Positions 1 to 57,456 of a stretch of DNA of 57,456 bases are shown in pieces. The translations under genes and the position numbers were made by a program. Source of the stretch: Magnetococcales bacterium HCHbin5. GTDB lineage: Bacteria > Pseudomonadota > Magnetococcia > Magnetococcales > Magnetaquicoccaceae. Location: the NCBI GenBank assembly GCA_002753505.1, contig PEAG01000013.1, positions 1 to 57,456 of the forward strand, written 5' to 3'. Each line of letters begins with the position of its first letter. The stretch's first letter is position 1. The notes below the pieces were generated by a model, which made no database searches, was not told the DNA's origin, and was given only the letters and a program-made list of their open reading frames with translations.

Positions 1-120
1 TGTGCGCATGCTGACGAAAGAAGATGGTCGGAGAGCCGTGTACGGGAAAACCGTACGCACGGTTCGATGAGGGGGTACTGGAAACGGGGCGAAAGCCACC
101 GCGCCTGCACTCTACTCTAC
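1..120 (+). mobile_element. 3' end of a group II intron (domains V and VI), cut by the window edge
   Basis: Positions 33-65 fold as a group II intron domain V: the strand GAGCCGTGTACGG, a GAAA tetraloop, then the pairing strand ending CGCACGGTTC. The catalytic AGC triad is at its 5' base. Domain VI follows, and the intron appears to end at CTCTAC (position 120). The downstream exon begins CAAAGCCCCTGCA, the right half of a hairpin that is intact (TGCAGGGGCAAAGCCCCTGCA) in other repeat copies, for example near 32840. The intron therefore sits inside that hairpin. The reverse transcriptase/maturase gene would lie off the left edge. Assignment rests on the domain V pattern; the subclass is not determined. 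Confidence 0.85.
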
Positions 121-711
121 CAAAGCCCCTGCATGAACTGCGCGTTTTCCCAAAGCCAATTTTCGCAGAAAATTGGCGCAACGCGCACAAAACTGCCCCG
201 CAGGGGCGACCTTGGGAGGGCGGCAGCCCGACTCGCACGGTTATGTTACGGAAAATTTTTGGATAAAAAACCAGAACCTTCGGATATTCAGCTTCTCGTT
301 TGATACCAGGCCAGGAACGGTTTTTTTTTCAAGCCAAGTGACCTTTTGCCCGCTCTCGGTCGGGCTGCCGCCCTCCAGCAGTGCCCCTGCGGGGCGTTTT
401 GGGCGCGCTGCGCCCATTTGCTGCGCAAATGGGCTTCGGTGAAAGCGCGCCCGTTACATGCAGGGGCTTTGCCCCTGCACCCCACTGGGGACCGTGACGG
501 TCCCCAGACCCCTGCAATTGTTTTAAAAGATTAAAAAAAGCAAAATCGCCGCCCCTGCACCCTACTGGGGACCGTGACGGTCCCCAGACCCCTGCAATTG
601 TTTTAAAAGATTAAAAAAAGCAAAATCGCCGCCCCTGCACCCCACTGGGGACCGTGACGGTCCCCAGACCCCTGCAATTGTTTTAAAAGATTAAAAAAGA
701 GCAAGCGCGCC
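121..711. repeat. Composite inverted-repeat element 1 (beta arm left, alpha arm right)
   Basis: Non-coding, hairpin-rich element interrupted on its left by the group II intron. The left arm carries the hairpin around CCAATTTTCGCAGAAAATTGG (beta type). The right arm, in opposite orientation, carries GCCCATTTGCTGCGCAAATGGGC (alpha type), then TGCAGGGGCTTTGCCCCTGCA and the palindrome GGGGACCGTGACGGTCCCC. The core between arms (about 245-330) is AT-rich. ORFs here are frame accidents shared by all copies. Positions 712-899 up to the next gene hold nothing I can identify beyond a degraded repeat of the CCGGGGCTTTGCCCC type. Confidence 0.85.
471..710. repeat. Three tandem 80-bp copies of the outer hairpin of element 1
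   Basis: The segment beginning GCCCCTGCACCC starts at 471, 551 and 631, an exact 80-bp period. Each unit has the palindrome GGGGACCGTGACGGTCCCC, the trailer CCCTGCAATTG, and an A-rich spacer. Only single-base differences separate the copies, so the duplication is recent. Confidence 0.9.
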
Positions 712-899
712 CTTGCATGCCGGGGCTTTGCCCCTGTCCCGCACGAGGGCTTGTTTTGTCCATCCATTTATATCACAATGACGGGTGCTTGCTAAAACAG
801 GTGACCGGGGGGGCGTCAAAATAATCATCATAACCACACAGTACCACGCTCCCCGATCCGGTCAACCCCGTTCTGTGCGTCAGGTGACAGGATCTATAG

Positions 900-2675
900 A
901 TGCCATCCACGACCATCTCCCCCACCGATACCATCCATGCCCTGCTCCGGGCCAAACGCACCCTGCGCCTGCTCAGCGATTGCAATTCCACTATCGTCCG
1001 TTCTGACAATGAAACAGAACTGCTGGAAAAAATTTGCCCGCTCATCGTGGGTACCGGTGGCTACCGCCTGGTCTGGATCGGCTACGCGCAACAGGATGCC
1101 GAAAAACGGGTGATACCCATGGCCCAGGCCGGTTGCAGCCCCGACTATATCGCCCACTTGAACCTGAGCTGGTCCGATAACGAACAGGGCCAAGGCCCAA
1201 CAGGCCGCGCCATTCGCAGCGGAGAGCCCCAAATAGCCCGCAACATTTCCCAGGATCCCAGCTTTCTCCCCTGGCGAGCCAGAGCCATGACCCACGGTCT
1301 CTACTCCTCCGTCGCCCTGCCTTTGAAAGAGGGCGAACACACCTTCGCCGCCCTCAATATCTATGCCCACGAAACCGATGCGTTTGATCAGGAGGAACTC
1401 TTGTTGCTGGAAGAGCTGGCGACCAATCTGGCCTACGGCATCTCGGTCCTGCGCCTGCGTAAAGCACACCACCAGGCACTCAAAGCACGTCGAAAACAGG
1501 AACGGCTTTGCCATTCTGTGGTGGAACAGGCGATCGATGGCATGGCCATCGCCCGCCTGGATGGCACCATACTCACCGCCAATCCCGCCTCCTGCCGCAT
1601 GACCGGTTACTCGGAAGAGGAGTTGCGCCAACGCTCTCTCTGTGACCTTGTGCCCCCCGGCACCCAACCGATACTGCTCCCCCTGGTGGCGATCAACCAG
1701 AGCGGCAGCCGGGAATTGGATGTCGTACGCAAAGATGGCTCCCGTTTTCCCGCCGAAATACGACTCTACCCCATCACCCTGCCGGACGGGGAGGAAGAGG
1801 AACGGGCCGTGCTGGGCGTCATTGTGGATATTTCCAAACGCAAACGGGACGAACTGGAACGGCATCAGTTGCAGCAGCAGGCACTCCGAAATGCCCACCT
1901 GGCCACGGTCGGGGTCATGACAGCCGGCATCGTGCATGAGGTGAACAACCCAAACAACGCCATCATGTTCAACAGTACCCTGCTGGCCAATGCCTGGAAA
2001 GATATCGACATTATTTTACACGAATACTACCGGCACAACGGTGATTTTTCCATCGGCGGGCTGCCCTACACCGAGATGCGCCCCCTCTTTCCATCACTGA
2101 TTGACAGCATCAATGAACATTCGGCAAGAATAAAAAATATTATCAATAACATGCAATATATTTCCCGCAACGAACAGGTGGCGGTTGCGGAACCGCTGGA
2201 TCTGATCAAACTGCTCACCCATACGGCCAGCCTGTTAAAAAATCAGATCAACCAGCGCACCCATCATTTTGTCTGGACCTTGCCCGAGACGATCCCGTTG
2301 GTATGGGGCAATCGCCAACAGATGGAACAGGTATTTATCAATGTGATTTTGAACGCTCTGCATGCCTTGCCGGACATGAACAGGGGGATTCATGTTACCC
2401 TGGCCGCTAAACCCGAACTGGACGTGGTGCTGGTTACCATCCAGGATGAAGGCGTCGGCATTGCGGAGCCACATCTGCAGCGGTTGACAGAACCGTTTTT
2501 CTCAACCAAGTTGGCTGAAGGTGGCAGCGGTTTGGGGCTGTTTATTTCCAATCGCATTTTGGAAAATCATGGCGGTGAGATGCATTTTTCCTCACGCCTG
2601 GATCGGGGGACCACCGTCCATATTCGCTTGCCGATCATGGACGGCGATGGTTTGGCCGTTGCCCAACCAGAATAG
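900..2675 (+). CDS. Sensor histidine kinase (GAF-PAS-HisKA-HATPase), cytoplasmic
   Basis: This 591-residue kinase has no obvious membrane segment, so it probably senses a cytoplasmic signal. It shows a GAF-like domain (about residues 30-195), a PAS domain (about 205-315), a dimerisation/phosphoacceptor helix with the variant motif HEVNNPNN (phospho-accepting His346), and a C-terminal HATPase with an N box (NVILNALHALPD), a G1 box (DEGVGI) and a G2 box (GSGLGLF). The HExxNP type of H-box is common in kinases paired with NtrC-type regulators. The gene ends 21 bases before such a regulator, so the two should form a cognate pair. It is paralogous to the kinase at 29075-31252: both share the GDF-x-x-GG segment after the H-box. 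Confidence 0.9.
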   Translation: MPSTTISPTDTIHALLRAKRTLRLLSDCNSTIVRSDNETELLEKICPLIVGTGGYRLVWIGYAQQDAEKRVIPMAQAGCSPDYIAHLNLSWSDNEQGQGPTGRAIRSGEPQIARNISQDPSFLPWRARAMTHGLYSSVALPLKEGEHTFAALNIYAHETDAFDQEELLLLEELATNLAYGISVLRLRKAHHQALKARRKQERLCHSVVEQAIDGMAIARLDGTILTANPASCRMTGYSEEELRQRSLCDLVPPGTQPILLPLVAINQSGSRELDVVRKDGSRFPAEIRLYPITLPDGEEEERAVLGVIVDISKRKRDELERHQLQQQALRNAHLATVGVMTAGIVHEVNNPNNAIMFNSTLLANAWKDIDIILHEYYRHNGDFSIGGLPYTEMRPLFPSLIDSINEHSARIKNIINNMQYISRNEQVAVAEPLDLIKLLTHTASLLKNQINQRTHHFVWTLPETIPLVWGNRQQMEQVFINVILNALHALPDMNRGIHVTLAAKPELDVVLVTIQDEGVGIAEPHLQRLTEPFFSTKLAEGGSGLGLFISNRILENHGGEMHFSSRLDRGTTVHIRLPIMDGDGLAVAQPE

Positions 2676-2696
2676 TTGCTTACAGGGGGGAGTTTT

Positions 2697-4124
2697 ATGC
2701 AATCAGCGATGCCGCATGTCCTGTTGGTGGACGATGAACAGGGGGTTTTGTTGGGTGCCAGTTTGTTGTTGCGGCGGGCGGGTATTGACCCGGTGACCAC
2801 CTTGCAGGACAGCCGTGAGGTGATGCCCTTTTTGGCAACCCACTCGGTGGCCATGGTGGTGTTGGATCTTTTTATGCCCTATCTCTCCGGCTTTGATCTG
2901 CTGGGGGAGATCAAGCGGCACCATCCTGACATCACGGTCGTTATCCTGACCGCTGTCCAGGATGTCAAAACGGCGGTGGCCTGCATGAAAGAGGGGGCTT
3001 CGGATTATCTGGTCAAGCCGGTGGAAAAGGATCGTTTGCTGACAACGGTACAACAAACCCTGGAGCTGCAATCGCTGCGTCGCCAGGTGGACAAGCTGAA
3101 AGGGTACCTGCTGAATGATACCCTGCAGCGGCACGATGCCTTCGCGAACATTGTGACCAACAGTCCGAAAATGCGCTCTATTTTTCAATATATGGAGGCC
3201 ATTTCCACCACCCGTGAACCGGTTCTCATCACGGGGGAAACCGGGGCGGGCAAGGAGTCCATTGCCGAGGCCATGCATCTCCTGAGCGGTCGGAGCGGGG
3301 CCTTTGTGCCGGTCAATGTGGCGGGGTTGGATGATATGGTATTTTCCGACACCCTGTTTGGTCACCGCAAGGGGGCCTTTACCGGGGCTGATCAAAACCG
3401 GGAGGGGCAGATCGCCAAAGCCCAGGGGGGCACCCTGTTTTTGGATGAAATTGGCGATTTGAGTGAAGGCAGTCAGGTCAAGTTGTTGCGCCTGTTGCAG
3501 GAAAAAAAATATTTTCCCCTCGGTGCCGACATCAGCAAGCATGCGGATATCTACGTGGTGGCCGCCACCAACAGACCCATCAAGGAGCGAATTGCCACCG
3601 GCCATTTCCGGCAGGATCTGTTTTACCGGTTGGCGGGTCACCAGGTCCACCTGCCGCCGTTGCGGGAGCGCAAGGAGGATATTCCGTTGTTGGTTTCCCA
3701 TTTCTTGCTGGAGGCTTCCAAATCGGTGGGAAAAGAGTCCCCCACCCCTTCACCGGAGCTGTTCACCCTGTTGGCCAGTTACCGGTTTCCCGGCAATATT
3801 CGGGAGTTGCGGGCGATGGTGTTTGATGCGGTTGCCCAGCACCGCCGGGGGGTTTTGTCCTTGCACAGCTTCAAGGAGAGCATTCATGCCAAGCAGGGGG
3901 GGGATCAGGATGGTGCTTCCGTGCGGGAGGCGGTCAATGCAGAGCGTGTCGTTCTCTCCTGGCCCCATTCTGCGCGTCCGCCCACCATCAAGGAGGCAGA
4001 GGAGTTTTTGATACAGAACGCGCTGAAGATGGGCCAGGGCAATCAGGGGTTGGCAGCCTCCATCCTGGGCATTACCCGGCAGGCTCTTAACCAGCGGTTG
4101 GTCCGGCGCAAAAAAGCGGATTAG
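2697..4124 (+). CDS. Sigma-54-dependent NtrC-family response regulator
   Basis: A 475-residue activator with a receiver domain (phospho-accepting Asp57 in VVLDLF), an AAA+ sigma-54 interaction domain and a C-terminal Fis-type helix-turn-helix (GITRQALNQRL). The ATPase has Walker A GETGAGKE (180-187), an intact GAFTGA loop (226-231) that contacts sigma-54, and Walker B GTLFLDEIGD. I start it at ATG 2697 rather than an upstream TTG because a strong GGGGGGAG ribosome binding site (2685-2692) precedes it. It is the partner of the kinase ending at 2675, and a paralogue of the regulator at 31265-32725. Its target promoters cannot be told from the window. Confidence 0.93.
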   Translation: MQSAMPHVLLVDDEQGVLLGASLLLRRAGIDPVTTLQDSREVMPFLATHSVAMVVLDLFMPYLSGFDLLGEIKRHHPDITVVILTAVQDVKTAVACMKEGASDYLVKPVEKDRLLTTVQQTLELQSLRRQVDKLKGYLLNDTLQRHDAFANIVTNSPKMRSIFQYMEAISTTREPVLITGETGAGKESIAEAMHLLSGRSGAFVPVNVAGLDDMVFSDTLFGHRKGAFTGADQNREGQIAKAQGGTLFLDEIGDLSEGSQVKLLRLLQEKKYFPLGADISKHADIYVVAATNRPIKERIATGHFRQDLFYRLAGHQVHLPPLRERKEDIPLLVSHFLLEASKSVGKESPTPSPELFTLLASYRFPGNIRELRAMVFDAVAQHRRGVLSLHSFKESIHAKQGGDQDGASVREAVNAERVVLSWPHSARPPTIKEAEEFLIQNALKMGQGNQGLAASILGITRQALNQRLVRRKKAD

Positions 4125-4360
4125 CCACGCAACCCAAAACCGGGAGGGTTGGGCACCCCCTCCCCGGGGCCGGTTTGCGGGTTTGTCAGGAGGAGTGCAG
4201 AACTGGCACAGTATATGCTGTAATATAAGGCAACGGGGAACGGTTGAACCCTTCTCCCGGGCGGAATGCAAAAAACCAGTCGTGATGCCGGAGCGGGCCT
4301 TGTCCCTGTTGCTCCGGCCGCAGGAAGGAGGGGGTGGGTCGTCAGATCTTCCCTTCCCGT

Positions 4361-4830
4361 CGAGCCGATCGGGGGCACCCCCCCCTCTAGCCCCTGGTCG
4401 GCTTGGCACTCTTCCACAGCAGTTGTGCGGACAGGAAAGGGATTTCCAACGTCCGTTTTGGCAAAGGGGAGGCGGGTCTTACGGATCTGTATCCTCCTGT
4501 CGAGCCGATCGGGGGCACCCCCCCCTCTAGCCCCTGGTCGGCTTGGCTTTTATTCGGAGTGGTTGTGCGGACAGGGAAGGGATTCCCGGCGTCCGTTTTA
4601 GGAAAGGAGAGGCGGATCTTACAGGTCTGTATCTTCCCGCCGAGCCGATCGGGGGCACCCCCCCCCTCTAGCCCCTGGTCGGCTTGGCTTTTACTGGAGC
4701 AGTTGTGCGGACAGGAAAGGGATTTCCAACGTCCGTTTTAGGAAAGGAGAGGCGGATCTTACAGGTCTGTATCTTCCCGCCGAGCCGATCGGGGGTCCCC
4801 CCCCCTCTAGCCCCTGGTCGGCTTGGCACT
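4361..4830. repeat. 140-bp tandem repeat array, three full units plus a partial fourth
   Basis: The block CGAGCCGATCGGGGG begins at 4361, 4501, 4641 and 4781, an exact 140-bp period. Each unit holds an inverted repeat, AGCCGATCGGGGGC against GCCCCTGGTCGGCT, and a conserved spacer with GTGCGGACAGG and CGTCCGTTTT. Because 140 is not a multiple of three, the similar peptides in different frames are not a gene. The rest of the gap (4125-4360 and 4831-5238) has no recognisable gene; 4980-5090 is AT-rich and could hold a promoter for the next gene. Confidence 0.9.
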
Positions 4831-5238
4831 TCACCTGTCTCGTTGTTTTTTCGTTGTTTTCCCGATATCCGTTGCTTTTGCAATCCGCCCACCAGGGGCG
4901 TTTTTTTGTTTCTGGCTCCCGCAACAGGAGCGGTGGCCGCCTTTTCCGAACACTCCACTCCACACAAAAAACCCCTGCAACGTTTGATGCTGTTTTTTAC
5001 AATTGTTGCATATGTAAATTTTTATGGATCTGAATAAGTTATATATGCTTACAAGATCTTTATGTCATCAATTGTTGCACCCCTTGCCGGATAATGGCGG
5101 GGGGGGGCTGGAAGCGTCATGATTCCCAGCCTCCTGCACTCCTCCCGTCCGGGTTATACAAAACATTTTTGGATTGCGAACCTTGCTGCGCTGGTTCAGA
5201 CTGGGCGGAGCGTGGGGGATGTCGTGGGCAGATGACCC

Positions 5239-8200
5239 ATGATCGAAAAAATTGCCGAGGAGAGGAAGACGGTGACATCAACCCTTTTGACTGCAACGCA
5301 GGCTGGAGCCATTGAGGTCGCTCTCCCGCCATACCAGGAGCCTGACGCTCCCTCTTTTTTGCTGCCGGCCCAGACCATTGCGCCCGGCACAACGTTGAAC
5401 AACCACCCGACCACGCTGGACGGGGCCTGGTGGGCGGACCGGCCGGATGCAACCTTGGCCCGCTATATCGAGCAGCTGACCCATCTTGCCCGGGAGGACG
5501 GCCACAAAACAGGCCCCAATGTGGTGCTGAGCTATCAATTCCTGACGGCGGCGGATGTGCGCAACGATGCCGACTCCCTGCCTGAACGACGGGGATTTGT
5601 TCCGTTCACGGCGGCCCAGCGAACGGCTGCCCTGCGGGCGATGCAGTTGTGGCAGGATATTTGTGGTGTCACCTTTGTGCAGGCCGCGCCTGGTCAGGAG
5701 GCGACGATCCGCTTTGGGGCCTCCAGCACCACCGTGGGCAACAGCACATACAGCAGCCCCTGGACAGATCAAAACGGGCAGTTTCTCAAAACGTACATCT
5801 GGTTGAGCAGCCGCTGGCAGACCAACAGCGAGCTGGCTGACGGCGAGTATGGTTTGACCACCCTGATCCATGAAATTGGCCACGCCCTGGGGTTGGATCA
5901 TCCAGGCAACTATAACGGCAAGGAGAGCTGGCAGGGGCGTCTTTTTGGCAATGATGATCAGATGCACTCGATCATGTCCTATTTTCCGACCCCTCCTTAT
6001 GACACGATCGACCTCTCTCCCGCTTCCCCCATGCTGATGGATATTGCGGCGGTGCAACAGCTCTACGGAGCCAACAACAACACCCGCGTCGGCAATGACA
6101 GCTATAGCTGGCAGGCTCCCTTTATCCAGACCATTTGGGATGCGGGGGGAATCGACACCATTGACGCCGCCAACCAGACCACCGCCTGCACCATTGACCT
6201 GCACCCCGGCGCGTTCAGTTCGGTGGGCAGCAAGCTGGGGGGGACGCCAGCGGTCAACAATCTGGCCATTGCACTGGGTACTTACATGGAGAACGCCAAC
6301 GGTGGTCGCAAGGATGACACCTTGATCGGCAATGAGTTGGCCAATGTTCTGGTGGGCAACGGGGGCAACGATACGCTGTTTGGGGGCGCGGGGGATCAGC
6401 TGTTCGGGGGGGAGGGCAACGACACCTTTGTGTTGGCTGATCTTGATTTCCAACGCATAGAGGGGGGAGCCGGGACAGATACCCTGCTCTGCCTGGGTGC
6501 CAACCTGGAGTTGAATCTGGCCAGCTATGTCAACAGGGTGCGATCGGTCGAGCTGATCGACATCAGTGGCAGCGGCAACAACCGTTTGACGCTGACCGTT
6601 GCGGATGTGTTGTCTTTATCAAATGATAACAATACGTTGACAATTAATTTGGATCCGGCTGATACGGTCAGTTGGGACAGTGGTTGGTTGCGGGGGGCGG
6701 ATATAACCCTTTTCAACCGCCACTATCAGCATTACAGCCAGGGCCAGGCCAGTCTGAATATTGCCGATGATACCCTGTTCAGTCTGCCCTATAGCCAGAG
6801 CCAGATGGCTTTGCTCACCACGTCGCAATTGGGGGCGTTGACAGCGACCCAGTTGGCCGCCTTGAGTGTCACGCAGGTGCAGGGGTTGACGGCGGTGCAG
6901 GTGGGCCAGTTGTCTGCGGCCCAAAAGGATGCGCTGGTTGCTGCCCAGGTTGTATTAAAATCGGCGGCGGAGATTGGCAAGTTGACGACGGCCCAACTGG
7001 GTTACCTGACCGCCCTGGACCAGTTGAGTGCGACCCAGATGAGGGGGTTGACGGCGGCACAGTTGGCGGCGTTGACGACCACCCAGATCAACACTTTAAC
7101 GATGAGTCAGATCCAGGGGTTGACCGCAAAGCAGTTGGCGGCTCTGACCGGCGAGCAGATTGCCCGGTTGAGTGCGGAGGAGGTGGCCGGGTTGAGCAGT
7201 GGGCAGCTCCGGGGGTTGGGCGTGACGCAGGTGGCTGCGTTGCAGTCCAGTCAGCTTGCCTTGTTGACGTCGACGCAGATCAGGGGGCTGACGCCGGTCC
7301 GGTTGGCTGTTTTGACCACGACCCAGATGGATGGTTTAACGGCCGCCCAGGTGGGGGTGTTGACGGTGGCCCAGGTACGGGCTCTCAGCAGCACCGGGGT
7401 GGATGCGTTGACCACGACTCAGGTTGGGGGGTTGACGACCACTCAGCTGCAGGCTTTGACGTTGGTGCAGGTGGGTGCGTTGACGGTGGCGCAGATCGCC
7501 GGGTTGACCGCTGCGCAGATGGGGGGGGTGAGCAGTCGGCAGCTGGCGGCTTTCAGTACGACCCAATTGGCGGGGTTGGATGCCGCCGATATGGCCGGGT
7601 TGAGTACGGTCCAGGTGCGGGGATTGAGCAGTGTACAGATTGGCGCGTTGACCACCAGCCAATCTGTGGGGCTGGAGTCGACCGATTTGCGGTTGTTGAG
7701 TACGGTGCAGCTGCGGGGGTTGACGGTTGCCCAGATAGGGGCCTTGCAGGAGTCCCAGTTGGCGGGGTTGACCAATCGGCAGTTGGCCTCCTGGAGTCTC
7801 GGTCAGATTGGCGGTTTGGAGGCTACGGCTTTGGGGTGGTTGAGCACGACCCAGCTCAGGGGGTTGAGTTCGGTGCAGGTGGCGGCTTTGAGTACCACGC
7901 AGGTGGGGGGGTTGAGCAGCGGTCAGATTGCCGCCTGGGTGATGCCCCAGTTGCGGGGGTTGACGGTGACCCAGGTGGCGGCTTTGACCACGCTGCAGGT
8001 GGGGGGGTTGAGTTCGGGGCAGATTCGGTTGTTGTCTGTGACCCAGGTGGGGGGGTTGGGGGTTTCCCAGTTGGCTGTTCTGGGTTCGGAGCAGCTCAGG
8101 GGGTTGATGCCGTGGCAGCTTGGGGGGTTGGGGGTGACCCAGGTGGGGGGGTTGAGTACGACCCAGTTGGCCTTTTTGACCAGGGTGCAGATGGGGGGAT

Positions 8201-8559
8201 TGACCGCCGTGCAGATGGGTTCTTTGACCACGACCCAGTTGGGGGCGTTAGCGGTGGATGTGGTGGCTCGGTTGTCGGGGGTGCAGTTGGGTGGGTTGGA
8301 TGCGACCCGGTTGGCTGCGTTGACCAGCACGCAGATTGGGGGGTTATCGGCCCGGCAGATCCGGGGGTTGAGTACGGTGCAGGTGGTGGGGTTGTCGGCT
8401 CATATCGGTCAGTTGAGTGCTACGCAGGTTGTCGGGTTTGAGGCGGCTGATTTTGAGGTGTTGCGGGGGGATATTGGGGCCTTCACGGTGGCGCAGGTGA
8501 AGCTTTTTTCCAAGCTGCAGAAGAGTGCCTATGTGGCGGCGGGGGGGATGTTGAGTTGA
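5239..8559 (+). CDS. Serralysin-like M10 metalloprotease with RTX segment and about 70 octapeptide repeats
   Basis: A 1106-residue probable secreted protease or adhesin. The N-terminal third is an M10-type zinc protease: HEIGHALGLDH supplies ligands His211, His215 and His221 with catalytic Glu212, and the Met-turn is SIMSYF. Next comes a short RTX calcium-binding segment (GNGGNDTLFGGAG, GGEGNDTFVL, about residues 360-400). The last half is about 70 octapeptides of consensus L-[ST]-x-x-Q-[VIL]-x-x. RTX proteins normally leave by type I secretion without a cleaved signal, and none is seen; no transporter genes are adjacent. An alternative start is GTG 5272, preceded by the better binding site GAGGAGAGGAAG. 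Base use is strongly G/T-skewed in the repeat half. Confidence 0.88.
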   Translation: MIEKIAEERKTVTSTLLTATQAGAIEVALPPYQEPDAPSFLLPAQTIAPGTTLNNHPTTLDGAWWADRPDATLARYIEQLTHLAREDGHKTGPNVVLSYQFLTAADVRNDADSLPERRGFVPFTAAQRTAALRAMQLWQDICGVTFVQAAPGQEATIRFGASSTTVGNSTYSSPWTDQNGQFLKTYIWLSSRWQTNSELADGEYGLTTLIHEIGHALGLDHPGNYNGKESWQGRLFGNDDQMHSIMSYFPTPPYDTIDLSPASPMLMDIAAVQQLYGANNNTRVGNDSYSWQAPFIQTIWDAGGIDTIDAANQTTACTIDLHPGAFSSVGSKLGGTPAVNNLAIALGTYMENANGGRKDDTLIGNELANVLVGNGGNDTLFGGAGDQLFGGEGNDTFVLADLDFQRIEGGAGTDTLLCLGANLELNLASYVNRVRSVELIDISGSGNNRLTLTVADVLSLSNDNNTLTINLDPADTVSWDSGWLRGADITLFNRHYQHYSQGQASLNIADDTLFSLPYSQSQMALLTTSQLGALTATQLAALSVTQVQGLTAVQVGQLSAAQKDALVAAQVVLKSAAEIGKLTTAQLGYLTALDQLSATQMRGLTAAQLAALTTTQINTLTMSQIQGLTAKQLAALTGEQIARLSAEEVAGLSSGQLRGLGVTQVAALQSSQLALLTSTQIRGLTPVRLAVLTTTQMDGLTAAQVGVLTVAQVRALSSTGVDALTTTQVGGLTTTQLQALTLVQVGALTVAQIAGLTAAQMGGVSSRQLAAFSTTQLAGLDAADMAGLSTVQVRGLSSVQIGALTTSQSVGLESTDLRLLSTVQLRGLTVAQIGALQESQLAGLTNRQLASWSLGQIGGLEATALGWLSTTQLRGLSSVQVAALSTTQVGGLSSGQIAAWVMPQLRGLTVTQVAALTTLQVGGLSSGQIRLLSVTQVGGLGVSQLAVLGSEQLRGLMPWQLGGLGVTQVGGLSTTQLAFLTRVQMGGLTAVQMGSLTTTQLGALAVDVVARLSGVQLGGLDATRLAALTSTQIGGLSARQIRGLSTVQVVGLSAHIGQLSATQVVGFEAADFEVLRGDIGAFTVAQVKLFSKLQKSAYVAAGGMLS
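6814..8508 (+). repeat. In-frame 24-bp (octapeptide) repeat block
   Basis: About 70 consecutive octads such as LTTTQVGG, LSTVQLRG and LTAAQVGV. Two or three units are out of register (LTALDQ, LSAHIGQ). The Leu, Ser/Thr, Gln and Val/Ile/Leu positions are strongly kept, and the others vary between Ala, Gly, Arg and others. Copies differ enough in nucleotide sequence to indicate selection on the protein rather than recent expansion. Confidence 0.93.
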
Positions 8560-8579
8560 GTTGAGTTCTGTTAATCTTT

Positions 8580-9196
8580 TCAAACGATTGCAGGGGTCCG
8601 GGGACCGTCACGGTCCCCGGTGGGGTGCAGGGGCAAAGCCCCTGCATGTAACGGGCGCGCTTTCCCAGAAGCCCATTTGCGCAGCAAATGGGCGCAGCGC
8701 GCCCAAAACGCCCCGCAGGGGCACTGCTGGAGGGCGGCAGCCCGACCGAGAGCGGGCAAAAGGTCACTTGGCTTGGGAAAAAAACCATTCCTGGCCTTGT
8801 ATCAAACAAAAAGCGCAATACAATTAAAGCGTACTATCCGAAGGTTCTGGTTTTTTATCCAAATATTTTCCACGACATAACCGTGCGGGTCGGGCTGCCG
8901 CCCTCCCAAGGTCGCCCCTGCGGGGCGGTTTTGGGCGCGTTGCGCAAATTTTCTGCGAAAATTTGCTTTGGGAAAACGCGCCGTTCAGCAGGGGCTCTGC
9001 CCCTGCACCCCGCCGGGGACCGTGACGGTCCCCGGACCCCTGCAATTGTTTAAAAGAAGGACAGGATCGTCAGCATAACCCCGCCGGGGAGCGTGACGGT
9101 CCCCGGACCCCTGCAATTGTTTAAAAGAAGGACAGGATCGTCAGCATAACTCCGCCGGGGAGCGTGACGGTCCCCGGACCCCTGCAATTGTTTAAC
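8580..9196. repeat. Composite inverted-repeat element 2 (alpha left, beta right)
   Basis: Fills the gap between the protease and the cysteine-cluster gene. The left arm runs from CAGGGGTCCGGGGACCGTCA through the alpha hairpin CCCATTTGCGCAGCAAATGG and GGAGGGCGGCAGCCCGAC. The core holds CCTTGTATCAAAC and AAGCGTACTATCCGAA. The right arm is the beta type (GCAAATTTTCTGCGAAAATT) in reverse. The outer right hairpin is repeated three times with a 71-bp period (units anchored at 9011, 9082 and 9153). Confidence 0.88.
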
Positions 9197-9220
9197 AGGA
9201 CGACATACATGGTCGCCGTT

Positions 9221-10096
9221 TCAGGATGCGGCCCCCTTCTTGGCCTTCAACTCCGCAATCGCCTCTGGATTGACCTTGATCTCCTGATCCCCAAACAACA
9301 CCGTTTTTAACCAGGCGAGGGCAAAATCTGTCATCGCTTCATCATCCTTCAAGATGCGCTCCGCCGTCTCCTTGTCCACCTGATACCGCTTCAAGAAGGT
9401 GGAATTAAAGACAAACTGCCTGAACTTTTCCGGGTTGGTGCTGGCCATGTAAAAAAACTCGGAAAGCTGCAACGATGTGCTGGTGGCATCTCCCGCCGAC
9501 CGCCGTTTGACAATCAACTCCATCCAGTGGCGGTTTTTTTCATCATAGTCCACCACCCCCTGATCCTGTCGCCACGCCTCCACCTGCAACTGCTGCGGCT
9601 CCTGGTGTCCTTTGCAAAAATCCTCCTTGATCAAAAAATAGAACGACTCGTTCCCTGTGGTCTGTTGCCGATGCAGCAGTGCCAAACCCAGCGGATAGTA
9701 GCGACAGGTCACCGGACGGTCACTGTAGACAGAACAGCCCTCTGCCGTCACAAAAGGACAGCGGCCCGTCTCCTCATCCATCCGCATCATGGCCACCGGC
9801 AATTGTCCCTTGCTCATGGTGTAGGGGGTGGCATACTGAAAAAGAAACGCTTCCGCCGTCAAATTGAGTCGTTTGCGCAAGCGCAACAGATCATAGGGCG
9901 TCAGCAAAATCTCAATATGGCTGCAGCATTGATTGAAACAGGCAATACCGGGGTGACAACGAAATTGCAGGGTATCCTGGCCGGTCAGGGGTTTGGGCGA
10001 AATAATATCGCGCACCTCTCTTGGCATATCCCGCATATCCGGGTCCAACTGCAAAACGCGATCCCGATCGCTATTGTTGGATGTATCATTGGACAT
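9221..10096 (-). CDS. YkgJ-family cysteine-cluster protein
   Basis: A 291-residue protein of the CxxCxxCC (YkgJ) family, often annotated as a zinc- or iron-chelating or Fe-S protein; its biochemical role is not established. Conserved cysteines are in CFNQCC (near residue 50), RCPF, GCSVY and TCRYYPLG, in the usual order. The N-terminal 30 residues are polar and unconserved-looking, and the C-terminal half is helical. The start is supported by AAGGATC seven bases upstream of the ATG. It stands alone between two repeat elements, so no operon context helps. Family assignment is firm; function is not. Confidence 0.85.
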   Translation of the reverse strand: MSNDTSNNSDRDRVLQLDPDMRDMPREVRDIISPKPLTGQDTLQFRCHPGIACFNQCCSHIEILLTPYDLLRLRKRLNLTAEAFLFQYATPYTMSKGQLPVAMMRMDEETGRCPFVTAEGCSVYSDRPVTCRYYPLGLALLHRQQTTGNESFYFLIKEDFCKGHQEPQQLQVEAWRQDQGVVDYDEKNRHWMELIVKRRSAGDATSTSLQLSEFFYMASTNPEKFRQFVFNSTFLKRYQVDKETAERILKDDEAMTDFALAWLKTVLFGDQEIKVNPEAIAELKAKKGAAS

Positions 10097-10124
10097 TTTT
10101 TGATCCTTGAAAAAGTTTTTTTAA

Positions 10125-10966
10125 ACAATTGCAGGGGCCTGGGGACCGTCACGGTCCCCAGTGGGGTGCAGGGGCAAAGCCCCATATGTGCCAACATGAT
10201 AACCACGCCCATGCTTTTCTAATCTTTTCAAACGATTGCAGGGGTCTGGGGACCGTCACGGTCCCCAGTGGGGTGCAGGGGCAAAGCCCCTGCATGTAAC
10301 GGGCGCGCTTTCACCGAAGCCCATTTGCGCAGCAAATGGGCGCAGCGCGCCCAAAACGCCCCGCAGGGGCACTCCTGGAGGGCGGCAGCCCGACCGAGAG
10401 CGGGCAAAAGGTCACTTGGCTTGGAAAAAAAACCGATCCTGGCCTTGTATCAAACAAAAAGCGTAACACAATGAAAGCGTACCATCCGAACGTTCTGGTA
10501 AAGCGTACCATCCGAACGTTCTGGTAAAGCGTACTATCCGAACGTTCTGGTAAAGCGTACTATCCGAACGTGCTGGTTTTTCATCCAAACATTTTCCATG
10601 ACATAACCGTGCGAGTCGGGCTGCCGCCCTCCAGGAGTCTGCCCCTGCGGGGCAGGTTTTGGGCGCGTTGCGCAAATTTTCTGCGAAAATTTGCTTTGGG
10701 AAAACGCGCCGTTCAGCAGGGGCTTTGCCCCTGCACCCCACTGGGGAGCGTGACGCTCCCCAGACCCCTGCAATCGTTTAAAGAAAGACCGCAACCATGT
10801 TAGCGCATATGGGGCTTTGCCCCTGCACCCCACTGGGGAGCGTGACGCTCCCCAGACCCCTGCAATCGTTTAAAGAAAGACCGCAACCATGTCAGCGCAC
10901 ATGGGGCTTTGCCCCTGCACCCCACTGGGGAGCGTGACGCTCCCCAGACCCCTGCAATCGTTTAAC
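10125..10966. repeat. Composite inverted-repeat element 3 (alpha left, beta right), expanded
   Basis: The longest copy. Outer left hairpins start at GCAGGGG 10131 and again at 10238 (107-bp spacing). The alpha arm runs to about 10440 and the beta arm from about 10590. The outer right hairpin CTGGGGAGCGTGACGCTCCCC occurs three times with a 92-bp period (10741, 10833, 10925). Several spacers share the phrase ATGTTAGCGCATATGGGGC with elements elsewhere in the window. No gene is credible here. Confidence 0.88.
10474..10577. repeat. Four tandem 26-bp units in the core of element 3
   Basis: AAAGCGTACYATCCGAACGT starts at 10474, 10500, 10526 and 10552. Element 2 has only one such unit (near 8826), so this is a local expansion of the core. 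Confidence 0.92.
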
Positions 10967-10993
10967 AGCGTAAAAAAATCAGAGTTTCCAATC

Positions 10994-11026
10994 AAAAAAA
11001 AAAAGGGGGAGGCAAACGCCTCCCCC
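10994..11026 (-). terminator. Rho-independent terminator after aprA
   Basis: Read on the minus strand, a perfect 9-bp stem GGGGGAGGC/GCCTCCCCC with a GTTT loop is followed by a run of eleven T. It lies 17 bases beyond the aprA stop codon and ends the sat-aprB-aprA transcript. Confidence 0.92.
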
Positions 11027-11042
11027 CCCCAAACAGACCCGA

Positions 11043-12959
11043 TTACTTGGTAACCAAATCCTTGTGCTCACGCTTGAAGACAGACCACTCACCGGTCTTG
11101 GGATCAATCCGGCTGTTGACGAAGCACTTCCAGTTCTCTTCGTCCACAAAGTTGTAGTCCATGTTGTAATAGAAACCAGGATAACGGGTCTCTTGACGGA
11201 ACAACATGTGACGCAGATGGGCCTCACCAGCATAGATGCGATGATAATTTTCCCAGGCCCGCATCAACTCATGCAGATCACGCGCCACCATCTTCTTGGA
11301 GTCAATCTTCAGCTCATGCAGCTTCTTGACCGCAATCTCCATCATGGCCGTGTTGGTGACATACTGCGTGCTCACACCCGCCACATACTCGTCCATGATC
11401 TTTTGCAGACGCGCCTGCAACAACTTGGGCGTGATATAATGGGGGTTGACATCAATCGCCGTGGTGTAGTCCTTGTGCTCCATGTACATGCGGACCGGCG
11501 CGTAAATCTCCTCGGCCAACTCGGAAGCACTACCCGGCAAACTGGGCGTGTAACCCTTGTTGTCCATGTAGAACTTCAACATTGCCTTGGCAGCAATACG
11601 ACCCTCTGCATGGGAACCCGACGAAAACTTGTGACCGGAAGCCCCCACACCATCACCCGCCGTGAAAAGACCCTGCACCGTGGTCATACGGTTGTAGCCC
11701 CAGTTCCACTCGGCCGGCGCAATGTCCGCCGGACCACTGACCCAGATACCACAGCAACCGGAATGAGAACCCAGGAAATAGGGCTCGGTGGGCATCAGCT
11801 CGGAAGGAACCTTCTCGGGCTCAATGTTTTCACCCGCCCACACACCCGCCTGACCGATACACATGTCGAGAAAATCTTCCCACGCCTCGGCCTCCAGATG
11901 CTTGATCTTTTTCTTGGCCTCTTTCTCGCCAAACTCTTCCTCATAAGAGGCCGCCAACGCCTGCAAGGCCACATCGGTCCGCATGAAAATGGGACCACGA
12001 CCCTCGCGCTGCTCTTTCATCATCAGATGGTTGCGCAGGCAGCTGGCCGGCACCTTGGCCAAACCATACGGAGGATAATCCTTCAACATCTCCTTGTTGA
12101 CCTGCATGTAATCCTCACCCCGGCAGTTGGTCGCCTTGGCTTTGAACAACAGGAACCACGCACCCACCGGACCATAACCATCCTTGAAACGGGCCGGCAC
12201 AAAACGGTTCTCCATCATGGTCAACTCGGCACCCACCTGGGCCGCCATGGCATAGGTGGAACCGGCATTCCAAACCGGATACCAGGTACGACCCATACCC
12301 TCAGCCACCGAACGGGGCCGGAATACATTGACCGCACCACCCGCCACCAGAAGGATGGCATTGGCTTTGTAGATATAAATTTTGTCCTCACGATTGGAAA
12401 AACCAACCGCACCCGCAACCCGATTCTCAACCTGGGTGTCCAACAGCAGCTTGACGATAAAAACACGCTCCTGGATGTTCTCCATCCCCAACGCCTTCTT
12501 GGCCGCCTCGGCAACGATGCACTTGTAGCTCTCACCGTTGATCATGATCTGCCACTTGCCGGAACGAACCGGCTGACCACCCTGCTTCAGGGTCTTCTCT
12601 TCATCACCGGGCTGCTTCCAGATCGGCAGACCCCACTCCTCGAACAACTGCACCGAATTGTCCACATGACGGCCCACATCAAAGATCAGGTCATCACGCA
12701 CAATACCCATCAGATCATTGCTCACCATCCGCACATAATCTTCCGGTTTTTGCTCACCCAGATAGGTGTTGATGGCGGACAGACCCATGGCCACCGCGCC
12801 GGAACGCTCCATCGCCGCCTTGTCCACCAGGCGAACCCGCAGCCCCGGAGGAGCCCAGCGCATCAACTCGTACGCGCAACCACACGCCGCCATGCCACCA
12901 CCAATGATCAGGATATCTACATCAGTCTCAACGATATCAGGATTCCCAAAGCTTCCCAT
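11043..12959 (-). CDS. aprA: Adenylylsulfate (APS) reductase, alpha subunit
   Basis: The 638-residue flavoprotein subunit of dissimilatory APS reductase. With AprB it interconverts APS and sulfite plus AMP in the cytoplasm, reductively in sulfate reducers and in reverse in sulfur oxidisers. The N-terminus has the FAD-binding dinucleotide fold IIGGGMAACGCAYEL, and the family segment RSGAVAMGLSAINTYLG follows. Length matches the family. The start is supported by GGAGTG seven bases upstream. It is the last gene of a minus-strand operon with sat and aprB, and a strong terminator follows. No qmoABC or aprM gene is next to it, so the electron-transfer partner must be encoded elsewhere. Context suggests sulfur oxidation, but direction is not provable from sequence. 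Confidence 0.97.
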   Translation of the reverse strand: MGSFGNPDIVETDVDILIIGGGMAACGCAYELMRWAPPGLRVRLVDKAAMERSGAVAMGLSAINTYLGEQKPEDYVRMVSNDLMGIVRDDLIFDVGRHVDNSVQLFEEWGLPIWKQPGDEEKTLKQGGQPVRSGKWQIMINGESYKCIVAEAAKKALGMENIQERVFIVKLLLDTQVENRVAGAVGFSNREDKIYIYKANAILLVAGGAVNVFRPRSVAEGMGRTWYPVWNAGSTYAMAAQVGAELTMMENRFVPARFKDGYGPVGAWFLLFKAKATNCRGEDYMQVNKEMLKDYPPYGLAKVPASCLRNHLMMKEQREGRGPIFMRTDVALQALAASYEEEFGEKEAKKKIKHLEAEAWEDFLDMCIGQAGVWAGENIEPEKVPSELMPTEPYFLGSHSGCCGIWVSGPADIAPAEWNWGYNRMTTVQGLFTAGDGVGASGHKFSSGSHAEGRIAAKAMLKFYMDNKGYTPSLPGSASELAEEIYAPVRMYMEHKDYTTAIDVNPHYITPKLLQARLQKIMDEYVAGVSTQYVTNTAMMEIAVKKLHELKIDSKKMVARDLHELMRAWENYHRIYAGEAHLRHMLFRQETRYPGFYYNMDYNFVDEENWKCFVNSRIDPKTGEWSVFKREHKDLVTK

Positions 12960-13002
12960 ATGTGTTCACTCCCCAAATAGTTCTGTTCAATGATGGTGCG
13001 TG

Positions 13003-13434
13003 TTAGTTGGAAATACCGGGCATCGCGCCCTCGGAGTTGAAAAATCCGGGCTGGTCCAGTTGGGACATGTCAGCCGCCGGCTTGCCGGCATACGGATCAA
13101 TGGAACCTTCCGCGGTCGTGCGAATCGGGAATTTAAAACGCTTGACATTGCCATTGCGGAAACGAATGGTCCACATGATGGAGTCGGAACCACGCAAGGG
13201 GATGACCGCACCACCCATGGGCACGATGTCCGCATAAGCCCGTACCTCAATGGCCTGCTGCGGGCAAATCTTGACACAGGAGTAGCACTCCCAGCACTGC
13301 TCCGGCTCTTGGTTGAACGCCTTCATCCGCTCTTTGTCGAGCTTCATCAGGTTGTTGGGACAAATGTACATGCAGGCAGTCTTATCCTGTCCTTTGCAGC
13401 CGTCACATTTAGCGGCAATTACACAACTTGGCAT
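13003..13434 (-). CDS. aprB: Adenylylsulfate (APS) reductase, beta (ferredoxin-like) subunit
   Basis: The 143-residue iron-sulfur subunit of APS reductase, carrying two [4Fe-4S] clusters that pass electrons to or from the FAD of AprA. Cluster ligands are visible as CDGCKGQDKTACMYICP in the first 30 residues and CWECYSCVKICP near residues 48-59. The C-terminal tail (about residues 75-143) is the extension that wraps around AprA in known structures. GGGAGAGG provides the ribosome binding site. The gene lies 43 bases upstream of aprA and 162 bases downstream of sat. Confidence 0.97.
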   Translation of the reverse strand: MPSCVIAAKCDGCKGQDKTACMYICPNNLMKLDKERMKAFNQEPEQCWECYSCVKICPQQAIEVRAYADIVPMGGAVIPLRGSDSIMWTIRFRNGNVKRFKFPIRTTAEGSIDPYAGKPAADMSQLDQPGFFNSEGAMPGISN

Positions 13435-13596
13435 CGGTTGGCCTCTCCCAAAAAAGAGTTGTTGATTGATAAAAAACTAACGAATTTTCACACACATTTC
13501 GCGTGATTGAAAAGCATCGCTTCCGTCATGGATGGGCGTCGCCGCCGCATCCATCACCCTTTCCCCCGGCAGCAGCGGGGCACGATCAGCCGGCGA

Positions 13597-14814
13597 CTAG
13601 CCGGTGGCCGCCTTGTGCAACTTGACCTCCACCTTCTCTTCGGCGGCCAGAGAAGCATAGTATTTCTGCAAAATTTCCACCACCTCCGGGCGGCTGAACT
13701 CCGCTGGCGGTTGCTCACCCTCAGACAACATCTTGCGCAACTTGGTTCCCGACAGCAACAGACGATCATCCTTGCCGTGCGGGCAGGTCTTCATGGAGGC
13801 CATACCCTGACACTTGTAGCAATAGAAGGTCCAGTCAATCTTCAGCGGACGGGTCTTCAAAGCCTCTTCCGAGACCTGGTCAAAAATATACTGGGCATCA
13901 AACGGACCATAATAGTCTCCCACCCCGGCATGGTCCCGTCCCACGATCAGGTGGGAACAGCCATAGTTTTGCCGGAACACCGCATGCAGCAACGCCTCTT
14001 TGGGGCCCGCATAACGCATCTCCATGGGATAGCCGGCCTGCACCACGGTGTCCTTGACAAAATATTTGTCAATCAGGACATTGATGGCGTCTGCCCGCAC
14101 CTCGGCCGGAATGTCCCCCGCCTTCAGCTTGCCCAGAATCTGGTGCACCAACACCCCATCCAAGGTTTCAATGGCAATCTTGGCCAGAAACTCATGGGAA
14201 CGGTGCATCGGGTTGCGGGTCTGGAAGGCGGCCACCTTGTGCCACTTTTTCTCTTCCAGCAGGGCGCGCACCTCCGCCGGACGCATGTAGATGCCCTTGT
14301 ACCGCTCCGGGAACTCCCCTTCCGACAGCACCTGCACCGGACCGGCCAGGTTGACCGGCAACTGCTCCATCACCTTCTGGACCCCCGGATGCTCCAGGTC
14401 TTCGGTCTGGAAGATGCAGCGGCACTCCAGCGACTTGTCAATCTCATACTTTTCCGTCACACGCAGAATGCCACGAATCTCACTGGTCTCATCATCCACC
14501 AGTGCCACCTCGTCGCCCAGCTTGATGCTGTCCGCCTGGGCGGTGCTGGTCGACAGGGTGATGGGAATCGGCCAGAACAGACCATCTGCCATGTGGGTCT
14601 TTTCACAGACACTGCGCCAATCCGCCTGGCCCATGAACCCATCCAGCGGGGTGAAAGCACCGATGCCCAACATGATCAAATCACAGGACTCCCGCGAGGT
14701 CATGCGTACCTGGGGGAGGGTTTTCGCTTTCTCTACGGCCGCCGCCAGCGCGCTGCCAGCGAGCAGCAACGGCTTTAATGCACCACCACCGTGGGGGGGG
14801 ACCAATCTTGACAT
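13597..14814 (-). CDS. sat: Dissimilatory sulfate adenylyltransferase (ATP sulfurylase)
   Basis: A 405-residue enzyme that interconverts sulfate plus ATP and APS plus pyrophosphate. In sulfur oxidisers it yields ATP from APS made by AprBA. Active-site motifs are [11 protein letters not shown] and [11 protein letters not shown]; a Cys-rich metal site ([16 protein letters not shown]) is typical of the dissimilatory prokaryotic type. I start it at ATG 14814 because AAGGAGG lies directly upstream (14821-14827 on the plus strand); an upstream start at 14862 would add 16 hydrophobic residues with no binding site. It heads the apr operon and begins 55 bases after the rdgB stop codon, so rdgB may be cotranscribed. 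Confidence 0.96.
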
Positions 14815-14869
14815 GGATGCCTCCTTGAAAATAAAGAGATTTATAACATTAACAAGCCACAAAACACCA

Positions 14870-15484
14870 CTATTCAGTCGCCCCCATCATGCCGCGCAAC
14901 GCCGACGCAAAGGCCACCAGGGCTCGCCCCCGATGGCTGATGGCATCTTTTTGCGCGCCGCTCATTTCGGCAAAGGTCTGGTCATATCCCTCCGGCACAA
15001 ACGCCGGATCGTATCCAAAGCCGTTGTTGCCCCGGGGTGAGTCAATGATATACCCTGCAACGCTGCCGTGGAAGTGATTCAATTGTCCATCCGGATGCGC
15101 CAGGCTCAACACACATTCAAACCGTGCCGTTCTTTCGTTCGGTGGATAGGCGCGCACGGCCCGCAGCAGCTTATCCAGGTTGTCGGCGTCGGTAGGGTTT
15201 GGGATGGTATCCGAGAGGGCGTACCGGGCTGACCAAACCCCTGGTGCTCCTCCCAGGCAATCCACCACCAGGCCGGAATCGTCGGCCAACGCCGGCAGGC
15301 CGGTCCACCGGGCAACCTGCAACGCCTTTTTGGCCGCATTTTCCTGAAAGGTCACGCCGTCTTCAACCACGTCAGGGCACTCTGGAAAATCGGTCAGATC
15401 CTGCAACACCACCCCTGTTGCTGCCAGGATGCGGCGAATCTCGACCGTTTTTTTGCGGTTGCGTGTGGCCAGAACAATATTCAA
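14870..15484 (-). CDS. rdgB: RdgB/HAM1-type non-canonical purine NTP pyrophosphatase
   Basis: A 204-residue house-cleaning enzyme that hydrolyses dITP, ITP and XTP to monophosphates and so keeps deaminated purines out of nucleic acids. The family start [14 protein letters not shown], the central [18 protein letters not shown], and the C-terminal [11 protein letters not shown] with SHRGRAL are all present. Length is normal. It is divergent from hisF and upstream of sat on the same strand. Confidence 0.96.
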
Positions 15485-15788
15485 GGGAAATGGTTTCGAT
15501 AACAGGGTTCATTAGTAAATGCTGATTCTGCTGCCATGGTGCCTTGGGAATCCTCGTCTGTCAAGAGGCTTAATGGATAAAATAAATTTTTATTGCACAC
15601 ATTTTCCTTATGATGCGGTTTTTTATTGTTTTTCTTTGTCTTTTCAATCTGTTGCATGTTGGTGGGGATCGTGGCGCGCTCCAGACCCCTGTGACCGTGT
15701 GGGTATGGCCATTGATACGCCGTTGCGTGTCGAAGACGCGCATGGTTAAATGGGGCGCATCTGTCAACATGGGTGGGATTACAAAGTC
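15485..15788. other. Intergenic region between divergent rdgB and hisF
   Basis: About 300 bases without a credible gene. The segment 15575-15655 is AT-rich and probably contains promoters for one or both divergent genes, but I cannot fix a -35/-10 pair. No repeat element is present. Confidence 0.6.
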
Positions 15789-16565
15789 ATGCTTGCCAAA
15801 AGAATTATTCCCTGCCTGGATGTCCGCGCCGGACGGGTGGTCAAGGGCGTGCAGTTTGAAGGGTTGGTGGATGCGGGAGACCCGGTGGAGGCGGCCCGTC
15901 GCTATGACGAGGAGGGGGCTGACGAACTGACCTTTCTGGATATTACCGCCTCGCACGAGGATCGGGATACCATCCTGGATGTGGTGAGCCGAACCGCCGA
16001 GCAGGTCTTTATTCCCCTGACTGTCGGGGGGGGGATCCGTACCAACGCCGATATTCGCCGACTGCTGAATGCCGGGGCCGACAAGGTGGGGATCAATACC
16101 GCCGCCGTTTTTCGACCGCAATTTGTCCAGGAGGCCTCCAACCAGTTCGGATCCCAATGCATTGTCGTCGCCATCGATGCCAAATCGGTCGCCTGGGATG
16201 CCAGCGGGCTGCCGGAGCGGTGGGAAATTTTTACCCATGGCGGTCGCAAACCCACCGGCCTGGATGCTGTCGAGTGGGCCCGACGGATGGCCGAATATGG
16301 GGCCGGCGAAATTTTGCTCACCTCCATGGACCGGGATGGCACCAAACAGGGCTATGATCTGCGCCTGACCCGTGCCATTGCCGAGGCGGTCACCATTCCG
16401 GTCATCGCCTCCGGTGGTGTCGGTACCCTGGACCACCTGCTGGCCGGTCTGCAGCAGGGAGGAGCAGACGCGGTTCTGGCCGCCTCCATCTTTCATTTTC
16501 GCCAACACTCCATCCCGGAAGCCAAAGCCTATTTGCGGGAACAAGGCGTGACCGTGCGCCTCTGA
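15789..16565 (+). CDS. hisF: Imidazole glycerol phosphate synthase, cyclase subunit
   Basis: The 258-residue HisF subunit, which with the glutaminase HisH makes imidazole glycerol phosphate and AICAR in histidine synthesis. The TIM-barrel motifs are clear: [19 protein letters not shown] at the start (catalytic Asp in CLDV), VGGGIRT, a middle TSMDRDGT with the second catalytic Asp, and IASGGVG. The start at ATG 15789 gives the normal N-terminus; a longer frame from 15750 adds 13 unconserved residues. hisI follows after 38 bases. hisA and hisH are not in the window. Confidence 0.96.
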
Positions 16566-16603
16566 ACACGCTGTCTGCCCTGCCCCTTTACCTGCGGAGT
16601 ACC

Positions 16604-16999
16604 ATGGACACACTGCCCGATCTGGATACACTCAAATATAATGCGGAGGGTTTGATTCCCGCCATCGCCCAACAGTTTGACAGCGGTGAGGTGTTGATGA
16701 TGGCCTGGATGAACCGGGCCTCCCTGGCCCAAACCCTCCGCTCCGGCGTCGCCTGCTACTGGTCCAGAAGCCGCCAGGCCTTCTGGCAAAAGGGGGAGAG
16801 TTCCGGTCACATCCAACGCATTCGGGCCATACGTACCGATTGCGACCGGGATACCCTGCTGCTGTTGGTGGAACAGGTGGGGGTGGCCTGCCATACCGGC
16901 CGACACAACTGTTTTTACCTGGAAGCGCGGCAGGGAGGCTGGCAGGAGATTGCAGAGGTCGAAAAAGATCCGGCCCTCATCTACGGGGGAGGGGGCTGA
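16604..16999 (+). CDS. hisI: Phosphoribosyl-AMP cyclohydrolase
   Basis: A 131-residue single-domain HisI that opens the purine ring of phosphoribosyl-AMP, the third step of histidine synthesis. Recognisable motifs are VLMMAWMN, the CYWSRSR-x-x-x-WxKGE-SSGH segment, the metal-binding DCDRDTLL and CHTGRHNCF. HisE is encoded separately at 17935, so this organism does not use the fused HisIE. The stop is followed by 124 bases before the kinase-like gene. Confidence 0.96.
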   Translation: MDTLPDLDTLKYNAEGLIPAIAQQFDSGEVLMMAWMNRASLAQTLRSGVACYWSRSRQAFWQKGESSGHIQRIRAIRTDCDRDTLLLLVEQVGVACHTGRHNCFYLEARQGGWQEIAEVEKDPALIYGGGG

Positions 17000-17123
17000 A
17001 TCGATCCGGTTATCGATCCGGTTGTTGTAAGCGGGGGCTCTTGGCTTGACACTTCCTGTACGGATCTGCTCTAATACGCCATGCGGCTGGGGGTTGGTGA
17101 CTATATTTCTACGGAGGCTGACA

Positions 17124-17825
17124 ATGGGCAAACTGATCGGTATTCAAGGCATCTCGATGTCGTCCTATTTTGACCCCAAGCGGGCGGAGGAGTGCAATCG
17201 GGAAAAGCGGTGCCCGGTCGTCACCATCTCCCGCTCCTTTGGTGCCAATGGCAGCAAAATAGCGGAGCTGTTGGCAGAGGAGTTGACCGTTCCCTGCTTC
17301 GGTTACAGCATGCTGGACGGCATTGTCAAGGAGGCCAAATCCGACAAGTTCCTGATGGGTCTGATCGATGAACGGGCACCCAGCGTGCTGGAGGATTGGA
17401 TCCATGCCATGTTCACCAAAGGGGAAATTTCTCAGACAGGCTTTTACCGGCGGTTGGTCAAGACCATCCTGGCCATTGCCGAGAGCGGTGGGGTGATCAT
17501 CGGCCGTGGGGCCCATTTGGTGCTGTCCAACCACCCGAGGGTCTTTCGGGTTCGCATCGAGGGTTCGCTGGAGGTGCGTATCGCCCGGGTGGCCGAGCGG
17601 GAAAATATCAAGCCCAAGGCCGCCAAGGAGAGGATTGCCCAGGTGGATGAGGAGCGCAAACTGTTTGTGCGGGAGATCTACAAACGCTATCCCCACCCCC
17701 GCGCCTTTTATGATCTGGTCATCAACTCCGATAATATCACGCCCGAGGCTGCCGTGGAGATTATTGTCTATGCCATGGAAAAGATGGGTTATTATGTCCC
17801 CGTCCATCACGTGATCCAGCCATAG
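17124..17825 (+). CDS. Cytidylate kinase-like family protein
   Basis: A 233-residue P-loop kinase of the cytidylate-kinase-like group. The nucleotide-binding segment TISRSFGANGSKIA near residues 42-55 and the family segment GGVIIGRGAHLVL are visible, and the C-terminal half is a helical lid. A good ACGGAGG site precedes ATG 17124, so I prefer this to the 26-residue-longer frame. The true substrate is unknown for this group; most such bacteria also encode a standard Cmk. It sits between hisI and hisE in the same direction, which may be an operon accident rather than a histidine role. Confidence 0.75.
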   Translation: MGKLIGIQGISMSSYFDPKRAEECNREKRCPVVTISRSFGANGSKIAELLAEELTVPCFGYSMLDGIVKEAKSDKFLMGLIDERAPSVLEDWIHAMFTKGEISQTGFYRRLVKTILAIAESGGVIIGRGAHLVLSNHPRVFRVRIEGSLEVRIARVAERENIKPKAAKERIAQVDEERKLFVREIYKRYPHPRAFYDLVINSDNITPEAAVEIIVYAMEKMGYYVPVHHVIQP

Positions 17826-17934
17826 TTTTTGGGCAGACCACCCCCTCTGCTCCACCATGGGGTTGCCGATTCCGGTTGGCGACCCCATGGTGCTGCCTCC
17901 CCGTTTTATGGCCATCCAGTCCAGGTGAAGCGTT

Positions 17935-18237
17935 ATGCAAACAACCGACCCGGCGCGCGTTTTGGCGGATCTGCACCAACGCCTGCTGGACCGCCGTCAT
18001 GCTGACCCCGCTCGCTCCTATGTCGCCCGCCTCTACCAGCAGGGAGAGGACAAAATTTTGCAAAAGGTGGGTGAAGAGGCCATCGAGACCATTCTGGCTG
18101 CCAAGAGCGGTCAGGCGGATGCCCTGGTCTACGAAACCGCCGATCTCTGGTTTCATTGCCTGGTCATGTTGACGCTGCATGACATCACGCCAGAGCAGAT
18201 TTTATCGGAGTTGGCCCGTCGTTTTGAGCAGGGCTGA
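17935..18237 (+). CDS. hisE: Phosphoribosyl-ATP diphosphatase
   Basis: A 100-residue HisE, which removes pyrophosphate from phosphoribosyl-ATP in the second step of histidine synthesis. The all-alpha NTP-pyrophosphohydrolase motif is clear: SYVARLYQQGEDKILQKVGEEAIE followed by an ETADLWFH metal-binding helix (quoted in parts; residues 28-51 and 67-74). A GGTGAAG binding site precedes the ATG. Confidence 0.95.
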   Translation: MQTTDPARVLADLHQRLLDRRHADPARSYVARLYQQGEDKILQKVGEEAIETILAAKSGQADALVYETADLWFHCLVMLTLHDITPEQILSELARRFEQG

Positions 18238-18403
18238 GGGGTAACAACGCTTTCAAATCACGGTCGCGTTAAATCGGTACATGGGCTTGCATGAATCATT
18301 GTTTCGACAAATCACACCATGTTAGAATTAAATGGACATTGTATAACAAAATATAGTTGTTGTTTTGATTCAGTCCCGTTCATCGACCAGGGAGTCAAAG
18401 CGT

Positions 18404-19489
18404 GTGACCGATTCGAGAACGCCTGTCGTGCTGGTGGTGGATGATACCAAGACCAACATAGATCTGTTGGTCTATCTGTTGGCGGACCAGTATGAGGTCA
18501 GCGTAGCCTTGGATGGCGAAACAGCTCTGGAGGTGGCCCTGGAGGACCGACCGGACCTGATCCTGCTCGACATCATGATGCCGGATATGGATGGTTACGA
18601 GGTGTGCCGTCGGCTGAAACTGCAGCCGGAAACCCGCGATATACCGGTCATTTTTGTCACAGCCCGCAAGGAGATCACCGACGAAACGGAAGGGTTCGCC
18701 CTGGGAGCCGTGGATTATATCACCAAACCCATCAGTCCCCCACTGGTCAAGGCACGGGTGGCCACCCATATCCAGTTGAAACAGGCCCACGACGCTGTCA
18801 AATACCAAAATCTGATCCTGGAAGAGAAGGTCCAACAACGCACAGTCGAGTTGCAGGAGACCCAACTGGCCATCATTCGCAAACTGGGCCGGGCGGCGGA
18901 GTTCCGTGACAACGAAACCGGCCTGCACGTCATGCGCATGAGCCATTATACCCACATTATCGGGATCGCCTGCGGCATGGGCAAAAGCGAAAGCGCACTG
19001 CTGCTGCACGCCGCGCCCATGCACGACGTGGGCAAAATAGGCATCCCCGACAACGTGCTGCTGAAACCCGGCAAACTTTCCCCGGCCGAGTTTGACATTA
19101 TCAAGACCCACCCGGAGATGGGCGCGGACATTATCGGCAAGGAGGAGTCTCCACTGCTGAAAATGGCCTTTCAGATTGCCTATACGCACCACGAAAAATG
19201 GGATGGCAGCGGCTATCCCAGAGGATTGTCCGGAGAAAACATTCCGTTGGTGGGCCGCATTTGCGCCGTCGCGGATGTGTTTGATGCGGTGACCAGCCAA
19301 CGCCCATACAAAGAGGCCTGGCCCGTCCCCCGGGCTGTCGCTCTGCTCCAACAGGAGAGTGGTCGCCACTTTGACCCCGCCCTGGTGCGGCTGTTCCTGG
19401 ATAATATAACTGAAGTTTTAAAAATTAAAGAAAAATTTAGTGAACAAGAGGCGACAGAGCCTTTCGATCACCCTTGGGGGGGACGCTAA
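18404..19489 (+). CDS. Response regulator with HD-GYP phosphodiesterase domain
   Basis: A 361-residue regulator that probably degrades cyclic di-GMP when phosphorylated. The receiver domain has the acidic pair DD in VVDDTKTN and phospho-accepting Asp56 (LILLDIMMPD). After a coiled-coil linker (residues about 125-160) comes an HD-GYP domain with HDVGKIGIPD (His207, Asp208), HPEMGA, and HHEKWDGSGYP, all intact. I start at GTG 18404, preceded by AGGGAG; a TTG at 18365 is possible. The hybrid kinase starts 39 bases downstream and is a likely partner in the same operon. Confidence 0.92.
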   Translation: MTDSRTPVVLVVDDTKTNIDLLVYLLADQYEVSVALDGETALEVALEDRPDLILLDIMMPDMDGYEVCRRLKLQPETRDIPVIFVTARKEITDETEGFALGAVDYITKPISPPLVKARVATHIQLKQAHDAVKYQNLILEEKVQQRTVELQETQLAIIRKLGRAAEFRDNETGLHVMRMSHYTHIIGIACGMGKSESALLLHAAPMHDVGKIGIPDNVLLKPGKLSPAEFDIIKTHPEMGADIIGKEESPLLKMAFQIAYTHHEKWDGSGYPRGLSGENIPLVGRICAVADVFDAVTSQRPYKEAWPVPRAVALLQQESGRHFDPALVRLFLDNITEVLKIKEKFSEQEATEPFDHPWGGR

Positions 19490-19528
19490 CCCTGCCCCGC
19501 ACCCTGCCCCCAGGCCAGGAGCAAGACC

Positions 19529-22500
19529 ATGTTTGGACGCCTCCAGACCATTCATGCCAGATTGTTGGTCACCTTTTTGTCCATCGCTGTCCTGCTGTTG
19601 GGGATGATGCTCTCCTACTATTACATACTGATGTCCGCCAGAGAGGATGCCCAGCAGAGCATGTCCCAGCGATGGACGGATATGGAGTTGTCCGAAAGCA
19701 TCTATGAATCCATGCTGCGGGCCCAGAAGTGGCAGGAATATATCAACGCCCCCAAGGTGATGGAATTTTTGATCGCCGACGCCCTCTCCCACGCGGAGCA
19801 GTTCAGGGTGCGCCATCAAGCCATGGGTGACCTGGAACGGGTTCGCCTGGCCGATCGGGTGATCGAAAGTATCGGAGCGTTTCAGAATGCGTTCTATTAT
19901 CTTATCCAACTCTCCAGGGACAAGGGTCTGGATGAGGAGTCCGGCCTGTTGGGTGCCACCCGCCAGTCGGCCCACGAACTGGAAGCGGCATTGGACCTTC
20001 TGGACCATACCCCCTTCAAGCTGGCTCAAGCCTCGCTCAATTACCTGACCATTCGACGGCATGAAAAGGACTATCTGAACCGGAAGGATGAAAAATATCT
20101 GCATCGCATCAGTGAAATTTTGCTGGATCTGCGCCAGCAGATGCAGGAATCCGCCCTGCCGGCAGCAGACAAAGGGGTGCTGCTGGCCAACCTGGACCTC
20201 TACAACCGGACCTTTTTTGAATTGGTACATCAGGATCTGCTGGTTACCCAACAGACAGGTTTTCTGGAGGGCAAGGTTCATGCGGTCAAAAAATTGTGTG
20301 TGCAACTGATTCAGCACAGCAAGCAGGAGATGACTGCCCAATCCACTGAGATATGGACGGATCTGGCGCGCCATATCAAGATCGGCTTGTGGTTTTCTGT
20401 CACCATGATCGTATTGGGCCTCTTTCTGGTGGCCATGCTGGTCAACCGCACCATTGTCCGGCCCTTGCTGCAACTCAAAAAGGCAGCGATTCGGGTCGGT
20501 CAGGGGGAGCGGGACTGGCCGTTGGAAGTGCAGGCCGCAGATGAGATCGGGGATCTGGCCAACGCCTTCCGCAACATGGTGGGGGAGATCAAAGCCTTCC
20601 AGACGGCACTGGAGCGGGCTCTGGAAAAGGCCGAGGTCGCCAATCAGGCCAAGAGCTATTTTGTCGCCAATATCAGCCATGAAATCCGTACCCCCATGAA
20701 CGCCATTTTAAACATGGCCTACCTGTGTTTGCATACTGAAACCACCCCGCAGCAGCAGGATTACCTGGAAAAAATACACAATGCGGCCCATGCCCTGCTG
20801 CATGTGATCAATGATGTGCTGGATTTTTCCAAGATTGAGGCGGGGAAAATGACCATGGAGTCGATTCCATTCCATCTGGACAACGTGCTGGGGGATCTCT
20901 CCACCCTGGTGATGGGTAAAAACCTTGCCAAGGAGGTGGAAATTATTTTTGCCACCGCCCGTGGGGTGCCCCGGACCCTGATGGGGGATCCCACCCGGCT
21001 GGGTCAGGTGTTGATCAACCTGACCAACAACGCCATCAAGTTTACCCAGGCCGGCGAAATTTTGCTCTCCATCGAGCGGTTGGAGGAGACGGAAGAGGAG
21101 GTGATGCTGCAGTTCACCATCCAGGATACCGGCATCGGCATGACAGCGGAGCAACTGGAGCGGCTGTTTCTGGCCTTTTCGCAAGCCGACAACAGCACGA
21201 CCCGCAAATATGGCGGTACCGGGCTGGGGTTGGTCATCAGCAAACGTCTGGTGGAGGGGATGGGGGGCACCATTCGGGTTGAGAGCAAACCGGGCCAGGG
21301 CAGCACCTTTCTGTTCTCTGCCCGTTTTGGTCTGCCGGAACACCACCGGCGGCGCGCCCTGCAACTGCCGGAGGATATTCAGCAAAAGCGGGTTCTGGTC
21401 ATGGACGACAACCGTTCCAGTCAAAAGGTGTTGCGCACCGCTCTGGAATCCTTCTCCTTTCATGTCGTCCTGGCGGCGGGTGGCCTGGAGGGGTTGATCG
21501 AGTTGGAACGGTGCAGTCAGGCCGGCAAGCCTTTTGATCTGCTGTTGTTGGATTGGCAGATGCCGGGGTTGGACGGGGTGCAGACCTTGCATTGTCTGAG
21601 AACACTGGAGCAGGAGGTGCAGATTCCGGTGCTGTTCATGTCGCCTCTGGCCGAACAGGCCGGGATTCGCCGGACCATAGAGTCTCTGGGAATTGCCCAG
21701 CCCAACGCTTATCTGGACAAGCCGATCCAGTTGTCTACCTTGTTTGATACCGTGATGCATCTGTTTGGCAAAGAGGTGCCGCAGCCGATTCGGGCCGGCA
21801 AACATTTTGTGCCCGTGTCGCATCCCAATCAGAGTATTGCGGGAGCCCGGGTGTTGCTGGTGGAAGACAATGAAATCAATCAGCAGGTTGGACAGGCTTT
21901 GCTCAGAATGGCGGGGGTGGTGGTGGAGTGTGCCGGGGATGGGTTGGAGGCGATCGAGAAGGTGGAAAAGTCGGAGCCTTTTGAGTTGATTTTGATGGAT
22001 CTGCAAATACCCATCCTGGATGGCTACAAGGCGACGCAGGCCATACGCAGACTGCCTCAGGGGGAGACGTTGCCGATTGTGGCCATGACGGCCAATGTCA
22101 TGGTGCAGGATTTGGCCCGTTGTTGGGAGGCGGGTATGGATGATCATGTGGCCAAGCCGATCGATCCCAACAAGCTGTTTCTTGCCTTGAATAAATGGAT
22201 CAAGCCGAGGGTGCGGGAAGGTGTATTGCCGGGGTCGGAGCGTGGTGCCATGGTGGTGGAAAATCGGCCGGGGGGGGTGGTATTGCCGGCTGTTGCGGGC
22301 ATCAATGTCCGGGCTGGATTGGCGCATGTTGCCGGGGATACCGCCCTTTACCGCTCCCTGTTGGAGACTTTCGTTGAAAACCATGCCCATGGCATTGCCG
22401 AGATAGAGGCTGCCGTATCCCAGGGGGAGATGGGACGGGCACGGCGTCTGGCGCATACCCTCAAGGGGGTGGCGGGCACTTTGGGGGCGACCCGGTTGGC

Positions 22501-22909
22501 ACTGTTGTTGGCGGAATGGGAAGCGGTATTGGCCAACAATCCCCAGGCGGGTGGGGAGCAACCGGCGGATTTGGCAGCGGCGTTCGCGATGGTATTGGAC
22601 TCCATCAGGCAGTTGTCGGCTGCCCTGCCGGCGCAATCGGTTGCCCGTGACATGGAGGGGCCTGTCGTGGCGTCGGCCCAGTTGTTGGAAATATTGGAGT
22701 CGCTGCTTCCGCATGTCGAGAAGCGGCGGCCCAAAAATTGTGAACCCATTCTGGCCCGGTTGCTGGAGCTGCGCTCTCCGCCCGAGCTGGCCTCCGATGT
22801 GACCGATCTCATTCAGATGATTCAAAAATATCAGATGAAAGAGGCCCTGGTTGCCTTGACCTCCCTGATTGCCCTGCTGCGGGGCAGGGGGGTGGTTCAG
22901 CCCGCATGA
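19529..22909 (+). CDS. BarA/BvgS-like hybrid sensor histidine kinase with two receivers and Hpt
   Basis: A 1126-residue membrane phosphorelay kinase. It has TM1 (residues about 13-32), a helical periplasmic sensor region, TM2 (about 288-308), HAMP, HisKA with His384 (ISHEIRTPMN), HATPase (DTGIGM, GGTGLGL), receiver 1 with Asp675 (LLLLDWQMPG), receiver 2 with Asp824 (LILMDLQIP) and an Hpt domain with His976 (AHTLKGVAG). All four phosphotransfer residues are present, so a full His-Asp-His-Asp relay is possible, plausibly ending on the HD-GYP regulator just upstream. The ligand is unknown. The gene converges with the GGDEF-EAL gene 28 bases away. Confidence 0.93.
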   Translation: MFGRLQTIHARLLVTFLSIAVLLLGMMLSYYYILMSAREDAQQSMSQRWTDMELSESIYESMLRAQKWQEYINAPKVMEFLIADALSHAEQFRVRHQAMGDLERVRLADRVIESIGAFQNAFYYLIQLSRDKGLDEESGLLGATRQSAHELEAALDLLDHTPFKLAQASLNYLTIRRHEKDYLNRKDEKYLHRISEILLDLRQQMQESALPAADKGVLLANLDLYNRTFFELVHQDLLVTQQTGFLEGKVHAVKKLCVQLIQHSKQEMTAQSTEIWTDLARHIKIGLWFSVTMIVLGLFLVAMLVNRTIVRPLLQLKKAAIRVGQGERDWPLEVQAADEIGDLANAFRNMVGEIKAFQTALERALEKAEVANQAKSYFVANISHEIRTPMNAILNMAYLCLHTETTPQQQDYLEKIHNAAHALLHVINDVLDFSKIEAGKMTMESIPFHLDNVLGDLSTLVMGKNLAKEVEIIFATARGVPRTLMGDPTRLGQVLINLTNNAIKFTQAGEILLSIERLEETEEEVMLQFTIQDTGIGMTAEQLERLFLAFSQADNSTTRKYGGTGLGLVISKRLVEGMGGTIRVESKPGQGSTFLFSARFGLPEHHRRRALQLPEDIQQKRVLVMDDNRSSQKVLRTALESFSFHVVLAAGGLEGLIELERCSQAGKPFDLLLLDWQMPGLDGVQTLHCLRTLEQEVQIPVLFMSPLAEQAGIRRTIESLGIAQPNAYLDKPIQLSTLFDTVMHLFGKEVPQPIRAGKHFVPVSHPNQSIAGARVLLVEDNEINQQVGQALLRMAGVVVECAGDGLEAIEKVEKSEPFELILMDLQIPILDGYKATQAIRRLPQGETLPIVAMTANVMVQDLARCWEAGMDDHVAKPIDPNKLFLALNKWIKPRVREGVLPGSERGAMVVENRPGGVVLPAVAGINVRAGLAHVAGDTALYRSLLETFVENHAHGIAEIEAAVSQGEMGRARRLAHTLKGVAGTLGATRLALLLAEWEAVLANNPQAGGEQPADLAAAFAMVLDSIRQLSAALPAQSVARDMEGPVVASAQLLEILESLLPHVEKRRPKNCEPILARLLELRSPPELASDVTDLIQMIQKYQMKEALVALTSLIALLRGRGVVQPA

Positions 22910-22937
22910 TTTTTACACAAAAACGATTGCAATCCTG

Positions 22938-25313
22938 TCAGCGCATGTCGGGCTTTTCCCCCGCAACCCCTCTGCAATACCGCTGATAAAAAGCAAAAAA
23001 TTCAGCCTCCGGCATGGGCTTGCCAAACAGATAGCCTTGAATCGTGTCACACCCCTTCTGCCGCAAATATTCCATCTGCTCTGCGGTTTCAACCCCTTCC
23101 GCAACCACCTTCATTTTCAGCGCATGCGCCAGGTTTATCACCGTCTCCACCACGGCACCATTCCCGTGACAATCCGGCAGATCCCGCACGAAGGATTGGT
23201 CTATCTTGAGGGTATTGAGCGGAAATTTGCTGAGATAACCCAGGGCGGAATAGCCGGTGCCAAAATCGTCCATGGCCAAAGATATGCCAAAATTTCTCAG
23301 TCCCTTCATGACCCCGATGGCCTTTTCAACATTGCCAATCACCATGCTTTCGGTAATCTCTATCTCCAGTCGCTCCGCAGGCAGCCCGGACTCCTCCAAC
23401 GCATTGACAATGCGCTTGATCAAGCCCGTTTCCTGAAACTCCTTGGAAGAGATATTGACGGCCACCTGAAACGGGCAGGCGCGCTCCCGGGTCCAGAGTA
23501 CGGTATGCCGACAAGCCATCGCCAGCATGCGCTGGCCGATGGGCAAAATCAGTCCTATCTCCTCTGCCAAAGGGATGAATTGGCCAGGACTGACCAGTTT
23601 TCCGTCCGGTTTGACCCAGCGAACCAACGCCTCCGCTCCGATCAATCGGTTGTCAGACAGATCCATCTTGGGCTGATAGTAGGGAACCAGCTCTTGTCGT
23701 TCCAGTGCCTGGTGGAGATCATCCTCCATCACCATCCGGCTGTGTGCTTGTGCCTGGAAATCCCCGGAGACAAAGCGGAAGGTGTTTCTCCCGGCCTCCT
23801 TGGCCTGGTACATCGCCATGTCAGCAAATTTGACCAGCGTATCCAGATCGTCGGCATCCTTGGGAAAAATGGCGATTCCCACACTGGCACCCACATGGAC
23901 ATTTTGCTCCGACAGCATTACCGGTTTGCGCACGGAGGCGATAAGCTTTTCCGCCACTCTGGCCGCGTTTTCCGGGCCATTCACATCGGTGAGGATGATG
24001 GTAAACTCGTCACCGCCCAGACGGGCGACCGTGTCGCTGTCACGAACGCACAGTTTTAACCGTTGGCTGATCTCTTTGAGCAGTTCATCACCGGCCGCAT
24101 GGCCCAAATTATCGTTGACCCATTTGAAGCGGTCCAGGTCGATAAACATCAGGGCCGCCTGGGTCTCCTGGCGTCTGGCCTGGGTGATGGCCTGGGCCAA
24201 TCGGTCACGGAAAAACAGCCGGTTGGGCAGAGCGGTCAGCGCATCGTAAAAGGCCAACTGCTCCAGTCGCTGTTCGGCATCCTTCCGGTCGCTTATGTCG
24301 AGGAATATGGCAACATAGTGAGTCAACAGCCCGGAATGGTTGTGAATGGCACTGATGGAAACCCATTTGGGGAACACATCTCCCCCCTTGCGACGGTCCC
24401 ATACCTCCCCTTCCCAATGTCCCTCCTGCGTCAGCCGGTTCCACATATTCTGGTAAAATGCCTGGTCATGTCGCCCGGACTTGGTGATGTTGGGGTTTTT
24501 GCCCAGCACCTCCTCCCGTCGGTAGCCGGTGATGCGCTCATAGGCGGGATTGACATCCGTGATGTGGCCCTCTGCGTCGGTGATCAGGATGGCCTCACCG
24601 GCATTTTCAAACACCTTGCGGGAGAGGAGCAGGGTCTCCTCCGCCTGCTTGCGTTCCGAAATATCGTCAATGATGCCAACAAACATCCGCGTGCCCGTCA
24701 CCTGCATTTCGCTGACAAACAGTTCGGCCGGAAATACAGTACCGTCGCGTCGTTGGCCGACAACCTCCCGGCCAATACCCAGAACCTTGCGCACGCCCGT
24801 ATCGAGATAGTTGTCCACGTAGGCATCGTGCTCTGCCCGATAGGGCTCGGGCATGAGTACTCTGACGTTCTGGCCCAGAACCTCGCTGGCGGCGTAACCA
24901 AAGGTCTGCTCCGCCGCAGGGTTGAAGATGCGGACCGTTTTGTCCGCATCAATGACGATGATACTGTTGACCGCCGTTTCCAGCACAGCCCTGGTGGTGG
25001 CTTCGCTGCGGCGCAGCTCCTGCTCGATATGGTTGCGTTCAGCGATCTCCGCGCGCAGCCGCTCGTTGGCATGGCTCAATGCGTCGGAACTTGGCTGAGA
25101 GCTTCGGTGCAACAAGGACAGATCACGCTCGTTTTGCTCATAACTCGCGTTCACTCGTTCAAAAAAATCACTCAGGCCCGACAACAGCGCGGCCGCTTTG
25201 TGTGACAGGCTCTCTCCTTCTCCGAGATGGTGTAATTCAGCCAAAACATCTGGAGAGTCTCCTTCCTTCAAGCCCAAACAACGCTCGAGCTGCCGTGCCA
25301 ACAGTTTGTTCAT
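22938..25313 (-). CDS. PAS-PAS-GGDEF-EAL cyclic di-GMP protein
   Basis: A 791-residue cytoplasmic bifunctional-type c-di-GMP enzyme. An N-terminal coiled coil (about 50-110) leads into two PAS domains (about 105-225 and 230-350), then a GGDEF domain with intact RLGGDEFTIIL and a product-inhibition I-site RDSD five residues before it, then an EAL domain with GAEALVRW, NISSKEF, EITES and DDFGTGYS. Both catalytic halves look active; which dominates may depend on the PAS signal. There is no membrane segment. It is a single gene convergent with the hybrid kinase. Confidence 0.93.
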   Translation of the reverse strand: MNKLLARQLERCLGLKEGDSPDVLAELHHLGEGESLSHKAAALLSGLSDFFERVNASYEQNERDLSLLHRSSQPSSDALSHANERLRAEIAERNHIEQELRRSEATTRAVLETAVNSIIVIDADKTVRIFNPAAEQTFGYAASEVLGQNVRVLMPEPYRAEHDAYVDNYLDTGVRKVLGIGREVVGQRRDGTVFPAELFVSEMQVTGTRMFVGIIDDISERKQAEETLLLSRKVFENAGEAILITDAEGHITDVNPAYERITGYRREEVLGKNPNITKSGRHDQAFYQNMWNRLTQEGHWEGEVWDRRKGGDVFPKWVSISAIHNHSGLLTHYVAIFLDISDRKDAEQRLEQLAFYDALTALPNRLFFRDRLAQAITQARRQETQAALMFIDLDRFKWVNDNLGHAAGDELLKEISQRLKLCVRDSDTVARLGGDEFTIILTDVNGPENAARVAEKLIASVRKPVMLSEQNVHVGASVGIAIFPKDADDLDTLVKFADMAMYQAKEAGRNTFRFVSGDFQAQAHSRMVMEDDLHQALERQELVPYYQPKMDLSDNRLIGAEALVRWVKPDGKLVSPGQFIPLAEEIGLILPIGQRMLAMACRHTVLWTRERACPFQVAVNISSKEFQETGLIKRIVNALEESGLPAERLEIEITESMVIGNVEKAIGVMKGLRNFGISLAMDDFGTGYSALGYLSKFPLNTLKIDQSFVRDLPDCHGNGAVVETVINLAHALKMKVVAEGVETAEQMEYLRQKGCDTIQGYLFGKPMPEAEFFAFYQRYCRGVAGEKPDMR

Positions 25314-25343
25314 GCCCGTATCCGTGCTTTTTTTTGATCTTTT

Positions 25344-25370
25344 AAAACAGTTGCAGGGGGCTGGGGAGCG
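25344..25370. repeat. Solitary outer-arm fragment of the composite repeat family
   Basis: CAGTTGCAGGGGGCTGGGGA matches the outermost bases of the long elements (CAATTGCAGGGGTCTGGGGA), but the rest of the arm is missing. It is wedged between the HIT gene stop and the GGDEF-EAL gene start. Confidence 0.55.
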
Positions 25371-25376
25371 GCGCGC

Positions 25377-25724
25377 TCAGCGCGCCACCATCGGCCCGAT
25401 GGGTTTGCCACCCAGAATATGGAGGTGCAGATGAAACACCTCCTGGCCTCCGTGGGCGTTGGTGTTGATGATGGTGCGATAGCCCGCCTGCAACCCCAAC
25501 TGCCGGGCAACATGGGCCGTGCGCTCCAGCAGATGGCCCATTTCAGCCCGGTCCGCCTCGGTGAGAAGCTCCAGCGAGACAATGTGCCGCCTGGGAATCA
25601 CCAGCACATGAACGGGAGCCTGGGGTGCGATGTCCGGGAAAGCCAATACCAGCTCATCCTGATAGAGCAACTGGGTCGCAATGGTCCCGGCAGCAATTTT
25701 GCAGAAAATGCAGTTTTCGGACAT
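25377..25724 (-). CDS. HIT-family nucleotide-binding protein
   Basis: A 115-residue histidine-triad protein of the HINT type, which hydrolyses adenosine phosphoramidates and related nucleotide conjugates. The N-terminal CIFCKIAAG supplies two cysteines of the usual zinc site, and the C-terminal motif HLHLHILGG carries the catalytic histidine triad. I start at ATG 25724, preceded by AGGAGAG; the longer frame to 25853 would run into the RNase P RNA and is rejected. Confidence 0.94.
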   Translation of the reverse strand: MSENCIFCKIAAGTIATQLLYQDELVLAFPDIAPQAPVHVLVIPRRHIVSLELLTEADRAEMGHLLERTAHVARQLGLQAGYRTIINTNAHGGQEVFHLHLHILGGKPIGPMVAR

Positions 25725-25760
25725 GGATCTCTCCTGATAATCACAACAGACAAAGGGCAA

Positions 25761-26154
25761 CCGGAGTAGGCCTGTAAGCCGGGTTCTGTCTCCCAACACC
25801 TTGCCAAGCGTCGGGCTGGCGATCATTCCTCTGGGGTGTACGTTACCGCACAACTCTAGCGACCGACCCGGGGACTGGACGAACCGTCTTTGACGCCCCC
25901 CTATTTGGTCTTGCTCCGGATGGGGTTTTCCCTGCCGCTTCCGTTACCGCAAGCGCGGTGCGCTCTTGCCGCACCGTTTCGCCCTTACCAGCAATGGTAC
26001 CGATCAACTCCATACCATCCGGCTGGCGGTTTGCTTTCTGTGGCACTCTCCCTGGGGTCGCCCCCGCCGGGTGTTACCCGGCATCCTGTCCTGTGGAGCC
26101 CGGACTTTCCTCCCGTTCAAAACAGCGAACCGGCGATCGCCCAGCCTACTCCGG
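25761..26154 (-). ncRNA. rnpB: RNase P RNA (type A)
   Basis: Read on the minus strand, the region starts with CCGGAGTAGG at 26154 and ends with CCTACTCCGG at 25761, which pair as helix P1. Near the 5' end is the universal P4 strand GAGGAAAGTCCGGGCT (plus-strand 26097-26112), and near the 3' end ACAGAACCCGGCTTACAGGC (plus-strand 25768-25787). The 394-base length fits a proteobacterial type A RNA. It is the catalytic RNA that matures tRNA 5' ends. Exact ends are inferred from P1. Confidence 0.96.
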
Positions 26155-26167
26155 CGTTGAAAGGACC

Positions 26168-26196
26168 ATTTGTCACAAAAACAGCCCGCCGGTCAA
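26168..26196 (-). promoter_or_regulatory. Candidate sigma-70 promoter for rnpB
   Basis: On the minus strand TTGACC (26191-26196) is followed after 17 bases by ACAAAT (26168-26173), about 14 bases before the inferred RNA 5' end. The -35 is good and the -10 weak. Confidence 0.4.
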
Positions 26197-26249
26197 GTCT
26201 TGATCACGTGATACCGGCCTGCAAACGGCGAGAAAAGAGAACTCACAAC

Positions 26250-26286
26250 AAAAATGGGGGCGGATCATCCGGCATCCGCCCCCACT
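26250..26286 (-). terminator. Rho-independent terminator after the pit gene
   Basis: On the minus strand the stem GGGGGCGGAT/ATCCGCCCCC with an 8-base loop is followed by ATTTTTG. It lies about 30 bases beyond the pit stop codon and upstream of the rnpB promoter region. Confidence 0.85.
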
Positions 26287-26313
26287 CGTTCAAGATCGTT
26301 TACGGCAACAGGC

Positions 26314-27804
26314 CTACTTCATCTTTTCCGTATAGAGATCCAACACCACATCCAACCGATGCTGGACCTGCCTGTTATACTTTTTGTTGAGTACCGTGCG
26401 CTCTTTCATGCGCCAGGACTCGGAACCGACCGTCAGCGCATCCACCAGTTGCCAACGATAATCGAAGGTCTTGCCCGCGAGGGACTTGACCGAATCAATT
26501 TGCTCCCTGGTCAACAGATCGATGCTCTTGTCCAACTCCGGAAACTTGACGGGATCAACGGTGATCCGCTCCATCCGGGCCTCCTGCACAAAGTTCAACA
26601 CCTTCTTGTACTCGGCATCGGGCACCAGTTTGTCCACATCCTTCTTGAGACTGCCAGAGGTGCTGTAGCTCTTGCCGATCAAAGCCTCCAACGGCTTGAC
26701 ATTCAGATTGTTGGCATGCCGGACCAGGATCGGTTGGGAAATCTGAAACTCCACCTTTTCAAACACCGTTTGGCCAAACAGATTTTGCATGATAAACAAC
26801 ATCATGAAACTGAAGAGGGCCGAGACGATCGGGGTCTGGACCCAGGCCACCAGGATTCGACCGGTGACACCCCATTTGATGTTTCTTCTGTTTTTGATCA
26901 TGCCAATGCCGATCACCCCTCCCACCACCGCCTGGGAGCTGGAAACCGGTACCAGGGGAATGGTGGGCAGCCCCAGGGAGGCCAGGAAATATTCCAGGTC
27001 CGAGGAGGCAAACAGGAAGAGGACCAACGAAGTGGCGATGATCACCACAAAGGCCCCCACCGGGGTCAGCGGGACGATGGAGTCCCCCACAGTCATCATC
27101 ACCTTTTTGCTGTAGGTCGCGACCCCAACGGCAATCGCTATGCTACCCACGAAAAAGAGCTGCTGCAAACCGGTGATGACCAGGCCACCTATCGCAAAAT
27201 CCTGGAAAGGGTTGGCCCCGATGAACACGCCCATGACGTTGGCAATGTTGTTGGCTCCCAGGGAGTAGGAGCCCAACACCCCCGCAATCAGCAGAGCCAA
27301 CCGGGTCATGGCATCCAGACGGACAATGTGCAGTTGCATCCGGTTCAGCATCCACATAACCGCTTTGTACATGAAATAACTGAAGATGGCTGTCAATACC
27401 GGACTGAGAAACCAGGTGCCGATGATGGTGTTGAAGATGGTGAAGTCGGTCGCCATGCCGGTAAAAAAGTTCCAGCCGATGATGGCACCGACGATGGCCT
27501 GGGTGGTGGAGACCGGCAGACCCAGAATGGTCAACCAGGCCACCACCGCTGCCGCCGAGAAGGCCGCGACAAACGCACCCCCGAGGGCATTGATATCCCC
27601 GAGTTTGGAGAGGGTGTGCGCAGCCCCGGCCCCACTGATCACCGCCCCCAGGGTGATAAAGATGGCGCAGATGATGGCGGCCGTTGAAAATTTGATCATG
27701 CGGGTGCCAACCGCGGTGCCAAACACATTGGCCGCATCGTTGGCTCCCAGGGACCAGCCCAGGAACAGGCCGCTGGAAAGATATACTAGTACACCGAGTT
27801 CCAT
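26314..27804 (-). CDS. PiT-family inorganic phosphate transporter with C-terminal extension
   Basis: A 496-residue inner-membrane permease. The two inverted PiT signatures are visible: GANDAANVFGTAVG in the first 35 residues and GANNIANVMGVF near residue 175, plus GLPVSTTQAIVG and VPVSSSQAVVG. About ten membrane segments end near residue 360, and a soluble, charged C-terminal region of about 130 residues follows, which simple PiT proteins lack. The DUF47 gene immediately upstream on the same strand is the usual regulatory partner of phosphate PiT carriers. Some PiT-family members carry sulfate, which should be kept in mind given the sulfur metabolism here. Confidence 0.9.
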   Translation of the reverse strand: MELGVLVYLSSGLFLGWSLGANDAANVFGTAVGTRMIKFSTAAIICAIFITLGAVISGAGAAHTLSKLGDINALGGAFVAAFSAAAVVAWLTILGLPVSTTQAIVGAIIGWNFFTGMATDFTIFNTIIGTWFLSPVLTAIFSYFMYKAVMWMLNRMQLHIVRLDAMTRLALLIAGVLGSYSLGANNIANVMGVFIGANPFQDFAIGGLVITGLQQLFFVGSIAIAVGVATYSKKVMMTVGDSIVPLTPVGAFVVIIATSLVLFLFASSDLEYFLASLGLPTIPLVPVSSSQAVVGGVIGIGMIKNRRNIKWGVTGRILVAWVQTPIVSALFSFMMLFIMQNLFGQTVFEKVEFQISQPILVRHANNLNVKPLEALIGKSYSTSGSLKKDVDKLVPDAEYKKVLNFVQEARMERITVDPVKFPELDKSIDLLTREQIDSVKSLAGKTFDYRWQLVDALTVGSESWRMKERTVLNKKYNRQVQHRLDVVLDLYTEKMK

Positions 27805-27824
27805 GATAACTCCTTCAGATAACC

Positions 27825-28496
27825 CTAGGCCGCCCGTCTGATCGTAACGATGGCCAGCATGTCCACCACATCCTCAGCATTGTCCGCAATGTGGTCGATG
27901 CTATCGATAAAGTTGCGCAACTGGGCCTTGCGGTCCAGGGGCATGGCACCGGCAAAAATTTTGCTCTTCAGGGGCAGGACGATCCCATCCGCCTCTTTTT
28001 CGTACAGCATCACCTTGTGGCTGTTGTCCCGTACCGAACCGACATCCCGGAAAAAGGCCCGCGCCGAAACGACCAGTGCCTCCACACAATTGGCCACCGA
28101 CTCCAGCAGCTTCTGGATGTCGGCGTTAAACTCCTTGGGAAATTCCGGGTTTTCGATGGAAAAGTTGATCAGGGTCTCTTCCAGGTGGTTGACAATCTCA
28201 TCCAGATTTTCCAGCAGGCTCAAAATATCGGCGCGAAAATCCGGGATGAGGGCCTCCTGAAACATCTCCGTCTCAATGTCACGCCGCAGCGCATCCGCCC
28301 GGCTCTCCATGGCACTGACCAGTTCCAGTTTTTTCTTGAAGGTTTCACTGTTGGCACCACCGCCTTCCAGGAACGCGGTCACCCCCGCACGAAACATGAT
28401 GTTGCTCTCGGACAGCTGGTCCAAAAATTCGCTGATTTTGTTCTCCAACGCCCGGATGTTACCAAACAGCGAAAGCGATTTGTTGCCCATCTTCAT
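27825..28496 (-). CDS. DUF47 (PhoU-like) protein, partner of the PiT transporter
   Basis: A 223-residue all-helical protein of the DUF47/TIGR00153 family, distantly related to PhoU and usually encoded beside pit genes, where it is thought to control low-affinity phosphate uptake. Helical segments such as YEKEADGIVLPLKSKIF and the terminal FIDSIDHIADNAEDVVD, with its acidic metal-binding pattern, are typical. AAAGGATAAA precedes the ATG. It is 20 bases upstream of pit and is more diverged than the tandem DUF47 pair at 36 kb. Confidence 0.88.
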   Translation of the reverse strand: MKMGNKSLSLFGNIRALENKISEFLDQLSESNIMFRAGVTAFLEGGGANSETFKKKLELVSAMESRADALRRDIETEMFQEALIPDFRADILSLLENLDEIVNHLEETLINFSIENPEFPKEFNADIQKLLESVANCVEALVVSARAFFRDVGSVRDNSHKVMLYEKEADGIVLPLKSKIFAGAMPLDRKAQLRNFIDSIDHIADNAEDVVDMLAIVTIRRAA

Positions 28497-28554
28497 TTTA
28501 TCCTTTTGATTGACTGATACTTACGGTTAAAAAAAACATGCACGGTTCTGCCGG

Positions 28555-28746
28555 TCAGCATCGGCTGTTATAAGAGGGGGTGATCGATGCACGCAGCAGC
28601 AGGCCGGCAAACAGACCGCAACAGGTGATGCCTGCCATCAATGGCAATACCCCTTCCAGGTTGAGTCTCGCGATGACAGTAATGGCAATAACGCCCGCGA
28701 TCGCAGTGACGTAGCGATACATTGGCCCCACTGTTTTTTTCTCCAC
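28555..28746 (-). CDS. Small hypothetical membrane protein
   Basis: A 63-residue ORF starting with GTG, preceded by GGATAGGAAG at a suitable distance. It has two hydrophobic stretches (about residues 10-28 and 32-50) separated by a short polar turn. It reads in the same direction as the DUF47-pit pair, 58 bases upstream of it, so it may be the first gene of that transcript. I do not recognise a family. Confidence 0.5.
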   Translation of the reverse strand: MEKKTVGPMYRYVTAIAGVIAITVIARLNLEGVLPLMAGITCCGLFAGLLLRASITPSYNSRC

Positions 28747-29074
28747 GGTAACTTCCTATCCTCCATTGTAAACTGACCATTAGGTTTCGGTCCCAGCCGA
28801 TACCGGCATCTCCGAACACGGGATAGCAGGGTCATGAATCATGCCAGCTTGCACAAATTTTACCTTCTGATTTTACTTCAATGTGTTAGACTGTGGCCCT
28901 TTGGCGGATGGTGTCGTTATGGGTGTGCAGCAATAAGAGGGTGTGTTCTGGCTGTTTAATTGTTATAATATTAAAATTTAATGATATTTTGTTAATGCAA
29001 CGGGTGTGGTCAGCGCAAAGTTTGCTGCGCCCGCCCGGCGGTAACATTCTGATGCATTTTTGGGATGGCAGATA
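28747..29074. other. Intergenic region between divergent transcription units
   Basis: About 330 bases with no credible gene. The stretch 28950-29000 is very AT-rich, and an extended -10 sequence is annotated separately. A short inverted repeat, GCGCAAAGTTTGCTGCGC, lies near 29015-29032. Confidence 0.6.
28961..28969 (+). promoter_or_regulatory. Candidate extended -10 promoter element for the histidine kinase
   Basis: TGTTATAAT matches the extended -10 consensus TGnTATAAT exactly, about 105 bases before the kinase start, in an AT-rich tract. No good -35 is present, which is usual for extended -10 promoters. Confidence 0.45.
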
Positions 29075-31252
29075 ATGGTCTCCTCTTCTTCCTTTACCCC
29101 TTTTTTGTTGCGGCGTCTGTTGTCTCCTGATCATCCGTTGGCGACCTGGTTGGTGCTGCTGTTTGGCCTGTCGATCTCCGGGCTGGTGTGGCTGTTGGCA
29201 ACGCAGCAGATGGCGGCCTACCATCGGACTGAATTTGAGTGGGTGGCACAAAACCGCAACCGGATTTTTCAGAAAGGGATGAGTTCCGCCATTGATGCCA
29301 TCGCCGTTGCCAGCCATTTTGTCAGCGAGATGCCTGCGATGGATGAGCCCCGTTTTCGCCGTTTTTCGCACCACTTGATGGATCAGCATCCCTGGCTTTC
29401 GTCGCTGACCTGGTGGCCTGAAGCGGGTGATCTCATCACGGTGGGCATGGAGGAGCAGGAGTATTATAACATACCGTTTTTGCAGGAGAGTATCGCAAGC
29501 TCCCGCACGACCCACCGGATGACGGCCCGTATTGATGCGAGCCAGAATGGCGGTGATGTTGATCTCAAATCGGTGATTGTGGTGCCGGTTCTGGCGACCC
29601 GCTCTGCTGTCGCTGATTCCGCACAGAAGGAGCTGCTGGGGTTGTTGGTCGGGCGGATCAATCTTTCCCAGTTGGCCAACCTTTCCATCAGCATTCTGGA
29701 GCCGCGTGGGGTGGAATTTTTGCTGTTGGATGAGACCGATCCGGCTGCACCCCAGTTTCTTGATTTTTATACCAGCCGGTTGAGCGACACCTCCCCCGGC
29801 ACGGTAACGGCTGGCAACTGGCAGCAGTGGCGATCGCAGCAACACCTCTTGTTGACCGAGCATTTCCCGGTGGCGGACCGTTCCTGGTCCATCACCTGCG
29901 CGGCCACCCCGCAATTTCGCAGTGCCGAAGGGTTTGCCGGTGCCCCTTTTGCGGTGCTGGTCGGTGGACTGTTGTTGACCCTGACGACGACCTATTTTTT
30001 GAATGGGACCCGCCGTTCCCTGATTGAGCGCACACGGCTCTATATGGAGCGGGAGCGGTCCGAGGAGACCTTGCGGGTCTTTTTTGAGCAGTGCCCGGAT
30101 ATTGTCCTGATCGTCGACCGGAACAGCATGGTGCGGGCCGTCAACCGGGATCTGCCGTTGCTGGATCAGGAGAGGCAGGCTCCGTTGCTGCAGGAGGGGA
30201 GCTGTTTTTTGGATGTGTTGCCGGGCGATCTGTTGGATGTCTATCAAACGGTGTTCAAGACGGTGCTTTTGACCGGGCAGCCCAACCAGTTTTCGCACCA
30301 GTCTGGCAAGTCGATGTGGTGGGAGGTGCGCATTGCCCCCATCCGTCGCCGTAACACTTTGATTGAGGCCATGGTGCTGTTTACCAATGTCAGTGAACGG
30401 CGTTTTCTGGAGTTGAAGGCACTGCGCAACGCCCGTCTGGCCTCCATGGGCTTTTTGGCCGCCGGGGTTGCCCATGAGATCAACAACCCCAACAATGCCA
30501 TCCATTTTAACGCCTCCCTTTTGAAGCGGGGTTGGCAGGATGCCTTGCCCATTTTGCGTGCCCATCAGCAAACAGCGGGTGATTTTGCCCTGGGAGGGGT
30601 CTCCTTTGAGCGGGCTGTCGAGGCGATTCCGCGCCTGATCGATGGCATCAGCCACAGTGCGGATCGCATCAGCAGCATTGTGGCCAGCCTGAAAGAGTTG
30701 ACCCGGAACGAAGCGGGCAGCATGGCTCATTTTGTCAATGTGGCCGATGTTGTGCGGGCTGCACTGCTGTTGTTGGATCATCAGATCAAAAAATATACCG
30801 ATTTTCTGACCTTTCAGCTGGACTCCTCCGGCGCGCCCGATGGGTTGTTGCTGGTCTGGGGTAATTTTCAGCAGTTGGAACAGGTGGTGATCAACCTGGT
30901 GATGAATGCCCTGTTTGCGCTGCCGGACCGTTCCAAATCGATCCAGGTCAGGGCGGATATGCTGGACGGCGAGGTGCGCATCCTGGTGGAGGATGAGGGG
31001 TGTGGCATGGATGACCAGGTGCAATCCTATGTTTTTGATCCATTTTTTACCACCCGTTCGGACAAGGGTGGCACCGGTCTGGGGCTCTCCCTGGTGCAGG
31101 AGATTGTCACCAATCATGGAGGGCGCATCCAACTCCACTCAAAACCCAAAGAGGGAACCCGCATGACCGTGTTGTTGCCTTTGGATACCAAACAGACGGG
31201 GCGACCCGCTCAGGTGGCGCATTCCTACCGCTTATCAACGCAGGAAGATTGA
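29075..31252 (+). CDS. Membrane sensor histidine kinase with CHASE-like periplasmic domain
   Basis: A 725-residue kinase. TM1 is at about residues 22-45 and TM2 at about 288-310. Between them is a periplasmic domain resembling CHASE (the HPWLSSLTWWPEAG segment), which suggests an extracellular small-molecule signal. A PAS-like region follows (about 325-440), then the H-box HEINNPNN with His467, and an HATPase with NLVMNALFALPD, DEGCGM and GGTGLGLS. ATG 29075 is preferred over the TTG 15 bases earlier. It is 12 bases upstream of its probable partner, and its kinase core is paralogous to the cytoplasmic kinase at 900-2675, including the GDFALGG segment. Confidence 0.9.
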   Translation: MVSSSSFTPFLLRRLLSPDHPLATWLVLLFGLSISGLVWLLATQQMAAYHRTEFEWVAQNRNRIFQKGMSSAIDAIAVASHFVSEMPAMDEPRFRRFSHHLMDQHPWLSSLTWWPEAGDLITVGMEEQEYYNIPFLQESIASSRTTHRMTARIDASQNGGDVDLKSVIVVPVLATRSAVADSAQKELLGLLVGRINLSQLANLSISILEPRGVEFLLLDETDPAAPQFLDFYTSRLSDTSPGTVTAGNWQQWRSQQHLLLTEHFPVADRSWSITCAATPQFRSAEGFAGAPFAVLVGGLLLTLTTTYFLNGTRRSLIERTRLYMERERSEETLRVFFEQCPDIVLIVDRNSMVRAVNRDLPLLDQERQAPLLQEGSCFLDVLPGDLLDVYQTVFKTVLLTGQPNQFSHQSGKSMWWEVRIAPIRRRNTLIEAMVLFTNVSERRFLELKALRNARLASMGFLAAGVAHEINNPNNAIHFNASLLKRGWQDALPILRAHQQTAGDFALGGVSFERAVEAIPRLIDGISHSADRISSIVASLKELTRNEAGSMAHFVNVADVVRAALLLLDHQIKKYTDFLTFQLDSSGAPDGLLLVWGNFQQLEQVVINLVMNALFALPDRSKSIQVRADMLDGEVRILVEDEGCGMDDQVQSYVFDPFFTTRSDKGGTGLGLSLVQEIVTNHGGRIQLHSKPKEGTRMTVLLPLDTKQTGRPAQVAHSYRLSTQED

Positions 31253-31264
31253 AGAGGGCAGACC

Positions 31265-32725
31265 ATGTTTGAGTCACACGCAGCGAGCGAACATGTCCCG
31301 GTTGTTCTGGTGGATGACGAGGAGGAGGTGTTGTTCAGCAACAGTTATCTGCTGGAAAGTCACGGTATTGGGCCGACGGTCTCCTTTTCCGATCCCCGTC
31401 AGTTGCTGCCCTGGCTGCAACAGCGTTCGGTGGGTGTGATTCTGTTGGATCTGATCATGCCCCATCTGCCCGGTCCTGCCCTGTTGGCGCAGTTGACCGC
31501 GGTGCGCCCTGAAATTCCGGTGGTGGTGGTGACCGCCTCCCAGGATGTGGAGTGGGCTGTCTCCTGCATGAAGACAGGTGCGATTGACTATTTGATCAAG
31601 CCGGTGGAGGAGAGTCGTTTTGTTTCGGCCGTGCGGCGGGCGTTGGAGCTGCATGCCTTGCGCGATCAGGTGGGTTCGTTGCGGAATGTTCTTTTTTCCG
31701 GCCAACTGAAAAACCCCGCCTGTTTCGGTTCCATTCTGACCAAAAACCGTTGTATGTTGAAGATATTCCAGTATTTGGAGGCCGTGGCCGACTCTGCCGA
31801 GCCAATTTTGATTACGGGGGAGACGGGGGTGGGCAAGGAGTTGATCGCCCATGCAGCGCATCAGGCCAGTGGTCGGCCTGGCAAGATGGTCTCCATCAAC
31901 GTGGCGGGGTTGGATGATGTGATGTTTTCCGACACTCTGTTTGGTCATGTCCGGGGGGCTTATACCGGGGCGGCCAATGAGCGTTTGGGGTTGATTGCCC
32001 AGGCCAGGGAGGGGACGTTGTTTCTGGATGAGGTGGGTGATCTGCCTCCGTCTGCCCAGGTCAAGTTGCTGCGGTTGATTCAGGACAGGCAATATTATCC
32101 TTTGGGTTCGGATATTCCCAAGCTTTCCCAGGCTCGCATCATAGCGGCGACCAACCGGGAGATTCGGCGGGAGATGAGCAAAGGCAGCTTTCGGGCCGAC
32201 CTGTTTTATCGTCTTTCCAGCCATTTTGTCGAGATTCCGCCCCTGCGGGAGCGGTTGGAGGATTTGCCCTTTCTGGTGAGTCATTTTGTGCGGGAGGCGG
32301 CGACCTCGATGAACAAAGCGGCTCCCAAGGTGCCGCCGGAAATTTTCCCGCTGCTTTCCGCCTACCATTTTCCCGGCAATGTTCGGGAGTTGCGGGCTTT
32401 GGTCTATGATGCGGTGGCCAACCATGGCACGGGTTCTGTGCTGGCGTTGGACCGTTTTCGCAGTGCTGTGCGTGCCTTTGCCGTGACCCACGGTGGGGAG
32501 GGTGCTGTTGCCAGAGCGGTTCAGTCGGTTGAGCAGGCGGCCTCTGCTGCCACCGATTTATTGATCGCGCCCGGTCGACTGCCCACCCTGAAGGAGGCCA
32601 GCCAGTGGTTGGTCAACGAGGCGATGCGCCAGACGGATTCCAATCAGGGCAATGCGGCGGCCTTGTTGGGGATTACCCGGCAGTCGCTCAACCGTCGTCT
32701 GCTCAATGCCCAGCGGGAGTTGTGA
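31265..32725 (+). CDS. Sigma-54-dependent NtrC-family response regulator (GAYTGA variant)
   Basis: A 486-residue activator with receiver (Asp62 in ILLDLIMP), AAA+ domain and Fis-type helix-turn-helix (GITRQSLNRRL). Walker A is GETGVGKE and Walker B is GTLFLDEVGD. The sigma-54-contacting loop reads GAYTGA (231-236) rather than GAFTGA; Tyr at this position occurs in functional family members. It closely parallels the regulator at 2697-4124 along its whole length, so the kinase-regulator pair was duplicated as a unit. It is cotranscribed with the CHASE kinase. Confidence 0.93.
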   Translation: MFESHAASEHVPVVLVDDEEEVLFSNSYLLESHGIGPTVSFSDPRQLLPWLQQRSVGVILLDLIMPHLPGPALLAQLTAVRPEIPVVVVTASQDVEWAVSCMKTGAIDYLIKPVEESRFVSAVRRALELHALRDQVGSLRNVLFSGQLKNPACFGSILTKNRCMLKIFQYLEAVADSAEPILITGETGVGKELIAHAAHQASGRPGKMVSINVAGLDDVMFSDTLFGHVRGAYTGAANERLGLIAQAREGTLFLDEVGDLPPSAQVKLLRLIQDRQYYPLGSDIPKLSQARIIAATNREIRREMSKGSFRADLFYRLSSHFVEIPPLRERLEDLPFLVSHFVREAATSMNKAAPKVPPEIFPLLSAYHFPGNVRELRALVYDAVANHGTGSVLALDRFRSAVRAFAVTHGGEGAVARAVQSVEQAASAATDLLIAPGRLPTLKEASQWLVNEAMRQTDSNQGNAAALLGITRQSLNRRLLNAQREL

Positions 32726-32736
32726 GGCTGTTTTTA

Positions 32737-33262
32737 ACAATTGCAGGGGTCCGGGGAGCGTCACGGTCCCCGGTGCCGGTGGTTTTCCTTTAAACGATTG
32801 CAGGGGTCCGGGGAGCGTCACGGTCCCCGGTGGGGTGCAGGGGCAAAGCCCCTGCATGAACTGCGCGTTTTCCCAAAGCACATTTTCGCAGAAAATGTGC
32901 GCAACGCGCACAAAACCGCCCCGCAGGGGCGACCTTGGGAGGGCGGCAGCCCGACGCGCACGGTTATGTCATGGAAACGGTTTCAGGTAAAAAACCAGAA
33001 CGTTCGGATATTATACGCTTTGATTGTATTGCGCTTCCTGTTTAATACAAGGCCAGGAACGGTTTTTTTCCCACGCCATTTCCCATTTGGCCCGCTCCCG
33101 GTCGGGCTGCCGCCCTCCAGCAGTGCCCCTGCGGGGCGTTTTGGGCGCGCTGCGCCCATTTGCTGCGCAAATGGGCTTCGGTGAAAGCGCGCCCGTTACA
33201 TGCAGGGGCTTTGCCCCTGCACCCCACCGGGGACCGTGACGGTCCCCGGACCCCTGCAATCG
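32737..33262. repeat. Composite inverted-repeat element 4 (beta left, alpha right)
   Basis: It begins 12 bases after the regulator stop codon. The outer left hairpin GGGGAGCGTCACGGTCCCC occurs twice, 57 bases apart (anchored at 32743 and 32800). The left arm carries the beta hairpin CATTTTCGCAGAAAATG and the right arm the alpha hairpin CCCATTTGCTGCGCAAATGG. Short ORFs inside are the same frame accidents seen in the other copies. Confidence 0.88.
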
Positions 33263-33275
33263 TTTGACAGGATTA

Positions 33276-33305
33276 AGAACAGAACAGAACAGAACAGAAC
33301 AGAAC
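33276..33305. repeat. Pentanucleotide microsatellite (AGAAC)6
   Basis: Six perfect AGAAC units directly follow element 4. The remaining bases to the next gene (33306-33567) are AT-rich; a good -35 hexamer TTGACA is at 33436-33441, but no convincing -10 is at the right distance. Confidence 0.9.
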
Positions 33306-33567
33306 AGGATGCAGCTTTTTGTGCATGCTCCACAAACGGGGTGGATTTTATAACAGGCTGTTGTACAACCATTTTTTGGCTGTTTTTTCCACTGTCTGTC
33401 CCGGCGCAGGCTGCATCCCGCCTCCCTGCACCTTGTTGACAATTGTATGCTATTTATTTGAATTATAAGCATTTTTTAACATGCTTTTTTTGGTCTGCTT
33501 CTTGATTTAACAGTCACCGTGCGTAAAACATGCGCGACCCTGAACGTCCGGTGATTGGTTGAGAACG

Positions 33568-34014
33568 ATGCCCAGAAAAGCGAAAAAAATTGTGTGTCAA
33601 ACAGAGAGCCTGCACGAATTGCAGAGCCTGGTGCGCAGCAAAACGGCCGAGTTTCGTCTGGTGGAACGGGCCAAAATGGTGCTGGCCTGCCTCAACGAGG
33701 AACCGATCCATGCGGTGGCCAGCCGATTTCAGGCCAGCCCCAACACCGTCATCACCTGGCGCAACCGCTTCGCCCAGTCCGGTGTCTGCGGCCTGATGGA
33801 TATGCCCAGAAGCGGGCGACCCCCCCAGTACAGCACAGAATTCCGGGAAACCGTGCTGCAACTGCTGGAAACACCGCCACCCACCGGACAGCGGGCATGG
33901 AACGGCGTCACCATCGCCAGAACACTCAAAGTGACAGATGACGCCGTCTCACGCCTGCTGCGCAAAGAGGGCATCCGCCTGGGAGGTCGGCGCGACAGCG
34001 GCGCAACACCGTAA
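33568..34014 (+). CDS. Solo helix-turn-helix protein resembling the N-terminal half of IS630-type transposases
   Basis: A 148-residue basic protein. Residues about 20-75 form a helix-turn-helix (VERAKMVLACLNEEPIHAVA, then SPNTVITWRNRF), followed by the GLMDMPRSGRPP linker and a second winged helix (about 85-140). This is the paired DNA-binding layout at the N-terminus of IS630/Tc1-mariner transposases. No DDE catalytic domain follows in any frame, and no terminal inverted repeats were found. It may be a truncated insertion sequence or a domesticated regulator. An alternative TTG start lies nine bases upstream. Confidence 0.65.
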   Translation: MPRKAKKIVCQTESLHELQSLVRSKTAEFRLVERAKMVLACLNEEPIHAVASRFQASPNTVITWRNRFAQSGVCGLMDMPRSGRPPQYSTEFRETVLQLLETPPPTGQRAWNGVTIARTLKVTDDAVSRLLRKEGIRLGGRRDSGATP

Positions 34015-34072
34015 CAGAGCGTGTAAACAACACAATTTGTTTGGCCGTCAACAGAGGGGAGTACCACCGGTA

Positions 34073-34399
34073 ATGAATACATGGACTGCCTATCTCCGTT
34101 ACCTGTTTTTGCACGGCCTGCGGGAAATCGGCAACCTCGCCCCCAGCCATTGGTGGCTGGCGGCCCTGATCTGGAGCATGGCCAGCTACACCCTCCTGCA
34201 AACCCTGATCCATACCCATGATCTGGTTGTTGTCCATACCGTCTGGATGTTTTGTGCCCTGGGCTGGGCCCAGTTCGGCATGGCAGCCGTCTTTGTCGCC
34301 CTGGGCAAGGGAGACAAAGAGCTGGCCTACAACCGCTTCCTCTTCACCCTCCTGCCACCCCTGACCCTCCATTTTGTCCTCTTTTCCATCATTCTGTAA
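34073..34399 (+). CDS. Small membrane protein of unknown function
   Basis: A 108-residue protein with about three hydrophobic segments (roughly residues 28-48, 54-76 and 88-108) and a short basic N-terminus. AGAGGGGAG lies upstream of ATG 34073, about 12 bases away. A longer frame from 33938 overlaps the helix-turn-helix gene and is not supported. It is 58 bases downstream of that gene and in the same direction. I recognise no family; a role with the downstream phosphate genes is possible but unsupported. Confidence 0.6.
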   Translation: MNTWTAYLRYLFLHGLREIGNLAPSHWWLAALIWSMASYTLLQTLIHTHDLVVVHTVWMFCALGWAQFGMAAVFVALGKGDKELAYNRFLFTLLPPLTLHFVLFSIIL

Positions 34400-34873
34400 C
34401 AAAAACAGCGCGCCCCCAAACCGCGCGGCCTTTTTGTCTCCCGTTTGATTAAAAATTTTTATCAGTTAAACACCAAAATCAATTGATTTGATCAGTGGTC
34501 GGGCCTCCTGGTCAAACTGTCACCGATTCGCAATAATCCTCAACGGCACGGCCAGCCCACAAAAACAGCATTAAAATCAAATATATTATTGCAATCAATC
34601 ATGATTTTTTCCGGTTTTCATCCCGTTGACCCAAGAATGTTTGACAAAATATTTTTGCGAATATTTAGATTTAACCTTCCGGTGAAACGGTTCCTGATTG
34701 TATATTCCCCCTCCATATCCGTTGGCTGGTGCGACTCGCCCAAGAGGTGTCTCCTGGGTCCGGCCCTTGTTCGGAGGTGCGCGCAACCGAACATTCCGTA
34801 CCACAGTAGCTGCTTGTACCCGTCCGCGTCTCTAACGACCTAACTCTGTGTCACCACAAAATAAAGGAAACCC
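34400..34873. other. Long leader/intergenic region upstream of pit, with two hairpins
   Basis: There is no gene in these 474 bases. 34430-34690 is AT-rich and probably holds the promoter. Further down, 34724-34765 folds as GGCTGG/CCGGCC closing an inner stem CCCAAGAG/CTCCTGGG with a GTGT loop, and 34769-34792 forms GTTCGG/CCGAAC with a 12-base loop. These could be a regulatory leader of the phosphate operon. They match no riboswitch class I know. AAAGGAAA precedes the pit start. Confidence 0.4.
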
Positions 34874-35917
34874 ATGGATACGCTCTTTATCCTGGCCGTG
34901 GCAGCTATTGTGATCGTGATCATCTTTGATTACACCAACGGCTTTCACGATGCCGCAAACATTATTGGTACCATCATCGCCTCCCGCGCCATGACCCCGA
35001 TTCAATCGGTCATCATTGTCGGCACCTTTGAATTTCTCGGTCCCATTCTGGGCGGGACCGCCGTGGCCAACACCATCGGTAAGTTTATTACTATCGGTGA
35101 TTTGCCGGCTGGTCTCTCCCTGACCATCGTTCTCTGCGGTATCTGGGGGGCCATTTTCTGGAACATGGCCACTTGGTGGTATGGCATTCCCTCCTCCTCC
35201 TCTCACGCCTTGGTGGGCGGATTGGTTGGGGCTGTTGTGGTTTCAACCGGTTCCCATAACGTGATCTGGGGCTTTTCCGAGTTGATGCACGGCAAAATGA
35301 CCGGTTTTACCAAAATTTTGCTCTCCCTGATCGTCTCGCCGGTGCTGGGCTTCTGGGCCGGTTATTTTATCCACAAGGGGATGAAATGGCTGATGAGAAA
35401 TGAGGAGCCCTCCGCCAACCGCTGGTTGAAGCGGTTCCAGTTTCTCACCGCCGCCGGCCTTGCCTTCTCCCACGGTGCCAACGATGCCCAGAAAAGCATG
35501 GGTATCATCACCCTGGTGCTGGTGCTGGGCGGTTTTATCGACAAGTTTGTGGTGCCTACCTGGGTGATCTTTGCCTGTGCGGCAGCCATTACCCTGGGGA
35601 TTCTTTCCGGTGGTTGGCGCATTGTCCGTACGGTGGGTTTTGGTATTTACAAGGTGCGTCCCCTGCACGCCCTGGATACCCAGTTGACGTCGGGGACCGT
35701 TATCTTGACCGCTTCTCTGATCGGTGCGCCCGTCTCCACCACCCACGTGGTGAGCTCTGCCATCATGGGTATCGGCTCTTCGGAACGGCCCAAATCGGTG
35801 CGTTGGGCCAAAGCCAAAGAGATTGTCAGTACCTGGGTGATCACCATTCCCGGTTCTGCGGCTGTCTCCATTTTGACCTTCTACATTGTCAAAATGTTTG
35901 TTGGCAACGCCATCTGA
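34874..35917 (+). CDS. PiT-family inorganic phosphate transporter
   Basis: A 347-residue inner-membrane low-affinity phosphate carrier. The N-terminal signature FDYTNGFHDAANIIGTIIAS and the repeat signature FSHGANDAQKSMGII mark the two inverted halves; IPSSSSHALVGG and APVSTTHVVSSAIMG are the matching substrate-loop motifs. Length is close to compact bacterial Pit proteins, shorter than the carrier at 26314. It leads an apparent operon of pit, two DUF47 genes and a Na/Pi cotransporter. Confidence 0.94.
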   Translation: MDTLFILAVAAIVIVIIFDYTNGFHDAANIIGTIIASRAMTPIQSVIIVGTFEFLGPILGGTAVANTIGKFITIGDLPAGLSLTIVLCGIWGAIFWNMATWWYGIPSSSSHALVGGLVGAVVVSTGSHNVIWGFSELMHGKMTGFTKILLSLIVSPVLGFWAGYFIHKGMKWLMRNEEPSANRWLKRFQFLTAAGLAFSHGANDAQKSMGIITLVLVLGGFIDKFVVPTWVIFACAAAITLGILSGGWRIVRTVGFGIYKVRPLHALDTQLTSGTVILTASLIGAPVSTTHVVSSAIMGIGSSERPKSVRWAKAKEIVSTWVITIPGSAAVSILTFYIVKMFVGNAI

Positions 35918-36003
35918 CCGTACGCAGGCCTGTTTGCAACACAACGATTCGGGTGATTTAATCTATCGGGCCGCATAGGCCCCAGCAACTGGAGGTATTC
36001 AAA

Positions 36004-36699
36004 ATGAGCGGCAGTTCCCCAATGGCAGCCAAACTTTTGGCCAATGTTTATCCCCGCGTGCCAGACTTTTACAGTCTGATCAATGAGCAGTGCAACGTCG
36101 TCTCCGAAGCCATGGAAGCCCTGGTGGAGTTCATGGGAGGGGATGCGAGCAAGGCCGATACCATCGCTGCATTGGAAAAAAAGGGCGATGAGGTAAAAAA
36201 CCATAGCATGTATGTGCTGAACAAATCGTTTGCCACCCCGATGGATCGGGAGGACATTTATCGGGCCATCACCTCGATTGATACGATTCTCCACTATGCC
36301 AACACCACCATTCAGGAGATGGGCTATTTCAAGTTGGCCCCCGACCAGTACATGATGGATATGGCGCGTATTTTGAGCGAAGGGACCGATGCCCTGAAGC
36401 TCGGTTTTGCCAAACTGGGCAGCAATCCTGCCATGGCCGAGGACGATGCCCTGGCGGTGCGCAAATCGGAGCGCAATGTGGAAAAGGCCTATCGCAAGGC
36501 CCTGACCATTCTTTTCCAGCCCGACCAGCATGTGATGCACATTCAGCAGAGCAAGGAGTCCAGCATGGAGGGGCGTGTCATGGGTCGCGTCACCGAAATT
36601 TTCAAGCGGCGCGAGCTGTATCGGCATCTGTCCAACGCGGGCGACCAAGTGGCCAAAGCCGGTGCCGTCCTTCACGATATTGTGGTACAGGTCTCTTAA
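36004..36699 (+). CDS. DUF47 (PhoU-like) protein, first tandem copy
   Basis: A 231-residue helical DUF47 protein with the segments VPDFYSLINEQCNVVSEAME and MDREDIYRAITSID that mark the metal-binding helical bundle. GGAGG precedes the ATG at a normal distance. It is 86 bases downstream of pit and 13 bases upstream of a second, clearly homologous copy. The family is thought to modulate PiT transport; this exact role is inferred from context. Confidence 0.9.
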   Translation: MSGSSPMAAKLLANVYPRVPDFYSLINEQCNVVSEAMEALVEFMGGDASKADTIAALEKKGDEVKNHSMYVLNKSFATPMDREDIYRAITSIDTILHYANTTIQEMGYFKLAPDQYMMDMARILSEGTDALKLGFAKLGSNPAMAEDDALAVRKSERNVEKAYRKALTILFQPDQHVMHIQQSKESSMEGRVMGRVTEIFKRRELYRHLSNAGDQVAKAGAVLHDIVVQVS

Positions 36700-36712
36700 G
36701 GGGGTATTTGTC

Positions 36713-37453
36713 ATGAGTGGTACTTCGACCAGCGGCAAGGCGGCTGCCCCAGTGAGCGATGGGCCTCCCGTCTCTTTGCTGACCAAAATATTGAACAATG
36801 TTTTCCCCAAGGTGCCTGACTTTTTCTCGCTGCTCAACGATCAGTGCGAGGTGGTGGCGGAGTCCATGGAGACCCTGGTGGCCTTCATGGAGACGGGGGA
36901 TGCCCAAAAGGGGATCACCGTTCGTGAGCTGGAAAAGCGGGGCGACGAGATCAAGGCGCGCAACTTGGCCATCCTGGCCAAAGCCTTTGCCACCCCTCTG
37001 GACCGGGAGGATATCTATCGGGCCATTACCAGCATCGATGAGATTGCCAACTATGCCAAAACCACGGTGCGGGAGGTGGAGGCTCTGCAACTGACGCCCG
37101 ATCCCTACATGCTGGAGATGGCGAAAATCATGAGCGAGGGGACGACTGCGCTGAAGCGGGGCTACAGCAAGCTCTCCTTCGACCCCCTGGGTGCGGTTGA
37201 GGATGAGCGGGCTGTCCACCAGTCGGAATATACGGTGGAGACCTGTTATCGCAAGGCGTTGGCCGCTTTGTTGGATGCGGACTCCAATGCACGGCAGGCG
37301 GAAGGGATCCAGGGCCAGGAGACAGAGGCCCGTCTCATGATGCAGACCATCACCCTCTTCAAGCATCGGGAACTCTATCGGCATATGTCCAACCTGGGTG
37401 ACCGGGTGGCGGCGGCCGGTTCGGTACTCTACGACATCATGGTGCAGCTCTAA
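36713..37453 (+). CDS. DUF47 (PhoU-like) protein, second tandem copy
   Basis: A 246-residue paralogue of the preceding gene: VPDFFSLLNDQCEVVAESME and LDREDIYRAITSIDEIANYA align directly with it. It carries an extra 18-residue Ser/Ala-rich N-terminus. AAGGGGG precedes ATG 36713; the longer frame from 36575 overlaps the first copy and is rejected. A GC-rich hairpin (about 37465-37495) lies after its stop and could attenuate transcription into the next gene. Confidence 0.9.
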   Translation: MSGTSTSGKAAAPVSDGPPVSLLTKILNNVFPKVPDFFSLLNDQCEVVAESMETLVAFMETGDAQKGITVRELEKRGDEIKARNLAILAKAFATPLDREDIYRAITSIDEIANYAKTTVREVEALQLTPDPYMLEMAKIMSEGTTALKRGYSKLSFDPLGAVEDERAVHQSEYTVETCYRKALAALLDADSNARQAEGIQGQETEARLMMQTITLFKHRELYRHMSNLGDRVAAAGSVLYDIMVQL

Positions 37454-37694
37454 ATTGTATAGAACGGCTCGGGGGCCGTTGTTCCCCCGGGCCGCTTGCT
37501 TTTGCGCAGTGCGTCGACGGCTTTGCGGCAGCGGCGCGCTGCGCAGGCGTTCAGGGGTCACCCCGGAGAAAAATGGGACAGCAGGCTTTCCCGGCGGGCA
37601 ATATTTATCAACCTTCTTTCTGTAACCAGGAGTAAAAAATACAAGAAATTTATGCAGAAACGGACACTCTAACCATAAAAAAAAGGACCAATAT

Positions 37695-39533
37695 ATGGAA
37701 CTGCTATCAAAAACATGGACAAAAAGGTTGCTGTCACTGGGCATTCTCGGCCTGTGTCTGGCGGCCCTCTCCACCACCTGGGCCGCCGAGGCCGCCAAAG
37801 CGGGTAAAAACATTGAGTTTGGCACAATTACGATGAGTCTGTTTGGTGGCCTGGCCATTTTTCTCTATGGCATGGAGAAGATGGGCGATGCCCTCAAGAT
37901 TGTGGCCGGTGAAAAGATGAAGTCGATTCTGGCCACCCTGACCGTCAACCGGGTAGCCGGTTTGTTTACGGGTCTGGTGGTGACGGCGATCATCCAATCC
38001 AGTTCGGTCACCACGGTGTTGCTGGTGGGCTTTGTGACCGCCGATTTGATGAATCTGTCCCAGGCCATTGGCGTGATTCTGGGGGCGGATATCGGCACCA
38101 CGGTGACGGCGCAGATTGTGGCCTTCAAGGTGACCAAGTATGCCTCCCTGTTGATTGCCGTCGGTTTCACCATGGTGTTTGTCGGCAAGCAGGAAAACTT
38201 CAAGCAATATGGACATTTGATTCTCGGTTTGGGCATGATTTTTTTTGGCATGGGTGTGATGAGCGACTCCATGTCGCCGCTGCGCAGCTACGAGCCTTTT
38301 ATTGAGATGATGCGTACCTTTGACAATCCGGTGATTGGCATTCTGGTCTCCACGCTTTTTACCGGTGTCATTCAATCCTCTTCGGCTACCATGGGTGTGG
38401 TGGTGGCGTTGGCGATGCAGGGGTTGATCTCTCTGGATGCCGGTATTGCGTTGGCGTTTGGTGCCAACATTGGTACCTGTGCGACGGCGGGTTTGGCGGT
38501 CATCGGTCGGCCCCGGCCGGCGGTGCGGGTGGCGGTTGCCCATGTCTCTTTCAAGATTGCGGGTGTGGCAATTTTTGCCTGGTTTATTCCACAATTAGCA
38601 GAGTTGTGCCGGACAATATCCCCCGCCTATCCCCATTTGGAGGGGGCGGCCCGGTTGGCGGCTGAGGTGCCTCGGCAGGTTGCCAATGCGCACACGTTGT
38701 TCAATGTGATCATGGCGTGCATGTTTCTGCCTATTGGTGGTCTGTTTGCGCGCTGGTGCATGTGGGTGGTGCCGGAGCCCAAGGCGGGCGAGGAGGTGGC
38801 AGAGGTTGATACCGGGGTGTATCGGCCAAAATATTTGGACGACTCCTATATTGAAACCCCTGCGTTGGCGTTGGGGATGGTGCGGCGTGAGATCAACGTC
38901 ATGGCTGATGTGTTGGAAAAAATGATCGCCGGTTTGCCGGCGGCTGTTTTCCATGGCAACATGGCGCAGATGGAAGAGATTCGCAAGATGGATGACCAGG
39001 TGGATGATATTCACAAGGCGGTCACCCACTATCTGTCGCGGGTGGGTGGTACCACCATGTCGCCGCAGTCGGCGGATGAGGTGTTGGCTGCCATGACGGC
39101 GGTCAGTGAGTTTGAGTCCATGGGTGATGTGATTGAGAACAACTTCTACCATTTGGCCGAGGCGTGCAGCAAGGCCAAGGTCAAGTTTTCGCCCGAGGTG
39201 ATTGCGAGCATGACCGAGTATCATACCAGTGTATTCAAGTCGTTCAAATTTGCGGCCATGGCTTTTGTGGCGGATGATCACAAGACGGCTGAGTCGGTCA
39301 TGAAGATGAAGGATGAGTTGGCTGCCATGGATGCCAAGGATCGGCTTGCACAGATCAGCTCTTTGCAAACGGGCAGTGCGGCGGGGAGTATTGAGACTTT
39401 CAATCTGCAGATGGATATTCGTGAGAACATGAAGCGCATCTACTATCATGCCAAGCGGTTGGCCAAGGTGGTGGCGCGTGTTGAGGATGCGGCGGCCTGG
39501 AAAACATCGGCGGCGGCGGCTCCTACTGCCTGA
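37695..39533 (+). CDS. Na/Pi cotransporter family protein with C-terminal PhoU-like domain
   Basis: A 612-residue inner-membrane sodium-phosphate symporter of the NptA/PF02690 type. An N-terminal hydrophobic segment precedes two Na/Pi repeats marked by IIQSSSVTT and VIQSSSATMG, with GADIGTT and GANIGTC as the paired motifs. Residues about 400-600 form a PhoU-like helical bundle. The gene follows the DUF47 pair after 241 bases and ends before a strong terminator. This gives the region three separate phosphate carriers. Confidence 0.92.
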   Translation: MELLSKTWTKRLLSLGILGLCLAALSTTWAAEAAKAGKNIEFGTITMSLFGGLAIFLYGMEKMGDALKIVAGEKMKSILATLTVNRVAGLFTGLVVTAIIQSSSVTTVLLVGFVTADLMNLSQAIGVILGADIGTTVTAQIVAFKVTKYASLLIAVGFTMVFVGKQENFKQYGHLILGLGMIFFGMGVMSDSMSPLRSYEPFIEMMRTFDNPVIGILVSTLFTGVIQSSSATMGVVVALAMQGLISLDAGIALAFGANIGTCATAGLAVIGRPRPAVRVAVAHVSFKIAGVAIFAWFIPQLAELCRTISPAYPHLEGAARLAAEVPRQVANAHTLFNVIMACMFLPIGGLFARWCMWVVPEPKAGEEVAEVDTGVYRPKYLDDSYIETPALALGMVRREINVMADVLEKMIAGLPAAVFHGNMAQMEEIRKMDDQVDDIHKAVTHYLSRVGGTTMSPQSADEVLAAMTAVSEFESMGDVIENNFYHLAEACSKAKVKFSPEVIASMTEYHTSVFKSFKFAAMAFVADDHKTAESVMKMKDELAAMDAKDRLAQISSLQTGSAAGSIETFNLQMDIRENMKRIYYHAKRLAKVVARVEDAAAWKTSAAAAPTA

Positions 39534-39558
39534 GTGGGCAGCGGGGTGGGTTGAACGG

Positions 39559-39602
39559 GGACGGCCTCCTTTTTGGGGGCCGTCCTTTTTTTTTTTTTTT
39601 TT
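39559..39602 (+). terminator. Rho-independent terminator after the Na/Pi cotransporter
   Basis: The stem GGACGGCC/GGCCGTCC is followed by a run of about seventeen T. It lies about 25 bases beyond the stop codon and closes the phosphate operon. Confidence 0.95.
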
Positions 39603-39616
39603 GGTTTTTTTTAAGT

Positions 39617-40176
39617 GATTGCAGGGGTCCGGGGACCGTCACGGTCCCCGGTGGGGTGCAGGGGCAAAGCCCCTGCTGAATGGCGCGTTTTCCCAAAGCA
39701 AATTTTCGCAGAAAATTTGCGCAACGCGCCCAAAACCGCCCCGCAGGGGCGACCTTGGGAGGGCGGCAGCCCGACGCGCACGGTTATGTTATGGGCAATG
39801 CCTGGATAAGAAAGCAGAAGGTTCGGATATTCAGTTTTTTTTCTGATACAAGGCCAGGAACGGTTTTTCCCCAAAGCCCTTCTTAACTTGGCCAGCTCTC
39901 AGTCGGGCTGCCGCCCTCCAGGAGTGCCCCTGCGGGGCGTTTTGGGCGCGCTGCGCCCATTTGCTGCGCAAATGGGCTTTGGGGAAAGCGCGCCCGTTAC
40001 ATGCAGGGGCTTTGCCCCTGCACCCCACCGGGGAGCGTGACGCTCCCCGGACCCCTGCAATTGTTTAAAAAGATTAGAAAAAACATGGGCGTGGTCATCA
40101 TGTTAGCGCATATGGGGCTTCGCCCCTGCACCCCACCGGGGAGCGTGACGCTCCCCGGATCCCTGCAATTGTTTAA
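39617..40176. repeat. Composite inverted-repeat element 5 (beta left, alpha right)
   Basis: It begins directly after the terminator. The left arm has the beta hairpin CAAATTTTCGCAGAAAATTTG and the right arm the alpha hairpin in reverse. The outer right hairpin CCGGGGAGCGTGACGCTCCCC is present twice, 108 bases apart (40028 and 40136). The spacer shares ATGGGCGTGGTCATCATGTT with the left flank of element 3, in the opposite orientation. Confidence 0.88.
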
Positions 40177-40208
40177 AAAGATTAACAAGATAAAGAGCAG
40201 AACACCAT

Positions 40209-40472
40209 TCAGAACCATCCAATCCGACCGACCCCCAACAGACAAAACAGCAGCCCGCCCACCGCCGTCGCATCATGCAAGAGTACGACCGGATCCCGGC
40301 TGAAACGACGATGTGCAGGCACCTGACAGCCCCGAGTACCACAGATAAACTGACCGACAAACAGATTGGCAAAGGCCACCACAGCCGCCGCGTAAAAAAG
40401 TCCCCCCCGATCGGTTTGATAAACCAGCAACGCACCGGCACAACAGAGAATAAAACGGGCCTGTCTCAGCAT
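40209..40472 (-). CDS. Small hypothetical membrane protein
   Basis: An 87-residue ORF with hydrophobic stretches near residues 5-18, 25-42 and 68-84, separated by a polar Cys/Arg/His-rich loop (CGTRGCQVPAHRRFSRDP). GGAGG lies just upstream of its ATG. It starts 23 bases after the stop of the next gene on the same strand, suggesting an operon. No family recognised. Confidence 0.45.
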   Translation of the reverse strand: MLRQARFILCCAGALLVYQTDRGGLFYAAAVVAFANLFVGQFICGTRGCQVPAHRRFSRDPVVLLHDATAVGGLLFCLLGVGRIGWF

Positions 40473-40495
40473 ACAGCCTCCAGCCTCCCAAAGGA

Positions 40496-40783
40496 TCAGA
40501 TGACCCGCAACGTCCAGCTGACAAACACACCGAACGCATTCAATATCAAAGGGATGGAAAACGGGCCTATGTCGATGCCCGCTGGCCGGTACTGAACCGC
40601 AAAAACCCATGGAATGATGATCACCACACTGAACAACAACCCCCATGCGGGGCCGAGATGAATAAAAATCCACCAGGGTGCCACCGCACTCAAACCATAA
40701 ATGGCAAGCAAGCCGACAGACCACAAAGCCAGGGTTTGGAAACCAACCTCTGGCCGCTTCTGCTTTTCTGTTTCCGGTGTCAT
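40496..40783 (-). CDS. Small hypothetical membrane protein
   Basis: A 95-residue protein with a charged N-terminus and three hydrophobic segments (about residues 18-38, 42-64 and 74-94). Its ATG overlaps the stop codon of the preceding small ORF in an ATGA arrangement, which suggests translational coupling. No family recognised; a small integral membrane subunit or assembly factor is possible. Confidence 0.55.
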   Translation of the reverse strand: MTPETEKQKRPEVGFQTLALWSVGLLAIYGLSAVAPWWIFIHLGPAWGLLFSVVIIIPWVFAVQYRPAGIDIGPFSIPLILNAFGVFVSWTLRVI

Positions 40784-40923
40784 GGAGGATCCACCCAGTA
40801 GTAAATGGTCGAAGCATCAGAGAATAGCTGGTTTGTCGCCCGGATGCCAGCCATGATCGCCCCGAGCGAGGCGGCAGGCTGCCACAGGCCCCCACAGAGC
40901 CAGCCGAGCCAAACGCCGATCAT
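40780..40923 (-). CDS. Possible 47-residue protein, first of three coupled small genes
   Basis: A short ORF with a hydrophobic N-terminal half (GVWLGWLCGGLW) ending in YYWVDPP. AAGGGAGATGGG is about ten bases upstream. Its stop overlaps the next start (ATGA). It is divergent from the efflux operon, whose first gene begins 136 bases away. Too short for a family call; the overlap is the main support. Confidence 0.35.
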   Translation of the reverse strand: MIGVWLGWLCGGLWQPAASLGAIMAGIRATNQLFSDASTIYYWVDPP

Positions 40924-41058
40924 CAACTCATCCCATCTCCCTTTACTATGGCATCGAAAGGGAATACTATGTGACCCGTGCTGGTGGTGCGGAGGGGGAG
41001 GGCTGTCGCTGCCATACCCCGGATTGGGACTCTTCTCCCGGTCCACCGCCTGGATGGA

Positions 41059-42510
41059 ATGACGCAACCCATGGGCCTGACTATTTTTATTAAACGATTT
41101 CTTCCTCCCCTCATTCAACAGCTTGTGCTGCTTGCACTGTTGGCGGGCTGCTCTGCGGTCGGTCCCGACTATCAACCCGATGCCGCCCTGCCAACCGCCA
41201 GCCAATGGCAAGCCCCGCTGCCCCATGCAGGCTCAACGGCCAAACTGACCGATTGGTGGGCCCAGTTTCAGGAGCCCACTCTGCTCACCCTGCAAGAGGC
41301 CGCTGCCACCACCCACCCCAACCTGCAACGCGCCCTGGCCGCCATTCAAGAGGCCCGTGCCGCCGTGGTCAGCCGACAATCTGACGGGCGACCGAAAGCC
41401 GACGGCTCCGCCAGTGCCATGCGATTGGGAGACCACAGCAACACCACCCCGGAGTCCACAGCCTACACCGTTGAGGTGGATGCCCAATGGGAGCTGGATC
41501 TGTTTGGTGGTGTGCGACGGGCCACCGAGGCCGCGACCGCCCGCCTGGCGGGCCGGGAAAACAGCTGGCACGACGCCCGCGTCACCCTGGCGGCGGAGGT
41601 GGCCAGCAAATATCTGCAGGAACGTGCCTGCCGTCAGCTGCAGGATCTCTCTCTCCAGGATCTCAACTCCCGCCGGGAGAGTGCCCGCCTGACCGCTCTG
41701 GCGGTCACCGCCGGACTGACCGCACCGGTCGATCTCAACCAGGCCCGGGCCAGAGAGGCGGAAAGCTCCAGCGCGCTGCTGGCACAACAGGCCCTCTGCG
41801 AGGGTATTGTCAAATCCCTGGTCACCCTGACCGGCCTGGCTGAACCGGAGCTGCGGAGCCTGTTGGGGGCGGCAAAGGCCGCCATTCCGACCCCGGCCGC
41901 CTTTGTGGTGGAGAGCCTGCCGGCCGACCTGCTGGCGCAGCGGCCCGACCTGGCCGCCCTGGAGCGGGAGTTGGCCGCCGCCAGTGCCGACATCGGCCTC
42001 GCCGAAGCCAACCGCTACCCCCGCCTGATGCTGTTGGGCTCCCTCTCCTTGAGCAGTCTGCAAACCGCCTCACGCACACTCAACAGCCAACCCTGGTCGC
42101 TGGGGCCTGCCCTGTTGCTGCCCCTGCTGGACGGCGGAGGCCGCAGTGCCCGGGTTGAAGAGGCCCGGGCCCGTTTCAGTCAGGCGCAAGCCCGCCTGAT
42201 GGCCGCCATCCGTGCCGCTGTGGAGGAGGTGGAGCTGGCCTTGGTCAACCTGGAGAGCAGCCGCCATCGCCGCACGGAGGCCCACGCCAGCAGTCAGGAG
42301 TACGCGGCCAACCTGCACAGCCTGGAAAAACATTGGCGCGCCGGCGGGATCAGCCTGCTGGTGCTGGCCGATGGCCAGCGCGGGCTCACCCATGCCAGAC
42401 GCAACGAAATTGTGTTGCAACGGGACCATGTGCAGGCATGGATCACTCTTTACAAGGCGTTGGGTGGCGGCTGGCACCCAACCCCTCCAGCCGATCACAA
42501 AGGGGCATAG
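41059..42510 (+). CDS. RND efflux outer-membrane lipoprotein (OMF, NodT/TolC type)
   Basis: A 483-residue outer-membrane channel that exports compounds delivered by the MFP-RND pump encoded downstream. A lipoprotein signal peptide ends in LALLAGC, followed by SAVGPDY, the usual NodT-family mature start. The rest is two repeats of long coiled-coil helices and beta strands (TolC fold). I start at ATG 41059, which places the lipobox about 30 residues in; the longer frame from 40978 is not supported. The adaptor gene begins 3 bases after its stop. Confidence 0.92.
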   Translation: MTQPMGLTIFIKRFLPPLIQQLVLLALLAGCSAVGPDYQPDAALPTASQWQAPLPHAGSTAKLTDWWAQFQEPTLLTLQEAAATTHPNLQRALAAIQEARAAVVSRQSDGRPKADGSASAMRLGDHSNTTPESTAYTVEVDAQWELDLFGGVRRATEAATARLAGRENSWHDARVTLAAEVASKYLQERACRQLQDLSLQDLNSRRESARLTALAVTAGLTAPVDLNQARAREAESSSALLAQQALCEGIVKSLVTLTGLAEPELRSLLGAAKAAIPTPAAFVVESLPADLLAQRPDLAALERELAAASADIGLAEANRYPRLMLLGSLSLSSLQTASRTLNSQPWSLGPALLLPLLDGGGRSARVEEARARFSQAQARLMAAIRAAVEEVELALVNLESSRHRRTEAHASSQEYAANLHSLEKHWRAGGISLLVLADGQRGLTHARRNEIVLQRDHVQAWITLYKALGGGWHPTPPADHKGA

Positions 42511-42513
42511 AGG

Positions 42514-43659
42514 ATGGCCTGCCGTTCAATCTTTCGTAAGGCTGCCGTGCTGAGCAGGTCGCCCTCGCAGGCAGCGGGGCTGTTGTTGTGGCTCGCGCTG
42601 CTTGGGAGCGGTGGGGTTGCCCCGGGGTATGCCAACCCCTCGACCGTACTGACGGTACAGACGGTACTGCCCCAGAGTCAAACCTGGCCGGTGTTGGAGC
42701 AGGCCAGCGGCACCATCGCCCCCTGGCAGGAGTCGGTGGTGGCGGCGGAACTGGGCGGGGTGGCCATCATCGAACTGGCTGTGGATGTGGGATCGGTGGT
42801 GCAGCGGGGTCAACTGCTGCTGCGGCTGTCGCAAAAGGCCATCCAGGCCAGCCGGGCCCAACAGGCTGCCAATGTGGCAAAGGCCAAGGCCGCCCTGTCG
42901 GAGGCGGAGGCCAATGCCAAACGGGCCCGCACCATCACCGGTTCCGGTGCCCTCTCCGAGCAGCAGATCACCCAGTTGTTGAGCGCGGAAGAGAGCGCGC
43001 GGGCCGGTCTGATGGCGGCTGAGGCCGCTTTGCAGCTGGAAGAGGTGCGACTGGCGCAAACCGAAATCGTTGCCGCCGATGGGGGGATCATCGCAACCCG
43101 TACGGCCACCCTGGGCAGTGTGGTGCAGCCCGGAGCCGAGCTGTTCCGGTTGATCCGACAAGGGCGGTTGGAGTGGCGGGCGGAGTTGACCGCCGAACAG
43201 CTGCTGGCTGTTCGCCCCGGGCAACGGGCCAGCTTGACCCTGTCGGATGGCCAGCAGGTGGCTGGGACGGTACGTCTGTTGGCCCCCACCCTCGACCCCT
43301 CCAGCCGCAAAGCCATTGCCTATGTGGATCTTCCCCCGGAGACACCCGCCCGGGCCGGCATGTTTGCCCAGGGGGAGATTCAACGGGAGAGCAAGGCCGC
43401 GCTGGTGTTGCCCGCCACCGCCCTGGTGTTGCGGGATGGCAACCGGTATCTCTTTTCGGTGGACAAAGAGGGGCTGGTGCAACAGCTTAAAGTGACCACC
43501 GGGCGGCGACAGGGGGAGTGGGTGGAGATTGTGGACGGCTTGGCGGCTGACACCCGGGTGGTGGCGGCCGGGGGGGCCTTCCTGAAACAGGGGGATCGGG
43601 TCCGGGTGCTGGAGGATGCAGCAAACGGTACCGCTGCCAGCAAAACGGCTGCCCCATGA
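42514..43659 (+). CDS. RND efflux periplasmic adaptor (membrane fusion protein)
   Basis: A 381-residue HlyD-type adaptor linking pump and channel. An N-terminal signal or anchor (about residues 18-40) precedes a lipoyl half-motif, an Ala/Gln-rich coiled coil (about 110-175), a second lipoyl half (TRTATLGSVVQPG), and the beta-barrel and membrane-proximal domains. Its stop codon overlaps the pump start (ATGA), indicating tight coupling. The substrate is unknown. Confidence 0.92.
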   Translation: MACRSIFRKAAVLSRSPSQAAGLLLWLALLGSGGVAPGYANPSTVLTVQTVLPQSQTWPVLEQASGTIAPWQESVVAAELGGVAIIELAVDVGSVVQRGQLLLRLSQKAIQASRAQQAANVAKAKAALSEAEANAKRARTITGSGALSEQQITQLLSAEESARAGLMAAEAALQLEEVRLAQTEIVAADGGIIATRTATLGSVVQPGAELFRLIRQGRLEWRAELTAEQLLAVRPGQRASLTLSDGQQVAGTVRLLAPTLDPSSRKAIAYVDLPPETPARAGMFAQGEIQRESKAALVLPATALVLRDGNRYLFSVDKEGLVQQLKVTTGRRQGEWVEIVDGLAADTRVVAAGGAFLKQGDRVRVLEDAANGTAASKTAAP

Positions 43660-46600
43660 ATGTTTCCGCCTGGTCCATCCGCAATCCTGTACCGGCTCTG
43701 CTGCTCTTTGCCCTGTTGACCCTGTTGGGGTTGGGCAGTTTTCGCTCGCTGGGCATCCAGAATTTTCCCGACATCGAACTGCCGGTCATCACGGTCCTGG
43801 CCACCCTGGAGGGGGCGGCTCCCACCCAGATGGAGACAGAGGTCGCGCGCAAAATTGAGGATTCGGTGGCCTCTCTGGGGGGGGTGGAGCATATCCGCAC
43901 CACCATCACCGATGGCGCGGCAGCCATAGCGGTCGAATTTTCCATCGATAAAGATGCGGAAGTGGCCCTCAATGAGGTGCGCAACGCAGTCGATACGGTG
44001 CGCACCGATCTGCCCCAGGAGATGAACAACCCCATCATCTCCAAAAAGACCACCAGTGGTCGGGGTCTGGTCACCTTTACCGTCGCCTCCGCTGCCATGG
44101 ACATGACCGACCTCTCCTGGTTTGTGGACAACACCCTGGCCAAGGCCATCCTGTCGGTTGCCGGTGTGGGCAAGTTTGCCCGTATCGGCGGGGTGGACCG
44201 GGAGGTGGAGATTGCCCTGGATCCTCTGCGCATGGCAGCGTTGGGGGTTTCGGCGGCCGATGTTTCAGCCCAGCTCAAACGGGTGCAGCAGGATGCCTCA
44301 GGCGGTCGCGGAGATGTGGGCAACGGCATCCAGTCGTTTCGCACCCTGGGGGCGTTGGAGTCGGCAGAGCCCCTGGCCCAACTGGATATTCCCCTGGCCG
44401 ATGGCCGCCACATCCGACTGGCCGAGGTGGCCACCATCACCGATGGCATTGCCGAGCCCAGCACGATCGCCCTGCTGGATGGGGAGACGGTGGTGGCGTT
44501 TGAAATCACCCGGATCAAGGGCACCAGCGAGGTGACGGTGGCCGAGGCGGTTCGGCGGGCGGTGGCCGTTTTTCAGGCCGCCCATCCCCAGGTCAGGATT
44601 GCGGAAGCCTACAATACGGTGGCCCGGGTACAGGATAACTTTGATGGCTCCATGGAGCTGCTTTATGAAGGGGCCTTTCTGGCCATCCTGGTGGTGTGGT
44701 GGTTTTTGCGGGATTGGCGTGCCACCCTGGTTTCGGCGACCGCTCTTCCGTTGTCCATCATTCCCACCTTTCTGGTGATGAAACAGGCAGGTTTCAGCCT
44801 GGACACCCTGACGCTGCTGGCGTTGGCGTTGGTGGTTGGGGTGTTGGTGGATGATGCCATTGTGGAGATTGAAAATATTGTCCGCCATTTGCGGATGGGC
44901 AAGAGCCCCTGGCAGGCGGCCATGGAGGCGGCGGATGAGATTGGCCTGGCGGTTATTGCCACCACCTTGACCCTGGTGGCGGTTTTTTTGCCGACCGCTT
45001 TCATGGGGGGGGTACCGGGCAAATTCTTTCGTTCTTTTGGAGTCACGGCGGCAGCGGCGGTGCTGGTCTCTCTGTTGGTGGCACGGTTGTTGACCCCCAT
45101 GATGGCCGCCTATATTTTGCGACCGATTCGGGAACAGGAGGCCGACACGCCGTTGATCCGCCGCTATCTGGATTGGGTGCGGTGGTGCATGCTCCATCGC
45201 CGGACGACGATGGCGGCGGCGTTGGCATTTTTTGTCGGCTCGCTGATGTTGGTTCCTCTGTTGGCCAAAGGGTTTATCCCGGTTGCCGATCGGGCCCAGA
45301 CCATTGTGACCTTGGAGCTTGCGCCGGGTAGTCCGTTGGCGGCCACGGCGGCGATCACCCGGCAGGCTGTCCAGATTTTGCGTGCCACCCCGGATGTTGT
45401 GCGTGTTTTTGCTGCGGTGGGTTCGGCGGCCAATGCGGATCAGGGGCCGTTGGGGGGGGGCTCCAGTGTCGATGTGCGCAAGTCCACCCTGACGGTCAAT
45501 CTGACCCACCGTCATGACCGTTCCCGCACCCAACTGGAGATCGAGGGGGATATTCGCAGCCGTTTGCGGAGTTTGCCAGGGGTGCGGGTGGCGATTGCCG
45601 CCAGCGAACCGGGGGCCAAGTTGCGGGTTTCGTTGGCCAGTGATGATCCCGAGGCGTTGGATACGGCCTTGCGGGGGTTGGAGCAGGATTTGCGCACCTT
45701 GAAAGGGGTGGGCAACATCTCCTCGTCGGCAACCTTGCAGCGGCCTGAAATTCATGTTGTGCCGGATTATGGGCGGGCGGCCGATCTGGGCATTGCGTCG
45801 GATGCGTTGGCCAGGGCGGTGCGGGTGGCGACGGCGGGGGAGTACAAGGTGTTGTTGGCCAAGTTGAATTTGCCCCAGCGGCAGGTGCCGATCCGGGTTC
45901 GTTTGCAAAAATCGGCCCGGCAGGATTTGGCGGCCATTCGGCAGTTGCCCATTGCGGCCCGGCGGGGTACTGTGCCGTTGTCGGCGGTGGCTGAGGTGGT
46001 GATGGGGAGTGGGCCGGCGCAGATTGATCGTTTGGATCGGATGCGCAATGCGGCCATTGATGTGGAGTTGGGCCAGCGGGTGATTGGTCAGGTGATGGCG
46101 GAGGCGGAGGCGTTGCCGGCTTTGCGCACGTTGCCGCCGTCGGTGCGCCATCCCACGGAGGGGGATGCCCAGCGCATGGCGGAGTTGTTCAGCAGTTTTG
46201 CCATTGCCATGGCCATTGGCATTCTCTGCATTTACATGATATTGGTCTTGTTGTTTCACGATTTTATGCAGCCGATCACCATTCTGGCGGCGTTGCCCTT
46301 TTCCCTGGGGGGGGCTTTTGTCGGTTTGTTGGTGACGGGGCATTCGTTTTCCATGCCGGCCATTATCGGCATTTTAATGTTGATGGGGATTGTCACCAAA
46401 AACTCTATTTTGTTGGTGGATTATGCAGTGATGATTCGGCGGCAGGATGATATTCCCCGTTTGGAGGCGATGATTCTGGCCTGTCACAAGCGGGCGCGGC
46501 CGATTGTGATGACCACCATTGCGATGGGAGCGGGCATGTTGCCGGTTGCGTTGGGGTTGGGTGCGGAGCCCAGTTTTCGGGCTCCCATGGCGGTGGTGGT

Positions 46601-46730
46601 GATTGGTGGTTTGATCACCTCCACCTTTCTTTCGTTGTTGGTGATTCCGGTTGTCTTTACCTATATCGATGATTTAATGCAGTTGTTGCGGCGGTTGGGA
46701 GAGCGGTTGCACCGGGCCAATCATGCTTGA
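43656..46730 (+). CDS. RND-family (HAE1-type) efflux pump, inner-membrane subunit
   Basis: A 1024-residue proton-driven transporter of the AcrB type. It shows twelve membrane segments and two large periplasmic loops. The TM4 proton-relay motif VGVLVDDAIVEIENI carries the two essential Asp residues, and FLPTAFMGG and TKNSILLVDYA are family hallmarks. Together with the two upstream genes it forms a complete tripartite system. Whether it exports drugs, metals or cell metabolites cannot be told; the absence of metal-binding Met/His motifs favours organic substrates. The last codons have been duplicated into the tandem repeat that follows. Confidence 0.94.
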   Translation: MNVSAWSIRNPVPALLLFALLTLLGLGSFRSLGIQNFPDIELPVITVLATLEGAAPTQMETEVARKIEDSVASLGGVEHIRTTITDGAAAIAVEFSIDKDAEVALNEVRNAVDTVRTDLPQEMNNPIISKKTTSGRGLVTFTVASAAMDMTDLSWFVDNTLAKAILSVAGVGKFARIGGVDREVEIALDPLRMAALGVSAADVSAQLKRVQQDASGGRGDVGNGIQSFRTLGALESAEPLAQLDIPLADGRHIRLAEVATITDGIAEPSTIALLDGETVVAFEITRIKGTSEVTVAEAVRRAVAVFQAAHPQVRIAEAYNTVARVQDNFDGSMELLYEGAFLAILVVWWFLRDWRATLVSATALPLSIIPTFLVMKQAGFSLDTLTLLALALVVGVLVDDAIVEIENIVRHLRMGKSPWQAAMEAADEIGLAVIATTLTLVAVFLPTAFMGGVPGKFFRSFGVTAAAAVLVSLLVARLLTPMMAAYILRPIREQEADTPLIRRYLDWVRWCMLHRRTTMAAALAFFVGSLMLVPLLAKGFIPVADRAQTIVTLELAPGSPLAATAAITRQAVQILRATPDVVRVFAAVGSAANADQGPLGGGSSVDVRKSTLTVNLTHRHDRSRTQLEIEGDIRSRLRSLPGVRVAIAASEPGAKLRVSLASDDPEALDTALRGLEQDLRTLKGVGNISSSATLQRPEIHVVPDYGRAADLGIASDALARAVRVATAGEYKVLLAKLNLPQRQVPIRVRLQKSARQDLAAIRQLPIAARRGTVPLSAVAEVVMGSGPAQIDRLDRMRNAAIDVELGQRVIGQVMAEAEALPALRTLPPSVRHPTEGDAQRMAELFSSFAIAMAIGILCIYMILVLLFHDFMQPITILAALPFSLGGAFVGLLVTGHSFSMPAIIGILMLMGIVTKNSILLVDYAVMIRRQDDIPRLEAMILACHKRARPIVMTTIAMGAGMLPVALGLGAEPSFRAPMAVVVIGGLITSTFLSLLVIPVVFTYIDDLMQLLRRLGERLHRANHA

Positions 46731-46800
46731 ATGCTTGATCTGTTAAAACGCTTGAATGCTTGATCTGTTAAAACGCCTGAATGCTTGATCTGTTAAAACG
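46726..46800. repeat. Three tandem 25-bp units overlapping the RND stop codon
   Basis: CTTGAATGCTTGATCTGTTA begins at 46726, 46751 and (one change) 46776. The first unit includes the stop codon of the pump gene; the last runs into element 6. Confidence 0.92.
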
Positions 46801-47299
46801 ATTGCAGGGGTCCGGGGACCGTCACGGTCCCCGGTGGGGTGCAGGGGCAAAGCCCCTGCATGTAAGGGCGCGCTTTCCCAAAAGCCCATTTGCGCAGCAA
46901 ATGGGCGCAGCGCGCCCAAAACGCCCCGCAGGGGCACTCCTGGAGGGCGGCAGCCCGACCGAGAGCTAGCCAAATTGGGATGGCTTGGAAAAAAAAACGT
47001 CCCTGGCCTTGTATCAAACAAAAATCTGCATATCCACACGTTCGTCCCTGGCCTTGTATCAAACAAAAATCTGCATATCCATACGTTGTTGTTTTTTATC
47101 CAATCATTATCAACAACATAACCGTGCGAGTCGGGCTGCCGCCCTCCCAAGGTCGCCCCTGCGGGGCGGTTTTGGGCGCGTTGCGCCCATTTTCTGCGAA
47201 AATGGGCTTTGGGAAAACGCGCCGTTCAGCAGGGGCTTTGCCCCTGCACCCCACCGGGGACCGTGACGGTCCCCGGACCCCTGCAATCGTTTAAAAAAG
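46798..47299. repeat. Composite inverted-repeat element 6 (alpha left, beta right)
   Basis: The left arm has the alpha hairpin CCCATTTGCGCAGCAAATGG and the right arm the beta-type hairpin CCCATTTTCTGCGAAAATGG. The core contains a direct duplication of the segment CCTGGCCTTGTATCAAACAA with its AATCTGCATATCCA tail (about 47000-47087). It lies between the convergent pump and smpB genes. Confidence 0.88.
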
Positions 47300-47324
47300 A
47301 TTGAAAAACAGGTGTTTTACTGAC

Positions 47325-47780
47325 CTACTCCCTGGCCTCCGCCATGATCCGCGCCTTGTCCCGATTCCAGTCCCGCTCCTGAATGGCGTGCCGCTTGTCA
47401 TAAAGATTTTTCCCGCGCCCAACCCCAACCTCTATTTTAATTCGGCCATCCTTCCAATAGGCTTTCAAAGGGATCAAGGTCATCCCCTTTTCCCGACTGA
47501 GTCCGATCAGACGCCGGATCTCTGCCCGATGCGCCAACAACTTGCGGGTGCGCAACGGATCGTGATTGTTGATATTGCCCTGCAAATAAACCGCAATATT
47601 GGCATTGAGCAAAACCAGCTCATTGGCCTGCACCACCGCATAAGAGTCGTTCAAATTGATCTTGCCAGCCCGCACCGACTTGACCTCGGTGCCAAGCAAC
47701 GCCACACCGACCTCCAAATGTTCCAGAATTTCATAATTGAACCGCGCCTTGCGGTTCTCGGAGATGACTTTGATGCCCAT
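47325..47780 (-). CDS. smpB: SsrA-binding protein
   Basis: A 151-residue SmpB, which delivers tmRNA to stalled ribosomes for trans-translation. The N-terminal ENRKARFNYEI, the central GTEVKSVRAGKINL, the RKLLAHRAEI segment and the basic C-terminal tail (GKNLYDKRHAIQERDW) are all characteristic. I start at ATG 47780, preceded by AAAAGGG; a longer frame to 47852 is not conserved. No ssrA gene was recognised nearby. Confidence 0.96.
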   Translation of the reverse strand: MGIKVISENRKARFNYEILEHLEVGVALLGTEVKSVRAGKINLNDSYAVVQANELVLLNANIAVYLQGNINNHDPLRTRKLLAHRAEIRRLIGLSREKGMTLIPLKAYWKDGRIKIEVGVGRGKNLYDKRHAIQERDWNRDKARIMAEARE

Positions 47781-47830
47781 AGACCCTTTTAAAACAACAA
47801 TATGACAGAAAGGAGACCCCTCCCGGAAAC

Positions 47831-47861
47831 AAAAAAAGGGAGCGGCCGACACGCCACCCCC
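47831..47861 (-). terminator. Probable rho-independent terminator after the cytochrome c gene
   Basis: On the minus strand GGGGTGGC pairs with GCCGCTCC (two G-U pairs) around a six-base loop, followed by C and seven T. It lies about 35 bases beyond the cytochrome stop codon. Confidence 0.7.
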
Positions 47862-47895
47862 TTTTGATTGTACAACACCCCCTGCTCAGGCGCAA

Positions 47896-48204
47896 TTATT
47901 TGCCCAGGCCGGAGAAAAAGGCCGCCAGATTATCGATGTCCGCATCGGTCAAAGGCTTGGTGGGCGCAGTCATCATGGGGTTGACCCGCTTGCCGTCCCG
48001 GAAAGCTTTCAACTGGGCCACAAGATAGGCGGCCTTTTGGCCAGCCAGGTTGGGGTTGGTGTCAGTTTTGCTGATACCATCCGGTCCATGGCAGGCAAAG
48101 CAAACGCCGGCTTTGGCCTTGCCAGCCGCCGCATCGCCAGCCGCAAAAGCGGGCGCAGCCGCACAGGCCGAAGCCAACAAAACACCCAAAATAATTTTTT
48201 TCAT
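47896..48204 (-). CDS. Periplasmic class I c-type cytochrome (c553/c5-like)
   Basis: A 102-residue monohaem cytochrome. A Sec signal peptide (MKKIILGVLLASACAAAPAFA) is followed by the haem-binding CFACH and a distal Met in the NPMMTAP segment as the probable sixth ligand; the C-terminal helix DADIDNLAAFFSGL is typical. It should carry electrons in the periplasm, possibly from sulfur oxidation to a terminal oxidase, which is inference. AAGGAGAT precedes ATG 48204. The gene stands alone between smpB and dapA. Confidence 0.93.
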   Translation of the reverse strand: MKKIILGVLLASACAAAPAFAAGDAAAGKAKAGVCFACHGPDGISKTDTNPNLAGQKAAYLVAQLKAFRDGKRVNPMMTAPTKPLTDADIDNLAAFFSGLGK

Positions 48205-48362
48205 GCATATCTCCTTACATTTGACGAGACAAACAAACCCACCAACGACACCCATTGCCGCTGATTTTCATGGTCAGGCAGTTTCCCCCCTATCATCGCC
48301 CAACGACCCTTTTACCGGCACAGGGCAGGCAAGCGGCTGACAACCTGCCCTGCGTCTGATGA

Positions 48363-49241
48363 TCATTTTGTGGTCAAACCGATGCGGTGCATGGCCTGAC
48401 GGAGCGGCTCCCGCAGATGTTCTGCCAACGGTGTGAGGGGCAGACGAATTTCCGGTCCGCACAACCCCATCATGGCTGCCGCCGCTTTGACAGGGATCGG
48501 GTTGGTTTCACAAAAGAGCAGACGGTTGATCTCCAGCAAACGGGTATGGATGCGACGGCTGGCCGTCAGATCCCCTTTGCGAAACTGTCGCCACAACTCC
48601 ACCATCTGGTCTGGGGCAATGTTGGCGGAGACGGAGATCACTCCCTCCCCCCCCACGGCCAGGAAGGGCAGGAAGGTGGCATCGTCACCGGAAAAGAGGG
48701 TGATGCTGCCGGCCGACTGCTCCAGAATGATGGAGGCCCGCTCCATGTTGGCGGTCGCCTCTTTGATGGCGACAATACGGGGATGGTGTGCCAAACGGGC
48801 CACGGTATGGGGCAGCATATCGACACCGGTACGACCCGGCACATTATAGAGTACCAGAGGCAGTTCCACCGCATCCGCGACGGCCTGGTAATGCTGGAAC
48901 AGCCCTTCCTGGGTTGGCTTGTTGTAGTAGGGGGTGATCAGCAACGCACCCGCAGCCCCGGCCTGCTGGGCGAAGCGGGTGAGTTCGATGGTCTCGGCGG
49001 TGGAGTTGGAGCCGGTACCGGCGATCACGGGGACGCGGCCCTTGACCTGTCGCAGGCAGACCTCGATCACATGGCGATGCTCCGCATGGGTCAAGGTGGC
49101 AGACTCCCCGGTTGTGCCGCAGGGCACGAGGCCACTGATCCCCTCCTGAATCTGGAACTCGATCAGGTTGGCCAAAGCATCATCATCCACCCGACCGTCG
49201 CGGAAAGGGGTGATCAGTGCTGTAAAAACGCCTCTGAACAT
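48363..49241 (-). CDS. dapA: 4-hydroxy-tetrahydrodipicolinate synthase
   Basis: A 292-residue DapA that condenses pyruvate and aspartate semialdehyde in lysine and peptidoglycan precursor synthesis. The TIM-barrel motifs are clear: TALITPF, GTTGES, ITPYYNKP, YNVPGRTG and the Schiff-base lysine in IVAIKEAT. I start at ATG 49241 after GGAGTG; the frame extending to 49307 adds an unconserved Pro-rich stretch. It is an isolated gene here. Confidence 0.96.
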   Translation of the reverse strand: MFRGVFTALITPFRDGRVDDDALANLIEFQIQEGISGLVPCGTTGESATLTHAEHRHVIEVCLRQVKGRVPVIAGTGSNSTAETIELTRFAQQAGAAGALLITPYYNKPTQEGLFQHYQAVADAVELPLVLYNVPGRTGVDMLPHTVARLAHHPRIVAIKEATANMERASIILEQSAGSITLFSGDDATFLPFLAVGGEGVISVSANIAPDQMVELWRQFRKGDLTASRRIHTRLLEINRLLFCETNPIPVKAAAAMMGLCGPEIRLPLTPLAEHLREPLRQAMHRIGLTTK

Positions 49242-49390
49242 GGCGCACTCCGACATTGTTTGCAAGAGGGGTGGCTGGGGGGGGTGCCCTCTCAAACAGA
49301 GTTGCAACCCTCTACTCCTCGAACCAAGTTACCGGAATTGACGGCTGATCACAAGGAATTCTTGCGGTCTGGCCGTTTTTGTCAAAGGGA

Positions 49391-49444
49391 TTAAAAAAAA
49401 AGGGTGGAGGGGGTCTGGGGGAGGCGGTTCACCGCCTCCCCCAG
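49391..49444 (-). terminator. Possible terminator or stabilising hairpin after the TPR gene
   Basis: On the minus strand a 13-bp perfect stem CTGGGGGAGGCGG/CCGCCTCCCCCAG encloses a TGAA loop, 11 bases after the stop codon. A T-run follows only after 13 further bases, so the terminator is not fully canonical. Confidence 0.6.
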
Positions 49445-49455
49445 CGGCTGAACTT

Positions 49456-50856
49456 TCAGTGCTGTGCCTGGACAATCTGCTCGATGAGATCCCGAAGGGC
49501 GGCCAAAGAGCTGGGTTCACCCACTTTTTCCAAAACCGGCATCTGCTCGCTGCAGATGCGCAAGGCCTCATCCCGCTCGCCGCGCCGGTTTAATATGCGT
49601 GCCATCAGGGTCATGGCAAATGCATATCCGAGTACATGGCCCGTTTTTTTTATAACCGGTATCTGCTCCCTGCAGAGGCGCAGGGCTTCATCCAGTTCGC
49701 CGCGCAGTGCCCATATCTCTGCCATCATGAGCAACGCAGCAGCACGACCAAAGGTGTCGCCCGCCTTTTCGTAGAGCGGAATTTGCGCCTCGCAGATACG
49801 GAACGCCTCGTCCGGTTCGTCACGCAACAGGTGTATGTGCGCAAGATGGCCCATGGCAACGGCGCAAGAGTGGCTGTCATCCGATTGTTCGTAGAACGGA
49901 ATTGTCTTCGTCAGAAGCTGCCAAGCCTCGTCCGGTTTGCCAAAATTATACAGGTATAAAGCCGCTATCCGGTCGAGGGCCTTGGCATGCCCGAGGCCAT
50001 CGTTGAGTTTTTGGTAGACCGGCAGCACCTCATCCCGCAGCAAGGCAAGGGCGGTGGTCGACTCGCCGCGCCATCCCAGCAACTTTGCCATGGAGAGAGC
50101 CGTTGAGGCGGCAGAGGAGGGGTCATCCTGCTGTTCAAACAGGGTGCGGGCTGCACGCAGGTCAGCCCAGGCATCGTCATAATCCCCCACCTGTTGACGC
50201 AACTCCCCCCGCTCCCGCCAGAGCGCAGCGACTGCCCAGGAGGGCTCGGGATGGCTGTCCAGATGGCTGTTGATGGCGGCGAGACGTTGTAAAACCGCCG
50301 CATGTTCCAGGTTGGATCGATCCACCGACGCAAGGGGGGGGAAGGGCATGTCTGCTTGTGGCGCGCCGGGCCGGGAAAAGGAGAATACCGCGCTGCGCCA
50401 TGCCCACAGATCCGGGGCCTCCAGGGCAAGGGTGCGCAGTTCGGAACCACTCAGCCAGACCAACAGCGGGCGGGCCGCCTGGGCAGCCAGCATCTCCCGC
50501 ATGCCATTGAGCAGCCCGCAAAAAGCGGTCCCCTGCTCCAGTCGCAACCATGGCCCCAGTGCCAGCAGGTGAACAGGAAGGGGCTCCGCCGGCAGGGCCG
50601 CCAGGGCATCCAGGATGGGGCCTGAACTGACCCAATCGGGCTGCATCCACAACCGGAGAGCCGGATGCTTCATATGTTCCAACCGTTGGATAATGGCCTC
50701 CTGATAGCGGTTCTCCCCATATTCCAGCAAAACCAGGACAAAACGACCCCCAGCCGCCCCCGTCAGCAGGCGGTCCAACTGCAACAACGCGCCGCTATGT
50801 TCGGCAGAGACCGGGGGTAACGGCTCCGGGTCAGGCTGGGGGGGCAGCGGCAGCAT
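49456..50856 (-). CDS. TPR-repeat protein with a conflict-system-like N-terminal domain
   Basis: A 466-residue protein. Residues about 20-170 form a globular domain ending in a RPLLVWLSGSEL - APDLWAWRSAVFSF pattern that I have seen in bacterial STAND-like TPR proteins. The C-terminal part (about 195-460) is six or more roughly 40-residue TPR units with the consensus RGExDEALRLCxEQIPVxxK. It overlaps the upstream ATPase gene by 26 bases, so the two are coupled and probably act together, the TPR array sensing or scaffolding. I start at ATG 50856; a GTG-type extension to 50913 is possible. The precise function is unknown. Confidence 0.75.
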   Translation of the reverse strand: MLPLPPQPDPEPLPPVSAEHSGALLQLDRLLTGAAGGRFVLVLLEYGENRYQEAIIQRLEHMKHPALRLWMQPDWVSSGPILDALAALPAEPLPVHLLALGPWLRLEQGTAFCGLLNGMREMLAAQAARPLLVWLSGSELRTLALEAPDLWAWRSAVFSFSRPGAPQADMPFPPLASVDRSNLEHAAVLQRLAAINSHLDSHPEPSWAVAALWRERGELRQQVGDYDDAWADLRAARTLFEQQDDPSSAASTALSMAKLLGWRGESTTALALLRDEVLPVYQKLNDGLGHAKALDRIAALYLYNFGKPDEAWQLLTKTIPFYEQSDDSHSCAVAMGHLAHIHLLRDEPDEAFRICEAQIPLYEKAGDTFGRAAALLMMAEIWALRGELDEALRLCREQIPVIKKTGHVLGYAFAMTLMARILNRRGERDEALRICSEQMPVLEKVGEPSSLAALRDLIEQIVQAQH

Positions 50857-52159
50857 GGGACCGATAGCCTGGCAACAGTTGCACCACCGGATGGGACCGC
50901 CACCAGTGGTCATTATACTCCAACAGTGCCAGTATGTTGAATAATTTGATCAGCTCTGGCCGCTCTCCCTCCTCTTCCTCGCCCGCATCGATACGGTGCA
51001 GCAGGGCATAATCCTTTGCCTCCAGCAGACGGCGAAAATCCGACGCCGCGCTGGCCACCGCCTTTTCAGCCGCCGCCCGATCGATGCGGTACTGGCGGGC
51101 CGTTTGCCAAGCCGAGCTGAGGAGTCGCACCAGGTCACGGGGATGCCCCCCGCAGTGGTCGATCAAATAGTCCACACTCTCCATGCTGTCAAACCATCGA
51201 AGTGGTACACGTCGCAGGACCAGATCCTGCAGGGTGGCGCGCGCCACCGGATCGCCGGGGCTGCCATCCCTGTTGTACAGCTTGATCATGGGCAGACGGT
51301 ACAAGGCACTGTAGTGCTGCTGCAGGGCACTGCTTTCAAACAGCATCTGCATGGGGGCACCATAGATAAAGTTGGCGCGGATTTGCTGGAGTTGATGGAC
51401 ATCCTCGATAAAAAACCGGCAGCTGTCCTCGCTGTTCAGTTTGTCGGTGCCGTCCACGATAAACAGCAGACCGGCTCCCAAGTTGTTTTGTTGCAGCAGG
51501 CGGGTGGCCTCGGCAATCAGGATGTTGAAGGTCGTCGCAAATTCCGCAAACGAGTTGCGCACCACCTTCCGCAGCTCATCCTTGTAAGAGGCATTATACT
51601 TGAAGGCGTTGGTCAACTTGGCCAGCAGACTGCCGATCAGGGGCAGATCAAAACCGGCCTGGGCGGTCGTCACCAGCTCTGTGGACAATGTTTTGTCCGT
51701 CATGCGGGTCTCCACATGCTGCACAAACCAGTTGTGCAGCCGCTCCAGATGGACCGACGCCACCGTGAGCCCGTTTGCCTGGAGGGTTGCGCAGAGCCGC
51801 TCGGCACACGCCAGCAACAGATCCACATATTGCAGATTTTGGGGGTCGAGTTCGCTGCGGGCATCCAGCAACAGGACGTGGTAGCAGTTAGGGGTATGCA
51901 GATTCCGCTGCAAGCGGCGCAGTTCGGTGCTTTTGCCACAACCGATATGACCCAAAAAGAGCAGATAGCGGCGGTCCGGGGCCTTCAGCAGCCGCAAGGT
52001 TTGGGGATCGACACCCAGTCTCTGGTAGAGCCCATGAAAGCTGAAGGAGCCCCGGGCCTGGGCGGTATCCACAAAAAGCTCCGAGTCGGGTGACAATGCC
52101 TGGTTGGGTTCCAGATTGTCGCCGAGGCTCAGAAACTCTTGTGCTTCATCGTCGTTCAT
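50831..52159 (-). CDS. P-loop NTPase (AAA/STAND-like)
   Basis: A 442-residue ATPase. Walker A is GHIGCGKS (residues 70-77), Walker B ends LLFIVDGTDKL with Asp236, and a sensor/winged-helix-like segment GGHPRDLVRLL (337-347) is of the kind that follows the ATPase core in STAND and ORC-like proteins. The N-terminus has no obvious effector domain, and no membrane segment is evident. It overlaps the TPR gene, so the pair could be a split STAND-type sensor-effector. A housekeeping signalling role is also possible. The start has AAGAGAG about eleven bases upstream. Confidence 0.75.
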   Translation of the reverse strand: MNDDEAQEFLSLGDNLEPNQALSPDSELFVDTAQARGSFSFHGLYQRLGVDPQTLRLLKAPDRRYLLFLGHIGCGKSTELRRLQRNLHTPNCYHVLLLDARSELDPQNLQYVDLLLACAERLCATLQANGLTVASVHLERLHNWFVQHVETRMTDKTLSTELVTTAQAGFDLPLIGSLLAKLTNAFKYNASYKDELRKVVRNSFAEFATTFNILIAEATRLLQQNNLGAGLLFIVDGTDKLNSEDSCRFFIEDVHQLQQIRANFIYGAPMQMLFESSALQQHYSALYRLPMIKLYNRDGSPGDPVARATLQDLVLRRVPLRWFDSMESVDYLIDHCGGHPRDLVRLLSSAWQTARQYRIDRAAAEKAVASAASDFRRLLEAKDYALLHRIDAGEEEEGERPELIKLFNILALLEYNDHWWRSHPVVQLLPGYRSHAAAAPPA

Positions 52160-52437
52160 TGGTCAAACTCTCTTACCCGTTGTAATGGACAGAAGCGGAC
52201 AGGATAGCATGGTTGGTGCCTTTTGAAACAGCTCTCCTGGTGGCAACCAAAAAAACTGCACCATGATGTTACTGCTGTTTTGGCTGCTGCGACTCTTCCG
52301 CGCAGACAGGAGTCCATGCGGTGTCGTGCAGTGTTTTGCTTTTTGTGTTAAAATACGACCGACGATGGTCTGGCTCTTGGGAGCAGACATCCGCGTCCAT
52401 TTGTGTATTCAGCCGTTTTTTGGGAGTTTTTCCGTTC
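52160..52437. other. Intergenic region between divergent ATPase and nrdJ genes
   Basis: About 280 bases. I looked for a cobalamin riboswitch ahead of the B12-dependent reductase and saw no B12-box. AT-rich stretches near 52255-52270 and 52335-52355 (GTTAAAATAC) may hold promoters. Confidence 0.5.
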
Positions 52438-54561
52438 ATGCCCGCTCATGCTCAAAACAAGGTTTCCCAGTCGCTGGAAGAGGCCGGTTTGCAACCCGCC
52501 TCCTGGGATATATGGGACAGTAAATATCGTTTGAAGGCGATGGATGGCAGCCCGGTGGATGCGACGCTGGATGAGACCTATCGACGGGTGGCAAGGGCCA
52601 TTGCCCAGGTGGAGGCCCCCGACAAGCAGGCGATATGGGAAGAGCGTTTTTTCTGGGCCTTGAGTCACGGTGCCATTCCCGCTGGCCGCATCATCTCCAA
52701 TGCGGGGGCCCAGGCCCACAAGCCCGCCACCTCCACCATCAACTGTACCGTCTCCGGCCTGATCAGGGACTCCATGGTCGATATTCTGGACATGGTGCGG
52801 GAGGCGGGCTTGACCCTGAAGGCCGGTTGCGGCATCGGCTATGAATTTTCCACCCTGCGCCCCCGTGGTGCCCTGGTGGCCGGGGCCGGGGCCAGCACCT
52901 CGGGCCCCCTCTCGTTCATGGATATTTTTGACTCCATGTGCCGCACCATCTCCTCAGCCGGCGGGCGACGGGGGGCGCAGATGGCCACCTTTGACATTTC
53001 CCATCCCGACAGTGCCGACTTTATCCGCGCCAAGCGGGAAAATGGCCGGCTGCGGCAGTTCAACCTCTCCTGCCTGATCAGCGAACCCTTCATGCGGGCC
53101 GTCAAAGAGGATCTGGAGTGGCCGCTGCTGTTTCCCGCCAACGCCCAGGAGTTGGCCGATCCGACCACTCCGATCCTCTACCGTCCCTGGCCCGTCACCG
53201 AAGGCTACCAGACCAACGAACGGGGCGAGGTGGCCTGTCGAATTTATCGACGCCTGCCCGCCCGGCGGTTGTGGGATCTGATCATGAGCTCCAACTATGA
53301 CTATGCAGAACCCGGCTTCATCCTGATCGACAAGGTCAACGAGATGAACAACAACTGGTTTTGCGAGGTGATACGGGCCACCAACCCCTGTGGCGAGCAG
53401 CCACTGCCCCCCCACGGAGCCTGTCTGCTGGGATCGGTCAACCTGACCCGTTTTGTCCAACACCCCTTCACTCCGCAGGCCTGTTTTGACTGGTCCACCT
53501 TTCACGAGGTGGTGCGGGTTTTTACCCGCATGCTGGACAACGTGGTGGAGATCAGCGGTCTGCCACTGCCCGAACAGATGGAGGAGATCCTGCTGAAGCG
53601 GCGGCACGGCATGGGCTTTTTGGGGCTGGGATCGGCCATGACCATGCTGCAAATGCGCTATGGCGATGAGGCTTCGGTGCAGTTTGCCGAGCGGGTCGCG
53701 CGCGAGATGGCCACCGTCGGTTGGGATGTGGGGGTGGAGTTGGCCATCGAAAAGGGGCCAGCCCCCCTCATGGAACAACGGTTTACCCTCACCGAAACCA
53801 TGCTGGCCCAACGACCGGCCCTGGGCAAGGCGGGGTTGCAGGTGGGGGATCAACTGGCGGGCAAGGTGTTGCTGGCCCGCTACAGTCGCTATCTGGAGCA
53901 GTTTCCGGCCCATTTGCGGGAGCGGATTGCCGAGCATGGTTGCCGCTTCACCCACCACACCTCCATCGCCCCCACCGGCACGATTGCCCTTTCGCTGGCC
54001 AACAACGCCTCCAATGGCATCGAGCCCAGTTTTTCCCATAAATACAGCCGCAACATAATCCGGGCCGGTCGCAAAACCAAAGAAAAGGTCGATGTGCTCT
54101 CCTTTGAATTGCTGGCCTACCGTTTGCTTGTCAACCCGGAGGCCGACCCTTATGCCGAAGAGGCGGAAAAGCGGTTGCCGGACTATTTTGTGGATGCCAA
54201 TGTCATCCATCCCAGGGCCCATGTGGATATTCAGGCGGCGGTGCAAAAATGGGTGGACTCCTCCATCTCCAAGACCATCAATGTGCCCGGCGATTTTCCC
54301 TACGACGCCTTCAAAGAGATCTATCTCTATGCGTATGAAAAAGGTTTGAAAGGGTGTACCACCTTCCGTTTCAATCCGGAGGCGTTTCAGGGGGTGCTGG
54401 TCAAGCAGGCGGATTTGGCGGCCACCACCTACCGTTTCACCCTGGCCTCTGGCGAGACGATCTCGTTGAAAGGGGATGAGGAGGTGGAGTATGATGGCGA
54501 GACGCACAACGCGGCCAATCTGTTTGATGCCCTGAAAGAGGGCTATTATGGTCGCTTGTAG
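52438..54561 (+). CDS. nrdJa: Class II (adenosylcobalamin-dependent) ribonucleotide reductase, catalytic part
   Basis: A 707-residue catalytic subunit that reduces ribonucleotides to deoxyribonucleotides using a B12-generated thiyl radical, with or without oxygen. The N-terminal substrate-binding cysteine is in STINCTVSG, and the active-site motif NPCGEQPLP carries the radical Cys and the Glu. The GAGASTSGPLSFMDIFDSMC segment is typical of NrdJ. I start at ATG 52438; the frame to 52321 adds an unconserved stretch. The TSCPD-containing C-terminal part is encoded separately just downstream, the split NrdJa/NrdJb arrangement known in Pseudomonas. Confidence 0.94.
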   Translation: MPAHAQNKVSQSLEEAGLQPASWDIWDSKYRLKAMDGSPVDATLDETYRRVARAIAQVEAPDKQAIWEERFFWALSHGAIPAGRIISNAGAQAHKPATSTINCTVSGLIRDSMVDILDMVREAGLTLKAGCGIGYEFSTLRPRGALVAGAGASTSGPLSFMDIFDSMCRTISSAGGRRGAQMATFDISHPDSADFIRAKRENGRLRQFNLSCLISEPFMRAVKEDLEWPLLFPANAQELADPTTPILYRPWPVTEGYQTNERGEVACRIYRRLPARRLWDLIMSSNYDYAEPGFILIDKVNEMNNNWFCEVIRATNPCGEQPLPPHGACLLGSVNLTRFVQHPFTPQACFDWSTFHEVVRVFTRMLDNVVEISGLPLPEQMEEILLKRRHGMGFLGLGSAMTMLQMRYGDEASVQFAERVAREMATVGWDVGVELAIEKGPAPLMEQRFTLTETMLAQRPALGKAGLQVGDQLAGKVLLARYSRYLEQFPAHLRERIAEHGCRFTHHTSIAPTGTIALSLANNASNGIEPSFSHKYSRNIIRAGRKTKEKVDVLSFELLAYRLLVNPEADPYAEEAEKRLPDYFVDANVIHPRAHVDIQAAVQKWVDSSISKTINVPGDFPYDAFKEIYLYAYEKGLKGCTTFRFNPEAFQGVLVKQADLAATTYRFTLASGETISLKGDEEVEYDGETHNAANLFDALKEGYYGRL

Positions 54562-54617
54562 GGGGGGAGCCATCCCGGATCGGTGTGCCGGATGACCGCA
54601 ACAGCAGAGGAGTGTAA

Positions 54618-55289
54618 ATGGCTGTCAAAATTGCAGAAAAAATAGTGGCCTGCGAGGTGGTGCAGGAGGATGCGGCTCCGGCTCCGACGGCGGCTCCGGT
54701 CAAGGCGGCGGAAAAGCCGGGGGTACTGCCGCTGGTGCGGGAGGAGGAGGGTAATGTCATCCACATGCAGCCGCTGATGAAGCGGCCGGTTGAGCTGCGG
54801 GGCTCCACCTACAAGATAAAGACCCCGCTCTCTGAGCATGCCTTGTATGTGACCATCAACGATGTGGAGGTCAACGGCAAGCGTCGGCCGTTCGAGATAT
54901 TTATCAACTCGAAAAACATGGAAAATTTTGCCTGGATTGTGGCGTTGACCCGGGTGATTTCGGCGGTTTTCCGGCATGCGGGGGATGCCACCTTTCTGGT
55001 GGAGGAGTTGCGTTCCGTGTTTGATCCCCGGGGGGGCTATTTCAAGCCGGGCGGCAAATACATGCCCAGTCTGGTGGCCGAGATCGGGGAGTGTCTGGAA
55101 CGCCACATGACCAACATTGGCATTTTAAAGCCCCTGGAAATTTCCGAAGAGTTGCAGGCCAAGCGGGTGGTTGCCAAGGAGGGGGGATTGAGCGGCGGCA
55201 GCCTCTGCCCCAAATGCAGCCAACTGGCAGTAGTGCGACTGGACGGCTGCGACACCTGTCTGGAGTGTGGATATTCCAAGTGTGGATAG
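54618..55289 (+). CDS. nrdJb: Class II ribonucleotide reductase accessory subunit (TSCPD domain)
   Basis: A 223-residue protein matching NrdJb, the separate C-terminal part of a split class II reductase. After a Pro/Ala-rich N-terminus, residues about 60-170 form the TSCPD-type domain (LYVTINDVEVNGKRRPFEIF). The C-terminus has a cysteine cluster, CPKC and CDTCLECGYSKC, likely a zinc site or the thiol pair that re-reduces the active site. It is 56 bases downstream of nrdJa, with AGAGGAG near the ATG. The next gene starts 12 bases later but has very different base composition. Confidence 0.92.
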   Translation: MAVKIAEKIVACEVVQEDAAPAPTAAPVKAAEKPGVLPLVREEEGNVIHMQPLMKRPVELRGSTYKIKTPLSEHALYVTINDVEVNGKRRPFEIFINSKNMENFAWIVALTRVISAVFRHAGDATFLVEELRSVFDPRGGYFKPGGKYMPSLVAEIGECLERHMTNIGILKPLEISEELQAKRVVAKEGGLSGGSLCPKCSQLAVVRLDGCDTCLECGYSKCG

Positions 55290-55301
55290 AGGGGGCGTGC
55301 A

Positions 55302-56684
55302 GTGAAATTTCACTTCAAAAACATCGGGCTCATTAAAAATGCCTCCGTTGAACTGGGCGATCTGACCATATTGGCGGGTCCGAACAATACCGGAAAAACC
55401 TATATCTCCTATACCCTGTATGGATTTTTTGAAACATGGATTGATCATTTTTCTTTGGGAGATGAAATACAACGAATTGTTGAAGAACTGAAATCGACCA
55501 GACACGCAAAATTGGATCTAAGCAGGGTTGATTTTGAGAAAATATTTTCCGATTCGACCAAACAATATACTCTTCGTATGTATGAAATTTTTAGTGCCAG
55601 AAGGGAGGAATTTCAGAGGGCTGAGTTTCTCATGGAGGTCGAGAGTCCGCTTAAGGTTTTAACAAACAATAAAAAAGAACGATCAATAAAAGGGAATTTT
55701 AAAGGGGCTGTACTGTTGATTAAGTTGCACTTTGTAGGTGATGCCCCATTCATCAGTTTTAGCCTGGATGACAAGATTGACAACTTGATACTGGATGATG
55801 GTTTTATAAGTCACGGGATTGCCAGGATTATTTTCCCCTCATTTTTCTCGGATTCCTATATCTGTGTTTCTGAACGGCTTGGCATCCCTCTTTTTTATAG
55901 AGATTTAGATATACAAAAGATTGAGATGGTTGAACAACTGCAAAAATTGACAGATGACCCGGAATCGAGAGATCCGATCGTCGGTTTCTCCAAAATACTC
56001 AAAGGAATACGCACACGATATGCACTGCCTGTGAGAGATAATATTGACTTTATCCGTTCTATTCCAGACTTTATTAAAAATGACAGCTCAACAGGTATTG
56101 CTGAACTGAATGAATATATTATATCGATGACGGGTGGGGTTTATCGTCACAAGCTAGAAGAGGGACTGCTGTTTTCCTCCAAGCCTTACAGCAGAGCCAA
56201 CAAATTTTCTTTGACAAGCAACCTGTGGTCGTCATCAGTCAAATCCCTGTCATACCTGTTTTTTTATCTTAAGCATGTCGCCGAATCAGGTCATCTGCTC
56301 ATCATTGACGAGCCGGAAATACACCTCACACCCAAAAACCAGATCATTCTGGCTAGGCTGTTGGCTGCCTGTGTTGGCAAAGGGATCAAGGTTCTGGTCA
56401 CAACCCACAGTGATTATCTGATTAAAGAGTTTAATAATTTGATCATGCTGCACAACTTGTCAGAAAATGACCGTACCGATTTTTTGAGTCAGCCCAAATC
56501 TCCCTATAAACCCAGTGAAATGCTTAATCCTGACCGGGTCAGGGCGTATGTTTGCCAGAAAGGGGGGGTCACTCCCTGCCCGATAGATCAATATGGCATC
56601 AGCGTAGCTTTCATGGATGAGGCCATCCATGAAATCAACGAAACCGCCAATGACCTGATGAACCGGATAGACAGGGAGCATTGA
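55302..56684 (+). CDS. RecF/OLD-like AAA ATPase of a putative defence pair
   Basis: A 460-residue ATPase of the ABC-like AAA_15/AAA_21 group, members of which drive many anti-phage systems. Walker A is GPNNTGKT (26-33), Walker B is LLIIDEPEIHLTP with Asp336 and Glu337, and the switch histidine is His369 in TTHSDYL. The roughly 300-residue insert between them is helical and shows no TOPRIM motif, unlike OLD or GajA proteins. The C-terminal QYGISVAFMDEAIHEINE tail is typical of such stand-alone ATPases. The start is GTG with AGGGGG upstream. The gene is clearly more AT-rich than nrdJb just before it, suggesting horizontal transfer. Confidence 0.85.
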   Translation: MKFHFKNIGLIKNASVELGDLTILAGPNNTGKTYISYTLYGFFETWIDHFSLGDEIQRIVEELKSTRHAKLDLSRVDFEKIFSDSTKQYTLRMYEIFSARREEFQRAEFLMEVESPLKVLTNNKKERSIKGNFKGAVLLIKLHFVGDAPFISFSLDDKIDNLILDDGFISHGIARIIFPSFFSDSYICVSERLGIPLFYRDLDIQKIEMVEQLQKLTDDPESRDPIVGFSKILKGIRTRYALPVRDNIDFIRSIPDFIKNDSSTGIAELNEYIISMTGGVYRHKLEEGLLFSSKPYSRANKFSLTSNLWSSSVKSLSYLFFYLKHVAESGHLLIIDEPEIHLTPKNQIILARLLAACVGKGIKVLVTTHSDYLIKEFNNLIMLHNLSENDRTDFLSQPKSPYKPSEMLNPDRVRAYVCQKGGVTPCPIDQYGISVAFMDEAIHEINETANDLMNRIDREH

Positions 56685-56686
56685 AA

Positions 56687-57322
56687 ATGTCTGCCGAGGA
56701 CTACTTGAGAGAGATACTCGCGCCGCGGGTAATCGTTGGCGGAGACACCAGGGATCCGAAGAGAACTGTGGTTAAACTTCAAGAAAAATTGCAACCCAAA
56801 AATAAAATTTTACTCTACGTGCCACCGGGTTCCGTTGTCTTTCACCTGGATACGTTTCCGGCAAAATCGCCTTTTCTGAACAGTAAAAAAAATTTACACA
56901 AAGGGTGTGACTATGTCGTTTTCTGTCCATACCGGGAAAAATATTGGTTTGTTTTGATCGAACTGAAATCCAGTGATACCGCCGGTGCGGAAATACAACT
57001 CAGTTATTCGATCGCCTTTGTTCGCTATCTGCGTGAATTGATCTTCCTGCATGAGGGAGATGGCTGCCGATATGAATTGACTTGCCTTTTGTTCTCTTCG
57101 GCACCCAAATTTACCAAAAAAACACCCACCCATCCAGGAAAAGATCGCTTTCGTGTCTACCGCATGCCAAGCAATCCCGATCGTTTATCCTATTATGCAT
57201 TTCCCTACTCTCAAACATTTAACTTGGACCTATTATTGGATTCTGAACCACAAGCCAGCAAAAGCCATCAACATGATCTGTTGAATGCACAGCGATGCTA
57301 TTATAAAGAGCCAGAGCCATAA
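56687..57322 (+). CDS. Putative PD-(D/E)XK nuclease partnered with the ATPase
   Basis: A 211-residue protein with no family I can name. Its middle reads CDYVVF, then about 13 residues, then FVLIELKSS, then EIQLSYS: the Asp75...Glu92-x-Lys94 spacing plus Gln104 and Tyr107 fits the PD-(D/E)XK restriction-type nuclease core with a QxxxY-like helix. The ATG comes two bases after the ATPase stop codon, with AGGGAGC upstream, so the two are cotranscribed. It shares the AT-rich composition of the ATPase gene. If the motif is right, this is the effector. An inactive or non-nuclease member of the fold is the main alternative. Confidence 0.6.
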   Translation: MSAEDYLREILAPRVIVGGDTRDPKRTVVKLQEKLQPKNKILLYVPPGSVVFHLDTFPAKSPFLNSKKNLHKGCDYVVFCPYREKYWFVLIELKSSDTAGAEIQLSYSIAFVRYLRELIFLHEGDGCRYELTCLLFSSAPKFTKKTPTHPGKDRFRVYRMPSNPDRLSYYAFPYSQTFNLDLLLDSEPQASKSHQHDLLNAQRCYYKEPEP

Positions 57323-57323
57323 C

Positions 57324-57365
57324 ATGCTCTTTACCGGCCTTGATCATCGTTTCGTCCACTGCCAC
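57324..57365 (-). pseudogene. Possible scrap of a DDE transposase
   Basis: On the minus strand fourteen codons read VAVDETMIKAGKEH, resembling the segment around the first catalytic Asp (the VDET motif) in IS6/IS240-like transposases. A TGA lies a few codons upstream and the nuclease gene end follows immediately, so nothing longer survives in the window. It may mark the edge of the transferred segment. The match is short and could be chance. The remaining bases to the window end (57366-57456) show no gene. Confidence 0.3.
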
Positions 57366-57456
57366 CCCCCATCACGCAGCGAGCAACCGGAGCTGTGAGA
57401 CTGGCTGAGACCGCCGCTTCGCAGGTCTTGCTGGCAAGTCGATCCTATCCAGCAAA

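Follow-up and report, generated by a model that had tools for sequence, protein, structure and literature searches.

Do two adjacent AT-rich genes at the end of a Magnetococcales contig form an undescribed defence system, or do they belong to a family that already has a name? The genes, ORF A and ORF B, lie in the window, by which we mean the whole stretch of 57,456 nucleotides analysed here. They are arranged in tandem, 2 bp apart, with both frames open. An earlier note, made from the sequence alone, had read them as a defence-type pair of foreign composition, an OLD/RecF-type ATPase with a small PD-(D/E)XK-type nuclease. Our analyses support that reading, and the coordinates, the 2-base gap and the intact Walker A, Walker B and switch histidine (H369) given for the pair all hold (Table 1). 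As to identity, the pair is very likely a PD-T4-4-type two-gene phage-defence module that occupies a subclade of its own.

Table 1. Positions of the two genes, their motifs and the flanking features in the window.
Feature	Position	Strand	Description
nrdJb-like gene	54618..55289	+	TSCPD domain (Pfam TSCPD, 1.7e-10); host gene directly upstream, outside the module
ORF A	55302-56684	+	OLD/RecF-type ABC ATPase, PD-T4-4_A type; 460 aa, GTG start
Walker A of ORF A	55377..55400	+	GPNNTGKT, residues 26-33
Walker B of ORF A	56295..56318	+	LLIIDEPE, residues 332-339
Switch histidine H369 of ORF A	56406..56408	+	in TTHSDY (from residue 367)
ORF B	56687-57322	+	predicted PD-(D/E)XK-type nuclease, PD-T4-4_B / PDC-M47B type; 211 aa, ATG start
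E33 of ORF B	56783..56785	+	acidic, invariant in 21/21
D55 of ORF B	56849..56851	+	acidic, invariant in 21/21
D75 of ORF B	56909..56911	+	presumed catalytic Asp, invariant in 21/21
E92-L93-K94 of ORF B	56960..56968	+	(D/E)xK motif; K94 invariant in 21/21
8-bp target-site duplication of repeated element	57328..57335	+	same flank at the end of C153, beside htpX
Outer 121 bp of repeated transposon-like element	57336..57456	+	truncated by contig end; outside the module; 24-bp terminal repeat at 57336-57359

A foreign module between nrdJb and htpX

The pair differs in base composition from the rest of the contig. Its GC content is 42.3%, compared with at least 52.0% in each of 1066 overlapping, equally long segments taken in 50-base steps from the remainder of the contig, and GC3 is 0.46 for ORF A and 0.44 for ORF B versus 0.74 and 0.73 for nrdJa and nrdJb, respectively. 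The earlier description of both genes as AT-rich against their neighbours is therefore correct, and the placement of nrdJb directly upstream agrees with what we found there, a TSCPD-domain gene that follows one encoding a ribonucleotide-reductase barrel protein.

nrdJb was found in all 12 genomes searched, including the module's own. Three of the 11 relatives with nrdJb matches were inspected (G002, G003 and G006), and in each of them htpX, or a gene with an htpX-like start, comes next after nrdJb. In G003, htpX lies 67 bp behind nrdJb and matches Pfam Peptidase_M48 (5e-37); in G002 and G006, the gene was called htpX from identical first residues. The window's own genome carries htpX at the end of another contig, C153, with 80% identity to htpX of G003.

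A repeated transposon-like element starts 13 bp behind ORF B, which it leaves intact. Its 24-mer terminal repeat occurs in 26 exact copies in the genome, among which eight end pairs share 8-bp duplications, each consisting of a left-type and a right-type end, while 10 copies are unpaired. The end of the window's contig (C99) and the end of C153 make up one such pair. Because these two ends share the 8-bp duplication of a single element, nrdJb is most likely followed by A, B, the element and htpX, in this order. We conclude that the module was acquired horizontally and inserted between nrdJb and htpX. What had been taken for a possible transposase scrap beyond ORF B is the end of this element; no transposase gene was seen in its visible 121 bp, the interior lying beyond the contig end.

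The module is not tied to one genomic place, since in two relatives, G004 and G006, the pair follows a different gene at a distance of 11 bp. We also considered whether it always lies some 12 bp after the stop codon of a host gene, and dropped this rule because the distances vary. The neighbours of the pair in G004 and G006, named from their first residues only, include an amidotransferase-like and a receptor-like gene.

Weak or generic PADLOC matches were obtained for NACHT-like and TPR genes lying upstream. No defence-island setting is visible, and the neighbours look housekeeping in the window, G004 and G006. Hence, the expectation that homologous pairs would recur in defence islands was borne out for the pairs and found no support for the islands.

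Between positions 55100 and 57456, two sigma-70-like promoters were predicted, both on the minus strand (3.8 ± 2.0 in shuffled sequences), along with three terminators (2.5 ± 1.6 in shuffles), both counts being close to those of the shuffled sequences. Since no sigma-70-like match was found ahead of ORF A in this region, transcription may occur by read-through from the nrdJ genes.

An ATPase and a predicted nuclease

ORF A has the anatomy of an ABC ATPase. Pfam searches returned AAA_15 (3.4e-20) and AAA_21 (1.5e-13), with ATPase/SMC families as the sole matches at E ≤ 1 and no match to TOPRIM. A signature-like stretch, WSSSVK, begins at residue 309, and the Walker B residues D336 and E337 as well as H369 are unchanged in all five aligned ATPases. 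In PADLOC-DB 2023, residues 1-454 matched positions 1-456 of the PD-T4-4_A profile PDLC04033 (351 bits, E 3.1e-105). The PDC-M47A model scored 290 bits and the second PD-T4-4_A model, PDLC04032, 229 bits; AriA (6e-22), GajA (4e-11) and Old (7e-10) followed as weaker matches. A search of PDB sequences gave weak matches only, the best being PtuA (E 0.0024). The predicted structure of ORF A (pLDDT 67.5, below 50 through most of residues 183-312) was matched by Foldseek to GajA (E ~2e-7) and PtuA (E ~3e-7) with TM-scores of 0.24-0.38, and aligned to SMC and PtuA-type heads with Z-scores of 11-13; Rad50 heads also match.

ORF B matched no family in Pfam or NCBIfam, and nothing was found among PDB sequences. 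PADLOC gave weak matches, with PDC-M47B as the best model (2.1e-9), PD-T4-4_B at 5.4e-8 and a top score of 35 bits. Five PD-T4-4_B/PDC-M47B models fell below 1e-5, and all eight matches at E ≤ 1 were to models of these two types. D75, E92 and K94 are unchanged in five B homologues, the window's included. We extended the comparison to an alignment of 21 B proteins, consisting of the window's, those of five named contigs, 10 from genomes of the same phylum and five from plasmids; a B cut by a contig end (G005) and that of a Vibrio phage were left out. Counting the window's protein, 19 of the 21 matched the PDC-M47B model PDLC04668 and 17 of the 21 the PD-T4-4_B model PDLC04035 at E ≤ 0.001, so that ORF B is also linked to the two families by way of intermediate homologues. 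Identity to ORF B across this alignment ranges from 16 to 51%. Besides the start methionine, the sole invariant positions are E33, D55, D75 and K94, while position 92 is E in 17 proteins and D in four. The Asp75...Glu92-x-Lys94 core first proposed from ORF B is thus conserved, with E or D at position 92, and two further acidic residues join it. We infer that D75, E92 and K94 would form the metal site of B, to which E33 and D55 probably also contribute.

AlphaFold2, given six sequences, produced a model of ORF B with a mean pLDDT of 71.4 and a pTM of 0.75. It consists of an N-terminal helix, strands at residues 27-32, 40-45, 50-53, 76-82 and 85-95, a helix at 98-123 and a strand at 128-137, that is, an alpha/beta core with a long helix after the (D/E)xK strand. 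D75 precedes strand 76-82; strand 85-95 contains E92 and K94. The best structural alignments in the PDB were to McrC (Z 5.9, rmsd 3.5 over 111 residues; Z 5.7, rmsd 4.1 over 119 residues). About 40 of the best 50 structural matches are proteins that we take to be PD-(D/E)XK enzymes (McrC, BspD6I, Can2, FokI, Bse634I, DdmD, Hjc, Shedu and others). All Z-scores stay below 6, a range that is common by the tool's own grading, and neither Foldseek nor a viral fold library returned a match to the model at E ≤ 0.001. The model has the PD-(D/E)XK-like topology anticipated in the earlier note, with weak fold scores, and ORF B likely adopts this fold.

The nucleases of Gabija, PARIS, OLD and Septu are of the TOPRIM or HNH type. 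ORF A shares its ATPase superfamily with these four systems, as indicated by the Foldseek matches to GajA and PtuA and the PADLOC matches to AriA, GajA and Old. Unlike OLD, Gabija and PARIS, the window pair has no TOPRIM domain in Pfam searches, and B shows the conserved D...ExK instead; it differs from Septu in that B has no HNH or PtuB match (no Pfam family, and PD-T4-4_B and PDC-M47B alone in PADLOC).

A divergent branch of the PD-T4-4/PDC-M47 family

When 398 genomes were searched with the ATPase profile at E ≤ 1e-30, 12 of them yielded a total of 16 matches, and a B-type gene lies directly downstream of 15 of these matches, the window's included. The sixteenth (G002:C256) is a fragment of 134 residues at a contig end and may supply the start that the G002:C177 gene lacks. 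Conversely, the B profile gave 10 matches in nine of these genomes, with an ATPase upstream of nine, again including the window's; the tenth (G005:C21) is cut by the contig end. As the sample includes near relatives, these counts are no prevalence figures. In these samples, no B homologue was found without its ATPase in a non-defence context, a finding that the earlier note had said would speak against the module. Searched for alone, B was found in five of 60 relatives. Chance pairing is excluded, because homologous pairs occur elsewhere.

The profile of the B alignment revealed six loci in a collection of genome contigs. The pair is present on a contig of Candidatus Magnetaquicoccus inordinatus UR-1, on three Magnetococcales MAG contigs and in one Desulfobacteraceae MAG; on a fourth Magnetococcales MAG contig, B is cut short. 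The ATPase was also found in 24 plasmid records. All five that were inspected carry a B-type gene, and they come from Klebsiella, E. coli, E. albertii, Annamia and Bernardetia, thus including a cyanobacterium and a member of the Bacteroidota. Among three phage records with the ATPase, the one inspected was Vibrio phage 1.202.O, a temperate member of the Peduoviridae in which the pair sits between the repressor and the integrase. Its B has the same active-site pattern, read by eye, and no PADLOC match at the limit of E ≤ 1e-20. At the sensitivity used, the single B sequence found nothing in the genome contig collection and the B alignment profile nothing in the viral contig collection. Likewise, tblastn with B found nothing on plasmids, although the ATPase-based searches revealed B genes there.

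We built a maximum-likelihood tree of 21 ATPases, rooted at the midpoint with no outgroup; its rows do not include the experimentally tested PD-T4-4 proteins. Three groups emerged. The first (100/100) holds the plasmid ATPases of E. coli, Klebsiella and E. albertii together with G072. The second (100/99) comprises 10 rows, including the PDC-M47-like L032, and excludes the window; PADLOC scores were read singly for two of its rows, L032 and L034. The third (99/98) consists of the window ATPase, four Magnetococcales rows, of which one is partial, and the Desulfobacteraceae row. The Bernardetia ATPase, a long row, falls in none of the three. Hence, the window ATPase groups neither with the top PD-T4-4-scoring pairs nor with the PDC-M47-like rows.

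Against the PD-T4-4 models, A and B scored 856 and 354 bits for E. albertii, 772 and 309 bits for Klebsiella, and 410 and 147 bits for the E. coli plasmid; the PD-T4-4 label of these enterobacterial pairs comes from the PADLOC scores. The A protein of the Vibrio phage reached 614 bits. A megablast search with the Klebsiella pair matched one of 5426 E. coli genomes, in a plasmid at 88%. The A protein of L032 scored high against both PDC-M47A (738 bits) and PD-T4-4_A (534 bits), and therefore the two PADLOC names overlap; its B scored 196 bits against PDC-M47B. Judged by sequence, the PD-T4-4/PDC-M47 superfamily has a third, divergent subclade, unnamed to our knowledge, to which the window pair belongs.

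PD-T4-4 itself was reported as one of 21 candidate systems recovered by functional selection in E. coli, at a defence-enriched locus in an ICE-like element (Vassallo et al. 2022, PMC9519451), and a review files it under PF13175 ATPase and PD(D/E)XK nuclease (PMC10952713). PADLOC represents it by PDLC04032-04033 for A and PDLC04034-04037 for B. The window pair shares with it the two genes in identical order, the full-length match of ORF A and a match of ORF B to its models at 5e-8, and E33, D55, D75, (D/E)92 and K94 are common to the window B and the high-scoring plasmid B proteins. In contrast, the window A scored 229 bits against PDLC04032 versus 410-856 for the enterobacterial pairs, its ATPase lies in a separate subclade, and its B has ExK and a C-terminal stretch of its own where the enterobacterial B proteins have DxK. 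PDC-M47, a PADLOC candidate, is likewise related through ORF A and supplies the best model for ORF B, but the clade holding L032 excludes the window clade; no paper under the name PDC-M47 was found in open-licence PMC.

A third system, similar in design, is WonAB, described in 2025 from the WASA-1 prophage of Vibrio cholerae as an abortive-infection system (PMC12137116). According to that report, both genes are needed and ATPase and nuclease mutants are inactive; infection is halted after DNA replication has begun, with genomic DNA intact and translation arrested; and overproduced WonB is toxic only with active WonA, which ruled out simple sequestration. Its authors place WonAB beside PD-T4-4 and 'OLD-ABC ATPase + Novel REase', the latter from the in silico survey of Krishnan et al. 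(as cited in PMC12137116 and PMC12409358), and describe a distinct nuclease in some WonAB-related operons. By description rather than by sequence, the window pair resembles WonAB as an operon of an OLD-type ABC ATPase and a PD-(D/E)xK nuclease; WonB differs, with 16.1 kDa and K71 as reported, from the window B with 211 aa and K94. The idea that the combination may be undescribed did not stand: the PADLOC search names PD-T4-4 and PDC-M47, and these matches, together with PMC9519451 and the same design reported for WonAB in PMC12137116, rule it out.

Proposed function and competing explanations

Our reading of the pair as a defence module rests on the PADLOC matches, the pairing of A with B, carriage on plasmids and in phage, the foreign composition, the insertion site and the topology of B. 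Set against it are the weak PADLOC scores of B, the 229 bits of ORF A against PDLC04032, the low fold scores of B and a setting with no visible defence island. In the mechanism that we propose, ORF A would most likely dimerise around ATP, sense infection and control B. Infection would lead to ATP-dependent activation of an A-B complex, which would let B cut nucleic acid and so abort the infection. By analogy with WonB, RNA required for translation is a slightly more probable substrate of B than phage DNA, and the window B may arrest translation as WonAB does.

PD-(D/E)XK enzymes are mostly DNases. The same module could therefore act by direct cutting of phage or cellular DNA, restriction-like as in Gabija. 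We regard this version as a real possibility that falls short of probable: McrC and restriction nucleases give the best alignments to the B model and the fold of ORF A matches GajA of Gabija and PtuA of Septu, whereas WonAB, of similar design, was reported to stop translation and leave genomic DNA intact (PMC12137116).

Returning to cleavage of RNA, a more specific and rather unlikely proposal is that B represents a distinct PD-(D/E)XK branch with a five-residue site (E33/D55/D75/E92/K94), working as an ATPase-licensed RNase that blocks translation. The Magnetococcales-Desulfobacteraceae branch would then have its own trigger and RNA target, unlike PD-T4-4 and WonAB.

That small plasmids and a phage carry the two genes as a unit would also suit a toxin-antitoxin-like addiction pair of mobile elements, in which A only restrains B and defence is a side effect or absent. 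We consider this improbable, as the gene order and ATPase type are those of known defence systems and the toxicity of WonB required active WonA, which argues against sequestration (PMC12137116). Least credible is a housekeeping DNA-repair pair of a RecF/Rad50-like ATPase and a nuclease with no immune role, which the SMC and Rad50 head matches and the housekeeping-like neighbours would fit, but against which stand the patchy spread (12 of 398 genomes), neighbours that differ between relatives, the foreign base composition, the carriage on plasmids and in a temperate phage, and the matches to defence models.

With a PD-T4-4-type defence module as the preferred reading, the pair moves from unrecognised to a member of a named, mechanistically open family, to which it adds a divergent Magnetococcales subclade. 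Furthermore, the comparison of 21 relatives pinpoints which acidic residues and which lysine stay unchanged in the effector, and these positions in B provide targets for the question of RNA or DNA cleavage that is open after the work on WonAB.

Surroundings of the module in the window

The transposon-like element that follows the module is repeated in the genome of the window, where its 24-bp terminal repeat occurs in 26 exact copies and many contig ends are sites of the element. Among these copies, 8-bp duplications match element ends in eight pairs; for ten copies, no partner with a matching duplication was found.

The two genes just upstream of nrdJ overlap at their ends and possibly form a STAND-type pair. 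The NACHT assignment of the ATPase comes from a Pfam match (6e-5) below the cut-off, and the protein also weakly matched MADS mad8 (2.9e-4).

Features in the window and related loci
Feature	Location	Strand	Remarks
NACHT-like ATPase and TPR-repeat genes	window 49456-52159	-	just upstream of nrdJ
Transposon-like repeated element, end portion	window 57336-57456		24-bp terminal repeats, 8-bp target duplications
Additional module copy L040	G006:C8:33691-35025		PDC-M47-like clade
Additional module copy L039	G013:C58:23433-24803		PDC-M47-like clade
Additional module copy L042	G013:C1:11871-13214		PDC-M47-like clade
PD-T4-4-type pair, Peduoviridae Vibrio phage	L081:5001-7032		flanked by repressor and integrase

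Further copies in relatives, plasmids and a phage

Relatives' genomes G006 and G013 carry the PDC-M47-like copies in addition to a window-type copy. PD-T4-4-type pairs were also observed on two tiny plasmids (4.3-4.8 kb), pSCU-105-5 (L043) and pKPN6 (L047), which have Rop-type replication genes and few other annotated genes, and in the Vibrio phage, where the pair separates the repressor from the integrase.
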